Shown here piece after piece: positions 1 to 64,000 of a stretch of 64,000 nt of DNA (position 1 is its first letter; each line of letters starts with the position of its first letter). Where the stretch lies: contig NZ_CP099546.1 in NCBI RefSeq assembly GCF_023973145.1, positions 2,232,001 to 2,296,000 of the forward strand, written 5' to 3'. This stretch comes from Natronosalvus vescus (GTDB taxonomy: Archaea; Halobacteriota; Halobacteria; Halobacteriales; Natrialbaceae). The position numbers and the translations under genes were made by a program. A model generated the notes under the pieces. The model saw only the letters and a program-made list of their open reading frames with translations. It had not been told where the DNA came from and searched no databases.

Positions 1-568
1 CGAACTCGCCTACAGCGCCGAGGCCGACATGAGCGAACTCGGCCCCGCCTTCGGCGGCCGCGCTGGCGAGGTCATGAACGCGCTCAACGAGGCCCGCATC
101 GAGGAGCCGACCCTCGAGTCGCTCGAGGCCGCCGTTGTGGACGTGCTCGAGGACGACGACGAACTCACCACTGAGATGGTCTCCTTCGTCACCCAGACGC
201 CGGACACCATCGCGGGGACGGCCTTCGGCCTCGACGGCAACGACAAAGGCGTCGTCTACGTCGACGCCTCGCTCACCGACGACATCGAGAGCGAGGGCTA
301 CGCTCGGGAGGTCATCCGCCGCGTCCAGGAGATGCGCAAGGAACTCGACCTGAACGTCGAGGAGCGCATCGCCCTCGAACTCGAGATCGAGGACGATCGC
401 GTCACTGACCTCGTCGCCCAGCGAGAGGACTTGATCCGCGAGGAGGTTCGCGCCGACGAACTTCGATCGGTCGACGTCGAGCACGGCCAGCGGAAAGCGT
501 GGGACGTCGAAGGCGTAACGATGGAACTGGCGCTCGAGCCCCTGGCTGCTGCGGAAGCGTCGGATTGA
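1..568 (+). CDS. ileS: Isoleucyl-tRNA synthetase, C-terminal part (runs off left edge)
   Basis: Only the last 188 or so codons are visible; the reading frame enters at base 2 and ends at a TGA at 566-568. The piece holds the helical tRNA-binding end and the C-terminal domain of archaeal IleRS, which charges tRNA-Ile in the cytoplasm. The stretch around GYAREVIRRVQEMRKELDL followed by an alternating acidic segment is typical of archaeal and eukaryotic IleRS tails. The catalytic HIGH and KMSKS motifs would lie upstream of the window. ValRS and LeuRS lack this exact tail, so the family call is good. Confidence 0.92.
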   Translation, partial: ELAYSAEADMSELGPAFGGRAGEVMNALNEARIEEPTLESLEAAVVDVLEDDDELTTEMVSFVTQTPDTIAGTAFGLDGNDKGVVYVDASLTDDIESEGYAREVIRRVQEMRKELDLNVEERIALELEIEDDRVTDLVAQREDLIREEVRADELRSVDVEHGQRKAWDVEGVTMELALEPLAAAEASD

Positions 569-697
569 CGGCGACGTCGGTGCCACAACGGCTCGTGGAG
601 GGCGGATTTCTCGAGTGATCGGCAGCCGACCGTCTCACTCGAGCCAGCACGCCGATCACACGAACCCTTTTCATTTTGACCGTCCAACAGGTCGGCT

Positions 698-1102
698 ATG
701 GTCTCTCGCGATACGGTCGTTCACGTGTTCGTCGCCAGCCTCGCAATCGTCCTCCTGGTGCTCGCCGACGTAGCGGGACTCGGTCTCCTCGAGGGGGCGA
801 CGGCAGCCGTCGTCTTCATCGCCTTCTACGGCGTGATCCTTGGCGGGGCCCACCTCGTGCTCGCCATCCTCGGCGAGGACGGCATGATCCCCGTCGAGGC
901 GCGCTGGCGCTACGTCGCCGCACTCGCCGTCGTCCTCGTCGGCACGGCGATGGTCGCCTACGGCGGCTCGTCCTCGATCGGCCCGCTCGAGATCAGCACG
1001 CTCGGTTACGCGCTCGTGGGGATCACGGCTGTCGCGTACGTCGTCGTCGAAGGCCTCGCGGGCTATCGTGATACGCGTCCGCAGGCTGAAAACAGGTCGT
1101 AG
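698..1102 (+). CDS. Small four-helix membrane protein, unknown function
   Basis: A 134-residue hydrophobic protein with about four membrane segments (near residues 9-28, 36-58, 70-87 and 97-117) and a polar tail. The start ATG follows the AT-rich run ccttttcattttg about 30 nt upstream, which looks like a TATA-type promoter, so it is probably transcribed alone after ileS. No motif suggests a substrate or enzyme activity. Codon use matches its neighbours. It is a real gene by composition and hydropathy, but I do not recognise a family. Confidence 0.7.
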   Translation: MVSRDTVVHVFVASLAIVLLVLADVAGLGLLEGATAAVVFIAFYGVILGGAHLVLAILGEDGMIPVEARWRYVAALAVVLVGTAMVAYGGSSSIGPLEISTLGYALVGITAVAYVVVEGLAGYRDTRPQAENRS

Positions 1103-1157
1103 TCGTCGTAGTCGGTGTCGTTGGAATCGTCGGAGCCGTCGTTATCGTCGTTATCGC
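1093..1157. repeat. Low-complexity gtcgt-rich stretch
   Basis: A run of imperfect tcgtcgtagtcg-type units fills the gap between two convergent genes and touches the end of the citrate synthase gene. It looks like simple-sequence slippage. Confidence 0.5.
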
Positions 1158-2299
1158 TCCTCGAGCGGAACGAACTCCTGATCCTCAGGGCCGGTGTAGC
1201 GGGCTCGCGGACGGATCAGGCGGTTGTCGCGCTGGTACTCGAGGACGTGCGCGATCCAGCCGCCGGCGCGGCTCATCGCGAAGATAGGGGTGTAGGTGTC
1301 GATCGGGATGCCGAGCTGGTAGTACACCGAGCCGGAGTAGAAGTCGACGTTGGGGGCGATTCCCTTCTCGGGGAGTTTCTTCTCGTCGGTGAGATAGGCC
1401 TCGAGGGTGGTGGTGATGTCGTACCACTTGCTGTCGCCGGTTTCGGCGAGTTCGGCGCTGCGCTGTTGTAGGATCTTCGCGCGCGGATCCTTGACGTTGT
1501 AGACGCGGTGGCCGAAGCCGGGGATGCGTCGCCCTTCGTCGGTCGCTTGCTCGACCCAGTCACGCGGGTCGAGGTCGCTATCGTCGATTTCGAACAGGAC
1601 TTCCATGACGTCCTGGTTGGCGCCACCGTGCAGCGAACCCGAGAGCGCACCGATGCCGCCGGTGAGCGCGCTGTAGACGTCCGCCATCGTCGATCCGATT
1701 ACCATCGACGTGAACGTCGAGGCGTTCAGACCGTGATCGGCGTGGAGGATGAGCGCCTGATCGAACGTCTCGGCGGCCACCTCGTCGGGCTCCTCGCCCG
1801 TGAACATGTAGAGGAAATTGGCGGCGAGCCCGAGCTCTGGATTCGGGTCGAGTGGCTCTTCGCCCTGGCGGAATCGCTCGAATGCGGCGAGGACGGTCGG
1901 CATTTTGGCGGTGATCCGTCGACCCTTGCGGAGGGATGCCTCGAAGTCGGCGGGATCGGAGTCACCCTCTGGCTCGGTCGCCGACAACATCGAGGTCGCG
2001 GTTCGAAGCGCGGCCATCGGCTTCTCGCCGGCGTCGGCCAGGCTGCGAACGGTCTCGAGGATAGCGTCGTCGACTTCGCGTTCGGCGGCCATCGCGTCGG
2101 TGAACTCGTCGTACTCCGCCTCGGTAGGGAGGTGGCCGTACCAGAGCAAGTAGAGTACCTCCTCGAACTGGGCCCGTTCGGCGAGATCTTCGATCGAGTA
2201 GCCGCGGTAGATGAGTCGACCAGCGTCTCCATCGATGGAACTGAGTTCGGATTCGGCGACCAACACACCCTCTAGCCCTTTCTTCAGATCGTCAGCCAT
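1151..2299 (-). CDS. citZ: Citrate synthase
   Basis: A 382-residue citrate synthase that condenses oxaloacetate and acetyl-CoA at the entry of the TCA cycle; cytoplasmic. The catalytic triad of the family is visible: His224 in GSLHGGANQD, His264 in GFGHRVYNVKDPRA and Asp319 in APNVDFYSG. Length matches the compact archaeal and Gram-positive type rather than the longer NADH-regulated GltA. A 2-methylcitrate synthase cannot be fully excluded, but no prp genes lie nearby. The start ATG at 2299 follows an AATACTTTT TATA-like box about 26-35 nt upstream on the minus strand, suggesting a leaderless mRNA. It is transcribed alone. Confidence 0.95.
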   Translation of the reverse strand: MADDLKKGLEGVLVAESELSSIDGDAGRLIYRGYSIEDLAERAQFEEVLYLLWYGHLPTEAEYDEFTDAMAAEREVDDAILETVRSLADAGEKPMAALRTATSMLSATEPEGDSDPADFEASLRKGRRITAKMPTVLAAFERFRQGEEPLDPNPELGLAANFLYMFTGEEPDEVAAETFDQALILHADHGLNASTFTSMVIGSTMADVYSALTGGIGALSGSLHGGANQDVMEVLFEIDDSDLDPRDWVEQATDEGRRIPGFGHRVYNVKDPRAKILQQRSAELAETGDSKWYDITTTLEAYLTDEKKLPEKGIAPNVDFYSGSVYYQLGIPIDTYTPIFAMSRAGGWIAHVLEYQRDNRLIRPRARYTGPEDQEFVPLEER

Positions 2300-2482
2300 A
2301 GCTAGGACTTTTGTGGGGGATTGGAAAAGTATTGCCGTTTGGCTGTTGCCAGCACGGCTCTTCCGGCCGATTTTCTGTTTCGACTCACGGGGCTGGATTG
2401 TACGATGAACGATAATGAATATATCCGCCGCGAGAGGCGTACACAGACTGTATTCGCCGCATTGACGGAACCGACTCGACGA

Positions 2483-2794
2483 TCACATTTCCTCGCCGTC
2501 CTCGAGGGTTCGCGAGAGTACGATCGTCTGGTACACCGTGAGCACGATCAGGACGGTGCCAGCGGTCGTCGTCGCGAGGACGAATCCGAGTGCGATCAGG
2601 TACGTCAGCTGTTGATCCACCCCCGGAATAACGACGAAGAAGAGGAAGACGGCGACGGTAAACGCGATCCCAACGACGAGCGAGATGACCGCGTTCCGTT
2701 TGACCTCGAGCGCCTCGAGGAGTCGGGTGACGGGCGGCCGTCCTGGTCGATCCGATGACGATGACACGGGTGACATTTCCGACCGAGGGATCAA
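2483..2794 (-). CDS. Small membrane protein, unknown function
   Basis: A 103-residue protein with a basic, serine- and proline-rich N-terminus of about 33 residues and then two or three hydrophobic segments (near 36-58 and 65-93). The start could also be the Met at residue 7. It lies just downstream of the MgtE pair on the same strand with a gap of about 50 nt, so it may share their transcript, but nothing in the sequence ties it to Mg2+ transport. I do not recognise a named family. Confidence 0.6.
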   Translation of the reverse strand: MIPRSEMSPVSSSSDRPGRPPVTRLLEALEVKRNAVISLVVGIAFTVAVFLFFVVIPGVDQQLTYLIALGFVLATTTAGTVLIVLTVYQTIVLSRTLEDGEEM

Positions 2795-2843
2795 AATCGC
2801 GTCGGTCGCAGTTTCACGCGGGAAACCGCGCGGTCGTGGACGG

Positions 2844-3425
2844 TTAGAACAGCACCAGCCACGAGACGCCGATGAAGATGATCATCCCGAAGACGTCGAC
2901 GACGTTCGTGACGATCGGGATCGTCGCGTCGTCGGGATCGATCCCCAGCCGATAGGAGGCGATTGTGGCGGCGAAACTGAACACGACGGCGATGATGGTG
3001 ACCGCCATCCCGCTGACGAGCGAGATGGTGAGCAACGTCGTCAACGGCAGCCCGATGCCGAGGACGACTCCCAGGGCGTACGCGCCGACCGCCAGCGAGG
3101 CGAAGATCGTCGCCCCCAGCGCGAAGATGGCGAGGACGTTCGCAATCAGCCCCGTATCTCGAACGTAGAACGACGTCGTCCCCAGGTGGAGTCGACTCGA
3201 GAGGCGCGAACTCAGGATGGCGCCGAGGTTGCCGCCCATATCGACCATCGTCGGCACCATGATTGCGAGGAGCGCGTACTGCTCGATCATCTCCTCGGCG
3301 CTCTCTAAGGTGATCCCGGCGGCCAGGACGATGACACAGAGCACGACGAGCAGGGGAAACATCGTGGTGACGATGGCTTTCGCGTCCCACGTTCCCAGGG
3401 ATCCGCCAGGCGTCGAGACGACCAT
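2844..3425 (-). CDS. MgtE-type divalent cation transporter, second half-transporter
   Basis: A 193-residue membrane protein equal to one MgtE/SLC41 membrane domain without the cytosolic N and CBS domains of bacterial MgtE. The family signature is visible as MVPTMVDMGGNLGAILSSRL near residues 55-75 and DPDDATIPIVTNVVDVFG in the last third, where acidic residues line the ion path. Its ATG shares one base with the stop of the upstream paralogue (TGATG), so the two are translationally coupled and probably form a heterodimer. Substrate is likely Mg2+ or a related divalent cation, by family inference. Confidence 0.88.
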   Translation of the reverse strand: MVVSTPGGSLGTWDAKAIVTTMFPLLVVLCVIVLAAGITLESAEEMIEQYALLAIMVPTMVDMGGNLGAILSSRLSSRLHLGTTSFYVRDTGLIANVLAIFALGATIFASLAVGAYALGVVLGIGLPLTTLLTISLVSGMAVTIIAVVFSFAATIASYRLGIDPDDATIPIVTNVVDVFGMIIFIGVSWLVLF

Positions 3426-3994
3426 CAGGCGATCACCTCGACGATGCCGACGGCGAAGAGCAAGAACAGCATGCCGAAGATGTCACCGAGCGTCGTCACG
3501 ATGGGGCCGACGAGGTTGTCCGGGTCGTAGCCGTACGTGTAGCCCGCGAAGATCACGGCGAGCAGGCCGAAGATCAGGACGATCGAGGTGAGGACGCCGG
3601 CGATGAGCATGATGCCGATGAACTCGTAGAGTGCGGCGGCTTCCCAGCCGATGATGCCGAGGGCACCCCACGTGATGATCCCGATGACGATCGAGATGCC
3701 GATACCGTTGACGAAGGAGGCGACGACCGCGTTGACCAGTCGCTCGTCCCACTGAAATTTCGGCTCGATCAACCCCTGGTGGAGTCCGCTGGCGATCCGT
3801 CCGCCGAGGGCCCCGTAGACGTTGCCGCGAGTGGCGAGAAAGACCGGTACCATCACGAGCAGGCCAGGAAATCGCTCGACGCTCTCGACGAGACCCTCGA
3901 GGACGATGCCCGCGAAGAGGCCGCCCCCGAGAGCGATTAGCAGGACGGGGAGCGCCTGGCGGTAGATCGACCAGAACTCCTGTCGGACGGTCAT
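3425..3994 (-). CDS. MgtE-type divalent cation transporter, first half-transporter
   Basis: A 189-residue single MgtE membrane domain with about five helices. The conserved LVMVPVFLATRGNVYGALGG segment and the DPDNLVGPIVTTLGDIFG segment mark the family. No CBS or N domain is present, so gating by cytosolic Mg2+ as in bacterial MgtE is not expected. It overlaps the next mgtE by one base. Its ATG overlaps the stop of a repeat-bearing reading frame upstream (ATGA at 3991-3994), which suggests either a coupled leader ORF or coincidence. Halobacteria commonly carry this split pair. Confidence 0.88.
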   Translation of the reverse strand: MTVRQEFWSIYRQALPVLLIALGGGLFAGIVLEGLVESVERFPGLLVMVPVFLATRGNVYGALGGRIASGLHQGLIEPKFQWDERLVNAVVASFVNGIGISIVIGIITWGALGIIGWEAAALYEFIGIMLIAGVLTSIVLIFGLLAVIFAGYTYGYDPDNLVGPIVTTLGDIFGMLFLLFAVGIVEVIA

Positions 3995-4209
3995 GTCGAT
4001 CTCTCCAGGGTACCCGTTGGCCGTTCCTGGTAGTGGATCAGTTGTCGTCCGAACGATCCTCGACGCTCGAGCGTCGGGCCCGTGCTGACGGAGGCCGTCG
4101 AGACTGTGCTGACGGAGGCCGTCGAGACTGTGCTGACGGAGGCCGTCGAGACTGTGCTGACGGAGGCCGCCGAGCGAGTGACGGCTACCGACCGTTTAGC
4201 GTCCTCCAT
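3991..4209 (-). CDS. Possible repeat-encoded small ORF upstream of the mgtE pair
   Basis: An open frame of about 72 codons whose middle is built by a 24-bp tandem repeat, giving an 8-residue Ser/Thr/Val/Ala repeat. It overlaps the end of the 54-residue ORF upstream by 14 bp and touches the first mgtE start with an ATGA overlap. That arrangement looks like an operon member, but the peptide has no family resemblance, and the repeat alone keeps several frames open. It may equally be a non-coding leader of the mgtE mRNA. Confidence 0.25.
   Translation of the reverse strand: MEDAKRSVAVTRSAASVSTVSTASVSTVSTASVSTVSTASVSTGPTLERRGSFGRQLIHYQERPTGTLERST
4083..4170. repeat. 24-bp tandem repeat, 3.7 copies
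   Basis: Three exact 24-nt units (4083-4106, 4107-4130, 4131-4154) are followed by a 16-nt partial fourth unit that diverges after 4169. On the plus strand each unit begins tgctgacggaggccgtcgag. Because the length is a multiple of three, copy-number change would not shift a reading frame crossing it. Confidence 0.95.
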
Positions 4210-4360
4210 AGACCTCACCACGGACGTGCGAGCGGATGATGCCGGCGAACTCCCCCTGTAGTAGATCGAGGATCAGTTCCTCGAGCGAGCGGCCGTGCTC
4301 GCGTGCCGTGGTGGCGCGCGTTTCGATTCGATTGCGGGGGTGATGATTCGTATTCAGCAT
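4196..4360 (-). CDS. 54-residue protein of unknown function
   Basis: The most plausible start is the ATG at 4360, giving a 54-residue, charged, helix-rich peptide (REHGRSLEELILDLLQGEF in the middle). A TATA-like ACTATTTGG lies about 30 nt upstream on the minus strand, consistent with a leaderless transcript. It is first in a possible string with the repeat ORF and the two mgtE genes, so a role in their regulation is possible but unproven. The amphipathic helix resembles small DNA-binding or antitoxin-like proteins only loosely. I do not recognise it. Confidence 0.45.
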   Translation of the reverse strand: MLNTNHHPRNRIETRATTAREHGRSLEELILDLLQGEFAGIIRSHVRGEVYGGR

Positions 4361-4495
4361 ACTACTTGGGTTTTTAGACGAGCCAAATAGTCGTTTTCCT
4401 CCGCCACCTACTGTGTCATAAAATAGCACGCATTCTCGTCGACGGATTCCGCATCCGGTATCGGGCGGAGGCGTTACACGAGTGGCAGGAGAACG

Positions 4496-4515
4496 TCCCC
4501 GACTTCGGTCGGGGA
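4496..4515 (-). terminator. GC-rich hairpin just after the second crcB
   Basis: A perfect 8-bp stem (tccccgac / gtcgggga) closed by a TTCG tetraloop sits four bases past the crcB stop on the minus strand. There is no long T-run after it, so it may be an mRNA 3'-end stabiliser rather than a classical terminator. Confidence 0.55.
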
Positions 4516-4519
4516 GTAG

Positions 4520-4912
4520 TCACATCGCGAGCAGCAACCACGCCACTCCGATCCCCGCGAGTGCGCCGAGGAGGTTGGCGATGGCGTTCAAAACAGCGAC
4601 TCCACGCTGGCCGCGTTCCCACCGCTGTACCGTCTCGACGGAGAACGTCGAGAACGTCGTGAACGCACCGCAGGCGCCGATGCCGAGCAGTTGGACGGTC
4701 GATTCACCCGCGCCGCCGAACACCAGGAGGGCAAAGAGGGTACTTCCCAGGACGTTCACGAGCAGCGTCGCCAGTGGAAACGAGTCCGTCGAGAGCCGTG
4801 TGTACACGATGTGACGAGCGATTGCGCCAATTGCGCCGCCCGTCCCGACGAGGTGGGCCGGCTCGAGAGCCAACCCGGCTGCGATCGAAAGGAAGTCGAG
4901 ACCCGCGATCAC
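4520..4912 (-). CDS. crcB: Fluoride channel CrcB/Fluc, second subunit
   Basis: A 130-residue, four-helix fluoride-specific channel subunit that lets F- leave the cell. Family marks are GTGGAIGAIARHIVY near residue 24, the VNVLGS motif, and GACGAFTTFSTF, which carries the full Phe-box. Its ATG overlaps the stop of the first crcB by four bases (4909-4912), so the pair is co-translated. Paired crcB genes usually encode subunits fixed in opposite orientation that form an antiparallel heterodimer; that is family knowledge applied here. Confidence 0.95.
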   Translation of the reverse strand: MIAGLDFLSIAAGLALEPAHLVGTGGAIGAIARHIVYTRLSTDSFPLATLLVNVLGSTLFALLVFGGAGESTVQLLGIGACGAFTTFSTFSVETVQRWERGQRGVAVLNAIANLLGALAGIGVAWLLLAM

Positions 4913-5298
4913 GTTCGATCACCCCTGAGGCGGCGAGCGACGGTTCGACCGACGAGGACGCCACCGAAACCGAGCGCGTAGGTGCCGAGAACGATGGCGC
5001 CGAATCCGGCGATACCGCCGGCAGTCGCAGATTGCAGTGCGAACCCGCTGTACGTCGTCAACGAGGAGAGAAAGCCCGTCGTGAACACGACCCGGGATTT
5101 TCGGTCGACGAGGCCGGTGTACTGGGCTTCGTAGACGAGAAAGCCGAGGACGGCACTCCCGAGGACGTTGACGACGAGCAGGGCGAGTTCGTCCGGGAGC
5201 AACCCGAGCGTGAAAAAGCGCAGGTTCGCCCCGGCGAACCCGCCGATTCCGATCAGGGCGAGCGTCTCGAGTCGGGGAACGATGGCTGTGTCGGACAT
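4909..5298 (-). CDS. crcB: Fluoride channel CrcB/Fluc, first subunit
   Basis: The start chosen is the ATG at 5298, giving 129 residues; the longer open frame would run through the riboswitch upstream. Four membrane helices, the GGFAGANLRF motif near residue 19 and the VNVLGSAVLGF motif identify CrcB. The Phe-box region reads TTYSGF instead of TTFSTF, so this subunit lacks two of the usual residues. It is the first gene of the crcB pair and lies 15 nt after the 3' arm of a predicted fluoride riboswitch. Confidence 0.93.
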   Translation of the reverse strand: MSDTAIVPRLETLALIGIGGFAGANLRFFTLGLLPDELALLVVNVLGSAVLGFLVYEAQYTGLVDRKSRVVFTTGFLSSLTTYSGFALQSATAGGIAGFGAIVLGTYALGFGGVLVGRTVARRLRGDRT

Positions 5299-5305
5299 GG
5301 CTGAC

Positions 5306-5378
5306 TGGTGGCAGGGACCGTCAGCCGGATCGAACCTCGACACACCGGCGGTTGGGTCAGGCGGGCCCCATCGCCCGA
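5306..5378 (-). promoter_or_regulatory. Fluoride riboswitch (crcB RNA motif)
   Basis: Read on the minus strand from 5376, the RNA begins GGGCGATGGGGCCCGCC, matching 16 of 17 positions of the aptamer core known from Thermotoga. Stem P1 pairs 5376-5372 with 5363-5359. The loop GGGGCC (5369-5364) pairs with GGTCCC (5319-5314), the defining pseudoknot, with one G-U. A second helix pairs GCCGG (5349-5345) with CCGGC (5328-5324), followed by the conserved CTGACGG. It ends about 15 nt before the crcB ATG, with no Shine-Dalgarno between. Fluoride binding should therefore switch on the exporter pair, by transcription or start-site access. Confidence 0.87.
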
Positions 5379-5542
5379 ATACACCCAGCTTTCGACTCGA
5401 GACCTATGAGAATTCCGACTGCGCCGTTTCACGTGGCAATGGATTACTACCGTGATGGACGTGCATGCGTACTGCTGGCCGAGGGCAGGCATGCGCCGCC
5501 TCGAGTAACAAGACTGAAGTTTAGACTCTATCTAAATCAGGT

Positions 5543-6442
5543 ATGGCAAACGGCGAGCACCGGGGCGGGTTTCGGCGAGCCACCTGGGTCAACTTGCTCG
5601 GAAACGCCGCCAAAATCGTCGTCGAGGGAACCGCCGGAATCGTATTCGGCAGTTTTTCACTCCTGGCGGACGCCGCTCACTCCGTCGCAGATCTGGTCGC
5701 CAGCATCGTCGTGCTCGTCTGGGGAACCAGCAGTTACGAGGAACCCGACGACACCCACCCACACGGCCACGATCGAATCGAGCCGTTGACGGCACTGTTC
5801 GTTGGTGCAGTCATCGCGTTGCTCGGCCTCATGCTCCTGTACGAATCCACCCAGGGGATCGTCCGCGGTACTGACGTCACGTTCAGCCCACTCTTGCTCG
5901 GGGCGCTCGCCTTCGCGATCGTCGATATGTATCTCGTCTACCGCTACACCACCGCCGTCAACAGCGACATCGGCTCGACGGCGCTCGAGGCGCTGGCGAT
6001 CGACTGTCTGAACGACATCTACACCTCCCTCGCTGCCGTCGTCGGGATCGTCGGCGTCTTCTTCGGTATCTCCGTGCTCGACGCCGTCGCTGGTGGTCTC
6101 GTCAGTCTCCTCGTCGTTTCGCAAGGGGTCTCGATCGGTCGTGAGAACGTCGGCTATCTCGTTGGTGCTGCACCACCGGCCGAGAAACGCGAGGCGATTG
6201 CCCGAACGCTGCGAAGCCACCCTGGCGTCGAAGGGATCCACGACCTCACCGTCTACTACGACGGGACGGTTCTCGAGGTCGAGGTACACGTCGAAGTCGA
6301 TGGCGACATGCCGCTTCGGGACGCCCACGACCTCGAGACGTCACTCATGAATGTACTTCGGGAGGAAGACGACGTCGGCGACGCACACGTTCACCTCGAT
6401 CCCTCGGGAATCGGGGAGTGGAAAGATCACGTCGAGGGGTGA
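5543..6442 (+). CDS. Cation diffusion facilitator (CDF) family metal exporter
   Basis: A 299-residue CDF transporter that exports divalent metal such as Zn2+, Mn2+ or Fe2+ in exchange for protons. Six membrane helices are followed by a cytosolic C-terminal domain from about residue 210. The metal site is visible as LADAAHSVADL in helix 2 and the paired aspartates of AIDCLNDIYTS in helix 5; HPHGHDRIEP is the family's loop motif. A TATA-like gtttagac lies about 25 nt before the ATG. It is divergent from the riboswitch-controlled crcB pair. Metal specificity cannot be read from the sequence. Confidence 0.9.
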   Translation: MANGEHRGGFRRATWVNLLGNAAKIVVEGTAGIVFGSFSLLADAAHSVADLVASIVVLVWGTSSYEEPDDTHPHGHDRIEPLTALFVGAVIALLGLMLLYESTQGIVRGTDVTFSPLLLGALAFAIVDMYLVYRYTTAVNSDIGSTALEALAIDCLNDIYTSLAAVVGIVGVFFGISVLDAVAGGLVSLLVVSQGVSIGRENVGYLVGAAPPAEKREAIARTLRSHPGVEGIHDLTVYYDGTVLEVEVHVEVDGDMPLRDAHDLETSLMNVLREEDDVGDAHVHLDPSGIGEWKDHVEG

Positions 6443-6446
6443 CCGA

Positions 6447-6590
6447 CTACTCGATTGGCATCGCCGTGTTCCGGTAGGCGACCTCGCAGTTCGGACAGGT
6501 TCCCGGGTTCGACACCGATGTCTCCGTCCGTCCGCACTCGAGGCACTCGTAGGTCGATTCCGATGTCGGATCGTAGGGGGCGTCTTTCAT
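6447..6590 (-). CDS. Rubrerythrin-like zinc-binding small protein (47 aa)
   Basis: Translating 6590 to 6447 on the minus strand gives a 47-residue protein with two CxxC pairs, CLEC at residues 16-19 and CPNC at 32-35, a rubredoxin-like zinc knuckle. It ends NTAMPIE, the tail seen in the many short rubrerythrin-like-domain proteins of Halobacteria. A TATA-like ACATATAG lies about 35 nt upstream. It is convergent with the CDF gene, whose stop is only a few bases away. The protein probably binds Zn or Fe; its biological role is unknown. Confidence 0.88.
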   Translation of the reverse strand: MKDAPYDPTSESTYECLECGRTETSVSNPGTCPNCEVAYRNTAMPIE

Positions 6591-6757
6591 GGGTTCCGGT
6601 GGCCAGCCGTGTGAGTGGTGGCTATATGTCGCAATATTTGCCCAGGCTGATGGCTATTACGGTTCCTGTCAATACCCCTACTGCGACACAAACTACCAAC
6701 CACCTTTCTCGAGGCCACGAGGACAGGTTTTATCGCCTCGCCGGACGCCCACCCTGT

Positions 6758-7684
6758 ATGGACATCGGAGCCGTTCGCGAAGTGACCGTCGGCGACTGTG
6801 CCGACCTCTTCTCCGTCGACACCGGCATGTACGGAACGAGCGAGTACGGTGCAGCCTACATCCTCGACGCCGAGCGCCCCGCCATCGTCGAAACAGGCAT
6901 CGGCACCAACCACGAGTACATTCTGGATGCGCTCGAGACGGTCGGAATCGACCGACCAGACCTCGAGGCCATCGTCGTCACTCACATCCACCTCGATCAC
7001 GCTGGCGGGGCTGGCTTCCTCGCGGAGGCCTGTCCGAACGCCGACGTTTACGTCCACCACGTTGGTGCACCCCATCTCGTCGAACCGGAACGGCTCGTCG
7101 CCAGCACGAAAGCGGCCGTCGGCGATCAGTGGGAGTTCTACACTGATCCTCTTCCGATTCCCGAGGGGCGCGTCGTCGAACTCGAGGACGGCGACGTAAT
7201 CGACCTCGGGAACTACACCCTTCGCACACACGAGGCACCGGGACACGCCCCCCACCAGGTCGTCTTCGAGGTGCCCGAGATGGACGCGCTCTTCACCGGC
7301 GACGCCGCCGGCATCTGGATCCCCTCGATCGAGCGGATCCGAGAAACCTCGCCGCCCGCCCAGTTCAACCTCGAAGGCTGTCTCGCCGACCTCGGGACGA
7401 TCCGGGAACTCGATCCTTCGGTGCTCCTCTACACGCACTTCGGCCCTCGAGAAATCGACGACGTCGACACTGCCCTCGAGACCTACGGCGACGTCCTCAG
7501 CGAGTGGGTCGACAAGGTCGAAACTGCACGAGCAGAGCGCGATGACGATGTTGCCGTCGTCGAGGCACTTTCACGGGACGTCGACCCGGACATCGTCGAG
7601 ACGTGGGGCGAGCGTAAGGCCCGAGCGGAGACGGCGATGAACGTTCGTGGCGTCCTCGGGTACCTCGACTGGAAAGAACAGTGA
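6758..7684 (+). CDS. MBL-fold metallo-hydrolase
   Basis: The start chosen is the ATG at 6758, which follows a TATA-like ttttat about 30 nt upstream; the longer frame lacks support. The 308-residue protein is a metallo-beta-lactamase fold hydrolase with the metal motif HIHLDH at residues 76-81, then GHAPHQ, the bridging aspartate in FTGDAAG and a late histidine in THFGPRE. It resembles the glyoxalase-II-like branch acting on thioesters or phosphoesters. The C-terminal third is helical and acidic. Substrate is unknown; no pathway genes sit beside it. Confidence 0.88.
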   Translation: MDIGAVREVTVGDCADLFSVDTGMYGTSEYGAAYILDAERPAIVETGIGTNHEYILDALETVGIDRPDLEAIVVTHIHLDHAGGAGFLAEACPNADVYVHHVGAPHLVEPERLVASTKAAVGDQWEFYTDPLPIPEGRVVELEDGDVIDLGNYTLRTHEAPGHAPHQVVFEVPEMDALFTGDAAGIWIPSIERIRETSPPAQFNLEGCLADLGTIRELDPSVLLYTHFGPREIDDVDTALETYGDVLSEWVDKVETARAERDDDVAVVEALSRDVDPDIVETWGERKARAETAMNVRGVLGYLDWKEQ

Positions 7685-7688
7685 AAAC

Positions 7689-8570
7689 TCAGCTCGAGTC
7701 CGATTCGGCTTCCGTGATCGCACTCGACACGTCGTCGTGGGAGGCAACACCGCTCTGGTCGTCGCCGTCCCCGTCCTCGTCGACGTTCGCCGAGTTGTTG
7801 GCAGCCGTCTCCTTAGTGGATTCACCAGCGTTCGCTTCGGCAGCGACTGCTGTCGGTGGCTCGACATCGGCCATCTCGGCTGCCAGCCGACAGTACGCGG
7901 CCGACGCGGGACTATCCGGTTTGAAAACGACGAGCGGCTTCCCGGCGTAGACGCTCTCGCGAACGGCCGGATCTTCCGGAATCGTCGCGAGCAGCGGCAC
8001 CTCGAGACGGTCGGCGATTTCCGGGTAGGAGACGTCGCCAGTCGGGCGCGTGCACGTGACGATCAATCCCGCGATCTCGCCACCCGCGCGATCGGTGAGC
8101 TCGAGGGTCTTTTTGGCGTCGTGGACGGACGCGGGTTCGGGCGTCGAGATGAGTAAAACCGCGTCGGCAAGCCCGAGCGGTAAGACGGTTTCGTGGCTCA
8201 CGCCGGCACCGACGTCGAGGAAGACGTAGTCGAATCGCTCTCGAAGCGTTTCGATGACGTCGCGAAGGCCCTCCGGGGAGGTCGCTGCGTAGTCGTCGAG
8301 TCCGGTTCCACTGGGGATCGCGACGATATTTTCGGCGAGTCGATACGTGGCGTCGTCGAGGGGAGCGTTGGTGGCCAACACGTCGTGGAGGGTGGTCGAG
8401 TCGGGGCTCAGGCTGACGAACCCCGCCAGATTTGCCATTCCGAGATCGACGTCGACGATTGCGACGCGCTTGCCCGCCTGGGCGAGCGCCGTTCCGAGAT
8501 TCACCGTCGTCGTCGTCTTGCCGACACCGCCCTTTCCACTCGCGATAGCGTACACCGTCTCTTGGGACAT
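7689..8570 (-). CDS. minD: MinD/ParA-type P-loop ATPase
   Basis: A 293-residue ATPase of the MinD/ParA/Mrp class. The deviant Walker A motif GKGGVGKTT is at residues 12-20, the switch I region at DVDLGMANL and Walker B at DYVFLDVGAG. The last 60 or so residues form an acidic, low-complexity tail in place of a clear amphipathic membrane-targeting helix. Archaea have no MinE; haloarchaeal MinD homologues position archaella and chemosensory arrays rather than the division ring, so function here is by family only. A GATTTAAGG TATA-like box lies about 36-44 nt upstream. Convergent with the MBL gene. Confidence 0.88.
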   Translation of the reverse strand: MSQETVYAIASGKGGVGKTTTTVNLGTALAQAGKRVAIVDVDLGMANLAGFVSLSPDSTTLHDVLATNAPLDDATYRLAENIVAIPSGTGLDDYAATSPEGLRDVIETLRERFDYVFLDVGAGVSHETVLPLGLADAVLLISTPEPASVHDAKKTLELTDRAGGEIAGLIVTCTRPTGDVSYPEIADRLEVPLLATIPEDPAVRESVYAGKPLVVFKPDSPASAAYCRLAAEMADVEPPTAVAAEANAGESTKETAANNSANVDEDGDGDDQSGVASHDDVSSAITEAESDSS

Positions 8571-8727
8571 ACTCGATTACTAGCCGGACAGTGTGGCGGG
8601 AAGACCTTAAATCGTGAGCACCTGTACCCCTGTCCTGTCAGCGGAAAATACAGATGTGGCTCGGAGCTACCTGAACAGTGGGTGGGCGGTTCGCAGGTAT
8701 CTCGAGCGGACGCCGAAGATCGAGAGA

Positions 8728-9990
8728 CTACTCGATCTCCGTCAGATCGACGTGTGGGAGGGTGATGAGGTTCTCCCGACCGATTCGAAGCTTCTCGATC
8801 TCGTCGTCTTCGTCCATCTTCGAGAGCAGTTGGGAGACCTTCGCGTTCGACCAGCCGGTCTCTTTGACGATCGACGCCTGTTTCATCCGGCCACCGCTCC
8901 CCCGAAGCAGTCGCAACACCCGCTCTTCGTCGCTCAACAGCTCGGGGTCGATGTCGTCGGCGGCTGCCCCGGTCGCGCCCGCGGCCGGTGACGGCTCCAT
9001 CGGTGGTGGATCTCGGGGCGCGTCGCTCGGGTCGGCTCGTCCACCGACTGGTTGATCGCCCGCCGGTGGTTCGTCAGTCTCGAGGCGCGAGCGAACGCTC
9101 GCGGGGAGCCACGCCGGCGGTGACGACCGGGTAAGTACGTAGGCGGCGACGAGCGCGACAGCCACCAGCAACGCGCCGAGCGCGCCGAGCAGCGGAAGCA
9201 TTGACGTTTCCGGATCGTCGACGCCAGGAGGTGGTGTATCATCGCCGTTTTCGGGTGGGCTGGCTCCGCGAAGCAACTCCAGTTCCCGTTCGCCCTCGCG
9301 GAACTCGTGTGGGCCGTCCCAGACGAGCGCCCCGTCGCGGGTCGCGACGGGCGAGGACTGGAACGCGTAGTTCTCCGGCGTATCGATCACGAGCTGTTGG
9401 CCGTGGGCCAGTTCAGGGAACCAGGTACCGTCTGTCGACTGGAACGCGTCGCCGACGAAGATCTGATTGTTACCGCTCGTCGTGAAGTTCTCCCAGGTGA
9501 ACGAGTAAGCGATGACGCCGACGGCGGTACCTTCGTCGACGCCGAACTCGGCCGTCTCGTTGTCGCTTTCTATTCGTTCGATTCGGGGGTCGTCGTAGCC
9601 GGCGTCGGCCATCGACATCTCGCGGTCGGTTGCTGCCGACGCTTCCTCGACGAAGTGCGCGTACATCTCGGGGTCGTGACCGGCATCTCGCTCGCCGTTG
9701 ACGACGGACTCCGCGAAGGCCTCGAACGCTTCCTCGTCGTCCTCGTCCTCGTCCTCGAGGATGAATCGACTCTCGATCGTCCACGTCGCGTTGTCGTCCG
9801 CCGAAAGGGTGATGCGTATCACCTGTGCGGGATCGGCGGGCTCCAGATCTGTGGGTTCGGCGGACTGGAGGGTCGATTGCTCGGCCGTCCGATCGGTGAT
9901 CGCCGACGGAGAGGCCATCGCGGCCGCACCGGCAGTCGCGGCGATGAGGAGGATGATGAGGGCGACGGAGATCGCGCGGGGAAACCGCAT
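8728..9990 (-). CDS. Secreted-domain, single-pass membrane protein with cytosolic winged helix
   Basis: Starting at the ATG at 9990 gives 420 residues with a clear signal peptide (MRFPRAISVALIILLIAATA). A soluble extracytoplasmic domain of about 230 residues follows, then one membrane helix (LPLLGALGALLVAVALVAAYV) and a cytosolic tail ending in a winged helix (EERVLRLLRGSGGRMKQASI then WSNAKVSQLLSKM). The layout is that of a one-component sensor whose outside domain could control a DNA-binding domain tethered to the membrane. The family is common in Halobacteria, its ligand unknown. A TTTTATTTTC TATA-like box lies about 46-56 nt upstream. Confidence 0.8.
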   Translation of the reverse strand: MRFPRAISVALIILLIAATAGAAAMASPSAITDRTAEQSTLQSAEPTDLEPADPAQVIRITLSADDNATWTIESRFILEDEDEDDEEAFEAFAESVVNGERDAGHDPEMYAHFVEEASAATDREMSMADAGYDDPRIERIESDNETAEFGVDEGTAVGVIAYSFTWENFTTSGNNQIFVGDAFQSTDGTWFPELAHGQQLVIDTPENYAFQSSPVATRDGALVWDGPHEFREGERELELLRGASPPENGDDTPPPGVDDPETSMLPLLGALGALLVAVALVAAYVLTRSSPPAWLPASVRSRLETDEPPAGDQPVGGRADPSDAPRDPPPMEPSPAAGATGAAADDIDPELLSDEERVLRLLRGSGGRMKQASIVKETGWSNAKVSQLLSKMDEDDEIEKLRIGRENLITLPHVDLTEIE

Positions 9991-10142
9991 ACGTCTCAAC
10001 GGGTATCTCCGAGGGCAAAAAACCCTTTCCATCCGAAAATAAAACGTTACTTCGGCTTGTAAACGGTCTGCGCGCCTCTCAGCGGGTTTGAGGGCGTGGT
10101 TTTACCGCTAATGACGTGTTGCCGTGGAGTAACGACCGCTTT

Positions 10143-10159
10143 TTGTACCATGGGTACAA
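10143..10159. promoter_or_regulatory. Operator-like perfect palindrome TTGTACC-ATG-GGTACAA
   Basis: Seven-base arms separated by 3 nt lie 12 nt before the ATG at 10172, at the expected transcription start of that gene and within the divergent region of the membrane winged-helix gene. Such a site could bind a dimeric regulator. No other copy was noticed in the window. Confidence 0.5.
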
Positions 10160-10171
10160 TAGAATTGGCTG

Positions 10172-11395
10172 ATGAACACCGCGGCCCCCGCCCTCCTCGC
10201 GTTGGTGCTGCTCTGTTCGCTCCCGGCGATGACGCTCGTCGCCGCCAGTCCGGGCGCGAACGCCGGCACGGAAACGCACTCTTCGACGACCGCCTTCGAG
10301 ACGACTCCCCACGGAAACGGCTCGTTCCTCGAAGTCGATGGAACGACGAATCGACTGTTGATCAGCGGTGACAACGAGCGAACCCACGTCTCACCCACGC
10401 AGGACTTCAGCACGATGGTCGCGTCGGCTGACGACGAACTTCGCGTCGATGCCAACCGTTTTGCCTTCGAACAGGCGTTCGAGGAAACGGCGAACCATCA
10501 GGCACGTGGGGAACTGATCGACTCTCAGCTCGAGTGGATTCACGATCGGGTCGAGACGCTCAACGAGCGTGAACAGGCCGCTGTTCGCGCGCACGCGAAT
10601 GGCGAGATCACCGACGGGGAGTTGACGCGGGCGCTGGTACGAAACTACTACGAAGCCAACGAACTTGTGCGGTTCCATGGCGAACTCTCCACGTACACGG
10701 ATCGTGTCTCCGGATACAGCATCGGTTTCGAAATGCCGCGTAAAATTGCCACCCACCAGAGCGATGCGCGGGCGGAAATGGTTGTCGCTGCAACGTATGG
10801 TCACGACCTCTCCGTGACGGTCGAGACCCACGTTGACGGCTACCGCCTTTCGATGGTTGCGGGTGACACGTACCTGCAGGAAGTAACACGCTTTGACCTC
10901 CGTGATCCGGACGGTGAATCGCAGTTCGATTCCTTTGGCGCCGCCGAGGAACACGCGACCGAGCGCTACCCGTGGGCGCTTGGCACAGCAAACTCCTATC
11001 GGTTCCACGCCGCGGCCGGTAATCATCTCTTCCTGACGGAGATCACCCACAACCACGGCGAGCTGTACGCCTACATCGACGGCGCTACCGAGGAAGTCAC
11101 CCGCGAGCACCAGTCGCTGTTCGTCTCGCGACTCCCCACCGAGCCAGCCAACGGTACCTGGAACGACGAATCCCTCCAAATCTCGTTGAACCGGACGCCA
11201 GCCCACGGCCCGGCGGAAGTGACCGTCACCGATAGGGAAACCGGCGACCCCGTCCAGGCGACGATCTCGATCGACGGGCACGTCGTCGGCGAAACCGACG
11301 AGGACGGCATCCTCTGGATCGCGCCACCGATCGGCAGCTACGAACTCACCGCCGAAACGGACGACCAGCGGGTCGTCGCAACCCCCTCGAGATAG
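10172..11395 (+). CDS. Secreted protein with C-terminal Ig-like (carboxypeptidase-regulatory-type) domain
   Basis: A 407-residue protein with a hydrophobic signal sequence at residues 3-27 cleaved near AAASPGANA. A helical region rich in acidic residues follows (about 80-200), then beta-rich sequence, and a final domain (about 330-407) with the VTVTDRETGDPVQATISIDG pattern of carboxypeptidase-regulatory-like folds. There is no second membrane helix, so it is probably exported or held by partners. The pilin-like gene follows on the same strand with its own TATA box. Together with the divergent membrane regulator this suggests a cell-surface cluster. Precise function is unknown. Confidence 0.72.
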   Translation: MNTAAPALLALVLLCSLPAMTLVAASPGANAGTETHSSTTAFETTPHGNGSFLEVDGTTNRLLISGDNERTHVSPTQDFSTMVASADDELRVDANRFAFEQAFEETANHQARGELIDSQLEWIHDRVETLNEREQAAVRAHANGEITDGELTRALVRNYYEANELVRFHGELSTYTDRVSGYSIGFEMPRKIATHQSDARAEMVVAATYGHDLSVTVETHVDGYRLSMVAGDTYLQEVTRFDLRDPDGESQFDSFGAAEEHATERYPWALGTANSYRFHAAAGNHLFLTEITHNHGELYAYIDGATEEVTREHQSLFVSRLPTEPANGTWNDESLQISLNRTPAHGPAEVTVTDRETGDPVQATISIDGHVVGETDEDGILWIAPPIGSYELTAETDDQRVVATPSR

Positions 11396-11455
11396 CGATT
11401 TCGCGCTTCTCGCTTTTTCTCCACTCGCTGTTGCTCGTCCCTCGAGCTGCTCGAG

Positions 11456-11463
11456 TTTATATA
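11456..11463 (+). promoter_or_regulatory. TATA box of the pilin-like gene
   Basis: The run tttatata lies about 24-31 nt before a GTG codon, the spacing of a leaderless haloarchaeal transcript. It supports the GTG at 11487 as the start. Confidence 0.6.
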
Positions 11464-11486
11464 CGAAAGCGTCCCCAGAACGGGTC

Positions 11487-12035
11487 GTGCCGTCTTCCCG
11501 CCTTCACCGATCACGACACCGGGCCGAGCGATGCCGGGCAGCACGTCACCGCCACGAACGGCTTTCGAGCCCGTCCACTCGAGCGATCAGTCCCGCTCTT
11601 GGAACGGTTCTTCTGATCGCGATAACGGTCGTCCTCGCCGGGACGATCGCCGTGATGGCCGGCTCGCTGTCGTTCGCGGCTACTGAGCCGTCGGCGGCGC
11701 TCGATATCGAGGCCGACGCCGACCGAAACGAACTCGTCTTCGACCATGCGGGCGGTGACGACCTCGATGTTCGCGACCTCGAGGTACGAATCACGGTCGG
11801 TGACGAACCGCTCGACCACCAGCCACCGGTGCCGTTCGTGGGTGCGCCGGGCTTTCGTGGATCCCCCTCGGGGCCGTTCAACGCCGAGAGTTCACCAGAA
11901 TGGCGCACGGGAGAACGAGCGACGCTGCGCCTCGCGGGAACGAACGAGCCACGGCTCGAGGTTGGCGACGTCGTTCGCGTCACGGTCTCGAGCGACGGGC
12001 AGACGGTCGCTCGGCTCGTGACGGTGGCGTGTTGA
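11487..12035 (+). CDS. Type IV pilin-like protein (GTG start)
   Basis: A 182-residue protein whose class III signal reads STRAISPALGTVLLIAITVVL. This is the basic residue, then the hydrophobic N-domain cut by the prepilin peptidase PibD in archaeal pilins. The leader before it is unusually long (about 31 residues) and arginine-rich. After the helix comes a beta-rich domain of about 120 residues typical of haloarchaeal pilin-like proteins, with no second membrane segment. A GTG start is used, directly downstream of a TATA box. It could be an adhesion pilin or a minor surface protein; no pilB/pilC genes are in the window. Confidence 0.82.
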   Translation: MPSSRLHRSRHRAERCRAARHRHERLSSPSTRAISPALGTVLLIAITVVLAGTIAVMAGSLSFAATEPSAALDIEADADRNELVFDHAGGDDLDVRDLEVRITVGDEPLDHQPPVPFVGAPGFRGSPSGPFNAESSPEWRTGERATLRLAGTNEPRLEVGDVVRVTVSSDGQTVARLVTVAC

Positions 12036-12074
12036 AGGAGCGTTCGTGATTCCTGGCGAAACGGGCGTCAGCAA

Positions 12075-12710
12075 TCACTCGGATTCGAACTCGGGCGCTC
12101 GAGCGATCGTCGTAATCGCGACTTCGGGTTCGTAGGTCGGCCCCTGGAACAGGTGTCTGACCTCCTCGAAACCGGCTTCTTTGAACATCCGGTCGGCCTC
12201 GTACTCGTCGTAAAACAGCATCATCGCGTCGGCGAGCACCTGGGCGATTCGGTTGTCGGGGTAGTTCGGGCCGACGACCAGCACCTGCCCGCCGGGTTTG
12301 AGAACTCGGTTGAACTCCCGGAGTGCGAGCACGGGTTCGGGCCAGTACTCGATCGAGCCGGACGACCAGACGATGTCGAACGTATCGGTCTGAAACGGGA
12401 GCCGTTCGGCGTCGCCGCGATGGAAGTGAACCGGGCCGTCGGTCTTGCCGAGCTTCGTGTACGCCTTCTCGAGCTGGTGTTCGCTCTGATCGAGGGCGTA
12501 GACGGTGTCGACGTGTTCGAGGAGTCCTTCGGTGGCGAAGCCGGTGCCACAGCCGACGTCGAGTACCATCTCCGCGTCCTCGAAGTCGAGCAGGGAGAGG
12601 GCCTCCGTTCGCATCTCCTCGTTCCAGATGAACGGGTTGATCTGGTCGTAGACCTGCGAGAGGTACTTGTAGAACAGCCGTGCCCGAGCCTTGTTCTCGA
12701 GGATACCCAT
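12075..12710 (-). CDS. SAM-dependent methyltransferase resembling the MPBQ/MSBQ (VTE3) quinone type
   Basis: A 211-residue class I methyltransferase. Motif I is VLDVGCGTGFATEG near residue 50. The N-terminus (RLFYKYLSQVYDQINPFIW) and the segment SSGSIEYWPEPVLALREFNR align by eye with plant VTE3, which methylates 2-methyl-6-phytyl-benzoquinol. In a haloarchaeon this points to C-methylation of a menaquinone or a menaquinone precursor, as methylated menaquinones are known in the group; that link is inference. It is transcribed divergently from the ATP synthase operon. A generic UbiE-type role is the main alternative. Confidence 0.82.
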   Translation of the reverse strand: MGILENKARARLFYKYLSQVYDQINPFIWNEEMRTEALSLLDFEDAEMVLDVGCGTGFATEGLLEHVDTVYALDQSEHQLEKAYTKLGKTDGPVHFHRGDAERLPFQTDTFDIVWSSGSIEYWPEPVLALREFNRVLKPGGQVLVVGPNYPDNRIAQVLADAMMLFYDEYEADRMFKEAGFEEVRHLFQGPTYEPEVAITTIARAPEFESE

Positions 12711-12810
12711 TGCCGGAAACTTACCAGTCGTGAGTGATAGGTCTGTCCATCAGCCGTGAAGCGCTGTGTCGGTGTCACACCCGGATTCGCTGAGACACTA
12801 TCGCAACTAC

Positions 12811-12817
12811 CTTATAC
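12811..12817 (+). promoter_or_regulatory. TATA box of the ATP synthase operon
   Basis: The cttatac element centred near 12814 lies about 31-37 nt before the atpH ATG, placing the transcription start about 10 nt upstream of the gene. No comparable element is seen between the operon's genes. Confidence 0.6.
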
Positions 12818-12847
12818 GCGCTAGGGCAAACCTCGCTTGCTTAGAGT

Positions 12848-13180
12848 ATGCCGAGGCCACAGGTTCTCAAAGAGATCACGTCGGCGGAAGAAGAGGCCGA
12901 CAAAATCGTCGCATTGGCGAAGAACGACCGCGACGAGCGAATAGCCGAGGCCCGGGAACGCGCTGAGGAGATTCGCACGGAAGCGGAACAGGAGGCGCGA
13001 GACCTCAAAGAGCGTCGTCTCGAGGACGCTCGCGAGGAGATCGACGCCGAGTGTGAACGCGTGCTCCGGGAAGGAAAGCAAGACCGGGAGGCGCTGGCAG
13101 ACAGCGCCCGGACGAAAGTCGGCGAGGTGACAGACCACGTCGTCGAGCTGTTCCAGGAGGACGTCAATGCTCAGACCTGA
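12848..13180 (+). CDS. atpH: A-type ATP synthase subunit H (peripheral stalk)
   Basis: A 110-residue protein that is almost entirely a charged coiled coil (residues about 8-95), as expected for the H (also called G) peripheral-stalk subunit that pairs with subunit E. It is the first gene of the eight-gene operon and overlaps subunit I by 14 bp. Stalks of H and E hold the A3B3 head against rotation. Short length, coiled-coil composition and position leave little doubt. Confidence 0.92.
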   Translation: MPRPQVLKEITSAEEEADKIVALAKNDRDERIAEARERAEEIRTEAEQEARDLKERRLEDAREEIDAECERVLREGKQDREALADSARTKVGEVTDHVVELFQEDVNAQT

Positions 13181-15404
13181 GCAGATGAGTAAGGTCTCGG
13201 TGACCGGCTCCAAATCCGTCCTGGAGCCGGTCATCGAGGCCGTCCACGACCTGCATCTGCTCCACCTGAGCGACTACGACGGCTCCTGGGAGGGGTTCGA
13301 CAACGGCAACCCGATCGAGGGTGCCGACGACACCTCCGAGAAGCTCGTCACCGTCCGCTCGCTCGAGAGCATTCTCGACATTAGCGAGGACGACGCCGGC
13401 CCCGGCCGGCTCGATGACGACTGGGAGGCGCGTCTCGAGGAGGTGCGGACGAAGGTCAACCGACTCGACGACGAGCGCAGCGAGGTTCGCGAAGAGCTTC
13501 GCCAGGTGCAAGAACGAATCGACCGCGTCGCGCCCTTTGCGGAGCTCGGGATCGACCTCGACCTGCTGTCGGGGTACTCCTCGGTCGACGTCCTCGTCGG
13601 CGAGGGGAACCACGCAGAGGTCGAAGCGGCACTCGCTGGTTCCGAGGATATCCGCGCCTTCGAGACGTTCACCGGCGGCAACGTCGTGGCGATCGTCGCC
13701 GCACCCGCCGAGGACGTCGACGACGGCGCGACCATCATCGACGACGCCCTCGTCGGGCTCGAGTTCTCGCGCTATCCCGTCCCCGAGACGGACGAGAGCC
13801 CGCAGGCGTACGTCGACGACCTCGAGCACCGCAAACGCCAGCTCGAGGCCGACATCGAGGAGATCGACTCCCAGCTCGGGCGGATCAAACTCGACGAGGC
13901 GGGCTTCCTGCTTCGCCTCGAAGAGGAGCTGACCATCGAAGCACAGAAGGCCGATGCGCCGTTGCAGTTCGCGACGACCAATCGGGCGTTTGTCGCCGAA
14001 GGCTGGATTCCCACGGACGAGTACGACGCGCTCGTCGCCCGGCTGAACGACGCCGTCGGCGACAGCGTGGAAGTCGAAGAGCTCGAACGGGCGAGCTACG
14101 ACCGCCACGGGGCACACAGCCACACCGAGGAGGTAGAGGACGAGGCGTCCGACGACGACGACGGGGACGCGACGGAGTACGAGTCGCCGCCACCGAAACA
14201 GCCGGCGACCGACGGTGGCTACGTGACGATGGACGACGAGCCGCCCACTCGACAGAGCAATCCCAAGGCCGCGAACCCGTTCGAGGAACTGGTACAGGTC
14301 ATCTCCCGGCCAAAGTACAGCGAACTCGATCCGACGCTCATCCTCTGGTTGACGTTCCCGTTCTTTTTCGGGTTCATGATCAGTGACGTTGGCTACGGTG
14401 CGCTGTACGTGCTAATCGGATACTATCTGTACAAGAATCTCGACGGAATGCTCGGAAGCCTGGGTGCGGTCGCGATCTGGTGTGGTACCTTTACGATACT
14501 CTTCGGGTTCTTCTTCGGGGAGTTCTTCGGGTTCCACTTCCTGGGCGATATGATTCCGGGTGACACTGGCGGCTGGTACAAGGGACTAGACCCGTACTCG
14601 TCTGACTTCGCCCTCGCGTGGCTCGTGGTGAGCGTCCTCTTCGGGGTGTTCCACCTCAACATCGGCTACGTGATGGACTTCGTCGACAACCTCAGCCACG
14701 GGCTGTGGGACGCGATCACCCACAGCGTCTCCTGGATCCTGTTGCTCAACGGCATCTGGATCTGGGTGTTCACCCACCAGGCGAGTGCCGACAAGCCGGA
14801 CTTCCTGTTCACCGTCTTCGACGGTCAGCCGTTCAGCCTCGGCTTCAACGGCTTCGGCGACGGGAGCATCTGGATGCTCGGTGCGACGATTCCGGTTCCC
14901 GGTGGCGGTGAATTTCTGTTCACTCTGCCGCTGGCGATGATCCTGCTGGGGGCAATCCTGCTGGGCATCGGCGATGCGCTCGAATTGGTCGAGATTCTCA
15001 TCCCATTTGCCCACGTGCTCTCGTACACCCGGATGACCGCCGTCTTGCTCGCGAAGGGTGGGATGGCGTTCGTCGTCAACCTGCTCACCTTCGGTGCGTG
15101 GGAGACCCAGGAAGGGGCTCGGATGTTCGACGCCTCGTGGGAGGCAGCGATTCCCTACGAGAACTCGGAGATGATGTTCGAGGGCCTGTTCCACATGGGC
15201 GACGGTGTATCGGCGATCGTCTTCATTCTGCTCGGGATCATCGTGTTGATCTTCGGGCACATCCTGGTCTTGCTACTTGGTATCACAAGTGCCGGATTAC
15301 AGGGTATCAGGCTCGAATACGTCGAGTTCTTTGGGAAGTTTTATGAAGGCGGTGGAAAGAACTACGAACCGTTCGGATACGATCGAAACCACAGTGAGGA
15401 CTAA
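13167..15404 (+). CDS. atpI: A-type ATP synthase subunit I (a-subunit)
   Basis: A 745-residue subunit. The N-terminal half (to about 390) is cytosolic with coiled-coil arms, plus an acidic insertion near 315-345 that is typical of halophiles. The C-terminal half holds about eight membrane helices, with FFFGFMISDVGYGALYVLIG at its start and the proton-channel segment HVLSYTRMTAVLLAKGGMAF near residue 615 carrying the essential arginine. It conducts H+ against the rotating K ring. The ATG at 13167 overlaps atpH by 14 bp; a second ATG at 13185 is also possible. Confidence 0.95.
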   Translation: MLRPEQMSKVSVTGSKSVLEPVIEAVHDLHLLHLSDYDGSWEGFDNGNPIEGADDTSEKLVTVRSLESILDISEDDAGPGRLDDDWEARLEEVRTKVNRLDDERSEVREELRQVQERIDRVAPFAELGIDLDLLSGYSSVDVLVGEGNHAEVEAALAGSEDIRAFETFTGGNVVAIVAAPAEDVDDGATIIDDALVGLEFSRYPVPETDESPQAYVDDLEHRKRQLEADIEEIDSQLGRIKLDEAGFLLRLEEELTIEAQKADAPLQFATTNRAFVAEGWIPTDEYDALVARLNDAVGDSVEVEELERASYDRHGAHSHTEEVEDEASDDDDGDATEYESPPPKQPATDGGYVTMDDEPPTRQSNPKAANPFEELVQVISRPKYSELDPTLILWLTFPFFFGFMISDVGYGALYVLIGYYLYKNLDGMLGSLGAVAIWCGTFTILFGFFFGEFFGFHFLGDMIPGDTGGWYKGLDPYSSDFALAWLVVSVLFGVFHLNIGYVMDFVDNLSHGLWDAITHSVSWILLLNGIWIWVFTHQASADKPDFLFTVFDGQPFSLGFNGFGDGSIWMLGATIPVPGGGEFLFTLPLAMILLGAILLGIGDALELVEILIPFAHVLSYTRMTAVLLAKGGMAFVVNLLTFGAWETQEGARMFDASWEAAIPYENSEMMFEGLFHMGDGVSAIVFILLGIIVLIFGHILVLLLGITSAGLQGIRLEYVEFFGKFYEGGGKNYEPFGYDRNHSED

Positions 15405-15409
15405 ACACA

Positions 15410-15664
15410 ATGTTCGAAATTACACCTGAAATTGCGGCGACGGTACTGCAGGGAGCAACGCTCGAGAACTTCACGGACAGCGGTGCGGCGGCGCTCGCCG
15501 TCGGTCTGGCAGCGCTCGCGACCGGGTACGCACAGCGCGGCATCGGCAGCGCAGCAGTCGGCGCGATGGCCGAGGACGACTCGACGTTCGGTAAGGGCCT
15601 CATCCTGACGGTGCTTCCCGAGACGCTCGTGATCCTCGCGCTGGTCGTCGTGTTCCTGGTCTAA
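15410..15664 (+). CDS. atpK: A-type ATP synthase subunit K (proteolipid ring)
   Basis: An 84-residue, two-helix proteolipid that forms the rotor ring. Helix 1 is followed by the polar loop YAQRGIGSAAVGAMAEDD, and helix 2 contains the ion-binding glutamate in VLPETLVILALVVV. It lies five bases after atpI and is followed closely by atpE. The single hairpin is the common haloarchaeal form rather than the doubled versions of some methanogens. Proton use is inferred from the organism type. Confidence 0.95.
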   Translation: MFEITPEIAATVLQGATLENFTDSGAAALAVGLAALATGYAQRGIGSAAVGAMAEDDSTFGKGLILTVLPETLVILALVVVFLV

Positions 15665-15683
15665 CCACCCCTTTCTCTCACCA

Positions 15684-16265
15684 ATGAGTTTGGACACAGT
15701 CGTTGAAGACATTCGGGAGGAGGCCCACGCGCGTGCGGAGGACATCCGCGCCGAGGGCGAAGCCCGCGCCGAGGAGATCGAGTCGGCAGCCGAAGCTGAC
15801 GCCGAGGATATCCTCGAGGCCGCCGACGAGGAGGTCGAGCGCGAGATCGCCCAACTCCGCGAACAGCGTCTCTCCAGTGCTAAGCTGGAGGCGAAACAGG
15901 AGCGCCTGGAGGCTCGACGTGACGTCCTCGAGGACGTCCGCGAGGCGGTCGAGGACGAACTCGTCGACCTTCCGGCCGACACCCGAGAGGAACTGACCCG
16001 CACGCTCCTCGACGCCGCGAGCGTCGAGTTCGACGAGGGCGACGACGTGTACGTCTACGGCCGTGCCGAAGACGCCGACCTGTTGTCGTCGATCCTCGAG
16101 GACTACGACGGCTACGAGTACGCCGGCGAGTACGATTGCCTCGGTGGCGTCGTCGTCGAGAGCGAGCAGTCCCGGCTCCGCGTCAACAACACGTTCGACT
16201 CGGTGCTCGAGGACGTCTGGGAATCGAACCTTCGGGAGATCAGCAATCGACTCTTCGAGCAATGA
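15684..16265 (+). CDS. atpE: A-type ATP synthase subunit E (peripheral stalk)
   Basis: A 193-residue subunit with an N-terminal coiled coil (about 1-100, rich in Ala, Glu and Arg) and a globular C-terminal domain containing YDCLGGVVVESEQSRLRVNNTFDSVLED, hallmark of the E family. It pairs with H in the peripheral stalk. Its TGA overlaps the ATG of subunit C (ATGA at 16262-16265). Confidence 0.95.
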   Translation: MSLDTVVEDIREEAHARAEDIRAEGEARAEEIESAAEADAEDILEAADEEVEREIAQLREQRLSSAKLEAKQERLEARRDVLEDVREAVEDELVDLPADTREELTRTLLDAASVEFDEGDDVYVYGRAEDADLLSSILEDYDGYEYAGEYDCLGGVVVESEQSRLRVNNTFDSVLEDVWESNLREISNRLFEQ

Positions 16266-17314
16266 GTATCGGAGCCTCAAATCCGGAGTACGTGAACGCT
16301 CGCGTTCGGGCCCGCCGAGCTGCATTGTTCACTGACGAAGATTACCGCAAGCTGATCCGGATGGGGCCGAGCGGGATCGCACGGTTCATGGAGGAGACGG
16401 AGTACGAGCGAGAGATCAACGCGCTCGGGGCGCGCTTTTCGGGTGTCGACCTGATCGAGTACGCCCTCAACCGCAACCTCGCAAAGCACTTCCACGACCT
16501 TCTCGACTGGTCTGAGGGTCGACTGTACGACCTGATTGCCCGGTACCTCCGGAAGTTCGACGTCTGGAACGTCAAGACGATCATTCGGGGCGTCTACACC
16601 GACACGCCGGGCGAAGAGATCGAGACCGACCTTATCCGGGCCGGTGAAATCGACGATTCGACGATCGACCGCCTGCTCGAGGTCGACACCATCGAGGACG
16701 CGATCGAGACGCTGAACCGGACGATGTTTTACGAGCCACTCTCGGACGCCTCCGAGGTGTACGAAGATACCGGTGCGCTCGTTCCCCTCGAGAACGCCCT
16801 CGACCGGGCGTTCTACGAGAACCTGCTCGCCGACCTCGGTCGGCCACAGGAAGGCCCCGAAGCGCTGTACGTCGAGTTCCTCGAGGCCGAAATCGACTTC
16901 CGGAACGCCCGAAACGCGCTTCGCCTCGCTCGTTCGGGTGCCGACCTCGATCCCGCGTCGTACTACATCGATGGCGGCGTCCTGTTCACTCAGGCGGAGC
17001 TGAGTCGACTCGTCACCGATTACGACGAACTCGTGGGTCACATCGCTGACAGCAGCCGGTACGGCGACTCCCTCTCGCAGGCGCTCTCGCGACTGCGCGA
17101 GGCCGAGAGCCTCATCCAGTTCGAACACGCCCTCGATGCGGCGTTGCTCGAGTACGCGGACACGCTCTCGAGCAGTTATCCGGTGTCAGTATCGGCCGTG
17201 CTGTCGTACATCCTCGCGAAAGAGCGCGAGGTCGAGAATATCCGTGCGATCGCTCGCGGTCGAGAAGTCGGTCTCTCCGAAACCGAGATCGAAGAGGAAC
17301 TGGTGATCCTATGA
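16262..17314 (+). CDS. atpC: A-type ATP synthase subunit C (central-stalk adaptor)
   Basis: The start at 16262 (MSIGASNPEYVNARVRARR) gives 350 residues and an ATGA overlap with atpE; the longer open frame upstream is a shadow of atpE. The all-helical protein, with a repeated fold, sits on the K ring and couples it to the central stalk (subunits D and F). The end reads VLSYILAKEREVENIRAIARGRE, the family's most conserved block. It also overlaps atpF by four bases. Confidence 0.95.
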   Translation: MSIGASNPEYVNARVRARRAALFTDEDYRKLIRMGPSGIARFMEETEYEREINALGARFSGVDLIEYALNRNLAKHFHDLLDWSEGRLYDLIARYLRKFDVWNVKTIIRGVYTDTPGEEIETDLIRAGEIDDSTIDRLLEVDTIEDAIETLNRTMFYEPLSDASEVYEDTGALVPLENALDRAFYENLLADLGRPQEGPEALYVEFLEAEIDFRNARNALRLARSGADLDPASYYIDGGVLFTQAELSRLVTDYDELVGHIADSSRYGDSLSQALSRLREAESLIQFEHALDAALLEYADTLSSSYPVSVSAVLSYILAKEREVENIRAIARGREVGLSETEIEEELVIL

Positions 17315-17655
17315 GCCAGGAGATAGCCGTCGTCGGCAGTCCGGAGTTCACAACTGGTTTCCGGCTGGCCGGCGTGAGACGGTTCGAGAACGTTCCGGAC
17401 GACGAAAAGGACGAGTCCCTCGACGAGGCCGCGTTGGCCGTCCTCGAGGACGACGGTGTCGGCATCGTCGTCATGCACGAGGGCGACCTCGAGCACCTCT
17501 CGCGGAACGTTCGATCGAACGTGGAAACGAGCGTCGAACCGGTCGTGGTCACCATCGGTAGCGGTGCGAGCAGCGGTGGCGGCCTTCGCGACCAGATCAA
17601 ACGCGCCATCGGGATCGACCTGATGGACGCTGACGAAGCCGAAGACAGTGAGTAA
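17311..17655 (+). CDS. atpF: A-type ATP synthase subunit F (central stalk)
   Basis: A 114-residue subunit with the Rossmann-like N-terminal fold of the F family: IAVVGSPEFTTGFRLAGVR at residues 4-22 is the signature. It binds subunit D in the rotor shaft and helps regulate the enzyme. ATGA overlap with atpC, and three bases before atpA. Its partner subunit D is not encoded in this window. Confidence 0.95.
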   Translation: MSQEIAVVGSPEFTTGFRLAGVRRFENVPDDEKDESLDEAALAVLEDDGVGIVVMHEGDLEHLSRNVRSNVETSVEPVVVTIGSGASSGGGLRDQIKRAIGIDLMDADEAEDSE

Positions 17656-17658
17656 CCT

Positions 17659-19416
17659 ATGAGCCAGGCAGTAGAATCCGTCGACGAAGACGGTGTGATA
17701 GAAAGCGTGAGCGGTCCCGTCGTGACCGCCGCGGACCTCGACGCCCGAATGAACGACGTCGTCTACGTCGGCGACGAAGGGCTGATGGGCGAGGTCATCG
17801 AAATCGAAGGGAACCTGACCACGATTCAGGTGTACGAGGAGACCTCCGGCGTCGGGCCGGGCGAACCCGTCGAGAACACGGGCGAGCCACTGAGCGTCGA
17901 CCTCGGACCGGGCCTGCTCGACACCATCTACGACGGTGTCCAGCGTCCGCTCGACGAACTCGAGTCGAAGATGAACTCGGCGTTCCTCGACCGCGGGGTC
18001 GACGCGCCGGGGATTGACTTAGAGCGCACGTGGGAGTTCACCCCCACCGTCGAGGACGGTGACGCCGTCGAACCCGGCGACGTCATCGGCGAAGTGCCCG
18101 AGACCGAGAGCATCACCCACAAGGTGATGGTGCCGCCGACCTCCGAGGGCGGCGAGATCGACTCGATCGAAGCGGGATCGTTCACGGTCGACGAGACCGT
18201 GGCTACCCTCGACTCGGGCGAGGAGATCACGATGCACCAGGAGTGGCCCGTTCGGTCGGCCCGGCCGGCCGCCGAAAAACAGACGCCGACGGTGCCGCTC
18301 GTCTCCGGACAGCGCGTCCAGGACGGCCTGTTCCCCATCGCGAAAGGCGGGACGGCCGCGATTCCCGGCCCGTTCGGCTCCGGCAAGACGGTCACCCAGC
18401 ACCAGCTCGCGAAGTGGTCTGACGCGGACATCGTCGTCTACGTCGGCTGTGGCGAGCGTGGCAACGAGATGACCGAAGTGATCGAGGACTTCCCGGAACT
18501 CGAGGATCCCAAGACGGGGAAACCGCTGATGTCCCGGACGTGCCTCATTGCGAACACCTCGAACATGCCCGTCGCCGCCCGTGAATCCTGCATTTACACC
18601 GGAATCACCATCGCGGAGTACTTCCGTGACATGGGCTACGACGTCGCGCTGATGGCCGACTCCACCTCGCGGTGGGCAGAGGCCATGCGCGAAATCTCCT
18701 CGCGGCTGGAAGAGATGCCGGGCGAGGAAGGCTACCCTGCCTACCTCTCTGCGGCACTGTCGGAGTTCTACGAGCGTGCCGGCCTGTTCGAGAACATCAA
18801 CGGCACGGAGGGATCGGTGTCGGTCATCGGGGCCGTCTCGCCACCGGGCGGGGACTTCTCCGAGCCGGTCACCCAGAACACGCTGCGTATCGTGAAGACG
18901 TTCTGGGCGCTGGACGCTGACCTCGCCGAGCGTCGGCACTTCCCGTCGATCAACTGGAACGAGTCGTACTCGCTGTACCGCCAGCAACTCGACCCCTGGT
19001 TCCGCGAGAACGTCGCCGAAGACTATCCGGAGGTTCGCCAGTGGGGCGTCGACGTCCTCGACGAGGAGGACGAACTCCAGGAGATCGTTCAGCTCGTCGG
19101 GAAGGACGCGCTGCCGGAAGACCAGCAGTTGACGCTGGAGGTCGCTCGCTACCTGCGTGAGGCGTGGCTCCAGCAGAACGCGTTCCACGACGTGGATACG
19201 TTCTGTCCGCCCGAGAAGACCTACCGAATGCTTCAGGCTATCAAGACGTTCAACGACGAAGCGTTCACCGCCCTCGACGCTGGCGTCCCGGTCGACGAGA
19301 TCCAGGACGTCGACGCTGCCCCACGGCTCAACCGGATGGGAACCGCCGAGGACTGGAACGAGTTCATCGACGAGATCGAAGCGGATCTCGAATCCCAGAT
19401 CAGGGAGCTCTACTAG
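17659..19416 (+). CDS. atpA: A-type ATP synthase catalytic subunit A
   Basis: A 585-residue catalytic subunit that makes ATP at the A/B interface. The Walker A loop GPFGSGKT is at residues 237-244, the catalytic glutamate lies in [11 protein letters not shown] shortly after, and Walker B is [19 protein letters not shown]. The archaeal-specific insertion domain is present, and no intein interrupts the P-loop region. The length matches other haloarchaeal A subunits. It is followed after 11 nt by atpB. Confidence 0.97.
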
Positions 19417-19427
19417 CGAGACCAACC

Positions 19428-20846
19428 ATGAAAGAATACCAAACGATTACGGAAATCAGCGGTCCGCTGGTGTTTGCCGAGGTCGACGAACCCGTCGGGT
19501 ACGACGAGATCGTCGAGATCGAAACCGAAGCCGGCGAGACCCTGCGCGGACAGGTACTAGAATCGAGCGACGGACTCGTCTCGATCCAGGTGTTCGAGGG
19601 GACGGGCGGTATCGACCGCAACGCCTCCGTTCGCTTCCTGGGCGAGACCATGAAGATGCCCGTAACCGAGGATCTCCTCGGGCGGGTGCTCGACGGCTCC
19701 GGGAACCCGATCGACGGCGGCCCGGAGATCGTTCCCGACGAGCGTCGGGACATCGTCGGTGCGGCGATCAACCCCTACTCGCGTGAGTACCCCGAGGAGT
19801 TCATCCAGACGGGTGTCAGCTCCATCGACGGGATGAACACGCTCGTGCGTGGCCAGAAGCTGCCGATCTTCTCCGGATCGGGGCTGCCCCACAACGACCT
19901 GGCGCTGCAGATTGCTCGCCAGGCGACCGTGCCGGAAGAGGAAGGAGAAAGCGACGACGAAGAATCGGAGTTCGCCGTCATCTTCGGCGCCATGGGGATC
20001 ACCCAGGAGGAGGCGAACGAGTTCATGGCTGACTTCGAGCGCACCGGCGCGCTCGAGCGCTCGGTCGTCTTCATGAACCTCGCGGACGACCCCGCCGTCG
20101 AGCGGACGGTCACGCCGCGACTCGCGTTGACGACGGCGGAGTACCTCGCCTTCGACAAGGGCTACCACGTGCTGGTCATCCTGACGGACATCACGAACTA
20201 CTGTGAGGCGCTGCGCGAGATCGGTGCCGCCCGTGAGGAGGTACCCGGCCGGCGTGGCTACCCCGGTTACATGTACACCGACCTGGCTCAGCTCTACGAG
20301 CGGGCGGGTCGTATTCAGGGTCGCGACGGGTCGGTCACCCAGATCCCGATCCTGACGATGCCCTCCGACGACATCACCCACCCGATCCCCGACCTGACGG
20401 GGTATATCACGGAGGGTCAGATCATCGTCGACCGATCCCTGAACAGCCAGGGTATCGAGCCGCCGATCAACGTCCTCCCATCGCTGTCGCGGCTGATGGA
20501 CGACGGAATCGGCGAGGGACTCACCCGCGCCGACCACGCCGACGTCTCCGACCAGCTGTACGCCGCGTACGCGGAGGGTGAAGACCTGCGCGACCTCGTG
20601 AACATCGTCGGTCGCGAAGCGTTGACCGAGCGGGACAACAAGTTCCTCGACTTCGCCGACCGCTTCGAGAACGAGTTCGTCCAGCAGGGCTACGACACCA
20701 ACCGATCGATCGAGGACACCCTCGATATCGGCTGGGAACTGCTCTCGATGCTCCCGAAAGAGGAGCTCAACCGGATCGACGAGGACTTCATCGCGGAGTA
20801 CTACCTCGAGACCGACGAGAGCGCGGAAGCCGTTCAGGCGGACTGA
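19428..20846 (+). CDS. atpB: A-type ATP synthase regulatory subunit B
   Basis: Starting at the ATG at 19428 ([16 protein letters not shown]) gives 472 residues, the usual length. Subunit B alternates with A in the head and binds nucleotide without a canonical P-loop: [17 protein letters not shown] replaces the Walker A. The block [22 protein letters not shown] is typical. It is the last subunit gene here; a short T-rich run (tatttttcg, about 20862-20870) follows the stop and may end transcription. Confidence 0.97.
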
Positions 20847-20925
20847 GCGTTTCCTGATCGCTATTTTTCGTTTGTGAACGTCTCGACCTGTATACTCGAG
20901 TACCTTCGTCAGGGATCACTCGGAA

Positions 20926-20965
20926 TCTCACGATCTTACGATCTCACGGTCTTGCGATCTCGTGA
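20926..20965. repeat. 16-bp tandem repeat, 2.5 copies
   Basis: Units at 20926-20941 and 20942-20957 (tctcacgatcttacga and a copy with two changes) are followed by a half unit tctcgtga, in the gap after the ATP synthase operon. Confidence 0.8.
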
Positions 20966-21013
20966 CAGAGAACGCGTCGGTTTGTGAGCGTCACCGAGCG
21001 CGTTATCATCTGG

Positions 21014-21047
21014 TACGAGAGGCGTGTTTGCTAGTACGAGAGGCGTG
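21014..21047. repeat. 13-bp direct repeat, 21-bp spacing
   Basis: The sequence tacgagaggcgtg occurs at 21014-21026 and again at 21035-21047, in the gap after the ATP synthase operon and just before the end of the 265-residue gene on the opposite strand. Confidence 0.75.
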
Positions 21048-21073
21048 CCTGGCTCCGCCGTCGTATCCCGGTG

Positions 21074-21871
21074 TCAGGACGAACCGCGCATTTTGGCCCA
21101 GCGACGACCGTACACTCGCGGCAACGGATCGATCTCCGCACCGCGGACGACCGGAGGAACGGACGAGTACCGAGTGGAGGCACTGTCCGGAAGCGGACCG
21201 GTCGGGTGCAGCGAGACGGCCGTCGGGTTTCGGGGGAGTCCTCGCCGACTGCCGGCGGTTGGTGACCGGCGGTTCTCGGCATACATCTCCTCGAGGGCTG
21301 CGTGCCCCTCGAGAACGCCGCGACGAGCCAACTTCATCCGCTTTTTCGCCTGCTGCTGGAGCGCCACGTTCGGTGCCTCGGCCTGGATCTCGTCGCCGAA
21401 CGCCTCGAGGTCGGCCGCCGCCTCGGAGTCACTGTCAACGGCTCCGGACAGCCGATCTGTACCGATAACGTCCTCGATTTCGGCCGCGAGTCGACGACTG
21501 GCCGTCCGAAACTCGAGGAGATCCACCGCGTTCCACAGTTCCCGTAATTCGACGGCGCGACGAATGTCACGCAGATCGAACGCCGCGTCGGCGTCTCGAT
21601 CCCGGATCGCCCTCGGGATGCCGTCGATTTTGACCAGATCTGAGAGGGCGTCGGTGTGGACGCTGTCCGCAAGTTGTCCGAGGTTCACCGTCTCCAGTAG
21701 ATCGTCCGCAGCGTCGGTGATTTCCCACAGTTCTCTCGCCAGATCCGAAACCCGCTCGTCGGGGGCGTCTCGTTCGATCGCCCGAAGCAGGTTGGTGGCT
21801 CCGACGAGGGCGCGGTCGGAGAGGTGACCGAGTTCGTCCGCTGTGCGCGCCCTGCTCGTATCAGTGTTCAT
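21074..21871 (-). CDS. Haloarchaeal helical protein of unknown function
   Basis: The start chosen is the ATG at 21871 (MNTDTSRARTADELG), giving 265 residues; the longer frame upstream is arginine-rich and unlikely. Residues 1-190 are helical and acidic with repeated leucine/aspartate heptad-like blocks, and the tail from about 200 is proline- and arginine-rich. There is no signal peptide or membrane helix, so it is cytosolic. It faces the end of the ATP synthase operon in the place where some haloarchaea carry a hypothetical gene and atpD. I do not recognise a catalytic motif. Confidence 0.65.
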   Translation of the reverse strand: MNTDTSRARTADELGHLSDRALVGATNLLRAIERDAPDERVSDLARELWEITDAADDLLETVNLGQLADSVHTDALSDLVKIDGIPRAIRDRDADAAFDLRDIRRAVELRELWNAVDLLEFRTASRRLAAEIEDVIGTDRLSGAVDSDSEAAADLEAFGDEIQAEAPNVALQQQAKKRMKLARRGVLEGHAALEEMYAENRRSPTAGSRRGLPRNPTAVSLHPTGPLPDSASTRYSSVPPVVRGAEIDPLPRVYGRRWAKMRGSS

Positions 21872-22055
21872 ACAACAGGGGAGGTGCCGAGCGGAGAAAA
21901 CGGGACGCCTTACCAGAGAAAGGTGGCGTAAATGGAGTCGTCGGTTCTGGTCGAACGCATAGGAAATGTTGTAACAATGTACCACCGACCGCCGACCCTG
22001 TGACGGGCAATCGGCGCTGTGACGGGCAATCGGCGGTACGTGATTACATTGATCC

Positions 22056-22967
22056 CTATTTGACGCCGCGATCCTGCAACCGCTCTTCCTCGGGGAGGTC
22101 GACGTTTGCGTCGCCTTTCATGCTCTTGCCGAGGTTCTTCGAAATTTCGGCGAGGGTCTCGGGATCGTCCCAGTGGTTGACGGCCTCGACGATCGCTTCG
22201 GCCATCTCCGGCGGGTTTTCCGCACCGAAGATGCCGCTGCCGACGAAGATGCCGTCACACTCGTGGTGCATCATGAGGGCTGCGTCGGCGGGGGTCGCGA
22301 TGCCACCGGCGGCGAAGTTTACGACTGGGAGTCGGCCCATCTCGGCCGCCTCGTGGACGAGGTCGGCGTTGGCTTCGATCTCGCGGGCGTAGGCCTCGCG
22401 CTCGTCGTGGGCCATCCCCTCGAGTTTGCGGATCTCGCCTTTGATCGTCCGCTGGTGGTAGACGGCCTGGTTAACGTCGCCGGTGCCGGCCTCGCCCTTG
22501 GTACGGATCATGGCTGCGCCCTCGTCGATTCGGCGCAGGGCCTCCCCGAGGTTGCGTGCGCCACAGACGAACGGCGCGGTGAACTCGCGCTTGTCGATGT
22601 GGTAGTCGTTGTCCGCCGGGGTGAGCACCTCGCTCTCGTCGATCATGTCGACGCCGACGGCCTCGAGGATCTGGGCCTCAGTCTGATGACCGATACGCGC
22701 TTTCCCCATCACGGGGATCGAGACCGAGTCGACGATCTCTTCGACGTCGGCAGGATCGGCCATTCGGGCGACGCCCCCGCGCTTGCGGATGTCTGCGGGG
22801 ACTGCCTCGAGGGACATGACGGCGACCGCACCGGCGTCTTCGGCGATTTTGGCCTGTTCGGGATTGACGACGTCCATGATGACGCCACCTTTTTGCATGC
22901 GGGCGAAGCCGCGCTTGACGAGGTCGGTACCACGTCGAAGTTCTTCGAGATCGGTTTCCTCGGGCAT
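22056..22967 (-). CDS. pdxS: Pyridoxal 5'-phosphate synthase, PdxS subunit
   Basis: The start at 22967 ([21 protein letters not shown]) gives the standard length of 303 residues. PdxS is a TIM-barrel lyase that makes PLP from ribose 5-phosphate, glyceraldehyde 3-phosphate and ammonia supplied by PdxT. The two Schiff-base lysines are visible, Lys89 in [10 protein letters not shown] and Lys157 in [10 protein letters not shown], as is the phosphate-binding glycine region near [13 protein letters not shown]. PdxT is not adjacent, so the glutaminase must be elsewhere. Transcribed alone. Confidence 0.97.
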
Positions 22968-23037
22968 AGACGTGGGTTCGGAGCCCCAGCACTTACGCGT
23001 GTTCATGTTGTCCCCCCGGGACTCCGCTCGAGCGGGC

Positions 23038-23727
23038 TCACGCTCTGTCGCGAGTGGCCTCGTCCTCGACATCGAGTGTGTCCGCTGCCCGTGCCCGAAC
23101 GAACGTCGCAATGGTCTCTCGATCCCGTTCGGGATCGACTTCGATGGTCGTGTCGCTCGACGTCCCTTTCTTCGGCGGTCGCTCGAGCGGGAGCGTCCCA
23201 CCCGCCATGGCGAAACTCGCGTCGGTCGGCCAGACGGCGACGTGGGTTTCGGTGGCGAGGCGTGTGTGATCCTGACCGTCCATCGCCGTCGCTGTCGATT
23301 CGTCACCCCTCTTAGCCCCGTCGTCGGGCGACAACGCGATCGGGTGCGCCGTCTCGAAGACGTACCAGTTCCCGGCGGTGCCGTCCCCGCGATCGAATTC
23401 GACGGTCTTGCGCTCGCCGAGGACGGCAACCCCGGCGTCCTCGAGGCGTTCGACGAACCGATCGGTAGCGTTGCTGGTCACGAGCGAGCGGAGGCGTTCC
23501 GGGCCCGCACCGAGGATCGACAGTGGTGGTGAGAACGCGAGGTCGACCGCGAGCAGTGAGCGAACAGCGAGGTCACTCGTGGTCACCTCGAGAATCTCGG
23601 CCGTCTTGCGGTGTTCGAACACCGTCGTTTCGGCGGTGATCGTGACGAAAGCGACGGTGTCTCGGTCGGTTCGCGTCCCGACGACGCGCCACCCCGGTCG
23701 AAACGATTCCGGCAACGCTGCTGTCAT
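23038..23727 (-). CDS. Haloarchaeal hypothetical protein
   Basis: Starting at the ATG at 23727 ([13 protein letters not shown]) gives 229 residues. The protein is soluble, mixed alpha/beta, with a tyrosine- and histidine-containing core ([14 protein letters not shown] near the middle) and a serine/threonine-rich insertion near 130-145. It ends in a charged helix ([19 protein letters not shown]). No signal peptide or metal-binding cluster is seen. It lies upstream of pdxS on the same strand with a 70-nt gap, so co-transcription is possible. The fold vaguely resembles lipoprotein-like beta proteins of Halobacteria, but I cannot name a family. Confidence 0.65.
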
Positions 23728-23881
23728 TGGGTTGACTTCGGCCGGGAGCCATTTGGGCGTGGTGATCTGACTCACATATAGGCCGTTGAACCGCACCCGA
23801 AAACGCGTCGAGACAGTTGCTCAGTCCGCAATCGACCTTAACGGATAGATAGCAATGGGTTCGTGTTGAGATGGCTCCTCT

Positions 23882-25411
23882 ATGGAAGGTTGGCATCGCC
23901 GAACCGTACTCGCGACTGGTGTTGGTCTCGCGGTTGGCAGTGGGGCCGCGTCGGTCGGGGCTGGGCAGGACGACTCCGAGGGGGAAGACGACACCACGGG
24001 AGCCGGGGATCCGGACTTCGAACGACCGACAGAAGTCGCCTGGCGGTACGATGGGTCGTTCATCATCAGTCGTACCGTCGCCACCGACGGCCGGGTCTAC
24101 ACGCAGGCGGCCGGCGGCGTTACCGCAATCGAGGCAGCCGATGGCGAGTTCGCGTGGGAAACCGGGGACATCGGCGCGTTCGGAACGCTCTCGCTCGAGG
24201 ACGACACGCTCTACGTTGCTGGCGATCCGATCCAGGCGGTCGATGCGGATAAGGGCGACAGGCGCTGGGAGAGCGAGCTCAGCAGTACGGAGCTCGTCGT
24301 CGGCCACGAGACGGTATTTACCTCCGTCGACGGAACCGTCTACGCGCTGGACGCTACGGACGGGTCGATTCGCTGGGAACGCGAGTCCGTCACCGTAGAT
24401 ACCGACGACGGACAGGAAACCGTCGACGAACTGGCTATTGGCGACGTCGGTGGGGATGCAGTCTACGTCACTGGCTCGAATCACAGCGGTGGCGGATCGG
24501 CCATCATCGCGCTCGAGCCGGAGACGGGTGACGCCTTCGCCTGGGTGACCTACGGAATCGAGTTATCGAACCTCACCGTCGGGGCGGGCCACGTCGCTGG
24601 CTACGGCGTCGGTGACGAGACCGCAGTGGTCTTCGACGTCCTCGCTCGAGAGCTGGTCATCCAGACCGGGACGTTCAGTCACTCGATCAGCGGTGGCGCG
24701 TTCTTCGCGAACGGACGGAACGAGTTTGTGGTGTACGATCTCTCCGCGGGTGGCGAGCGAGCCTGGGAACGCGAGTCGTACTACGCTCATAGTCAGCCAG
24801 TCGTCGTCGGCAACACGGTTATCGCGGCTCATGGGTCTGCGGATGCGGGTTCCGGCGAGCGAATTATTGCCTACGATCTCGAGACCGGGAACGAACAGTG
24901 GCAATACGATCTCGACGGCGAGGAGTGGACGAGTGGCGCTATCGATACGTCGATCGTGGTCGACGAGAACACCGTCTACGTCCCACGCGGTGGGGAATTA
25001 GTGGCGCTTCGAACGACGAATGGTCAGGACGATACCGACGAGGTCGGTGCCGACGAATCCGACGATTCCGGCGACACTGACGAAACTGACGACACCGACG
25101 ACGATTCCGGAACCGACGGAACCGACGACGATTCTGGGACCGACGACACTGGAGCTGACGATGACGGGGGAGCCGATGGCTCTGACAACGGTGGTGACGA
25201 AGACGGAGCTGACAGCGACACCGAAGATGACGGAACGGGGAACGAATCCGGTGACGATTCCGGGACACCTGCCCCGGCCACCGAGGAGAACGACCTCAGC
25301 ATCGACACCGACAGCCTTCCGGGGTTCACGACCGTGACGGGGATCGTTGGTGGGGGTCTCGGCCTCGAGTGGCTGCGTCGACGGGCCGAGGCGGACGACC
25401 CGGCCGAGTAA
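23882..25411 (+). CDS. Exported PQQ-like beta-propeller protein with C-terminal PGF-like anchor
   Basis: A 509-residue protein with a Tat-type signal (HRRTVLATG, then a hydrophobic stretch cut near SVGAGQ). Residues 50-385 contain repeated beta-propeller blades of the PQQ/YVTN type, with recurring VYxxDAxDGSIRWE-like blade ends. A linker of about 90 Asp/Gly/Thr residues follows. The tail begins LPGFTTVTGIVGGG and resembles a PGF-CTERM sorting signal, though the hydrophobic stretch is short and interrupted by Glu. It probably sits on the cell surface. No alcohol dehydrogenase residues are seen. A close relative lies at 48439-50067. Confidence 0.82.
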   Translation: MEGWHRRTVLATGVGLAVGSGAASVGAGQDDSEGEDDTTGAGDPDFERPTEVAWRYDGSFIISRTVATDGRVYTQAAGGVTAIEAADGEFAWETGDIGAFGTLSLEDDTLYVAGDPIQAVDADKGDRRWESELSSTELVVGHETVFTSVDGTVYALDATDGSIRWERESVTVDTDDGQETVDELAIGDVGGDAVYVTGSNHSGGGSAIIALEPETGDAFAWVTYGIELSNLTVGAGHVAGYGVGDETAVVFDVLARELVIQTGTFSHSISGGAFFANGRNEFVVYDLSAGGERAWERESYYAHSQPVVVGNTVIAAHGSADAGSGERIIAYDLETGNEQWQYDLDGEEWTSGAIDTSIVVDENTVYVPRGGELVALRTTNGQDDTDEVGADESDDSGDTDETDDTDDDSGTDGTDDDSGTDDTGADDDGGADGSDNGGDEDGADSDTEDDGTGNESGDDSGTPAPATEENDLSIDTDSLPGFTTVTGIVGGGLGLEWLRRRAEADDPAE

Positions 25412-25617
25412 CGTGAGTTGAGGGATCCGATCGAGTTCAGTGGATCTCGAGCCGATATCTGTCCCGAGCTGGCACAGACTGCTCGTCGGGGGTAGTCTCC
25501 CGTTCGAGGCTGGCTGTTGGGCTCTGCGAAGGATTACCCATGACGTACCCCCTCGACGATCCAGTCTCGAGGTGTGTCTGGTTGCTCGTCGAAACGTCAC
25601 AATTACGAGAGCTCCGC

Positions 25618-26220
25618 TCAGTGCCCACCGTCCAGTTCATCGAGTGAATACCGCGGCTGATATCCGGCGTACTGACCGATCGGTGCGAGTATCCTCACGA
25701 GTGCCTTCTGTACGCTCACGGGAACCGACGTCAGGTAGAGGTGATCGGGATGGGCCGCCTGCGTCACCGCGAACTGTAAGGGGTTCAACCGCCCCCGCTC
25801 GTCCATCCTTTCCAGTTGAGCGAGGACGTACAGTGTTTCCGTGAGCGACTGGGCCTCGAGGGCCGGATGAAACGCCAGTGTGACACGACTTGGTTCGTCC
25901 GACGGATTCCAGATTCGGTGGGGAACGCCCGCCGGAAGCCGAACGGTGTCGCCATCCTTTAGGACGTCTTCGACCTCGCCATGGGAAACGCCCAGTTCAC
26001 CGGATAGCACTTGCCAGTGTTCCGCTTGCCGAGGATGGACGTGTTCGATCGGGAAATCGATCAACCACCGCTCGTGCGGGAGGGTATACTCGTCTCCGGT
26101 CGCCGACGCTCGTGGATAGAGCGTGAGTTCGAACTCGACGAACGCCCCGTCCGTCTCAGCCGCCGTTTCACGGACGACGATCGGATCCCCCGTCACTTGA
26201 CCTCGTTCTTGATCTGTCAT
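25618..26220 (-). CDS. Cupin domain protein
   Basis: A 200-residue cytosolic protein. Cupin motif 1 appears as HVHPRQAEHWQVLSGELGV near residues 60-80, and motif 2 as GDTVRLPAGVPHRIWNPS near 90-110, with enough histidines to bind a metal. The C-terminal 80 residues form helices ending KALVRILAPIGQYAGYQPRY, like the membrane-proximal tail found in several haloarchaeal cupins. Reaction unknown. It is isolated, convergent with the beta-propeller gene. Confidence 0.85.
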   Translation of the reverse strand: MTDQERGQVTGDPIVVRETAAETDGAFVEFELTLYPRASATGDEYTLPHERWLIDFPIEHVHPRQAEHWQVLSGELGVSHGEVEDVLKDGDTVRLPAGVPHRIWNPSDEPSRVTLAFHPALEAQSLTETLYVLAQLERMDERGRLNPLQFAVTQAAHPDHLYLTSVPVSVQKALVRILAPIGQYAGYQPRYSLDELDGGH

Positions 26221-26317
26221 TTCTTCCTCGAGCCGATGGGGTAGACGATGGTCGAGGTGGACAAATAGCTATCATTCCGCGGGATCGGTGTCGTCGCTTG
26301 TACTCTCCCACGCGTCG

Positions 26318-26363
26318 ACTGGTGAGCGAAATTGAACCTCACCACGTGATTTCGCTCACCAGT
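26318..26363. repeat. 15-bp perfect inverted repeat, 16-nt loop
   Basis: actggtgagcgaaat (26318-26332) is exactly complementary to atttcgctcaccagt (26349-26363). A transcript across it would form a 15-bp hairpin. Confidence 0.95.
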
Positions 26364-26404
26364 TCAGGCTTGGAAAAGCACTAGTGGCGTTTCACGCCTG
26401 AACT
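26361..26404. repeat. 9-bp perfect inverted repeat sharing an arm edge with the previous one
   Basis: agttcaggc (26361-26369) pairs with gcctgaact (26396-26404). Its left arm overlaps the last three bases of the 15-bp repeat, so the two hairpins compete at that edge. Confidence 0.9.
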
Positions 26405-26663
26405 GATGAGTGAAACCCGATTGCGTCCATCCGGTTTCATCCATCAATCGACGGTTGGAAGGGAACTAACCCATTGCCCGACTCGAGCTCGGTTGGAGGT
26501 GACGAATCTGTGAATCGGTGCGAATCTGTGAACGGGTACACTTCGGATAGATCGGACGAACTCCCCGGAAATTCGTCCAGGCAATCCGGGCGAACGGCCA
26601 CGTACTCGAGAGTGGGATCGAATTGGTTGAGCACTGTGATACAACTATTTCCTTGTACTGCCT

Positions 26664-27551
26664 ATGCATTCCATGGGTTCGACCGACCGGTACCATGTTG
26701 ACGAACGGGTTCCCAGCGAACGGGAGATCCGAGACGACCGAATACGTCGGGTCACTCGGTGGAGCGGATACGTCATCGCACCAGTGCTGTTTCTGGCGTT
26801 CGTCTCTCTCTACACGTTTCCGGGTGAGACGGGAACGTACTTCGCATGGGAGATCAGCCCGACCCTCACCCCTCTCCTGATGGGATCGGGATACGGTGCC
26901 GGCGCGTACTTTTTTTACCGCGTCGTGACGATCGACGAGTGGCACCGCGTTCACGTCCTGTTTCCGGGTATCGCGGTCTTCACGCTGGCGATGGCTGTCG
27001 CGACGTATATCCACTGGGACGCGTTCACTCACGGCCACGGCTCCACCTGGCTGTGGGTGTTCCTGTACGTGGTGACGCCGGTTCTAATTCCAGTGCTCTG
27101 GCTGTACAACGGTCGAACCGATCCCCGCGAACCGCCAGCCGACGCGCTGACGGTGCCGCCGATCATCCGTCGGGTGAGCGGCGTCATCGGCGTCGCGATG
27201 ACGCTCGTCCTCGCCGCGCTCTTCGTCTCGCCGGAACGGATGATCGATACCTGGCCCTGGGCCGTCAGCCCGCTCACGTCTCGAGTCCTGCTGGGGTGGG
27301 CGGCCGTGTTCAGCGTCGTCAACGTGTTCTTCGCGTTCGAAACCCGCTGGAGCGCCGCCAGGATACCGATCCAGAGTCTCGTCATCTGGTTCGGATTGAT
27401 GCTCGCTGGGTTCGCCCGATCGTGGAGCGACGTCGAACCGACGAATCCGATTCTGGGGGTCGTTCTCGGTGGAATCGTGGTTTACCTCGTCGGACTGTCC
27501 GCGCTGTACGTCCTCATGGAACGCAGACAACCCGGCTCGAGTGGACGCTGA
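26664..27551 (+). CDS. Polytopic membrane protein, unknown function
   Basis: A 295-residue protein with about eight hydrophobic helices beginning near residue 32. The first 30 residues are charged and cytosolic. An ATG at 26673 (MGSTDRYHV) is an alternative start. Conserved-looking features are tryptophan-rich loop segments, for example ATYIHWDAFTHGHGSTWLWVF. It carries no transporter signature that I recognise. It faces the convergent sodium/solute symporter gene, with a 37-nt gap. Confidence 0.72.
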   Translation: MHSMGSTDRYHVDERVPSEREIRDDRIRRVTRWSGYVIAPVLFLAFVSLYTFPGETGTYFAWEISPTLTPLLMGSGYGAGAYFFYRVVTIDEWHRVHVLFPGIAVFTLAMAVATYIHWDAFTHGHGSTWLWVFLYVVTPVLIPVLWLYNGRTDPREPPADALTVPPIIRRVSGVIGVAMTLVLAALFVSPERMIDTWPWAVSPLTSRVLLGWAAVFSVVNVFFAFETRWSAARIPIQSLVIWFGLMLAGFARSWSDVEPTNPILGVVLGGIVVYLVGLSALYVLMERRQPGSSGR

Positions 27552-27588
27552 CACGGATCGCGTCCGTTGTCGGCGTAATTGAGACGTC

Positions 27589-29073
27589 TCAGTCCGCTCG
27601 GAGCCCTTCGAAGTAAATCGCTCGCTCCTCGTCTGGCGCGGGTGCTGTCAGCCAGGACACGCCGAGCGTTAGAACGAGACCGAGTCCCATTCCGACCAGC
27701 CCGGCCGACCAGCCGCCGTAGATCCCGGGAACGAACGGGAGGAAGACGCTCGAGAGGTAAAACAGCTGGCTCCCGAGGATCGCGGACGTCATTCCCGCTC
27801 GCGTCGTTCCCCGCCAGTAGAGCGCGACCATCACTGGCAAGGCGAGCTGGGCGAAGCCGCTGAACGCCGCGTCGCCGAGTTCGAACAGCGTGGCGGGGTT
27901 GTAGAGGCTCGCGACGAACGTCGCGACGGCGAAGACGACGACGCCTACGCGGGCGATCAGATCCTCCCGACGCTCGGAGAGTGTCGCGTCGACGAACGGC
28001 CGGTAGAGGTCGCGGGTGAAGTACGACGACCCCGAGAGCAACATCGAGTCCGAGGAGGACATCATCGCGGCCATCGCGCCGGCGATAACGAGCGCGGCGA
28101 ACCACGTCGGAGTGAACTCCGCGAGGATCAGCGGGAGGACGTTCCCGCCGGCTTCGATTTCGGCGACCGAGATGCCGGTCTCGAGCCCGCGTGCCCAGGC
28201 ACCGAGCAGGAACGCCGGGACGAACAGCAAGAGACAGAGGATCGGCCAGAGGGCGAACGATCGTTTGAGAACCTCTTTCGAGCCGGCGGCGAAGAACCGC
28301 TGGTTGACCTGCGGGAACATCGCCACCCCGAACCCGATCGTGATCGCCGTCGAGAGCATGAACTGCGGGGAGTAGTAGGCGCTGCCGAGGGAGAGGTGCT
28401 CGCTCGCAGTCGCCTCGAGTCCAGCCGTCGCGACGCCGGGGCCACCGACGACGGCGAGCACCCAGAGCAGGGCGACCCAGGTCGTGACGAGCATGAACGC
28501 GCCCTGGAGGGTGTCCGTCCAGGCGATTCCCCGGAACCCCGCGAGGACGACGTACAGAATCATGAAGAGGGTGATCAATCCGGCTCCGGCCGCGTAGGGG
28601 ACGACCCCGTCGGTCAGTGCCGCCAGCGCAGTGCCTGCGCCGACCTGCTGGAGCATGACGTACGGGAAGAGCCAGATCAGGCTCACTCCGGCAACGAGTC
28701 CCCGAAGCCGTTTCGAGCCGAATCGGTCGCCGAGCATCTCGCCGAGGGTGACGTAGCCACGCTGTCGGCCGAGTAACCACTGCTTATACCCGATGACGTA
28801 CCAGAGCACGGCGAAGATGAGGCCGTCCATCACGCCCATAACGAGGATCCACTCGGGGCCGTACAGGTACGCGAGGTTCGGCCCCGCGAAGAAGGTAAAG
28901 GCCGACAGCAGGGTCGCGAACGTCGTAAACAGCAGGACGACGGTTCCGAGCGTTCGGCTGGCGAGATAGAAGTCCTCGGCCGTCCGTTCGGTCAGGCGGT
29001 AGGCGACGAGACCGATCGCCAGCGCCAGCAGCAAGTAGCCGACGATGATCCCGAGTTGGATAGTCAGGCTCAC
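27589..29073 (-). CDS. Sodium/solute symporter (SSS family)
   Basis: A 494-residue protein with about 13 membrane helices of the LeuT-like SSS fold. Family marks include the N-terminal FYLASRTLG and the Na+-site region around AMAAMMSSSDSMLLSGSSYFTRDLY. Substrate could be proline, pantothenate, a monocarboxylate or an osmolyte; sequence alone does not decide. The ATG overlaps the stop of the upstream DUF3311 gene (ATGA at 29070-29073), the usual pairing for this branch, so the two are one unit. The C-terminus is short and polar. Confidence 0.92.
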   Translation of the reverse strand: MSLTIQLGIIVGYLLLALAIGLVAYRLTERTAEDFYLASRTLGTVVLLFTTFATLLSAFTFFAGPNLAYLYGPEWILVMGVMDGLIFAVLWYVIGYKQWLLGRQRGYVTLGEMLGDRFGSKRLRGLVAGVSLIWLFPYVMLQQVGAGTALAALTDGVVPYAAGAGLITLFMILYVVLAGFRGIAWTDTLQGAFMLVTTWVALLWVLAVVGGPGVATAGLEATASEHLSLGSAYYSPQFMLSTAITIGFGVAMFPQVNQRFFAAGSKEVLKRSFALWPILCLLLFVPAFLLGAWARGLETGISVAEIEAGGNVLPLILAEFTPTWFAALVIAGAMAAMMSSSDSMLLSGSSYFTRDLYRPFVDATLSERREDLIARVGVVVFAVATFVASLYNPATLFELGDAAFSGFAQLALPVMVALYWRGTTRAGMTSAILGSQLFYLSSVFLPFVPGIYGGWSAGLVGMGLGLVLTLGVSWLTAPAPDEERAIYFEGLRAD

Positions 29074-29354
29074 CGGCGATCACCTCTGGCTTCGCCACCG
29101 GTTCCGCCTTCACCGTCGGCTCGAGGTGAATTTTTGGCCGACATCCCACCGGCAGGTTCGATCCCGACGCCCCAGTAGCGCTGGGCGAACACCCAGAACA
29201 GCGCCGACGCCAGCAGGAGCCAGCCGACATGCCACCAGAGCCACAGCGGCAGTCCCAGCACTATCGTCGAGTCCCCCCAGAGGAACCAGGGGATGCCGAG
29301 CAGACAGATGATTGTAGCGATGATCCCCCATCCTGCTCGCTCGACCCAGTCCAT
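29070..29354 (-). CDS. DUF3311 family small membrane protein, symporter partner
   Basis: A 94-residue protein when started at the ATG at 29354 (MDWVERAGWG), which matches homologues best; a GTG at 29375 would add seven residues. Two helices carry the family pattern LGIPWFLWG and GLPLWLWWHVGWLLL, and the tail is charged. DUF3311 genes are typically found just upstream of SSS symporters and are thought to be accessory subunits. The four-base overlap with the symporter supports that. Confidence 0.85.
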   Translation of the reverse strand: MDWVERAGWGIIATIICLLGIPWFLWGDSTIVLGLPLWLWWHVGWLLLASALFWVFAQRYWGVGIEPAGGMSAKNSPRADGEGGTGGEARGDRR

Positions 29355-29365
29355 AGGTGCGCTCG

Positions 29366-29392
29366 TCACTGCCACTGTGTAACCGTTTCCAT
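29366..29392 (-). CDS. Possible 8-residue leader peptide with strong Shine-Dalgarno
   Basis: ATG at 29392 is preceded, after 5 nt, by GGAGG (29398-29402 on the minus strand), a strong ribosome-binding site that most genes here lack. The frame reads METVTQWQ and stops 11 nt before the DUF3311 ATG. It may deliver ribosomes to that start by re-initiation. Evidence is only the spacing and the SD. Confidence 0.35.
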   Translation of the reverse strand: METVTQWQ

Positions 29393-29528
29393 CTGTCCCT
29401 CCTTTCGAAGAACTTCTCTATTCAAGCGGTTTTATCGGGCTCTCGAGCCGATATTCGCAAGGTAAAATCGCTCTTTCAGGTAGGGAAAGGAGTATAAGTG
29501 TTGGTGAGGGAACCTAAACAGAGACCGA

Positions 29529-30509
29529 ATGGCCCGTCTGTTCCCCCTTCGATCTGAGACGCCCACCCGGGAGGGCCAGCCACGAGTCGTCGACCTCGAG
29601 GACGAAGACGCCGACGCGGTGTTCAGTGCACTGTCGTCGACGACCGCTCGGCGAATCTACAGTCGGTTGAACGAGGAGCCGGGAACGCCGAGCGATGTCG
29701 CCGACGCAATCGACTCCTCGATCCAGAACGTCCGCTATCACCTCGAGAAACTCGAGGAAGCGGGACTCGTCGAGGTCGTCGACACCTGGTACTCCTCGCG
29801 AGGCAACGAGATGAGCGTCTACTCGACCGCGGACGGCCCGTTGATCGTCACGAGCGACCGATCGACGGCCGATCAACTCAAGACGGCGCTCTCCCGGTTC
29901 ATCGGCGGCGTTGCTGCACTGGCCGGTGGAAGTCTGCTCGTCCAGTACGGACTGAGCCAGTACTTCTCGCCGGCAGCGACCGAGTCGACGAGGTCTGGAA
30001 ACGGTGACGGGGCCGCTGCCGGGAACGGGGCAGCCGCGACTGACGGAAACGGAGACGCACCCCCCGAGACCGAAGACGAAGCCGAAACCGGAGACGACGC
30101 CGACGCTGATTCGGCTGACTCCGATGAGCCGACGACAGAAGAAGACGAGGGGGACATCGGTGCCGCCCAGACCGACGACGCCGATAGCGAGGACGAGGAA
30201 CCTGGCGACGACGCAGAAACCGATGACGAGGACGCCGCTCACGACGAAGCGGACGAACCCGACAGTACCGAAGACAGCGAGTCGGTCGAGAGCGACGATA
30301 CAGCGGAGTCGTTCGACAGTACCGACGGTGGGAACGAGACCGCCTACACGGACGGGGGAGTCGACGACGGGAACGCGACCGTCGACGGTGCCGTCGAGGG
30401 TGCCGAGGCCATTTTCGCGACGGTTCCACCGGGCCTACTCTTTTTCCTCGGTGGCCTGGTCGTGTTGATCGCCGTCACCGTCTACTGGTACTGGTCGGCG
30501 ACGTACTGA
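29529..30509 (+). CDS. Membrane-anchored ArsR-like HTH regulator
   Basis: A 326-residue protein. Residues about 22-95 form a winged helix of the ArsR type (VFSALSSTTARRIYSRLNEE, then the recognition helix in DSSIQNVRYHLEKLEEAGLVE). A hydrophobic segment follows at about 120-143, then roughly 160 residues of Asp/Glu/Thr-rich low complexity, and a final membrane helix at 300-322. The acidic part may be outside the cell, making it a tethered regulator. A tataag box 31-36 nt before the ATG suggests a leaderless transcript. It is divergent from the DUF3311-symporter pair, which it could control. Confidence 0.82.
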   Translation: MARLFPLRSETPTREGQPRVVDLEDEDADAVFSALSSTTARRIYSRLNEEPGTPSDVADAIDSSIQNVRYHLEKLEEAGLVEVVDTWYSSRGNEMSVYSTADGPLIVTSDRSTADQLKTALSRFIGGVAALAGGSLLVQYGLSQYFSPAATESTRSGNGDGAAAGNGAAATDGNGDAPPETEDEAETGDDADADSADSDEPTTEEDEGDIGAAQTDDADSEDEEPGDDAETDDEDAAHDEADEPDSTEDSESVESDDTAESFDSTDGGNETAYTDGGVDDGNATVDGAVEGAEAIFATVPPGLLFFLGGLVVLIAVTVYWYWSATY

Positions 30510-30688
30510 TCGCGACTGGATCGTTCCTCGAGGGTGACACTGATTCCCCGTCCAGTCTCGAGTCCCTCCTTCGGTTTGCTCACGTCGCCCGTGCTCGAGA
30601 TTCGCCCTCAAAGGAAGGACGTGACAACGTACCGTTGACTGTTCGCTCTGGGGTCGCAAACGTCGATACGTGACGACACCGATCCCTC

Positions 30689-31798
30689 TCAGAGCACTAG
30701 GGAAGCGAAAATAATCGCGTTGTAGATGCCGTGGATGATCGCCGGTACGACGAGGTTCTCGGTGAGCAGGTAGACCGTCCCGAGCACCAGCGAGAGACCG
30801 AAGACGACGGCGAGCGAAGCCATGATGGCTCCGAAACCAGCCGTCGCGTACGCGGCGACGTGGATCACCGCGAAGATGACGCTCGAGACGAGGAGTGCAC
30901 CCCACCGCGAGAAGATGTCGTACATCGACTTCTGGATCACGTTCCGGTAGAGCAGTTCCTCGAACGGCCCGACGATCAGGATCGAGGCCGGAATCATCAC
31001 GTACAGTAGTTCCGGGTTTTGCTGGGCGGCCTGGGTCGCGCTGTGTTCGGCCCCTTCGACGCCGCTCGAGCTGAACAGAATCGAGAGAGCGATGTTCACG
31101 AGGAAGATGAGGCCAATACCGCCGGCGATCCAGCCCATCTGTCGAAGGGTTGGCCACCGGAGATCGAAAAACGACCAGTCGCGGTCGGTCGTGTAGACGT
31201 AGCCGACGGCGATCGCCGCGGTGCCGATGGCGAAGCCGACCTGACTGATCGCGATGAACTGGTTTTCGGTCAGGCCGCCGAGGGCGGCGGCGAACGGAAC
31301 GGCGAGTAACTGGCCGGCGAACAGGGCCACCAGCCAGGCAACGAGCGCGAGCAGCGAGAGGTGGACGGTCAGTGCAACGCGCCGTGAGAGGCCGACGATG
31401 GAGACTGAGCCGTACTCCGCCAGTGCAATGCCGATCGCAATTGCCGCAGCGAGAAACGCGACGAACACGGCCGGAATCGTCCCACCGACGACCGGAATCG
31501 TCGTCGTTCCGTTGATTCCCTGGTTGAGCGCGTAGCCAGCGAGGAGGACGACGCCGAAGCTACATAGGGCGCTGACCGGGCTGTACCGACGTTCGAGGAC
31601 GTCGTACCGTCTGGCTCCGAACACCAGGAGGGCGCCGACGGCGAGCAGGAGTCCACTCACCACGACGGGGTCGTCGACCCCCTGCTGGACGGGGACGGCC
31701 ATGCCAGCCATCGCGACGGCGGCGAACCCAAGGCCGAGACCGGTCATTGCACCGGTCTCTGACGACCGCGTGTGATCGTCCCGTGCGGTCTCGTTCAT
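30689..31798 (-). CDS. CPBP family intramembrane metalloprotease
   Basis: Started at the ATG at 31798, the protein has 369 residues and about ten membrane helices. The three CPBP/Abi motifs are present: EELLYR at residues 280-285, FAVIH at 309-313, and HGIYN near 357. These residues form the active site of Rce1-like CAAX proteases. In prokaryotes such proteins process peptides or serve in bacteriocin immunity; in Halobacteria the substrates are unknown. The N-terminal seven helices form an extra domain. Transcribed alone. Confidence 0.9.
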   Translation of the reverse strand: MNETARDDHTRSSETGAMTGLGLGFAAVAMAGMAVPVQQGVDDPVVVSGLLLAVGALLVFGARRYDVLERRYSPVSALCSFGVVLLAGYALNQGINGTTTIPVVGGTIPAVFVAFLAAAIAIGIALAEYGSVSIVGLSRRVALTVHLSLLALVAWLVALFAGQLLAVPFAAALGGLTENQFIAISQVGFAIGTAAIAVGYVYTTDRDWSFFDLRWPTLRQMGWIAGGIGLIFLVNIALSILFSSSGVEGAEHSATQAAQQNPELLYVMIPASILIVGPFEELLYRNVIQKSMYDIFSRWGALLVSSVIFAVIHVAAYATAGFGAIMASLAVVFGLSLVLGTVYLLTENLVVPAIIHGIYNAIIFASLVL

Positions 31799-31877
31799 AC
31801 GTAGGTGTTCGGGTCGACGGGCATAGGCGCTCTGTTCTGTCCTGCGCTGGGCCGTACTCGAGTTCGAGTCCGGCGCA

Positions 31878-33179
31878 CTAGCGTTCGATCCGTAGCGTCG
31901 TCTTCTCGGCGACTGCTCGAGCCTCTTCGAAGTCGCCCCCACCGAGCAGGCCGCGGGTGGCCTTCTTCGCCCACTCGACGGCCGGCTGGTTGAACGCGTT
32001 CACGCCGTAGAGTTCGCCCGCGAGGACGCAGGCGGCTTCCATTCCGTACAGGAGCCCGCCCAGTTCGTAGGCGTCGACGCGCTCGAGTTCGATGCGGACG
32101 TTAGGGCGGCCGGCCGCCGCGAGACTGGCCTCGGTGGCCTCGAACTCGGCGGTGAGCAACTCGCCGAGTGTGGCGTCCCCGAGATAGGCGAGGTCGTCCA
32201 CGTCGGTGGCCGGAATCCGCCGATACGCGGTTTCCCGCGGGGTGACGAACGTGACCAGCTTGTTCCTGGGGCCAGCCCGGTAGAGCTGGAGCTGTGAGTG
32301 CTGGTCGGTGACGCCGAGTGCGCGAACCGGTGTCTGCCCGAGGTCGTCCTTGCCGAGGCTCTCCGCCCAGAGCTGGGCGAACCACTCGGCGTAGGTCTCG
32401 AGCGATTCCGCGTAGGGAACCATCGCGTTCATCGACGCGCCGCGGGCGTCGAGCGCGTAGGCCGTCGCGCCGTAGGCGTAGGCGGGGCACTCGAACAGGG
32501 AGCCGGTCAGCGTGGCCGCTTCGGCTCGAGCACCGTCGAGCAGCGCCTCGAGGTCGTTGCCGCAGACGGCGGCGGCGACCATCCCTACGGCCGAGAGGGC
32601 CGAAAAGCGACCTGGGACGCCGTCAGGTACCGACACCGCGGGCAGGTCGTGTCGATCCGCGAGGTCGCGAAGCGGCCCCGAGTCGCCGGTCGTGACGACC
32701 GTTCGCTCCGTCCAGTCGACGCCGGCGGCCTCGAACGCCTCGCGGACGACCAGGAAGTTCGCCAGCGTCTCGGCGGTCGTCCCGGAGCGGGAGACGACGT
32801 TGATCGCCGTCTCCTCGAGCGGGAGGCCCTCGAGTCGGCGGCTGACCCACGCGGGGTCGACGTTGTCGAGGAAGACGGTTTCGCAGTCCCCGTCGTCGGC
32901 GAGGGCGTCCGTGATGGTCGCCGCGCCCAGCGCGCTCCCGCCGATGCCGACGGTGACGAGCGCCTCGGCGTCGGCGACCGGCTCGACGGCCGCTCGGATC
33001 GCCTCCGGATCGGTTCGCTCGGGGAGGTTCAGGGCGGCGTAGCCGTGTTCGTCGTTCGCTCGCCCGGCTTCGATCCGTTCGTGTGCCGTGGCGACCTGCT
33101 CGTCCAGTCGCTCGAGGGCGTCCCGAGAGAGGCCCGGCGAGGCGACCGTTGCCAGCGCGTTTCCGAGGTCGACGTCCAT
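31878..33179 (-). CDS. pgi: Glucose-6-phosphate isomerase
   Basis: A 433-residue sugar isomerase that interconverts glucose 6-phosphate and fructose 6-phosphate in the semi-phosphorylative Entner-Doudoroff and gluconeogenic routes of haloarchaea. The SIS fold is evident from VGIGGSALGAATITDAL and VSRSGTTAETLANFLVVREA, and the catalytic half contains FSALSAVGMVAAA and WFAQLWAESLGKDD. It is shorter than the bacterial enzyme of about 550 residues, as usual for this lineage. The cupin-type archaeal PGI is unrelated. Confidence 0.95.
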   Translation of the reverse strand: MDVDLGNALATVASPGLSRDALERLDEQVATAHERIEAGRANDEHGYAALNLPERTDPEAIRAAVEPVADAEALVTVGIGGSALGAATITDALADDGDCETVFLDNVDPAWVSRRLEGLPLEETAINVVSRSGTTAETLANFLVVREAFEAAGVDWTERTVVTTGDSGPLRDLADRHDLPAVSVPDGVPGRFSALSAVGMVAAAVCGNDLEALLDGARAEAATLTGSLFECPAYAYGATAYALDARGASMNAMVPYAESLETYAEWFAQLWAESLGKDDLGQTPVRALGVTDQHSQLQLYRAGPRNKLVTFVTPRETAYRRIPATDVDDLAYLGDATLGELLTAEFEATEASLAAAGRPNVRIELERVDAYELGGLLYGMEAACVLAGELYGVNAFNQPAVEWAKKATRGLLGGGDFEEARAVAEKTTLRIER

Positions 33180-33252
33180 ATCGGAGAGGTGACAGCGACC
33201 CCTAAAGGCGTTGCGTCACGCTGTGGGGTGGCTTCGTAGCTGTCGTCGTCCC

Positions 33253-33308
33253 GACGTTCGATGCTCGATACCCGATGCCCGATACCCGATGCCCGATATC
33301 CGATACCT
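33253..33308. repeat. 14-bp tandem repeat, four degenerate copies
   Basis: Two exact units gatacccgatgccc (33267-33280, 33281-33294) are flanked by diverged copies on both sides, in the gap between pgi and a divergent membrane protein gene. Confidence 0.85.
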
Positions 33309-33383
33309 ATGCACGCAGTTGCTCGATGGGCCGCTCCCGCCGGCATCGGTTCCCTTATTCCCTCGCGTTTCCAACCTCGAGCA

Positions 33384-33959
33384 ATGACCGAGTCGGACGA
33401 CATCGTGGGCTCGAGTCCGGCCGGGGAGCACGACTCGAGCCCGTCAGCGGCCGACGAGAACACCTACGGCGGACTGTTCGGCGCGTTCCCGTACGCGTTC
33501 CGACAGAGTTCGTCGCTGCTGTTCAAGAGCTACGTCGTCGCCGGTGGGGTCGTCACGCTCTTCGTCGCCCTGTTGTTCGTGCTGGGCGTGATCGAAATCA
33601 TCAGCGTAACGGCCGGAACGACGGCGACGCTGGCGCTGTCGCGCTCGTTTGTCGCCCTGCTCGGCCTGTTAATCGTCATCCCACTGGTGGCACCCGTCCT
33701 ACTCGTCGCCCGCCGCCACCGTCGGCGCATCGGCACCGATACCCGCTACGACCGTCGTCTCGCTGCGGCCGGCTTTCTCTTCGTTGGCTCGCTGTACCTC
33801 GGCCTGATCCCGACCGTCCCGCCCGAGCACCAGACGGCAACCGACGGTCTTCTCGCTCCACTCGTCGAGGGGCTGTACGCGCTCCCCGCGGCCGTCGGCC
33901 TCTCGTTTCCGGTCGTGGCCGCCGTCACCATTTACCTCGTCCACCGGGCGTCGCGTTGA
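33384..33959 (+). CDS. Four-helix membrane protein, unknown function
   Basis: Starting at the ATG at 33384 gives 191 residues; the longer frame would run through the tandem repeat. The first 45 residues are acidic and serine-rich, then come four hydrophobic segments (about 52-78, 86-112, 130-147 and 165-187) with a basic loop RRHRRRIGTDTRYDRR between the second and third. The protein appears haloarchaea-specific. It may be co-transcribed with the DUF5812 gene downstream (114-nt gap). Function unknown. Confidence 0.72.
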   Translation: MTESDDIVGSSPAGEHDSSPSAADENTYGGLFGAFPYAFRQSSSLLFKSYVVAGGVVTLFVALLFVLGVIEIISVTAGTTATLALSRSFVALLGLLIVIPLVAPVLLVARRHRRRIGTDTRYDRRLAAAGFLFVGSLYLGLIPTVPPEHQTATDGLLAPLVEGLYALPAAVGLSFPVVAAVTIYLVHRASR

Positions 33960-33973
33960 TCGGGTACCCGGAT

Positions 33974-34050
33974 CTCGGGTCGAGAGTTGAGAGCCGAGTG
34001 CCGAGCGCCGTGAGCCGAGAATCGAGCGTCGGAAGTCGAAACCCCGAAAC
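33974..34050. repeat. Degenerate gagccgag-type repeat
   Basis: Imperfect units such as gagagccgag, gtgccgag and gtgagccgag recur between the membrane protein gene and DUF5812. The pattern is like the 14-bp repeats upstream of the same gene but not identical. Confidence 0.5.
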
Positions 34051-34073
34051 CCGTCGCGTTCCTCTCCTCGAGT

Positions 34074-34553
34074 ATGACCGAGAAGACGGGTACCTTCGTC
34101 GTCACCCACGCCGAAGACGAGTCGGTCGTCCTTCGGGACGTCGACTCCGCGCAGGTACACACCCTCGCCGCGAACGACGGCCTCGCCGTGCACGACGTGC
34201 TCGAGGCCACTATTGCCCCCGAACCACCGCTCGAGGTCGCCTGGACGCTGATCGACGTCGACGAACGCCGGACGGTCGACCTCGTCGACAGCGACCTCGA
34301 GCCGACCCAGCACTCGCGGGAACTCGTCGCCGACTGCGAGGTCGGTGATTTACAACAACACGAGCGCGCCGGCCGCGGCGAAATTCACGTCGTTCGCGTC
34401 CCCGAAGAGCGCGTCGAGGACGCCGCCCGTGACGTCCTCGAGGACGAGGAGACCATCGCGCGAGCGGCGCGACTCGAGGCGGTGCGCGTGGAAGTCCGCC
34501 GCTCGGTCGAGGACGGCGACGGCGTGTTGAGCGTGCGGTATCTCCCTGACTGA
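34074..34553 (+). CDS. DUF5812 family protein
   Basis: A 159-residue soluble acidic protein found widely in Halobacteria. It begins MTEKTGTFVVTHAEDESVVLRDV, and its second half (GEIHVVRVPEERVEDAARDVLEDEETIARAARLEAVRVEVRRS) alternates strand and helix like a small RNA- or nucleotide-binding fold. No catalytic residues are apparent. The family assignment is from memory of homologues; function is not established. Confidence 0.78.
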   Translation: MTEKTGTFVVTHAEDESVVLRDVDSAQVHTLAANDGLAVHDVLEATIAPEPPLEVAWTLIDVDERRTVDLVDSDLEPTQHSRELVADCEVGDLQQHERAGRGEIHVVRVPEERVEDAARDVLEDEETIARAARLEAVRVEVRRSVEDGDGVLSVRYLPD

Positions 34554-34689
34554 TCGCCGTTCGAACCATAACTCTACAATTCAAAGCTACTATTGGACTT
34601 ATATCAATTTACTTTGGATAGTGTAGCATAGGCGTTCGTCACCTGCTCGGATCAACACCATTACGGCTTCCACCTGCGAACCCGTCCGT

Positions 34690-35661
34690 ATGCAAACGCA
34701 CATCGTCCCGGTCGGCTTCGACTACGACCGGCTGATCGCCCCGCTCGTGCGCGATCAGTACACCGTCGACCGCGTCATCCTGCTCGAGGGGGCCGTCGGC
34801 AGCGAGGCTAACGTCGAGTACTCCCGGCACCTCTCGACGAAGCTCGAGACCGACTTCCAGAACCTGCTAGGGGCGACCACCGAGCGTTTCGTCCTCGAGG
34901 ACGTCTACGACTACGACGAGGCGTTCGAGCAGGCGTACGACCTGATCAACGACGAACTCGACCGGGGCAACGAGGTCTGGGTCAACATCGCCGCGATGCC
35001 GCGAACGGTGAGTTTCGCGTTCGCGACGGCAGCCCACTCGCTGATGGTCGAGCGCCAGGACGACCGCGAGCACATCCACACCTACTACACCGCCCCGGAG
35101 AAGTACCTCGAGACCGAACTCGCCGAGGAACTGCGCGAACAGTCGGCGTTGCTCGAGGAACTGCTCGAGGCTGGTGCCAATGATCCTGCACCCAGTGAGT
35201 CTGGCGCGGCCGGGAACAGCGCCACGCAGCCGCTCCAGGCGGGCGAGGACGTCGACGCCGACCGCATCACGGCTCGCCTCGAGAGCGCCCGGCAACTCCT
35301 CGCGGAGTTCGACGAGCGGGGGACGACCATCGGGGCGAAGGAGATCGACGGCGAGCACATCGTCGAACTCCCCGTGGCGTCGTTTTCGAACGTCAAACCG
35401 TTCGAGGAGCTCATTTTGTACAAACTGGGCGAGGACGGCGAGTTCGAGTCGGTTTCGGAGCTGGCCGAGGCGCTCGCTCGAGAGCTCAACGAGGAGTACA
35501 CCGACAGCTTCCGCTCGAAGGTTATTTACAACGTCGACCGCCTCGGCCCCGGCGGCAAGGGCTACATCGAGCGGGAGGAACACGGGAAGTCCTATCGGAC
35601 GCGCCTCTCGCGGATCGGCGAACTGTGGGTTCGGGCGCATTCGGAGCCCGCGTCGCAGTAA
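34690..35661 (+). CDS. HFX_2341-type transcriptional regulator (CARF-like domain plus winged helix)
   Basis: A 323-residue regulator. The N-terminal 140 residues look like a Rossmann-type sensor: MQTHIVPVGFDYDRLIAPLV and the conserved strand-loop VWVNIAAMPRTVSFAFATAAHSL, at the place where CARF proteins have a GGTK-like nucleotide loop. A serine/alanine linker follows (160-185), then a winged helix at about 225-315 (LILYKLGEDGEFESVSELAEALARELN). It is known in Haloferax as a regulator family. The AT-rich upstream region (34565-34640) contains several TATA-like runs. No CRISPR or cOA genes are in the window, so any ligand is unknown. Confidence 0.82.
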   Translation: MQTHIVPVGFDYDRLIAPLVRDQYTVDRVILLEGAVGSEANVEYSRHLSTKLETDFQNLLGATTERFVLEDVYDYDEAFEQAYDLINDELDRGNEVWVNIAAMPRTVSFAFATAAHSLMVERQDDREHIHTYYTAPEKYLETELAEELREQSALLEELLEAGANDPAPSESGAAGNSATQPLQAGEDVDADRITARLESARQLLAEFDERGTTIGAKEIDGEHIVELPVASFSNVKPFEELILYKLGEDGEFESVSELAEALARELNEEYTDSFRSKVIYNVDRLGPGGKGYIEREEHGKSYRTRLSRIGELWVRAHSEPASQ

Positions 35662-35697
35662 CGGTTTTTCGACCTCCGTCGCTGGTGTGACGCAGCA

Positions 35698-36279
35698 TCA
35701 GTCGCCGGTGCCGTCGCCGCCGTCCGTTCCACCAGCGTTCGACGGGCCGGCGTGATCCGGCGGCCCTGCGTCGTCGGGCGCTCCCGCGTGGTCGGGTGGC
35801 CCGGCGTGATCCGGTGGGCCGCGCTCGTCTCGAGCCTCGTCGGCCCCGTCAGCCTGGTCGCTCGAGGACGGGCCACCCGCCTCACCGCGTTCGCCACCTC
35901 GGTCGTCGCCACCCTCGTCGACGGTGGCGGGGTCGCTCGCATCACTCACGCTAGCGTCGTCGGTCGCCAACGACCCGTCGTCGAGAACGGCTCCGTTCGG
36001 CAGGCCGATGGCCGCCGAGTCGTTCGACGAATCCGACGTCGAGGCGGAGCCGGTACCGTCGTCGACGAGCGGCGAGTCGCTCCAGGTCACCGAGAACGGT
36101 GAGTCGCTCCCGTCTTCGTCGTTGTCGCTCGAGGGAAAGAGCTGCGGGCCGACGTCGGGCGCCACGAGGAGGGTACCCCCGGCGAGCGTCACCGCGACAA
36201 TGGCGATGACCGCGAGCAGGCCGGCCGTCGAGAGCTCCTCGGCACCCTCGTCCCCCGCCGAATCGGTTGGCGTTCCCAT
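35698..36279 (-). CDS. Single-pass membrane protein with Pro/Asp/His/Ala/Gly repeats
   Basis: A 193-residue protein: 15 acidic residues, one membrane helix (TAGLLAVIAIVAVTLAGGTLL), and then about 150 residues of low complexity. The tail holds four PPDHAG-like repeats (residues about 157-180) and ends GGTDGGDGTGD. It probably projects outside the cell as a spacer or a minor secretion-linked protein. Disorder and composition prevent a family call. Confidence 0.6.
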   Translation of the reverse strand: MGTPTDSAGDEGAEELSTAGLLAVIAIVAVTLAGGTLLVAPDVGPQLFPSSDNDEDGSDSPFSVTWSDSPLVDDGTGSASTSDSSNDSAAIGLPNGAVLDDGSLATDDASVSDASDPATVDEGGDDRGGERGEAGGPSSSDQADGADEARDERGPPDHAGPPDHAGAPDDAGPPDHAGPSNAGGTDGGDGTGD

Positions 36280-36467
36280 CTGTTCGGCCGAATGGTCACT
36301 CGGCGCGGCCTTTGTTAAGCACCGTCCACCGGAACGCCGAAATCGTTCGATATCATCGTCTGGCGTCCGGACACCGTGATCAGTCGTCGGTCGACCCGAC
36401 CGATGGTGTAAGCCAACCCTACTGCTGTTCGAGCACGATCAACGACGCACAGCTTTCGAAACGACGC

Positions 36468-39089
36468 TCAGGCCCCTGCCCGCCCCAGGCGCTCGAGCAG
36501 TCGTTCGCGAACCACGAGCAGACACGGCAGTACCGTCAGACAGGCGAGGAAGGCGAAGACGATCGCCAGGCCAGTCACCAGCCCGAACCGCTGGAGCGGC
36601 GGTGCGAGCGCCAGTGCGAGTACACCGAATCCGGCGGCCGTCGTCGCCGCACTGCCGAGCAGGGCGCCGCCGGTGCCGGTCATCGTCGCCTCGAGGGCGG
36701 TCTCGAGGGTCGGCTGGCGCTCCCGTTCGGCGACGAATCGCTCGCCGACGTGGATGCTGTAGTCGACGCCCAGCCCGATAGCGAGGCTCGTGATGACGGC
36801 CGTTTCGCTGTTGAACGGCAGGTCGAGCAGCGCCATCGCCCCCAGCAGCCAGGCGAGGGCGGCCACGACGGGTGCCAGCGTGACGATGCCGAGCGAGAGC
36901 GTCCGGTGGCGCACCCAGTAGAGCAGCGTCAGGAAGACCAGGATCACGACCAGGGTCACGGCGAAGGCCTGCACCAGCGTCTCGAGGAGGGCGTCCTGAA
37001 TAACGGCGGTGGTGACGGGACCGCCGGTTGCGACCGCCGTGACCGGCGCGCCGTCGGCGGCCGACCCGCGTTCGACCTCGCCCGCGAACGCCCGGGTGTC
37101 GTCGGCGACCGACTGGGCGGCGGCGTCGCCACGAACGGAGACGAGCAGGCGGGCCGACTCGTAGCTGCCGTCGTCTGTTCGCTCGAGGACGGTCGCCGCC
37201 GTGTCGGGATCGGCCGCGAAGAGGACGTCGTAGAGACCGGCGAGATCCTCCGTGGGAACCGCCTCGCCGTCAGCCCGGCGTTCCTCGAGGGCGTTCGCGA
37301 CCGTTTCGTTCTCGCTGGCGACGTCCTCGATGACGGTCAGGGGCCCCTCGACAGCGGCGCTGCCGTCGGCCTGCGTGGTGATCGTTCCGTCGCCGTCGAC
37401 GGCCCCTCGGGCGTCTTCGATCGCCCGGAGGACGGCGGGATCGGTCACATCCCCGCGTATCAGCACCTGCGCCTGGGCGTCCTCACCTCGCTCCTGGAAG
37501 TTGTCACCGAGGTAGGCGGCGTCGTCGGCGATGGTGTAGGTGTCCGGCGCGAGCGGCCCCGGTAGCGACTTCGCCCACTCGGGGGCATCCTGGGGGAGGA
37601 AATCGGCCTGGTTGAACTCCGTGTCGATCCCCGTCGCACCGTAGGCACCCCCGGCGGCCACCAGGAACGCCACCAGCACGACCGCGACCGGGGCGCGTTT
37701 GGCGAGCGTGACGCCGCTCGAGAGCGCACGGTTGACGCGACCCGGCGTCACGCCGAAGGGCGGTTTCGCCCGGTTCCATCCGAGGCGGTTCTCGAGGAGC
37801 GAATCGACCTCGACCTTCAACGCGGGGACGAACAGGCCGAAGGCGACGAACGTGGCGAGGATGCCTCCCGCGCTGAGGACGGCGAAATCCTGGATTGCCG
37901 GCAGCGGGCTGACGACGTTCGAGAGGAAGCCGACCCCGGTCGAGAACGTCGCCGCCGCGAGTGCGAGCACGACGCCGCCGAGACCGAGGGCCATGCCGCT
38001 GCGGACGCCCCGACGCTCGGTCGTGCCGGCGCTATCCGCCTCGAGTTCGCCGGCACGCGCCTCGCGATAGCGCATCACCACGTGCAGGGAGTAGTCGATC
38101 GAGAGCCCGATCAGGAGGAAGGGGACGGCGATCAGGAGCTGGCTGGTCGGAATCCCGAGCCAGCCGATGAGGCCGGCGAGCCAGGCCATCACGACGGCGA
38201 TCCCGACGATGCCGATCAGCACGTCGACGACGTCCCGGTAGGTGACGCCGAGGACGAACAACACCAGGACGAACGCGACGGGGGTGATGATCGCGAAGCT
38301 GTCGCCGACGGCGCTTGCGGACGTGGCGTCGGTGATCCCCTGGCCGAAGACGAAGCCGTCGTCGAAGCGCTCCTCGAACAGCGACTCGATCTCGACCTGG
38401 GCGTCGTAGGCCGCCTGTGGCTCCTCGTCGTCCCCGCTCTCGTCGACCTGGAACAGGAAGACGATCCGGGATTCGGCGCTCGTCGACCCGGGTTCGTACG
38501 AGTCGGGGAGGAACTGGTAGGGGTCGCCCTGGACGTCCGCCTCGGGGTCGAGGACGTCTGCCAGCAACGCCTCCACCTCCTCGTCCGAACGAGACTCGAG
38601 TGCTGCGATCTGTTCCTCGAGCGTCGGCGCGCTGGTGTCGGGCGGGCCGTCAGCCTCGGCCGCCCGATCCTCGAAGACCGCGCCGGTGGCGACGACGTTC
38701 TCGAGGCCGACGAACCCCTCCTCGGCGAGGGTCTCGTTCAGGGAGGCGTTCTCGCGGACGTCCTGCTGGAGCCGGAGCCCCTCAAGGAGGGAGTCGCGGG
38801 TGAGGACGTCGCCGGTTGGGGTCTCACCCCCGTTCGCATCGTCACCGCCGCGGTCGCGGACGACTAGCTGGGTAACGACCCGATCGTCCGTCTCGTACCG
38901 TTCGTCGATGTACTCGAGGGCCGCCGTCTCGTCGGAGTCGGTCTCGAACTCGCCGATGCCGGCGTCTTCGGTGTCAGCGATGACGAACCCGACGAGCATC
39001 ACCGCTGTCAGGGCGAGCACCACCAGTACGACGAGTCGGCTGTGGGCGACGACGATCTCGGCGTACCGACTCGAGCGATCGGTCGCCAC
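36468..39089 (-). CDS. RND superfamily exporter (HAE3/MmpL-like)
   Basis: An 873-residue protein with two RND halves. Each has one N-terminal helix, a large external domain (about 35-230 and 470-660) and five more helices, twelve in total. The sterol-sensing-domain-like pattern GLSIDYSLHVVMRYREAR and its partner GLGVDYSIHVGERFVAERER hold the helix-4 acidic residues used for proton coupling. Members move hydrophobic or lipid-like molecules, such as hopanoids or carotenoids. Single gene with no adaptor subunit, as expected for a cell without an outer membrane. Confidence 0.9.
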   Translation of the reverse strand: MATDRSSRYAEIVVAHSRLVVLVVLALTAVMLVGFVIADTEDAGIGEFETDSDETAALEYIDERYETDDRVVTQLVVRDRGGDDANGGETPTGDVLTRDSLLEGLRLQQDVRENASLNETLAEEGFVGLENVVATGAVFEDRAAEADGPPDTSAPTLEEQIAALESRSDEEVEALLADVLDPEADVQGDPYQFLPDSYEPGSTSAESRIVFLFQVDESGDDEEPQAAYDAQVEIESLFEERFDDGFVFGQGITDATSASAVGDSFAIITPVAFVLVLFVLGVTYRDVVDVLIGIVGIAVVMAWLAGLIGWLGIPTSQLLIAVPFLLIGLSIDYSLHVVMRYREARAGELEADSAGTTERRGVRSGMALGLGGVVLALAAATFSTGVGFLSNVVSPLPAIQDFAVLSAGGILATFVAFGLFVPALKVEVDSLLENRLGWNRAKPPFGVTPGRVNRALSSGVTLAKRAPVAVVLVAFLVAAGGAYGATGIDTEFNQADFLPQDAPEWAKSLPGPLAPDTYTIADDAAYLGDNFQERGEDAQAQVLIRGDVTDPAVLRAIEDARGAVDGDGTITTQADGSAAVEGPLTVIEDVASENETVANALEERRADGEAVPTEDLAGLYDVLFAADPDTAATVLERTDDGSYESARLLVSVRGDAAAQSVADDTRAFAGEVERGSAADGAPVTAVATGGPVTTAVIQDALLETLVQAFAVTLVVILVFLTLLYWVRHRTLSLGIVTLAPVVAALAWLLGAMALLDLPFNSETAVITSLAIGLGVDYSIHVGERFVAERERQPTLETALEATMTGTGGALLGSAATTAAGFGVLALALAPPLQRFGLVTGLAIVFAFLACLTVLPCLLVVRERLLERLGRAGA

Positions 39090-39244
39090 GGTTCAGGGCC
39101 CCCGCAAGAATATCGTTGCTCCGCTCGTCGACCAACCTAGCGCCCAACCAGTCGCTCCCCCGAAGTCGCTCATTGGTCGCTCTCGAACTTGAGCGGGTAA
39201 AGCGATTTGGATAGAACTAAGCTACGTATAATCCATTTCTGATT

Positions 39245-39928
39245 ATGAACACTGACGTCGACCGCGATCGGGGCTTTTTGACGCCCGCCGACCGGGCGTT
39301 CCTGCTCGGCGAGCGCGAAATGAGCCACGACCAGTCCCGACGCAACGCCGAGGCGCGCATCCGACAGCGGGTGATCGACGGGATCCTCGACTTCGACCTC
39401 CTGTTGCACACGTTGTCCGAAAAGGATCGAAAGCAGGTGTTCGCCGACGTCCACACCGACGGCGCGTTCCTCGACGCGTTACGGGCGATGGTCGCGTTCA
39501 CCTATGTCGGTGCCCGTGAGCAGGGATTCGCGTTCGAGGACGTCCTCGTCCCCGCCGTTCGGGCGTCCGAGGAGGCCATCGCGGCGAAACAGGACGGGGC
39601 GAACGTCTCCGTGGACGTCACCTTCGACGTCGAGACGACCGTTGAGGACTCACTCGAGGGAATCGCCGGTCGTCTCGAGGCGGGCGATCCCGTTACCCCC
39701 CGTCAACTCTTTGCGCTCGTCATGCAGGGCGATCACGATCCGACCCAGCACGAGGAAATCGTCCTGGTTCGAACCGACGCGGCCGACGGCGTGGACGATC
39801 AGTTCCTCGAGCGACTGGCGACCTATCTCGAGGCGGATCTAGATCACGAAACCGAGACGAGGGTCGTGCTTCGACCACTGGCGCGATCGACCGGCGTGTC
39901 TCCGGATGAACCTATGACTGGGAACTGA
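39245..39928 (+). CDS. Haloarchaeal hypothetical protein
   Basis: A 227-residue soluble protein starting MNTDVDRDRGFLTPADRAFLLGE, a start shared by a group of haloarchaeal proteins of unknown role. The first 110 residues are helical and charged, the remainder mixed. The motif RRNAEARIRQRVIDGILDFDLLLH looks like an RHH- or sensor-adjacent helix, but no DNA-binding domain is clear. A tataatcc box lies close upstream at about 39228. The last codons and the stop lie in a direct repeat that is copied 30 bp further on. Confidence 0.7.
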   Translation: MNTDVDRDRGFLTPADRAFLLGEREMSHDQSRRNAEARIRQRVIDGILDFDLLLHTLSEKDRKQVFADVHTDGAFLDALRAMVAFTYVGAREQGFAFEDVLVPAVRASEEAIAAKQDGANVSVDVTFDVETTVEDSLEGIAGRLEAGDPVTPRQLFALVMQGDHDPTQHEEIVLVRTDAADGVDDQFLERLATYLEADLDHETETRVVLRPLARSTGVSPDEPMTGN

Positions 39929-39961
39929 TACCCAGACGAACCTATAACTGGGAACTGACAC
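39908..39961. repeat. 24-bp direct repeat, 30-bp spacing
   Basis: gaacctatgactgggaactg... at 39908-39931 recurs at 39938-39961 with two changes. The first copy contains the stop codon of the gene at 39245-39928, so the duplication would supply a spare stop and 3' end. Confidence 0.85.
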
Positions 39962-40222
39962 GAAACACCTAACACGATCGATCCCTCATCTGCTGGTATG
40001 GCACCGTCAGTTTCCGTTTCGCTTGCCACTCCCACTGACGGCCCTCGTGCGGCCGTGTTCGTAGGGGCCGCCTAGGCCCACCTCCCTTTCGACGTTTCGA
40101 CGGATGTATTGTCTCCGACCGGAATACAGCGAACAACGACCAGTATCACCAATGTCCACGTCAGACCACCGTTTGCGACCCGACCGACGAACCAGTCGAC
40201 GCCCGCCACGGGCGGTGAGAGC

Positions 40223-42934
40223 ATGAGCGCCGAGACAGGCGACGGCGACCTCGAGGAAGAACAGCCGACGCTCGAGGGCGGCTACGACCCCGAGCGAATC
40301 GAATCGCGCTGGCAGGAAGCCTGGGTCGACGCCGAGACCTACGCTTACCGAGGCGAACCGGGTACCGACCCGAACACGACCTACGCCATCGACACGCCAC
40401 CACCGACGGTGTCGGGCAGCCTCCACATGGGCCACCTGTACGGCCACACCCTCCAGGACTTCGCGGCCCGCTTCCAGCGAATGGCCAACGGAGACGTCCT
40501 CTTCCCGTTCGGTTACGACGACAACGGCATCGCGAGCGAGCGCCTGACCGAACAGGATCTCGACATTCGCCACCAGGACTACGAGCGCCGGGAGTTCCAG
40601 CAGCTCTGCCGGGAGGTCTGTGCGGAGTACGAAGCCGAGTTCACCGAGAAGATGCAGCATCTCGGCACCTCGATCGACTGGAACCACACCTACAAGACGA
40701 TCGAACCGCGCGTCCAGCGGATCTCGCAGCTCTCCTTCCTCGATCTCTACGAACAGGGTCGGGAGTACCGCAAGAAGGCGCCGGCGATCTGGTGTCCCGA
40801 GTGCGAGACGGCCATCTCGCAGGTCGAAACCGAGGACGCCGAGCGTCACTCCCACTTCAACGACATCGCGTTCGAGGTCGTTAGAGACGACGCCCCTCGT
40901 GATGAGTTCGTCATCTCGACGACCCGTCCGGAACTGATCCCGGCCTGCGTGTCGGTGTTCGTCCACCCCGAGGACGACGACAACCAAGATCTCGTCGGCG
41001 AGACGGCCAGGATTCCGATCTTCGAACACGAAGTGCCGATCATCGCGGACGACCGCGTCGACATGGAAAAGGGGTCGGGAATCGTCATGTGCTGTACCTT
41101 CGGCGACCAGAACGACATCGAGTGGTACCAGGCCCACGACCTCCCCCTGCGGGTGGCCATCAACGAGACCGCGACGATGACCGACCTCGCCGGCGACTAC
41201 GAGGGGATGCACACCGAGGAGGCCCGCGAGGCCATCGTCGAGGATCTCGACGCAGCCGGCTTCCTCCGTGATCGCCGAGAAATCGTCCACGACGTCGGCG
41301 TCCACGAGCGCTGTGACACGCCCGTCGAGTACCGCGTCTCCAAACAGTGGTACATCGAGGTGCTCGACCACAAGGACGAGTACCTCGAGGCCGGCGAGGC
41401 GATGGACTGGTACCCCGAGAAGATGTTTACTCGCTATCGCCACTGGATCGAGGGCCTCGAGTGGGACTGGCTGATCTCGCGCCAGCGCGACTCGGGGATT
41501 CCGTTCCCGGTCTGGTACTGCAGCGAGTGTGATCACGAGATCCTGGCGGAGAAGGCGGATCTCCCCGTGGATCCGCTCTCCGACGAGCCGCCGGTCGACG
41601 CCTGTCCCGAGTGCGGCCACGACGAGTTCGACCCGGAGGAGGACGTCTTCGACACCTGGGCGACCTCGTCGCTGACGCCCCTGATAAACGCGGGCTGGGA
41701 CTGGAACGAGGAGACCGAGTCCTTCGAGATGGCCAACCCCGAACTCTACCCGTTCGACCTCCGGCCACAGGGCCACGACATCATCTCGTTCTGGCTGTTC
41801 CACACCATCGTCAAGTGCTACGAGCACACCGGCGAGGTGCCGTTCGACGCGACGCTGATCAACGGCCACGTGCTCGACGAGAACCGCGAGAAGATGTCGA
41901 AATCGCGGGGCAACGTCGTCGAACCCGCCGCAGTGCTCGCGGAGTACCCCGTCGACGCCGTTCGATTCTGGGCCGCCAGCGCCGCCGTCGGCGACGACTT
42001 CCCGTTCCAGGAACAGGACATCGTCGCGGGCGAGAAGCTCCTGCGCAAGCTCTGGAACGCCTCGAGGCTCGTCGACACGCTCGCTCCCGTCGATCCCGAC
42101 GAACCCGACGACCTCGAGCCGATCGACCGCTGGCTGCTCGCGGAACTCGACGCCACGGTCGAGACGCTGACCGACCACCTCGAGGCCTACGAGTTCGCGA
42201 AAGCCAGGAACCACCTCAGAACGTTCTTCTGGAACACGTTCTGTGACGACTACCTCGAGATCGCCAAGACGCGCGAGGACAGCCCCTCGACGCAGTATAC
42301 GTTGCGAACGGCCCATCGGGCCTTCCTCCTGCTGTGGGCACCGATCATCCCGCACGCGACGGAGGAAATCTGGCAGGCGGTCTACGCGGAGGGCGAGGCG
42401 CCACGCACCTCGCACGAGTCAGGAGGCGAGAACTTCGACAGTATCCACACCGAAGCCTGGCCCGAACCCCGGGGCTACGAGGCCGACCTCGAGGCCGGCG
42501 AGACGGCCATGGAGGTCATCTCCGCGCTCCGGCGGTACAAGAGCGAGCGCCAGTTGCCGCTGAACGCCTCGATCGACGCCGTCTCCGTCCACGGATCCAT
42601 CGCTGGCTTCGAAGACGCCATCCAGCAGGTGACCCACGTCGACCACCTCGAGTCCCTCGAAGAGCCACCCGAGATCACCACCGAGGTGGCCTCGATCGAC
42701 CTCGATTACGCGACCCTCGGCCCAAAATTCGGGGCGAAAGTCGGCGAGATCGACGCCGGGATCGACAGCGGCGAGTACGAGATCGACGACGAAGCCGACG
42801 TCCTCCGCGTGGCCGGCGAGGAACTCGAGGGCGACCTGTTCGAGGTCGAACTCGAGCGAACCTACTCCGGTGCGGGCGAGATGATCGAGACGGAGACGGC
42901 CGTCGTGATCGTCGAGGACGAGCGAGCGGACTGA
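40223..42934 (+). CDS. valS: Valyl-tRNA synthetase
   Basis: Starting at the ATG at 40223 (MSAETGDGDLEEEQ) gives 903 residues. This class Ia synthetase charges tRNA-Val and edits mischarged Thr. The HIGH motif is HMGH at residues 68-71 and KMSKS is at 557-561. Several Cys pairs (CPECETA, CSECDHE, CPECGHD) form zinc knuckles found in archaeal ValRS. The longer frame upstream is Arg/Thr-rich and not supported. The C-terminal 100 residues are the acidic anticodon/coiled-coil domain. A T-rich stretch follows the stop. Confidence 0.96.
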   Translation: MSAETGDGDLEEEQPTLEGGYDPERIESRWQEAWVDAETYAYRGEPGTDPNTTYAIDTPPPTVSGSLHMGHLYGHTLQDFAARFQRMANGDVLFPFGYDDNGIASERLTEQDLDIRHQDYERREFQQLCREVCAEYEAEFTEKMQHLGTSIDWNHTYKTIEPRVQRISQLSFLDLYEQGREYRKKAPAIWCPECETAISQVETEDAERHSHFNDIAFEVVRDDAPRDEFVISTTRPELIPACVSVFVHPEDDDNQDLVGETARIPIFEHEVPIIADDRVDMEKGSGIVMCCTFGDQNDIEWYQAHDLPLRVAINETATMTDLAGDYEGMHTEEAREAIVEDLDAAGFLRDRREIVHDVGVHERCDTPVEYRVSKQWYIEVLDHKDEYLEAGEAMDWYPEKMFTRYRHWIEGLEWDWLISRQRDSGIPFPVWYCSECDHEILAEKADLPVDPLSDEPPVDACPECGHDEFDPEEDVFDTWATSSLTPLINAGWDWNEETESFEMANPELYPFDLRPQGHDIISFWLFHTIVKCYEHTGEVPFDATLINGHVLDENREKMSKSRGNVVEPAAVLAEYPVDAVRFWAASAAVGDDFPFQEQDIVAGEKLLRKLWNASRLVDTLAPVDPDEPDDLEPIDRWLLAELDATVETLTDHLEAYEFAKARNHLRTFFWNTFCDDYLEIAKTREDSPSTQYTLRTAHRAFLLLWAPIIPHATEEIWQAVYAEGEAPRTSHESGGENFDSIHTEAWPEPRGYEADLEAGETAMEVISALRRYKSERQLPLNASIDAVSVHGSIAGFEDAIQQVTHVDHLESLEEPPEITTEVASIDLDYATLGPKFGAKVGEIDAGIDSGEYEIDDEADVLRVAGEELEGDLFEVELERTYSGAGEMIETETAVVIVEDERAD

Positions 42935-43105
42935 CGACTTCGGTTCCGTTTTCTGCCTCTCTTGAAATCCTCTATAGCAGATAAGAACGATCTGTTGAAT
43001 ATAGAGAACGAGTTCACCACGAGCCCGGTTCTTCGTTGACTCTCCCTGAACGACTCGTGATCTGACCGACAGCTAGCGGGATAGCCGTGTACATGTGACG
43101 AACCG

Positions 43106-43939
43106 CTACTCGTCGTCCGTCGATGCCCCGTTTTGCTCGTCAAAATACTCCCTGGCCTCGGAAACCCACTCCGGACGCTCAACCGTTATCTCCTCATCGA
43201 CACGGTCGATCGTCACCTCCATCACGACCGTCATCATCTCGCTGTCGACTAATTCCTCGTATGCAAAGCGATAGGACTCGACGTACCCCTCCTCGTTGAC
43301 GACCATGTGCAGCGAGGCGTTTTCGTACTGGTACGGCGACGACTCTGCCGACTCGAGAATGTATCGCGTCTTTCCCTCGGCCTTGGTGGAAATCGAGATA
43401 TTGTCCATCGCGCTCATCCCTCGTTCCACCGATTCAAATGCGGTGAAGTGATATTTGGTACGAGCCTGCCGGTAGAAGGTGGGCGGCTCCTCATCGCTTC
43501 TATTGACCGCGAAGTTGGTCAGCACTTCCTCCTCAGTTCCCCAGCCCTCACCGAAGCGATGTTCTACGAGGGCAGTGTCGTCGGCTTCGTCAGCCATCCC
43601 CTCCGTGAGTTCTACACGGGCGGTACCGTCGGCTTCGACAGCCATTGTTTCCGTAAGTGTATACGAAACAGTCCCGTTGGGATACGTTCGCGTGGTTGTC
43701 TGTTCGAGCATGTACGATCGATTCGACAGCGTCTCGGCGTGATTCTCGAGAAGTGCCCGATGGTTGGTCACTTCGTTTTCGGTGAGCCCCGGGAGCAGTT
43801 CCGGTGAGGTCGTGTTGTCGACGCCGTACGGATCACGATCGGAGTCGTCTCCGGCCGATCCGAACGCGCCACAACCTGCGAGGAGGACGACGAGGGCGAG
43901 GATTCCACAGATCTGGACTACGTGAGACCTGCTATTCAT
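43106..43939 (-). CDS. Lipoprotein, unknown function
   Basis: Started at the ATG at 43939, the protein has 277 residues and a lipobox LLAGC at residues 18-22 after a hydrophobic leader. The exported part is beta-rich and acidic with many Glu, Thr and Tyr residues (TYPNGTVSYTLTETMAVEADGT and similar), resembling LolA/LppX-like haloarchaeal lipoproteins that share the pattern of alternating short strands. It would be attached to the outer face of the membrane. The in-frame extension upstream is not supported. Ligand unknown. Confidence 0.78.
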   Translation of the reverse strand: MNSRSHVVQICGILALVVLLAGCGAFGSAGDDSDRDPYGVDNTTSPELLPGLTENEVTNHRALLENHAETLSNRSYMLEQTTTRTYPNGTVSYTLTETMAVEADGTARVELTEGMADEADDTALVEHRFGEGWGTEEEVLTNFAVNRSDEEPPTFYRQARTKYHFTAFESVERGMSAMDNISISTKAEGKTRYILESAESSPYQYENASLHMVVNEEGYVESYRFAYEELVDSEMMTVVMEVTIDRVDEEITVERPEWVSEAREYFDEQNGASTDDE

Positions 43940-44327
43940 TGTGACTAGGGATAACGTACACTCCACTGGTATTAATCCCAGTGCTGACATACGATCCCAG
44001 AGATTGGCCTGCCTTCTCGTGGCAAGAGATACGTGAGTTTGATTGAGCAGTTGCCGTTCCGGTCGAGCTAAACCGTACTCCATTCGCGCTGTGAGTTCAG
44101 CACCAGCTCAGCAGACTATCGTGACACTGTCAGTTCGGAGCTGTTGCATACAGAGGATGATTTTCAGTGCCTACTAAAGCGCTGGATCGGCGTGCGCGAC
44201 CTCACTCAGTAGCACCACCCGCCCCCTCGAGTGGGGATCTCGTTTGCTATCAGATGTCCCGAGTAGGGATAGCGATCATCTGAATGGTCTCGATATATTT
44301 ATAATTCAAGAATATCAACAATACCTA
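43940..44327. other. Intergenic stretch between divergent lipoprotein genes
   Basis: About 390 bp, more AT-rich than its surroundings near the right end. It carries the TATA box of the following gene and a small interrupted inverted repeat (tcagatg / catctga, about 44250-44285). No RNA gene or coding frame is convincing. Confidence 0.5.
44298..44303 (+). promoter_or_regulatory. TATA box of the Tat-type lipoprotein gene
   Basis: Within the AT-rich run cgatatatttataattc, tttata lies 25-30 nt before the ATG at 44328, as expected for a leaderless transcript. Confidence 0.6.
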
Positions 44328-45110
44328 ATGCGCCGCAGAACCCTCGTTCGCGTTCTGGCCGGAAGCCTTCCGGTGGCTATCGCCGGCTGTACTGGTAGTG
44401 CTGACGACGACACTGGCAGTACAGATTCAAATGGAGAACCGGGTACTGATGATTCGAACGGTGCGTCGGATGCGTCTGACGACGACTCAACAGACCCAGG
44501 CGAACCAGAACTTACGACGCTCGAATCCATCACGGCAGCCGCGGATCGATACGACGATGATTCACAGACGTTCACCGGAAGCGGTTCGGAACAGACCTCC
44601 GAGTTCGAACTCCGAGATTCGATCACCGTCTTCATCGCAGAACACGACGGGGATGGACAATTTGAACCGGAACTGCGCAACGAATCCAGGCTGCGGGCAT
44701 TCCTGCCGATAAGTGAATTTGGGTCGTACGCCGGGACTGCAGCCGTCGGGGTTCAGGCGGACACCTATCACCTCGATGTCGTCGCTGCGGGTGACTGGTC
44801 GGTTGAAATCGCCCAGCCGGTATCGCCTGACGAGGTGATTCACCAACTCCCCGTCGAGGTTTCCGGTGACGGTCAGGACGTCGTTGGGCCCGTCGAACTG
44901 ACCGGCGAGGCGACCGTGACGGGAACACACGACGGTGAGGGTGGTTTCGGCGTAGAGGTTCTCGACGAATCTGGGCGGGGCGAGCATGGCCAGGTCGCAC
45001 GAGTGTTTAACGAAGTCGATGAGTTCGACGGACAGGAAGCTATCGAGATGAACGCTGTCTGTTGGATTCATGTCCACGCAGAGGCGTCGTGGACGATCGA
45101 AATCGAGTAG
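44328..45110 (+). CDS. Tat-type lipoprotein, unknown function
   Basis: A 260-residue protein whose start MRRRTLVRVLAGSLPVAIAGC combines a twin-arginine signal with a lipobox (AIAGC). An Asp/Ser/Gly-rich linker of about 45 residues follows, then a beta-sandwich-like region (YHLDVVAAGDWSVEIAQPV, GVEVLDESGRGEHGQ, then a strand ending CWIHVHAEASWTIEIE). The last part resembles haloarchaeal exported jelly-roll domains. It should fold in the cytoplasm, be exported by Tat and be lipid-anchored. Function unknown. Confidence 0.8.
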   Translation: MRRRTLVRVLAGSLPVAIAGCTGSADDDTGSTDSNGEPGTDDSNGASDASDDDSTDPGEPELTTLESITAAADRYDDDSQTFTGSGSEQTSEFELRDSITVFIAEHDGDGQFEPELRNESRLRAFLPISEFGSYAGTAAVGVQADTYHLDVVAAGDWSVEIAQPVSPDEVIHQLPVEVSGDGQDVVGPVELTGEATVTGTHDGEGGFGVEVLDESGRGEHGQVARVFNEVDEFDGQEAIEMNAVCWIHVHAEASWTIEIE

Positions 45111-45512
45111 AGGCAGATCCACGAGTAACGGTTCTGCCGTCGATCGCGGTCTGTCCCAGCCGCACATTTCACGGCGTATGCGTGTTTGACATGTCTCGCA
45201 GGGTAGGAACGAGTGGCACCCAGTCAGACCGCGGTATCGACCTAGGTGCCAAGGACGCCATAGAAGAGTTCTCAAAAAAATCATTTCGGATGACTCTCGG
45301 ACGAATATCCGATCAGTACGCGTGCGTACCGTACGCTCTTTGGGTTAGCTGTGATCAGAAATTTTTCCAAGTGATCGAAAGAGTACAACGCCGGCAGCGA
45401 GCTCAAGCCCAATCGTCACCAGCGCATCTCGTGAGACATTCGCGCCCACTATTCAGCACGACTGCTGAAACCTGTCACCGACTGAGTGGTTCACCAGAGC
45501 CGCTTTTCGTTA
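45111..45512. other. Intergenic stretch between convergent genes
   Basis: About 400 bp with a small perfect hairpin, ttcagca-cgac-tgctgaa (45452-45469), that could end transcription from the right. No coding frame or RNA gene is convincing. Confidence 0.5.
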
Positions 45513-46199
45513 TTACGCGCGCTGGCTTCTGGCTTCACACAACTTCGCTCGCGTCGCCAGCGCTAAAAACAGCGCCAGCAGCGTGAACGTCACCTCGCCG
45601 GCGGCGATCACCCCCAGCGCGTCGGCACCGAGGTACATCGGTTCGTCGCGCTCGAGCGGGATCATCGTGTGATGGGGGTCGCCGACGATCGGCACGAAGT
45701 AATCCACGATCAGGTTGAGAGTGTAGTACGCGAGCGCGATGCCGACGGCCCAGACCGGAAAGTCGGTGATCCGGTAGAGGACGAACGCCTGGACGACCAT
45801 CGCGAGGTGGCTCCAGAAGAGGAACTGGTACATCAGCGGATCGAGGAAGCTGTAGGCGTCGTAAAAGGCGAGCAGGGTGTACGGCGTCCACAGCCCCAGG
45901 ATGATGTTCCCGAAGAAGGCGATCGCGGTCAGCCAGGGCAGTTCGTGCCCGAGTTTCCACGCGGCGATGGCCAGGGCGATCGCCAGCGTCGCCAGCGGGC
46001 TGTCCGGGACGAGCGGCCACATCACCATCGACGTCGTCGCCAGCTGCTCCTGGTAGTACCAGAAGCCGAAGACCGTCCCCGCGAGGTTGATCGCGACGAC
46101 GAGCCACGCGTACCGGAGCCCCAGATCCTCGAGCGCCCGTGGCACGGGTGCCAGATACCGGGGGATGGACGGCCGATCGGGAAGCGTCCTGCCTGTCAT
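45513..46199 (-). CDS. DUF1405 family membrane protein
   Basis: A 228-residue protein with six to seven membrane helices. The DUF1405 pattern is visible: WLVVAINLAGTVFGFWYYQEQL, then FGNIILGLWTPYTLLAFYDAY, and YYTLNLIVDYFVPIVGDPHH with conserved His residues. The family is spread over Halobacteria and Firmicutes, and its function is unknown. It is divergent from the MFS gene. The assignment is from memory of family patterns. Confidence 0.85.
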   Translation of the reverse strand: MTGRTLPDRPSIPRYLAPVPRALEDLGLRYAWLVVAINLAGTVFGFWYYQEQLATTSMVMWPLVPDSPLATLAIALAIAAWKLGHELPWLTAIAFFGNIILGLWTPYTLLAFYDAYSFLDPLMYQFLFWSHLAMVVQAFVLYRITDFPVWAVGIALAYYTLNLIVDYFVPIVGDPHHTMIPLERDEPMYLGADALGVIAAGEVTFTLLALFLALATRAKLCEARSQRA

Positions 46200-46385
46200 C
46201 GCCGACGACGACGAACGCCGGCCGCAAAACGATAGCGATTGTCGACGCTCGAGGCCGTCGTAACGGTCAGGGATCCTCGAGCCGGGTACCTGTGCGTGCG
46301 AAGGTGTCCTCGAGCGGACGAACGCTAGCGCTCGTCAGACGATACGTTTCGAAACCCCTATCACTTGGCTCTCGAAGCTGAGTCC

Positions 46386-47663
46386 GTGAACGGGAACCGG
46401 GAACAGTTCTGGGCGCTCTATCTCACCCGGTTCGCCGAAGGGTTCGGGTTCATCACGCTCATCACCCTGATGGCGTTTTACATCGAGACGCTCGATCCCT
46501 CGAGTACGACCCTGTTCGGGATCACCATCAGTGCCGGGTTCATCATCGGGATGTACACCTCGGGGTACACCATCGGGAAGACCCTCTCGATCGTCCCGCT
46601 GGCGTGGGCAGGCGACCGGTTCGACAAACGCCTCGTCCTCCTGATCGTGCTTGCTCTGAGCATCGTCGTCTACGCGCTGTTTCCGCTCGTGGATTCGAGC
46701 GCCTCCTTCATCCTGCTCCGGGCGCTCCAGGGTGTCGCCGTGACGGGATCTGGACTGATGTCGCTCTCGCTCGTCGGTCAGATCGCCGACGTCGGTACGC
46801 GGGCGAACTACATCGGGAAGGCGAACGCGGCGAGCTTTGGCGCCTCGATCATCGGCAGCCTGAGCGCTGGACTGCTGTACGAACGATTCGGCTTCGGGCC
46901 GATTTTCACGATCATCGTCTGCGTGCTGGTCGTCGCCTGGCTCGGCACCTACCGCTATCTCGACCCCGACGAGACCCGCGTCGAGGGGTTTCCGTTTTCC
47001 GGACTGGCGCTCAATCGACGCATCCTCACGCTCTCGAGCTTCCGCATCCAGTACGCGTTTTCGGTCGAGATGGTTCGCGTCTGGGTCGCCATCTTCGCTG
47101 GCGTCTCCGTGGCCGACGGCGGACTCGCCCTGAGCGCGTTCGCCGTGTCGGTGGTCGTCGCCGCCGAGAAGTTCACGAACATGGTTTGTCAGCCGTTTAC
47201 CGGCCGGCTCTCTGACGGCTACGGACGTGCACTGTTCGTCTTCGGCGGCGGCGGGGCCTACGGACTGATCGCGTTCGTCGTTCCGTTCGCGCCGGCAATC
47301 GGGGCCGCTCTCGAGGTGCCAGCATCGTATCCGCTCGTCGGCTCGCTCTCACCGGCGTTTCTCCCGTTGGTGGCGCTGTCTGGGTTGCTCGGTATCGCTG
47401 ACAGCTTCCGGGAACCCGCGAGCATGGCGCTATTCGCCGACGAGGGCACCAGCGAGGGCGGCGTCGCCTCGAGTTTCGGCATCCGGGAGCTCGTTTGGCG
47501 GCCGGGGAGCGTCATCGGCCCGCTGCTGGGCGGCTGGCTGATGACCGAGGTGAGCATGGCGTCGGTGTTCTACGTCGGCGGGGCGTTCGCGCTCACCGGG
47601 GCCGGCACGTTCCTGGTGATTTTGCTGTCGGTACACGGACGCGACGCGTTGCGCTCGTGGTGA
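46386..47663 (+). CDS. MFS transporter
   Basis: The GTG at 46386 is chosen as start (425 residues); a TTG at 46365 would add seven residues. Twelve membrane helices in two bundles, with WAGDRFDKRLVLL between helices 2 and 3 as the MFS loop motif and GRLSDGYGRALFV as its second-half equivalent. Substrate cannot be predicted; multidrug or sugar exporters share this shape. A second MFS gene lies at 62191. Isolated. Confidence 0.88.
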   Translation: MNGNREQFWALYLTRFAEGFGFITLITLMAFYIETLDPSSTTLFGITISAGFIIGMYTSGYTIGKTLSIVPLAWAGDRFDKRLVLLIVLALSIVVYALFPLVDSSASFILLRALQGVAVTGSGLMSLSLVGQIADVGTRANYIGKANAASFGASIIGSLSAGLLYERFGFGPIFTIIVCVLVVAWLGTYRYLDPDETRVEGFPFSGLALNRRILTLSSFRIQYAFSVEMVRVWVAIFAGVSVADGGLALSAFAVSVVVAAEKFTNMVCQPFTGRLSDGYGRALFVFGGGGAYGLIAFVVPFAPAIGAALEVPASYPLVGSLSPAFLPLVALSGLLGIADSFREPASMALFADEGTSEGGVASSFGIRELVWRPGSVIGPLLGGWLMTEVSMASVFYVGGAFALTGAGTFLVILLSVHGRDALRSW

Positions 47664-47759
47664 CCGTCGGATCGAGTAACTTGGAGGAAACGAGTCGCGT
47701 TCGATGATCGTTCGCGTCTGACGAACCATTAAGTACGCTGCGATACGAATACGTCCGTT

Positions 47760-48158
47760 ATGGGCAACAAGAACAAGACGATCTCGTTCCGGGTGAACGA
47801 GGACGCGTTCGAGGCACTGCAAGAAATCGCCGAAGAGCGCGACATCTCGTTGTCCGCCGTGTTTCGGGACTACGTCGACCTCCTGGTCGACCACGACGGC
47901 CAGGTCGTGGTCGTCCCCGAGGACGAACTCGGCCGCCGGGACGACGACGAACCCTCGTTCCCGCCGATGGTCGAGGTGCCAAAGAGCTTCGTCCGCGAAC
48001 ACGAGCGCCTCGAACTCGAGTCCGAACACCTGCGCGAGCAACTCGAAGAGCACAAATCCTACGTCAACGAGCTGCGGGATCGCCTCGAGGACGAGCAGGA
48101 CGAGGTACTCTTGCTCGACGACCTGGACGAGAGCGACGAGTCACCGACGATCCGGTAG
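47760..48158 (+). CDS. Ribbon-helix-helix protein with coiled-coil tail
   Basis: A 132-residue protein. Residues 1-45 (NKTISFRVNEDAFEALQEIAEERDISLSAVFRDYVDLLV) form a CopG/MetJ-type ribbon-helix-helix DNA-binding domain. A proline-rich linker follows, then a coiled coil (about 80-115) that could drive oligomers. An attaag TATA-like box lies about 32 nt before the ATG. No toxin gene is next to it, so an antitoxin role is not supported. Probably a transcription or chromosome-structure factor. Confidence 0.85.
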   Translation: MGNKNKTISFRVNEDAFEALQEIAEERDISLSAVFRDYVDLLVDHDGQVVVVPEDELGRRDDDEPSFPPMVEVPKSFVREHERLELESEHLREQLEEHKSYVNELRDRLEDEQDEVLLLDDLDESDESPTIR

Positions 48159-48198
48159 CATCCGGTGGGATCTTGCAGTGTTTTGGATCCGATAGCGA

Positions 48199-48396
48199 TT
48201 ACCTCGGGTGGTCACTGATACGGCTGTTGGCGATTCGGTCTATGGCGTCCCCTCTCAGCGACCACCCTTGCGGGTCGACACTCACCGGGAACTCGCTCAA
48301 ACAGTCCTCATTGGTGGTTTCGATTGCTCGAGATGACTGCTGGTGCTCGGTCGCGCTGTCGAACCCCTTCGCCGCGTACAAAAATTCGAGGACGCT
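48199..48396 (-). pseudogene. Possible remnant of a haloarchaeal winged-helix gene
   Basis: The minus-strand frame contains VLEFLYAAKG. At DNA level 22 of 26 bases agree with the same motif in the broken winged-helix gene at 52033-52239, with mostly silent differences. Downstream residues do not follow the family, and there is no start codon before the motif, so it looks like a decayed fragment. It sits between the RHH gene and the second beta-propeller gene. Chance similarity is possible. Confidence 0.35.
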
Positions 48397-48438
48397 ACTC
48401 GAACCAACTTGCCGTCGTTGGTGGGGGGCTGAAACCGA

Positions 48439-50067
48439 TCAGCACTCCTCGTTGGTCACCGTCAGCGTCCCGGTTTCGGTTTCGCCGTTCGCCGTGACGA
48501 TCCACTCGTGCTCGCCGGGGCCGAGATCACGAGCCATCACGCCGAAGTAGACGGTCTCGCTCTCCCCTGTATCGAGATCGGCGTAAACTGGTTCGTTGAT
48601 CGGGCCGATCTCGAGCGTAATTTCGACCGAGGTGGTTTCGCCGCCACGATTCGTTACCGTGATACAGAAGTCAGCGGCGTCCTCGCCAGATTCGGCGTTC
48701 TCTTCGTACGGGATCGAGTCGGGTGCGGACACCGACAGCTCGAGATCGGTCTCGGCCTCGGTGTCATCATCGTCGTCCTCGTCTTGCTGGTCGTCCTCGT
48801 CTTGCTGGTCATCCTCGTCTGGTGACTCTCGGAGTGCGACGAGCTCGCTGTCGTGATCGACGTAGATCGTCTCGCCACTGATCGCACGAATTGCTCCGAC
48901 CGGCGCGTCACCCCTCTCGACGGTCCACTTCTCGGAGCCGTCGTACTTGTCTAGGGCGACGAGCTCTTCGTCGTAGTCCCGATCCCCGTAATTGTGTCCG
49001 TCCTGGTACAAATACGCGTACACCGTGTCGCCGCTGATCACGGCACGCCCGTAGGTGTAGGTCACGTCGAGACTCCAGCTGGGTTCGTCGCCATCGATCG
49101 GCCCGCCGTTGTACTCCTGATCGGTACCGCCACCGACGTAGAGTTCTTCGCCGATCGCCAGCTCGCGGGTGCCGTGTGCCATCGTCAGCCACTCACCCGT
49201 CGTGGCGTCGTGCACCAGCCGTTCGTTGTAGGCCCCACCGTAGTAGGCGACGGCGGTCGACGTCGCGTGGATGCCGGGCGACGTCGTGTAGGGCTCGCGT
49301 TCCTCCCGCCAGACCTCCTCACCGGTCTCTGGCTCGAACGCAATCGGGCCTGCACCCGTGACGCTGTAGATCACGCCGTTGGCCGCCGCGGTCGCCGTGA
49401 CGAACTCGTACTCCGCCTCGCCCTCGCCGTGGTAGAAGTCTTCGGGGGCCGTGACCGACTCCTTCTCCCACAGAATCGAGCCGTCGTCGGCATCGAGCGC
49501 GTACAACGTCCCGTCGACGACGACGTAGACGCCGCCGTAGGCGACCGTCTGCCAGTAGATCTCCTCCTCGGGATCGAACTCGGTCTCCCAGACGACCGAG
49601 CCGTCGGTTCGGTCGAGCGCGACCACCTCGTACCCGCTGAGGTAGACGCGCTCGTCGACGACCGACGGCGTGCCCGCTTCGACCTCCGTGTTCTCCCAGA
49701 CGACCGAGCCGTCGGCGGCCTCGAGCGCGGCGACGCCGTCTTCGGTGGTCGTGTACACCGTGTCGTCGGCGACGGCGACGGTTCCGACGTTGCCCACCGA
49801 GTCTAACCCACCGTGTTCGACCGACCACGCGGCCTCGAGCGAGTCTCCGTCGAACGCGTGGCCGTCGTCGATGTATCTCGCGTGCCCGGGATCACCCCGG
49901 TGGGAGGGCCAGTCGTCGTCCATCTCCGGATTCGCCTCGATCGTCGAATCCGGGAGGTCGTCGATATCGGACTCGTTAGCTTCTCCCGCGCCGATCGAAG
50001 CGAGTCCAATTGCGCTCGTAAGTGCTGCACCTGTCGCGAGTACCGTTCGGCGATGCCACTTTGGCAT
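48439..50067 (-). CDS. Exported PQQ-like beta-propeller protein with CARDB-type domain
   Basis: Starting at the ATG at 50067 (MPKWHRRTVLATG) gives 542 residues with a Tat-type signal nearly the same as that of the protein at 23882-25411. Residues 75-405 form a beta-propeller of PQQ/YVTN-like blades (VWENTE, VYLSGYEVVALDRTDGSVVWE and so on). A short acidic-glutamine repeat (DDQQDE, three copies) leads to a final 100-residue CARDB/Ig-like domain. The two paralogues differ in their C-terminal end: anchor-like there, Ig-like here. Surface role inferred. Confidence 0.85.
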   Translation of the reverse strand: MPKWHRRTVLATGAALTSAIGLASIGAGEANESDIDDLPDSTIEANPEMDDDWPSHRGDPGHARYIDDGHAFDGDSLEAAWSVEHGGLDSVGNVGTVAVADDTVYTTTEDGVAALEAADGSVVWENTEVEAGTPSVVDERVYLSGYEVVALDRTDGSVVWETEFDPEEEIYWQTVAYGGVYVVVDGTLYALDADDGSILWEKESVTAPEDFYHGEGEAEYEFVTATAAANGVIYSVTGAGPIAFEPETGEEVWREEREPYTTSPGIHATSTAVAYYGGAYNERLVHDATTGEWLTMAHGTRELAIGEELYVGGGTDQEYNGGPIDGDEPSWSLDVTYTYGRAVISGDTVYAYLYQDGHNYGDRDYDEELVALDKYDGSEKWTVERGDAPVGAIRAISGETIYVDHDSELVALRESPDEDDQQDEDDQQDEDDDDDTEAETDLELSVSAPDSIPYEENAESGEDAADFCITVTNRGGETTSVEITLEIGPINEPVYADLDTGESETVYFGVMARDLGPGEHEWIVTANGETETGTLTVTNEEC

Positions 50068-50276
50068 ACTATCGACAACCCCGATTGGCCGCTTCACTAT
50101 CAGGATGTTAGGAACCAGTTGTGATTGCTATAATTGTTGCACAATCGAATTATGACCACGCTTGACTTTTCAACCGTCAGTTAAGACTGGTTTGTCAGGT
50201 CACGAAACTCGAGCACGGAGTTGACCGAAGCCGACTCGCTCGAGTCGATTTCACTCGGGCTATCACCCTCGGCTGC

Positions 50277-50732
50277 TCACCGCGAGAGTTCCTGTTTCGT
50301 CCGCCGTATCTTGTTGGAGGCGTCGTCGTTCCCCTCGACGCGCGCTAATCCCTCGGCGGCCTCGAGCGTGCGCACCCCGCTGTCGAGAAACGAGAGGACG
50401 TCCCCGGAGTAGGCGTAGACCATGTAGTCGTCGCTCATCACGTCTACGATGGCGTCCGGGCCAAGTCCCTGGGCGCGTAACTCGAGCAGGTACCGGATGA
50501 ACTTCCGCTCCGGGCAGCCACAGTAGGGGTTGTTCTGACAGTCACAGTCCAGGAAATCCGTCGCGAAGTCGAGCACCCGCTCACGGGTCGCGTCGTCGAG
50601 CTTCTCGAGCCCCTTCCCCTGAAAGAGGATGTCGAGGGTCGCCCCTTTGAACGCCCCCTTCGGGATGTTCGTCTCGAGCTGGGAGCTGAGTTGCCGGTGG
50701 TTTTTGACGTAGATCTTGTCGGTGATGGCCAC
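50277..50732 (-). CDS. DUF5814 family protein
   Basis: A 151-residue protein beginning MAITDKIYVKNHRQLSSQLE. The distinctive cysteine cluster DCDCQNNPYCGCPERKF near residues 83-99 may bind a metal. Elsewhere the same domain is found attached to archaeal helicases, which hints at nucleic-acid work. The remainder is helical and acidic. It is transcribed alone, just upstream of tRNA-His on the other strand. Family call is from memory of homologues. Confidence 0.82.
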   Translation of the reverse strand: MAITDKIYVKNHRQLSSQLETNIPKGAFKGATLDILFQGKGLEKLDDATRERVLDFATDFLDCDCQNNPYCGCPERKFIRYLLELRAQGLGPDAIVDVMSDDYMVYAYSGDVLSFLDSGVRTLEAAEGLARVEGNDDASNKIRRTKQELSR

Positions 50733-50868
50733 GCGTTGGCGGTGCTACTCGAGCAGTGGGCAAAAGCCCCTCGATAGTGACGACCGTTTCGGCGTCGAGC
50801 TCGGTTCCGCGTCCGTCTGGTGGGTGGCACTCGAGCGTCCGGGATATTGGTATTGATATTATAGTGAA

Positions 50869-50889
50869 AAGCTATACTATCGATAGCTT
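50869..50889. repeat. Small inverted repeat upstream of tRNA-His
   Basis: aagctat (50869-50875) pairs with atagctt (50883-50889) around a 7-nt loop; a GC-rich mini-hairpin (gggga...tcccc) follows about 10 nt later. They may terminate a short transcript, but no gene runs into them on this strand. Confidence 0.5.
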
Positions 50890-50998
50890 CTCTGGAAACG
50901 GGGATTTGCGTCCCCGATCGCTGCGGTAGGCGTTCACACTCTTCCCCGAGAGTCGTAACGTATTTGAAGTCGACCGGGCTAGAAAAGCCTGCAAGCGC

Positions 50999-51071
50999 GT
51001 CCGGGTTGGGGTAGTGGTTATCCTTCAGCCTTGTGGAGGCTGAGACGCGGGTTCGATTCTCGCACCCGGAC
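50999..51071 (+). tRNA. tRNA-His (anticodon GTG)
   Basis: A complete cloverleaf: eight-pair acceptor including the encoded G(-1) that pairs with C73, as needed for histidine identity; the D-arm GGGTAGTGG; anticodon loop CTTGTGG with GTG; and the T-arm GGTTCGATTC. No intron is seen and CCA is not encoded. A TATA-like gtatttg lies about 39 nt upstream. Its 3' end is duplicated downstream. Confidence 0.97.
51048..51068 (+). repeat. attL-like 21-bp repeat, copy inside the tRNA 3' end
   Basis: The T-arm/acceptor sequence cgggttcgattctcgcaccc plus g is repeated exactly at 51154-51174. tRNA 3' ends are the usual integration site of archaeal plasmids and viruses. Confidence 0.9.
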
Positions 51072-51650
51072 TTTCTGGCGACGAACGGACGTGAGGAGGT
51101 GAAAGTCCGACCGAAATCGAACCACGCGAGACGAGCGTAGCGAGTCTCGCAGTCGGGTTCGATTCTCGCACCCGAACCTTTTGTGATGAACCATCTCGTG
51201 AACCACGGAAGTCACCCGAACCTATTCGTGCTCGTCAATCCGTCGCTGTCGGTTTCCGGCAACGCTCCCGATGGCAGAAATGACACTGACAGCCTGCCAA
51301 CGCAGTACGAACGCCGGTCTCACCGTGTTCAACCGACGTCAGTCCTGCCAGGGCAGTCCCGTGCGTACAGACGTCGTAGACGGTGACTCGTTTCTCAGAT
51401 TTTGAAAACCGTCTTATTTCGTATCGACATAGATCAGTCAGATAATAACATGACTGAGGCAACTTCGATATGTGAACCGATAGACGGCAGTCCGTAAGAC
51501 AACTCGAGACCAACCGTCTCCCAACCGTGACACAGTTAGACTTTATTTTGTACGACAATCTTGCGTAATTTGTCTGACGGGGATTTATGGTCTTCTCCGA
51601 CATAGAACTGTTCCCGTCACACGTCGTGACTGTCACCACTACCGATACCC
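51072..51650. other. AT-rich intergenic stretch after tRNA-His
   Basis: About 580 bp. It contains the second 21-bp tRNA repeat and a small hairpin (gcgagac...gtctcgc, 51126-51150). The remainder, from about 51400, is distinctly AT-rich with no convincing gene. A TATA-like ggatttat lies near 51582, upstream of the HalOD1 gene. Confidence 0.6.
51154..51174 (+). repeat. attR-like 21-bp copy of tRNA-His 3' end
   Basis: Exact copy of 51048-51068; similarity continues to 51177 with one mismatch. No full tRNA is formed here, so it is a fragment typical of an integration event. Confidence 0.85.
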
Positions 51651-51962
51651 ATGACCGCACCATCATCACCACAAGTCAACGCAGCCGATTCGGGCGTTCC
51701 AAATACCACGTACTTCACCCACGATTGGACGGACGCTGACGACCTCACGACCGACGTCGTCATGGCCGTCGCTGAAATGACCGGCAAGGACGAGACCGAA
51801 ATCGAGTGCGTGCACGACCGTCTCAATCCCGAATCCCTCAATACGCTCTTTTCCCAGACCGAGACCGAACGGTACACGCCGGATAGTCTGATAATGTTCT
51901 CACTCGAGGGGTGTTCTATCACCGTGTACAGTTCCGGGTTAGTCGTGGTGCAAGGCGAGTAA
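51651..51962 (+). CDS. HalOD1 output domain protein
   Basis: A 103-residue stand-alone HalOD1 domain. The family pattern is visible: DDLTTDVVMAVAEMTGKDETEIECVHDRLNPESLNTLF, then a strand pair ending in CSITVYSSGLVVV. HalOD1 is an output module of haloarchaeal signalling proteins; stand-alone versions are numerous and their action is unknown. It is in the AT-rich patch after tRNA-His, with codon use less GC-biased than the core genes. Confidence 0.85.
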   Translation: MTAPSSPQVNAADSGVPNTTYFTHDWTDADDLTTDVVMAVAEMTGKDETEIECVHDRLNPESLNTLFSQTETERYTPDSLIMFSLEGCSITVYSSGLVVVQGE

Positions 51963-52032
51963 GCTACGGAGCGGAACTCGTGATTGCATCGTACCCACCG
52001 ACGAGATATTCGCGTCCGCAATCTGAAATCTG

Positions 52033-52239
52033 CTAGCGCATTGCATCGGGGACGACCATTCCGGCAGCGTCGAGCTTCTCGAGGCGCGTATCGACGTCTC
52101 CACTCTGAGAGATACCGATCAGTTCGAGTCCCTCACGGATCGCTCGCGGTCGACAGCGATTCGCGGCGTACAGAAACTCGAGAACGCGTCCTCGTTATTT
52201 CGCCATCCAGTCGCCCGGTTTTCGGACGACGACGGTCAT
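52033..52239 (-). pseudogene. Winged-helix protein gene broken by an in-frame stop
   Basis: The frame from the ATG at 52239 reads MTVVVRKPGDWMAK and then hits TAA at 52195-52197. After it the same frame continues RVLEFLYAANRCRPRAIREG and stops at 52033. The whole looks like the short haloarchaeal winged-helix proteins that begin with this VRKPGDWM motif; the stop replaces a sense codon, most likely a tyrosine. ATGA overlap with the zinc-cluster gene upstream marks an operon. A stop in the first quarter should abolish the protein unless a later start is used. Confidence 0.8.
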
Positions 52240-52571
52240 GGCCGTAGTACGGGCTCCACGTCGGCCCCCTCCACGATCATGTGGAAGTGTTCGTCACAGA
52301 GACGCGGCGCGTTCCCCTCCTCGAGCACGGTGGTACTTGTGACGACGTTGTTCTCGATGATCGTCTTTGGGACGTACCGAGGGAGGGCGATCTGTCCGTC
52401 ACGATCGCACAGTTGACAGTCGTCACCATCGGTGTGGAAGCCGTGCTGTAACGTTCGTCCGAACTCGTCCTTTTCGCAATTCATACAGAGCCTCCCGATC
52501 TCGACGCCACTGTACAGATCAACGACCGCTCGATTATATCCAGATCTATGTCCACATGTTATACAGTTCAT
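52236..52571 (-). CDS. Zinc-cluster protein, unknown function
   Basis: A 111-residue protein with three CxxC-type pairs (Cys3/6, 29/32 and 52/55) and a later Cys92/His95 pair, so it probably binds two zinc ions. It begins MNCITCGHRSGYNRAVVDLY. The stop overlaps the start of the broken winged-helix gene (ATGA), an arrangement I recall from other haloarchaea where the two act as a pair. The gene itself looks intact. Role unknown; DNA or RNA contact is only a guess. Confidence 0.75.
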   Translation of the reverse strand: MNCITCGHRSGYNRAVVDLYSGVEIGRLCMNCEKDEFGRTLQHGFHTDGDDCQLCDRDGQIALPRYVPKTIIENNVVTSTTVLEEGNAPRLCDEHFHMIVEGADVEPVLRP

Positions 52572-53175
52572 ACGAGTTCCCTATCCTTGTAGTGGAACTC
52601 AGGGTAAGAACCAATTACACATAAAGGGGCGCAGCGAGGTGGAATTGATCATAATAACCAACTAATTGATGTATGTTTGGAAATGTATCACCTTCTTCAC
52701 TGCTGTCGATATGAAGGTAGGTTTCGAGTGGATCACGTCCAATAAAGCACAGAAATATTATATATACTCAACTGAGTTTCACGGACGTTGCTTATTCTAC
52801 CCCCGCTACGTCTGGTGATTTTGGATCGTGTTCCAATCGAAATTACACGTCGGGTGGATGCCGTCTTGCATTCGGACACTGTACTCGACCCCTTTATTTC
52901 GGGTATTGTCTGACGCTTTATTCTGTTCTATACTCGCGGAACTAGGGTCGCCCGGCAATGGAACGATAACTGTATTAATTGTTCATTACTGTCTTTCGGG
53001 TGTCTCACAGACACGGTCTCCCGACCGATTTACGGCTGGGACAGCACAGGGGAGCCGTTCGTACCTGAGATGCCGTCCAGCAGTCCGTATGCCTCTCGAG
53101 ATCACGGACTACGAACGCTGGATCACGAGCCCTGTGCACCACTCGGTTGCCGTCTTAGAGCGAGTGGAACTGCGG
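52572..53175. other. AT-rich stretch with no supported gene
   Basis: About 600 bp with long AT runs such as aaatattatatatactc (about 52757-52774). Open frames here have poor codon bias and no family resemblance. It may be the decayed tail of an integrated element, but no integrase or transposase is recognisable. Confidence 0.55.
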
Positions 53176-54363
53176 TCAGTTGGCCGGACGCGCCTCGCCC
53201 GCACCGCTCACGGCGCCACTCTCGCGAATAATGTTCATCGCGGTCATCAGATCAGTTCGCGTGATCAGTCCCACCAGGTCGCCGTGGCCGTCGATGACCA
53301 GCAGTCGACCGATATTGTCCTGTTGCATGCGCTCGAGTGCCGTCATCGCGTCGGCGTGGGGCTCGATCGTCTTTAACTCGGTACTCATCACGTCGGAGAC
53401 GGTAAACGCATCGCGCTCGACGGGTTTCACGTCACGGGCGTCCGAGAGGGTAACGAGGCCGACGAGATAGCCGTCGTCGAGAACGGGGTAGCCGGTGTGG
53501 CGCTCGCTGAACATCCGCTGGATGAGCGTCGCGATGGACGTCTCGGGGGCGACCGTGTGGAGGCTCCGAGCGGGGGTCATGATGTCGGAGACGGCGACTC
53601 CCTCGAAGGCGGCTTTCATCGTTACCTGCCGCGATTCGGTGGAGGCGGCGATGTAGACGAATAAGGCGACGAAGATGAGGAAGAAGTTGCTGAAGAGCCC
53701 GAAGATGGCCATGACGACGGCGAACAGTTTGCCGACGCTGGCTGCCTGCTGGGTGGCTTTCGCGTAGGGGCGGTTTCGCGCCAGCAAGGCGCGAAGGACA
53801 CGCCCACCGTCCATCGGGAACGCGGGAACCATGTTGAAAATCGCCAGGCCGACGTTCAGGATGGCCAGATAGCCGAGGACGAACAACGTTCCATCGATGA
53901 CTGCCTGGGAGGCGATCCCCTCGAGGGCGGTCGGCGTCACGAGAAACAGGCCGTAGGCGGCGACGCCGACGAGAATCGAGACGATCGGGCCGGCGATGGC
54001 GATGTTGAGTTCCTGTTTCCAGTCTTCGGGCATCTCCGAGAGGGCGGCGAGCCCACCCAGGAGCCAGAGGGTGATCGACTCGATGGGGAAGCCGTATCGC
54101 TGGGCGGTCAGCGAGTGGCCGAGTTCGTGGAAGACGACGCCCACGAACAGTCCGACCGCCGCTACCGTCCCGAGGATCCAGGGGGTGGATCCGCTGGCGA
54201 TGGCGTCACTCGAGATGCCCGCGTCCATGAACTCGTTCAGGACGCCGACGACGGGGACGATCTGGACGCCGATGAGGTAGGCGAAAAACGGGAGGACGAG
54301 CAGAAAGGTCAAATCGAGTTTGATTGGAATGCCGAACAGCGACCCGATCCGGAAACTCTTCAT
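53176..54363 (-). CDS. Site-2 protease (M50) with two CBS domains
   Basis: A 395-residue intramembrane metalloprotease. The zinc motif HELGH is at residues 79-83, and the second metal ligand lies in MVPAFPMDGGRVLRALLARN near 188. Six or so membrane helices form the core; the C-terminal third holds two CBS domains (about 258-310 and 320-375, with VSDIMTPARSLHTV and VSDVMSTELKTIEP). CBS pairs bind adenine nucleotides, so proteolysis may answer to energy charge. Related archaeal and bacterial proteins release membrane-bound regulators; the substrate here is unknown. Confidence 0.93.
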   Translation of the reverse strand: MKSFRIGSLFGIPIKLDLTFLLVLPFFAYLIGVQIVPVVGVLNEFMDAGISSDAIASGSTPWILGTVAAVGLFVGVVFHELGHSLTAQRYGFPIESITLWLLGGLAALSEMPEDWKQELNIAIAGPIVSILVGVAAYGLFLVTPTALEGIASQAVIDGTLFVLGYLAILNVGLAIFNMVPAFPMDGGRVLRALLARNRPYAKATQQAASVGKLFAVVMAIFGLFSNFFLIFVALFVYIAASTESRQVTMKAAFEGVAVSDIMTPARSLHTVAPETSIATLIQRMFSERHTGYPVLDDGYLVGLVTLSDARDVKPVERDAFTVSDVMSTELKTIEPHADAMTALERMQQDNIGRLLVIDGHGDLVGLITRTDLMTAMNIIRESGAVSGAGEARPAN

Positions 54364-54446
54364 GTCGGTGCATAGCGGGGGAATCCTCTTAAACGCGATG
54401 TCGTCTCACCGCTCGTGAACGGCTGGCGAACTACCAGTCCAGCGCG

Positions 54447-54532
54447 CTATAGTAGCCACTGCAAGTCAATGCACACCTGATCGCCAGATGCATCGGCGAT
54501 CAGTGTGTAAATCGTTGCAGTTGTTACTATAT
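54447..54532. repeat. 86-bp imperfect palindrome between divergent genes
   Basis: Outer arms ctatagtagccactgcaa and ttgcagttgttactatat are inverted with few mismatches. An inner perfect stem, tgatcgcc / ggcgatca, encloses the core gatgcatc. Together they make a long cruciform or RNA hairpin upstream of rpl10e. Confidence 0.85.
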
Positions 54533-54605
54533 GTTCCTCGAGTCGCCCACACCGACGGTTCGAAGCCTTTATTCCCGCGGTGGGCTTCGTTCCCAACAAG
54601 TAACC

Positions 54606-55136
54606 ATGTCCGACAAACCCGCCTCAATGTATCGGAAGATCGACAAGCCGGCCTACACGCGCCGTGAATACATCACCGGGATTCCGGGCTCGAAGATCGC
54701 CCAGCACAAGATGGGCGACACCAGCGCGGAACCCGAGGACTACCCCGTCCAGATCAGCCTTGTCGCCGACGAGGAGTGCCAGATCCGTCACGGCAGCCTC
54801 GAGGCATCGCGCCTGTCGGCCAACCGCCACATGATCAAAAACGCCGGGGAGTTCCAGTACAAGATGATTCTCCGGAAGTTCCCCCACCAGGTGCTGCGCG
54901 AGAACAAGCAGGCGACCGGTGCGGGTGCAGACCGTGTTTCCGACGGGATGCGCCAGTCGTTCGGGAAGATCGTCGGCACCGCCGCCCGCGTCCAGAAGGG
55001 CGACCGCATCTTCACCGTCTGGTGTGACGTCGACGACGCCGCCTTCGCGAAGGATGCGTTCCGCCGTGCGTACAACAAGATTACGCCACCGTGTCGGATC
55101 GTCGTCGAGCGCGGCGAAGAACAGCTCATTTCCTGA
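54606..55136 (+). CDS. rpl10e: 50S ribosomal protein L10e (uL16)
   Basis: The start at 54606 ([23 protein letters not shown]) gives 176 residues. This is the archaeal and eukaryotic L10e/uL16 protein near the peptidyl-transferase centre, needed for a functional large subunit. The block [27 protein letters not shown] is the conserved loop. A ctttatt TATA-like box lies about 35-40 nt upstream. It is transcribed alone, away from the other ribosomal clusters. Confidence 0.97.
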
Positions 55137-55407
55137 GTTCTGTACACGGTTCATGCCCGTTTCGACGTTTCTTCTCCCGTAGCAACTGGTTTCGCTTGCC
55201 GTCACCCTCGAGTTCGAGATGGCGGACGCCTCGAGATTTCGATCGCCAGACGAATCCGAATCCCAATTTGCTCGACCCACCTCATAGGGGATCGTTGTCG
55301 TCACGTACCGACGTTTCCCGACTCGGGATTGGGCAAACGGTAATACATTGGTACAACGATCCCTATCAGACGCTGGCTCTTTTACCCTGACCCACCCAGT
55401 GGTCGGT

Positions 55408-56274
55408 ATGATCGACCTCGCCGTCGCCAACCGCAAGGCGACATTCGAGCGCATGCGCGAGCCACTCGCAGAGCGCGGGATCACCTGTCATCACGTGCCG
55501 GTACGCGAGCGAACGGTCTCACTCGAGAACCCGCCCTGGAACCCGGACGACTACGACGTCGGGTTCGTCTATCCCGGTCGACTGATGGAAGGCGGCGTCG
55601 CCGACGCATTACTCGAGCTATCGTGGCTCAACGGGCTCGAGGCCGTCGTCACCTCCCGAAACAAGGCGGGCGTCCTCGCGCGCCTCGGGAGGTCGGGGGT
55701 GCCGACGCCCGAATCGGTGTACGTCTCCAATCCAGTCGACGACGCGGAACTGATGCGGGCGTTCGACCGATTCGAGCCGCCGGTCGTCGTCAAGCCGAAC
55801 TCGACGACTCGCGGCGTCGGCGTCGCGAAAGCCCACGACCTCGACTCGTTCCTCGGAATCTGTGAGTACCTCTCGCTGGTACACGATTACCGGGCGACCG
55901 GCGACAAGTCCTTCCTCGTTCAGGCGTACGTCCCCGGGGCGACAGACTATCGCGTGATGGTACTCGAGGGCGAGTACGTCGGCGCAGTCGAACGGCGACT
56001 GCCCGCCGACGCCCGGGCCGACGGGCGGTGGAAACACAACGTCCATCGGGGTGCGGAGGCGACCGGCGTCGGCCTCCCCGACCGTATTCGCGAGGTCGCC
56101 CTCGAGGCAGCCGACGCGCTCGATATTCCGTTCGTCGGCGTCGACCTCCTCGTCTCGCAATCGGGCGAGGTGGTCGTCAACGAGACCAACGCCCGGCCGA
56201 CCATCGACGCCGCCACGAAGTACGAACCCGGATTCTACGATCGGCTGGCAGCGGCGCTCGAGTCCCGGGTGTAG
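55408..56274 (+). CDS. ATP-grasp ligase, RimK-like
   Basis: The ATG at 55408 gives 288 residues with the ATP-grasp fold. Nucleotide-binding residues are visible in PPVVVKPNSTTRGVGVAKAHD and QAYVPGATDYRVMVLEGEYVGAVERR; the metal ligands are in VNETNARPTID. RimK-like enzymes add glutamate or other amino acids, for instance to coenzyme F420, ribosomal protein S6 or LysW carriers. No partner gene is adjacent, so the acceptor is unknown. Confidence 0.88.
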   Translation: MIDLAVANRKATFERMREPLAERGITCHHVPVRERTVSLENPPWNPDDYDVGFVYPGRLMEGGVADALLELSWLNGLEAVVTSRNKAGVLARLGRSGVPTPESVYVSNPVDDAELMRAFDRFEPPVVVKPNSTTRGVGVAKAHDLDSFLGICEYLSLVHDYRATGDKSFLVQAYVPGATDYRVMVLEGEYVGAVERRLPADARADGRWKHNVHRGAEATGVGLPDRIREVALEAADALDIPFVGVDLLVSQSGEVVVNETNARPTIDAATKYEPGFYDRLAAALESRV

Positions 56275-56475
56275 TGCCGATCCGCTGGCGGCGCTCGTGT
56301 CTCGCATGCAGCGAGGGTGTCGGACTCGAAACGGATCGTTGAAAATAGCCTTGCGAGGATGGGGTGAGCGTTTATCGGACTGGTTATGGGCTAGCGAATG
56401 TGCTGCCCGTGCTGTTCGCGTCGGGGGCTGTCGGTCTGCACCGACGGATTCCGAACAGCAGCTGCTCTCAACACC

Positions 56476-58725
56476 ATGTCTGACGACGATCCACCCTTCG
56501 AACCCGAACCCGACGAATCGAACGACGAAACACACGCGACCGACGGCGGCTCGGATTCCGGATCCGGAACCAGCGGCGACGACGCCGGCGAGGATCGAAA
56601 ACAGGAACAACTCGATTCGGCACGCGAAAATCCCGAGGGCGAACAGCTGACGTCCGACCACGGGGTCAAGATTAGCGACACCGACAACTCCCTGAAGGCG
56701 GGCGAGCGCGGCCCGACCATCATGGAGGACTTCCACTTCCGGGAGAAGATGACCCAGTTCGACCACGAGTCGATCCCCGAACGGGTCGTCCACGCCCGCG
56801 GGACGGGCGCCCACGGCTACTTCCAGCCCTACGAGGATCCCGACCTCGGCGACGAATACGACGATCTCGAGGAGGTGACGAAGGCGACGGTGCTGACCAA
56901 TTCCGACCAGAAGACACCCGTCTTCGTTCGCTTTTCGACGGTCGTCGGCTCCCGGGGCTCGTCCGACACCGTCCGGGACGTTCGGGGCTTCGCGACGAAG
57001 TTCTATACCGAGGAGGGCAACTGGGATCTCGTCGGGAACAACATGCCACCCTTCTTTATCCAGGACGCGATGGAGTTCCCCGACCTGGTTCACGCGATCA
57101 AGCCCGAACCCGACGACGGGATACCCCAGGCATCAGCCGCCCACGACACCTTCTGGGACTTCGCCTCGCTCAAACCGGAAATCACGCACATGATCATGTG
57201 GGTGCTCTCCGGGCGTGCGCTCCCTCGAGCGTACCGCATGATGCAGGGCTTCGGCGTTCACACGTTCCGGCTGGTCAACGACGACGGCGAGTCGGTGTTC
57301 GTCAAGTTCCACTGGACGCCCAAGCTCGGCACCCACCAGCTGGTCTGGGACGAGACCACGAAGCTCTGGGGGAAGAGTTCGGACTTCAACCGGAAGGGTC
57401 TCTACGACGTGATCGAGGAGGGATACGAACCCGAGTGGGAACTGGGCGTCCAGCTCTTCGACGAAGAGCGGGCCGAGGCGTTCGACTTCGACGTCCTCGA
57501 CCCGACGAAGCTCGTTCCCGAGACCGAAGTTCCGGTACGGCCAATCGGGAGGATGGTACTCAACGAGACGCCCGACAACTTCTTCGCGGAGGTCGAGCAG
57601 GTCGCGTTCCACCCGGGCAACGTCGTCCCCGGCATCGACTTCTCGAACGACCCCCTGCTCCAGGGGCGGCTGTTCTCCTACCAGGACACCCAGCTCAACC
57701 GATTCAACAGCGCCAACTGGGACGAGATCCCGATCAACCGGCCGATCACCGAGCGACACAACAACCAGCGCGCCGGCTTCATGCGCCAGGAGATCAACGA
57801 GGGGAAGGTATCCTACAAGCCGAATTCGATCGGCGACGACGACCCACAGGAGGTTCCCGAGGAGGAAGGCGGCTACGAGCACTACGCCGAGAAGGTAGAC
57901 GGGAAGAAGATCCGCAACCGCAGCGAGAGCTTCGAGGATCACTTCACGCAGGCGCGGCTGTTCTGGAATTCGATGAGCGAACCCGAAAAGCAGAACATCG
58001 TCGACGCCGCCCACTTCGAACTCGGCAAGGTCGACCGGACGGAGATTCGCGAGCGGATGGTGTACGATCTCTTCAACAACGTCGACCACGAGTTCGCCAA
58101 ACGGGTCGCCGAGGGGATCGGCGTCGACCCACCTTCGGAACCCGGCGACGAGATGCCGACCCACGACCGAGAGGATCCGTCGCTCAGCATGGAGAACCGC
58201 ACGCCAGACACGATCGAAACCCGCAAGATCGCCGTGCTACTCGACGACGGGTTCGACGACGAGCACGTCTCGACGCTCCGGTCGGCGCTCGAGGAGGAGG
58301 GCGCTCGAGTCAAGATCATTTCGAGGATCCTCGGCGAGAAGTCGGGAGCCGACGGCGAGACGGTCGATCCCGACCAGCACCACGTCGCGGCGGCTTCGGT
58401 CGCCTTCGACGCGGTCGTCGTCCCCGGCGGGAGCGAGAGCGTCGACGCCCTGCTCGAGCAGGGCCACGCCAGGCAGTTCGTCGCCGAGGCGTTCAAACAC
58501 AAGAAGCCGATCGCGGCCCTCGGCGAGGGGATCGATCTCCTCGAGGCGGTCGAACTGCCCGAGGTGGCGCTCGCTGGCGATGGCGACGCCGACGCCGTAG
58601 CCGTCGACCAGGGCGTCGTAACGAGTCGATCCGCTGACGACCTGGAGGCGTTCACCGAGGCATTCGTCGAGGCGATCGCCGCTCACCGCCACTGGGAACG
58701 CAGCGTGAAGGGAGTGTCCGCGTAG
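56476..58725 (+). CDS. katE: Large-subunit catalase (HPII type) with C-terminal DJ-1/PfpI domain
   Basis: The ATG at 56476 gives 749 residues, the size of E. coli HPII. The N-terminal 75 residues are a very acidic extension. The heme catalase core follows: catalytic His106 in VVHARGTGAHG, the Asn in LVGNNMPPFF and the proximal heme ligand Tyr402 in RLFSYQDTQ. The last 170 residues (RKIAVLLDDGFDDEH onward) are a class I glutaminase-like, DJ-1 fold domain that caps clade 2 catalases and lacks the usual nucleophile Cys. It breaks down H2O2. Transcribed alone. Confidence 0.96.
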   Translation: MSDDDPPFEPEPDESNDETHATDGGSDSGSGTSGDDAGEDRKQEQLDSARENPEGEQLTSDHGVKISDTDNSLKAGERGPTIMEDFHFREKMTQFDHESIPERVVHARGTGAHGYFQPYEDPDLGDEYDDLEEVTKATVLTNSDQKTPVFVRFSTVVGSRGSSDTVRDVRGFATKFYTEEGNWDLVGNNMPPFFIQDAMEFPDLVHAIKPEPDDGIPQASAAHDTFWDFASLKPEITHMIMWVLSGRALPRAYRMMQGFGVHTFRLVNDDGESVFVKFHWTPKLGTHQLVWDETTKLWGKSSDFNRKGLYDVIEEGYEPEWELGVQLFDEERAEAFDFDVLDPTKLVPETEVPVRPIGRMVLNETPDNFFAEVEQVAFHPGNVVPGIDFSNDPLLQGRLFSYQDTQLNRFNSANWDEIPINRPITERHNNQRAGFMRQEINEGKVSYKPNSIGDDDPQEVPEEEGGYEHYAEKVDGKKIRNRSESFEDHFTQARLFWNSMSEPEKQNIVDAAHFELGKVDRTEIRERMVYDLFNNVDHEFAKRVAEGIGVDPPSEPGDEMPTHDREDPSLSMENRTPDTIETRKIAVLLDDGFDDEHVSTLRSALEEEGARVKIISRILGEKSGADGETVDPDQHHVAAASVAFDAVVVPGGSESVDALLEQGHARQFVAEAFKHKKPIAALGEGIDLLEAVELPEVALAGDGDADAVAVDQGVVTSRSADDLEAFTEAFVEAIAAHRHWERSVKGVSA

Positions 58726-58770
58726 GGATTCCACTCCGAGTGAGCAGGATCCACAATTTTCGAATTCGAC

Positions 58771-59397
58771 TCACTCTCGAGCGGCCGCGACGATCCGGTC
58801 GGTGTCCGCGACCGTCGCGAACTCGCGGTGGAGGTGTGCGAGGGCGAGTCGGTGGCTCGTCTCGGCGTCGTAGGTCGTGCCGTCGTAGCCCGTCCGATCG
58901 AACGCCGCGGTCGCGTCGGCGGCGACGATCGGGTCGAACCCGTGATTCTCCGCCATCCGGGTCGTCGTCGAGACGCAGTGGTCGGTCGTCAGGCCGCAGA
59001 CGACGAGCGTCCGCACGTCCCGCTCGCGCAGCCAGGCCTCGAGGTCGGTGCCGACGAACGCCCCGTTGACCTGCTTTTCGATAACGTGTTCGCCCGCCAC
59101 CGGTTCCCCGACGGGTTTGAACGCGAAACCGGGTTGATCCGGTCGTAACGGCGACTCGGGCTCAGTCGAAGCGTGTCGAACGTGAACGATCGGGCGTTCC
59201 GTCTCCCGCCAGGCGGTGAGCAGGTCACTGATCCGCGACTCGGCGTCGGGGTTGTTTCGCTCGCCCCAGGTCGGGTCGTCGAACCCACACTGTACGTCGA
59301 CGAGGAGCAGGGCCGCCGTCGGTGGCAGTCGCGACTCGAGGCCGCGCTTGTTCCCGTCTCTCGGTTCGTGGCCTTCCGCTGGACGCTGGCTTTCCAT
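58771..59397 (-). CDS. Isochorismatase family hydrolase (nicotinamidase-like)
   Basis: The ATG at 59397 gives 208 residues; another at 59430 is possible. The triad of the family is present: Asp in [10 protein letters not shown], Lys in [13 protein letters not shown] and the nucleophile Cys in [16 protein letters not shown]. Such enzymes hydrolyse isochorismate, nicotinamide, peroxyureidoacrylate or related amides, and the sequence does not decide. The first 25 residues are charged and probably disordered. Convergent with katE. Confidence 0.9.
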
Positions 59398-59530
59398 CCT
59401 CGAGCGTGGCTCCCGACTCGCGTCGTCCATGCGAGTCGATTGGTCTCGAGCGCGTTGAACGCTTCGGCGTGGCGACTCGGCCGAACAGGTCGTCGTCCTC
59501 GCTTCGAAATGTGAACGCATCGACCCCCGC

Positions 59531-59623
59531 CTCGAGCGATGACGTGTCGACCCGCTTCGAGACGTGAGCGTGACCGCCTCGTCTCGAGACGTGAGCGTGT
59601 CAATCCACCTCGAGACGCGCGTG
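59531..59623. repeat. 26-27-bp tandem repeat, four degenerate copies
   Basis: The motif tcgagacgtgagcgtg or a near copy starts at about 59531, 59557, 59584 and 59610. It lies in the region upstream of both the isochorismatase and the DUF373 gene, where iterated sites could bind a regulator. Confidence 0.8.
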
Positions 59624-59678
59624 CCACAGGGTAGCAATCCCAGAAGACGGAAATACCGAGCGGTGTAACAGTGAGACG

Positions 59679-60776
59679 ATGCTGTTGGTCTTGTGTGTCG
59701 ACCTCGACGACGACCTGGGTCGGAAGACCGGTTTCTCGACGCCCGTCATCGGTCGCGAGCCGGTCAGAGAGGCAGCCGTCGCGCTCGCCACTGCCGACCC
59801 CGAGGACTCCGACGTGAACGTCCTCTTTCAGGGGCTGCACATCTACGACGACCTCGATAGCCGCGACGAGAGCGTCGAGGTCGCCGTCGTGACCGGCCTC
59901 GAGGGCTCGGACGTCAAGGCCAACCGGAAGGTCGGCGAGGAGGTCGACACGGTGCTCGCGAGTCTGACGACCGGCGAGGACGTTACCGCGTTGGTCGTCA
60001 CCGACGGCGCACAGGACGAATCCGTGGTGCCGATCATCCGCTCGCGCGTGCCGATCGACGGCGTTCGCCGCGTCGTCGTCCGCCAGGCACAGAACCTCGA
60101 GTCGATGTACTACACGATCAAGCAGGTGCTCGCCGACCCAGAGACGCGGGGAACCATCCTGATTCCGATCGGAATTCTGTTGCTCGTCTACCCGCTCGCG
60201 TTACTCGGTAGCCTGTTCGACCTGCCGGGTCTGATGCTCGGAATGACGTCTGCACTGCTCGGCCTCTATCTCATCTCGCGCGGCCTCGGCCTGGGCGAAC
60301 ACCTCGACGACTCCGTCGAGCGCCTTCGACTCTCGCTGTACGCCGGTCGGATGACCCTCATCGCCTACGTCGTTGCCGCGACGCTGATCGTTCTCGGCAC
60401 CGTCAGCGGACTCAACACGCTCGAGACCTATCAGGAGGGATCCGGCGACCTCGGCCCGCCGCTCATGTTGGCGGCGTTCGTCGTCGGCTCCATTCAGTGG
60501 TTTGCGGCCGCCGGAATCACGACCAGTCTCGGTCAGATCACCGACGAGTACATCTCCGGCGGCCTCGAGTGGCGCTACCTCAATGCCCCCTTCTACGTCG
60601 TCGCGATGGCAGTCGTCCTCCACGCCGTTAGCGCCTTCTTCCTCGACGAGGTGGCACTCGCGTACCTCGCGACGGCGCTGACGGGCGGCACGCTGCTCGG
60701 GATCGTGAGTACGCTCACGTTCGCGGTCGCGGAGTCCCGGCTCTCGGACGGTGCGCACCGTGCTGATAGCGCCTGA
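59679..60776 (+). CDS. DUF373 family membrane protein
   Basis: A 365-residue protein. The soluble N-terminal domain (1-145) begins [26 protein letters not shown], the DUF373 signature, with a Rossmann-like alternation. About six to seven membrane helices follow. The family is confined to archaea and its function is unknown; the acidic DLDDD cluster and the [11 protein letters not shown] loop hint at nucleotide or metal binding. Divergent from the isochorismatase. Confidence 0.9.
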
Positions 60777-60824
60777 GACGTGTCTCGGTGCTGGTTTTCC
60801 GACGACATTTGAGGTACCGCCTGT

Positions 60825-61667
60825 TCAGCGCTCGCGCTCGACCACGAACTCCGCGAGCTCGAGGAGGTAGGCTTTCGCTTCGGTGTCGGTGACGTCGACG
60901 GTCTCGAGGGCGTCGATGGCCCGGTCGGCCTCCATGCGGGCGCGTTCGTTCGCTTCGGCCGGCGTGAGGTCGGTCACCTGGACGAGCGAGGGGCGATCCA
61001 TCTCGGCGTCGTGACCGGTCGGTTTTCCGAGCGATTCCGGATCGGCGACGGCGTCGAGGACGTCGTCCCGGATCTGGAAGGCGACACCGACCCGTTCGGC
61101 GTACTCGCCGAGGGACTCTACGGTGAAGGTGTCCGCGCCGGCGGCGATCGCGCCGAGTTCGGCGGCCGCCCGGAACAGCGCGCCGGTCTTTCGGCGGGCT
61201 AGGGTCATGTACTCCGCCTCGGTTTCGGGTTTCGCCTCGAGTTCGGTTGCCTCGCCGACGCCGAGTTCGACCATCGCCTCGGCGACGACCTGCATCGCGG
61301 CGGGATCGGTCGAGAAGAGGGCGAACGCCTCCCCGAGAAGACCGTCGCTGGCGACGATGGCCGGCCCGTAGCCGAACTCGGCCCAGGCGCTCGTCGTGCC
61401 CCGGCGGAGCGCGGATCGGTCGATGATGTCGTCGATGACGAGCGAGGCCGTGTGGACGAGTTCGATGCCGACGCCGAAGTCGACGGCGTCCTCGGCGTCG
61501 CCGCCGACCGTCTCACAGGCCAGCAGGGTCACCGTCGGGCGGACGCGCTTGCCTCCCGAGAGCGCGACGTGTCGGACGTCGTCGCTGAGGGCATCGGGTT
61601 CGATCCCGTCGACGACCTCGACGAGTCGCGCCTCGATGAGCGCCCGACGGTGCTCCAGCAGTTCCAT
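60825..61667 (-). CDS. idsA: Geranylgeranyl/farnesyl diphosphate synthase
   Basis: A 280-residue trans-isoprenyl diphosphate synthase that builds the C20 or C25 chains of archaeal membrane lipids from IPP and DMAPP. The first aspartate-rich motif is DDIID at residues 79-83 and the second is IRDDVLD near 200; SGGKRVRPTV binds the IPP phosphate. Chain length depends on the residues before the first motif (HTASLVI here), with no bulky aromatic stop at the nearest position. It is a single gene. The product C20 versus C25 is not certain. Confidence 0.94.
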   Translation of the reverse strand: MELLEHRRALIEARLVEVVDGIEPDALSDDVRHVALSGGKRVRPTVTLLACETVGGDAEDAVDFGVGIELVHTASLVIDDIIDRSALRRGTTSAWAEFGYGPAIVASDGLLGEAFALFSTDPAAMQVVAEAMVELGVGEATELEAKPETEAEYMTLARRKTGALFRAAAELGAIAAGADTFTVESLGEYAERVGVAFQIRDDVLDAVADPESLGKPTGHDAEMDRPSLVQVTDLTPAEANERARMEADRAIDALETVDVTDTEAKAYLLELAEFVVERER

Positions 61668-61725
61668 TGCCAGCGCTTAGAACGGGGTTCAAAAGTAGGT
61701 GACGGTTGCCGATCCATCGGTGCGC

Positions 61726-62079
61726 CTACAGCGAGCGAGCGTAGCCACAACTCGGGCAGTGAATCGCGTTGGCGGTCACCAGGAGATGGCTCCGGTCACA
61801 CCGGTTGCACGGACTGCCAACGGAGACGCCGCTTGCCCGAGCCAGCCCGGTGACCGTGTTCAGCAGCCGTTTCTGGCGGCGTTCGGCCGCCTCGAGGCGG
61901 CCACGGAGGGTCTCGAGTTCGCGCTGGGTCGCCCGTGCGTGTGTCCAGTCTGCAGTTGCCTGCCGTGAGTGGGACTGCGGTCGTGGCTCCGTCTGTGCCC
62001 GCGATTGGCTCGTCTGGCGCTGTCGCTCCCACTGTCGAGCCCAGTCTCGCTCGGATTGGTGGTGTGTTCGCGGTTGCAT
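61726..62079 (-). CDS. Zinc-ribbon protein with coiled coil
   Basis: A 117-residue protein. The first 50 residues are Gln/Arg/Ser-rich, then a coiled coil (about 50-75), then a four-cysteine zinc ribbon (CNRC near 91-94 and CPSC near 108-111). The positive N-terminus is unusual in a halophile and suggests nucleic-acid binding. It lies upstream of idsA on the same strand with a gap of about 58 nt, so co-transcription is possible. I do not recognise a named family. Confidence 0.7.
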   Translation of the reverse strand: MQPRTHHQSERDWARQWERQRQTSQSRAQTEPRPQSHSRQATADWTHARATQRELETLRGRLEAAERRQKRLLNTVTGLARASGVSVGSPCNRCDRSHLLVTANAIHCPSCGYARSL

Positions 62080-62190
62080 ACGGAACCTAGGCGTCCCACG
62101 GAGAAAACCTGCGTGACGGCTTTAATGACATGACACCGGCGGTGTATCCGGATTCGGAACGATCATTCACCTGGGGTCGAAAGCGACCCC

Positions 62191-63459
62191 ATGGTCGGGC
62201 TCCTCCGTCGGCTGCTGGCTGCGTTCAGCGTCGACCGGCGCGTCCTCGCGCTCGCGTTCGCGCGGATGGCCGACGGCGTCGGCAACTCCTTTCTGATCAT
62301 CGTGATCCCGCTCTACGTCGGCAGCGAGGTCGTCGGTGGCCGCACGTTCGGCCTCGAGGAGGCGGTCATCATCGGTACCATCCTCTCGCTATACGGATTT
62401 CTCAACAGCAGCGCCCAACCGTTCACGGGCCGGTTCTCGGATCGAACGGGAAAACGACGAGCGTTCATCCTGGTCGGCCTCGTCGGCCTGACGATTACGA
62501 ACCTGGCGTACGTGCTCGCGGACACCTACGCGGAACTGCTGGTGATCCGCGGCCTCCAGGGCGTCAGCGTGGCCTTCATCGTCCCCACGTCGATCGCACT
62601 CGTCAACGAACTCGCGACGACACGCGACCGGGGCGGGAACATGGGTGTCTACAATACCTTCAGGCTGATCGGCTTCGGGGCCGGCCCGGTCGCCGCTGGT
62701 GCCGTCGTCAGCCTCGGTCCGTACACGCTCTCGCTAACGACGCTCGAGGTCACGCTCAGTGGGTTCGACGCGGCGTTCTACGTGGCGGCGATCACGGCGG
62801 CGATCAGCGCGCTGATGGTCACCCTCCTGGTGTCGGATCCGGAGGCGACGAAAGCAAACGCGGGCGACGACCTCTCGATCGCGATCCGTGATCCAACCGG
62901 ACGCCACCTTCTCGACCCGGTGTTCACCCTCGGAATCGCGACGCTCTTTCTGGCGGCCTCCATCGCCCTGTTCGCCACGATTCAGCCACAGATCAACGCC
63001 CGCCTCGAGCAGGGGGCGACCTGGTTCGGCCTCCAGTTCGCCGGGTTCGTGATCGCCCAGGTACTGCTCCAGACGCCGATCGGACGGGCCTGCGACCGTT
63101 ACGGTCGACGCCCGTTCATCGTCGCTGGCATGATCTTTCTGGTGCCGACGACGCTCGTCCAGGGGTACGTCCTCACCTCCGAGGCGATGTTTCTCGCCCG
63201 CCTGTTACAGGGAGTCGCCGGGGCGATGGTGTTCGCCCCGTCGCTCGCGCTCGCTGGCGACCTCGCCGGTGAGGGTGAGTCCGGCACGAAACTCTCGATC
63301 CTGACGATGGCGTTCGGATTCGGGATCGCCCTCGGCCCGTTCGCCTCCGGTGCCCTGGTCGCCTACGGCTTTCGCGTCCCATTCATCTTCGGTGCCGTGA
63401 TCTCGGCCGTCGGGGCCGTGCTCGTGATCACGCAGGTTGAAGAGACGCTCGAGTTGTAG
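62191..63459 (+). CDS. MFS transporter
   Basis: A 422-residue protein with twelve membrane helices. The motif FTGRFSDRTGKRRAFILVG between helices 2 and 3 is the MFS signature, and GRACDRYGRRPFIVAG is its counterpart in the second half. The type resembles drug or metabolite exporters. The central cytosolic loop (about 205-240) is acidic. No gene around it hints at a substrate. Confidence 0.9.
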   Translation: MVGLLRRLLAAFSVDRRVLALAFARMADGVGNSFLIIVIPLYVGSEVVGGRTFGLEEAVIIGTILSLYGFLNSSAQPFTGRFSDRTGKRRAFILVGLVGLTITNLAYVLADTYAELLVIRGLQGVSVAFIVPTSIALVNELATTRDRGGNMGVYNTFRLIGFGAGPVAAGAVVSLGPYTLSLTTLEVTLSGFDAAFYVAAITAAISALMVTLLVSDPEATKANAGDDLSIAIRDPTGRHLLDPVFTLGIATLFLAASIALFATIQPQINARLEQGATWFGLQFAGFVIAQVLLQTPIGRACDRYGRRPFIVAGMIFLVPTTLVQGYVLTSEAMFLARLLQGVAGAMVFAPSLALAGDLAGEGESGTKLSILTMAFGFGIALGPFASGALVAYGFRVPFIFGAVISAVGAVLVITQVEETLEL

Positions 63460-63546
63460 GTGCCGCCCGTTCCATCGACGCGGAAACTTAAAAGACGGAC
63501 GTATCCAGCCACGACGTTGTTATCGTGGCCTCCCAACGGACGACCG

Positions 63547-63666
63547 ATGGATCCGCTCCCCCCATCGTTCGAACTGCTCATCTACGTCGTCTTGACCGGA
63601 ATCGCAATTACTGGAATACTCTTACACGTTCACCTCTGGCGAATCGATCCGCGTCGACAGGCCTGA
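63547..63666 (+). CDS. 39-residue single-helix membrane protein
   Basis: ATG at 63547 gives MDPLPPSFELLIYVVLTGIA and so on: one membrane helix and a short basic end WRIDPRRQA. A cttaaaag TATA-like box is at about 63487, giving a leader of about 30 nt. The gene is too short for most callers. It could be a regulatory membrane peptide; the longer frame from 63460 is less likely. Confidence 0.55.
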   Translation: MDPLPPSFELLIYVVLTGIAITGILLHVHLWRIDPRRQA

Positions 63667-63761
63667 TCGAGCCGCATTGTCCCCGCTGGCGTCAACGTAC
63701 ACGAACGCGACCCGGTCACCCCTTCGCTACCTTTTTGCCGACGCTGTGGGTACGACCTGTC

Positions 63762-64000
63762 ATGCAAACCGTGCGCGCGCCGGCGACGAGCGCGAACCTC
63801 GGCAGTGGCTTCGACGTCTTCGGACTCGCACTCGAGTCACCCGCCGACGTCGTCCGCGTCGAGCGCGCCGCGGAGACGACGATCACCGTCACGGGGGTCG
63901 GCAGCACCTACATTCCGGAGGATCCGAAGTCGAACACCGTCGGCGCGGTCGCCGACGCGCTCGACGCCCCGGCTCGCATCCACATCGATAAGGGCGTGCG
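63762..64000 (+). CDS. thrB: Homoserine kinase, N-terminal part (runs off right edge)
   Basis: The frame from the ATG at 63762 reads MQTVRAPATSANLGSGFDVF, the N-terminal GHMP-kinase signature of ThrB, which phosphorylates homoserine on the way to threonine. About 80 codons are visible, and the ATP-binding P-loop PxxxGLGSS lies beyond the edge. A ctttttg stretch about 32 nt before the ATG may be the promoter. Mevalonate kinase and other GHMP kinases differ in this N-terminus. Confidence 0.93.
   Translation, partial: MQTVRAPATSANLGSGFDVFGLALESPADVVRVERAAETTITVTGVGSTYIPEDPKSNTVGAVADALDAPARIHIDKGV

Follow-up and report, generated by a model that had tools for sequence, protein, structure and literature searches.

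The references for the fluoride riboswitch, or crcB motif (RF01734), are Weinberg 2010 (PMC2864571) and Baker 2012. This aptamer class was already known, also from archaea, and had been linked to crcB genes (PMC2864571). In the transcriptional crcB riboswitch of Bacillus cereus, the 3´ part of the aptamer is also claimed by the expression platform, so that ligand binding and the OFF hairpin exclude each other; an intrinsic terminator followed by a U-tract acts as the OFF hairpin there (PMC11077080, PMC13273304). For archaea, a 2021 paper named only one experimentally determined natural riboswitch, from a thermophile (PMC8241225). The same paper cites a fluoride-responsive riboswitch of Thermococcus kodakarensis (Speed 2018), which, going by that citation, is presumed to be translational; its host is hyperthermophilic, and a consensus ribosome-binding sequence is found on about half of its mRNAs (PMC4247193). 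A synthetic theophylline riboswitch that masks the Shine-Dalgarno (SD) sequence and the AUG functions in Haloferax volcanii (PMC8241225), an organism in which 72% of the mRNAs are leaderless, as are most in haloarchaea, and structured leaders were deemed atypical for translational control (PMC4983044). Our search of the open-access literature found nothing on haloarchaeal fluoride riboswitches or on the platform proposed here. The aptamer family is thus a known one, and the expression platform reported here appears to be undescribed in the searchable open-access literature.

The locus lies in a stretch of 64,000 nucleotides from Natronosalvus vescus (Natrialbaceae), referred to here as the window. 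It comprises the following features, all on the minus strand:

5405-5414, minus strand: BRE/TATA-like promoter element AATTCTCATA, within the AT-rich block that aligned upstream regions share 30-39 nt ahead of P1
5305-5384, minus strand: fluoride riboswitch aptamer (RF01734), putatively fluoride binding, 33.8 bits, E = 6.5e-8, model positions 1-64 of 64
5360-5375, minus strand: P1 stem-loop GGCG-AUGGGGCC-CGCC (strands 5375-5372 and 5363-5360), its pairs intact in 98-100% of the 92 loci compared
5324-5349, minus strand: P3, GCCGG/CCGGC (5349-5345 and 5328-5324), from the covariance model alignment, with a 16-nt apical extension at 5344-5329
5314-5319, minus strand: pseudoknot 3´ strand GGUCCC, pairing with 5369-5364, with compensatory changes across 92 loci
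5299-5326, minus strand: proposed OFF hairpin, GGCUGACGGU (5326-5317) with ACC (5309-5307), bulged A5306 and GUCAGCC (5305-5299), -15.4 kcal/mol, examined in comparative tests
4909-5298, minus strand: crcB1, Fluc fluoride channel subunit, ATG start at 5298-5296 (PF02537, 49.7 bits, cut-off 32.9)
4520-4912, minus strand: crcB2, second Fluc subunit, GTG start (PF02537, 75.3 bits, cut-off 32.9)

The initial annotation had proposed a fluoride riboswitch ahead of a tandem crcB pair, and this proposal is supported by the covariance model, the gene context and conservation. The match to RF01734 at 5384-5305 was significant in a cmscan search of 301 bp, and in a search of the whole genome it was the sole strong match (E = 1.9e-7; the runner-up scored 14.5 bits). 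P1, the five-pair second helix (P3) and the six-pair pseudoknot GGGGCC/GGUCCC, which contains one G.U pair and has its 5´ strand in the P1 loop, are all present as had been described, and the distance from the last pseudoknot base (5314) to the crcB1 ATG is 15 nt, in agreement with the annotated spacing. The proposed likeness of the aptamer start to Thermotoga (16 of 17 bases) would agree with the T. petrophila sequence. The aptamer is located in sense orientation upstream of the two fluoride resistance genes, which both encode CrcB/Fluc proteins, and the closest named relatives, judged by CrcB1, are Natrialbaceae. The GTG start of crcB2 overlaps the stop of crcB1 (4 nt in all), so crcB2 is probably translationally coupled to crcB1.

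Like the other members of the RF01734 family, the window copy matches the full-length model and has the conserved core and a fluoride channel gene downstream. It differs in the extended P3, in a C instead of a U after the conserved CUGA, and in an output located beside an SD-less AUG. Furthermore, its score stays 0.2 bit below the gathering cut-off of 34, since the P3 extension is an insert relative to the model. A search of RF01734 at the gathering threshold did not report the window copy, and automatic default annotation would thus miss this aptamer. The same holds for most copies in the Natrialbaceae, again because of P3 inserts: 34 passed the Rfam cut-off in a class-wide sample of 391 genomes, with only five genomes from this family. 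Direct reading of crcB1 leaders recovered 92 distinct aptamers (the window and 91 relatives), and a hand count found the aptamer in at least 63 of the 98 sampled Natrialbaceae genomes that have this crcB. Sub-threshold covariance model matches without a crcB gene (for example L105, L106, L110 and L114-L118) were dismissed as chance.

The extended second helix noted initially is real and is found throughout the lineage. Across the 92 haloarchaeal loci the P3 insert ranges from 7 to 180 nt while the base pairs are kept; the window has 16 nt, most other members of the family have 23-100 nt, and the Natrialba group (L119, L120, L122) reaches about 160-180 nt. In L120 (503-585, reverse orientation) P3 is swollen by a repeat array in which an 8-nt unit (GGCUGGUC-like) occurs about ten times, and L119 and L122 are similar. 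In the pseudoknot, one pair is G-C in 62, A-U in 18, G-U in 9 and C-G in 3 of the 92 loci, and another is C-G in 65 and U-A in 25. These compensatory changes argue for selection on the aptamer. Since P1 and the pseudoknot are retained in this way by 92 different copies from haloarchaea, the sequence at 5384-5305 is a real RF01734-type aptamer, with putative fluoride binding, and not a chance match.

When the upstream regions were aligned at P1, a single AT-rich block emerged at -39 to -30, with GC-rich sequence elsewhere (the AT fraction peaks at 0.67 over 5 nt, compared with a mean of 0.42 and an SD of 0.07). The usual distance from the archaeal TATA element to the transcription start is about 25 nt. 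Combining this spacing with the conserved element at 5414-5405, we predict a transcript start at about 5384-5378, at or just before the aptamer, and a crcB1 leader of about 80-90 nt that would carry the whole aptamer. The previous description of crcB1 as near-leaderless is contradicted by this promoter element. A leaderless crcB1 with a promoter of its own was likewise rejected: the bases about 26 nt before the ATG belong to the aptamer and are rich in GC, and the AT peak precedes the aptamer. The absence of an SD sequence, which had also been noted, is genuine and lineage-wide. In the window, neither GGAGG nor GGTGA was found near the crcB1 start, and the sole partial match, GAGGT, sits in the P3 loop. 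Occlusion of an SD sequence was therefore ruled out for the window.

How ligand binding could act without an SD sequence had been raised as a question, and a well-supported candidate answer is a hairpin that abuts the AUG and uses the aptamer's own 3´ strand. The segment adjoining the AUG, GUCAGCC (5305-5299), is perfectly complementary to GGCUGAC (5326-5320), which consists of the P3 3´ strand and core bases; the next three bases, GGU of the pseudoknot strand, pair with ACC beyond the single bulged A. The resulting hairpin has a z-score of -3.3 (2 of 200 shuffled sequences were equally stable), and in the pseudoknot-free fold of the leader it has a probability of about 1 and dominates the ensemble; folding energies apply to 1 M NaCl and 37 °C and ignore the pseudoknot. 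The folding energy of the whole leader is ordinary (z = -0.2), only the local hairpin stands out. Since it shares bases with P3, the pseudoknot and the fluoride core, the hairpin is mutually exclusive with all of them. In the window the helix stops short of the AUG, which is itself unpaired. Positions 5326-5299 can thus adopt a competing fold that takes in the start region and is incompatible with the aptamer, and this fold is conserved.

Evidence for this conservation comes from 75 distinct haloarchaeal leaders, in which the hairpin between the aptamer strand (the arm) and the bases before the AUG (the anti-arm) has a mean energy of -10.5 kcal/mol, compared with -5.9 kcal/mol (SD 0.26) when only the linker was shuffled. 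The lowest mean among the 100 shuffled sets was -6.6 kcal/mol, although these statistics overstate the significance, as the sequences are related by descent. The difference is seen with ACGGUCCC-type arms (-11.9 vs -6.6 kcal/mol shuffled) and with all other arms (-8.1 vs -4.6 kcal/mol shuffled). Conservation of the linker is limited to positions -1 to -5 before the AUG, which are exactly the anti-arm (in ACGGUCCC-type leaders 1.15-1.53 bits, and at most 0.5 beyond it). In addition, YAGYY directly precedes the AUG in 49 of the 75 aptamer-bearing leaders but in none of 30 aptamer-less crcB1 leaders from other families (Fisher p = 5e-11; the start-site controls were drawn from individual crcB loci). 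This count also led us to reject CAGCC as a general start context of crcB or of haloarchaeal genes. Among aptamer-less leaders of the same family the motif was found in 5 of 25, several of them with decayed aptamer remnants. A hairpin over the start site thus appears to be common to this species and dozens of its relatives. The SD-free hairpin rule is not universal among haloarchaeal leaders: the YAGYY anti-arm is absent from about a third of the aptamer-bearing ones, and a convincing hairpin was not found in some (L076, L086, L089, L109, L139).

Given this common descent and the constraint that the aptamer places on the arm, the shuffling, linker conservation and YAGYY tests point to selection on the anti-arm more than to covariation. 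Covariation is suggested by pairs with a changed arm or a shifted register, which are few cases. The arm GAUGAC faces GUCAUC in L055 and L056, whereas GACGAC faces GUCGUC in L081 of the same genus, and GGCUGAC/GUCAGCC of the window corresponds to GGCUGAU/AUCAGCC in L039. In L040, L041, L043 and L065 the helix includes the AUG (AUGACUC/GAGUCAU in L041 and L043, AUGGCU/AGCCAU in L065). Swapping arms and linkers between loci gave no discrimination because nearly all arms share GGCUG, and within the Natrialbaceae the support is mostly conservation opposite an invariant arm. The hairpin is also present in named relatives outside the test set (L226, L228, L229, L246), with the anti-arm located 5 nt before the AUG in L229. 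A separate observation concerns L072 (G212), in which a perfect 13-bp inverted repeat (ACCGGTGATCGCT...AGCGATCACCGGT) is located between the aptamer and CAGCC-AUG; it would bring the arm and anti-arm strands together, as if keeping the anti-arm near.

We consider it probable that the locus is a fluoride-ON riboswitch by which a fluoride exporter gene pair is switched on at the level of translation without an SD sequence. The aptamer, the gene pair, the promoter element and the mutually exclusive complementarity with its conservation are read directly from the sequence; that the RNA binds fluoride, in which direction it switches and that it controls translation are inferred. Transcription would begin at the aptamer or slightly upstream of it. 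As long as fluoride is absent, the 3´ half of the aptamer (P3 3´ strand, core and the beginning of the pseudoknot strand) would pair with ACC-a-GUCAGCC before the crcB1 AUG, and this strong hairpin abutting the start codon might hinder ribosome loading on the SD-less leader. Fluoride together with Mg2+, the cofactor of the fluoride aptamer, would stabilise P1, P3 and the pseudoknot, and since P3, the pseudoknot and the core need the same bases, the hairpin would be released. GUCAGCC and the AUG would then be single-stranded, crcB1 could be translated, and translation of crcB2 would follow via the start/stop overlap.

Control by transcription termination would be an alternative, since the terminators of transcriptional fluoride riboswitches in bacteria recruit this 3´ strand of the aptamer too, with an equal overlap geometry (PMC11077080, PMC13273304). 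The window shares with B. cereus the competition for this strand, but a U-run of five or more is absent between the aptamer and ATG+60 of crcB1 in all 92 loci, and the hairpin is fixed beside the AUG and not ahead of a U-tract. A terminator hairpin with a U-tract was thus found neither in the window nor in the 91 relatives, and intrinsic termination was rejected; we regard control by termination as unlikely. It is even less likely that CAGCC before the AUG is a site for a leader-binding protein or a nuclease affecting mRNA stability, with its complementarity to the aptamer being secondary. The pentamer is nearly invariant in the Natrialbaceae, and conservation alone cannot separate pairing from sequence recognition; however, pairing is kept in other families despite altered sequence and register (L039, L041, L055, L056, L065, L081), the GGU of the pseudoknot strand is paired in 52 of the 75 leaders although the linker varies there, and YAGYY is missing from the aptamer-less crcB1 leaders outside the family.

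That the aptamer is a relic or a constitutive leader structure that does not switch seems very improbable. Visibly decayed crcB1 leaders do exist in several Natrialbaceae (L144, L145, L147, L150), and the window score just below the Rfam cut-off would fit with decay, but the pairing elements of the window are all intact, the low score is explained by the P3 insert, and the compensatory pseudoknot changes across the family indicate selection.

The proposed fluoride-ON translational switch resembles the T. kodakarensis riboswitch, as far as that is described in the citing paper, in being archaeal and presumably translational. With the synthetic theophylline riboswitch E in H. volcanii (PMC8241225) it would share a masked start codon region in a haloarchaeon that is freed by the ligand, here predicted from the sequence; unlike that designed switch, which has an SD sequence in its platform, the window platform is natural and SD-less. 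In aptamers from non-halophilic Halobacteriota (L208 and L220, similarly L202) the pseudoknot strand UGACUCC appears to face an SD-containing GGAGUCA before the start codon. In both groups the aptamer 3´ strand would thus pair with the translation start region, but in haloarchaea it faces bases that adjoin the AUG and contain no SD sequence. Haloarchaea therefore seem to have kept the logic of the switch and moved its target to SD-free bases beside the AUG, judging from a few non-halophilic loci compared without statistics. On balance, we lean slightly towards an SD-independent translational platform that evolved in haloarchaea, in which the P3 3´ strand became the repressor of the AUG-touching bases; methanogen-side relatives would use the neighbouring pseudoknot strand against the SD sequence, and the switch would have been retargeted when SD-less leadered translation became usual. 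The long P3 of the Natrialbaceae may stay folded in both states, with only its base exchanging strands.

This family might serve as a compact and genetically tractable system for testing how initiation without an SD sequence is gated by a structured leader, and it could supply natural fluoride-inducible control parts for haloarchaea. It also suggests how riboswitches can work in cells that mostly lack the usual ribosome-binding signal, and it illustrates how an Rfam threshold can miss most copies in a lineage.

Several minor observations were made at these loci. In L043 (about 1054-1123) and L041 (G358:C36:89647-89716) the crcB aptamer is preceded, at a distance of about 400 nt, by a second fluoride aptamer. 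The ORF behind this second copy encodes a small membrane protein (68 aa in L043), its leader contains a GGAGG-like stretch, and it is possibly an unrecognised fluoride-responsive gene. In the window, a strong hairpin (CCCCGAC-cgaa-GTCGGGG, 4519-4500) follows directly 3´ of the crcB2 stop, with no U-run immediately after it, and is possibly a 3´-end element. Further downstream, a 24-bp tandem repeat (GTGCTGACGGAGGCCGTCGAGACT) in four near-perfect copies (4082-4174) separates the crcB pair from an mgtE-like gene pair, consisting of two adjacent genes for single-domain MgtE-family proteins (PF01769) at 3994-2844 on the minus strand, directly downstream of the crcB region.
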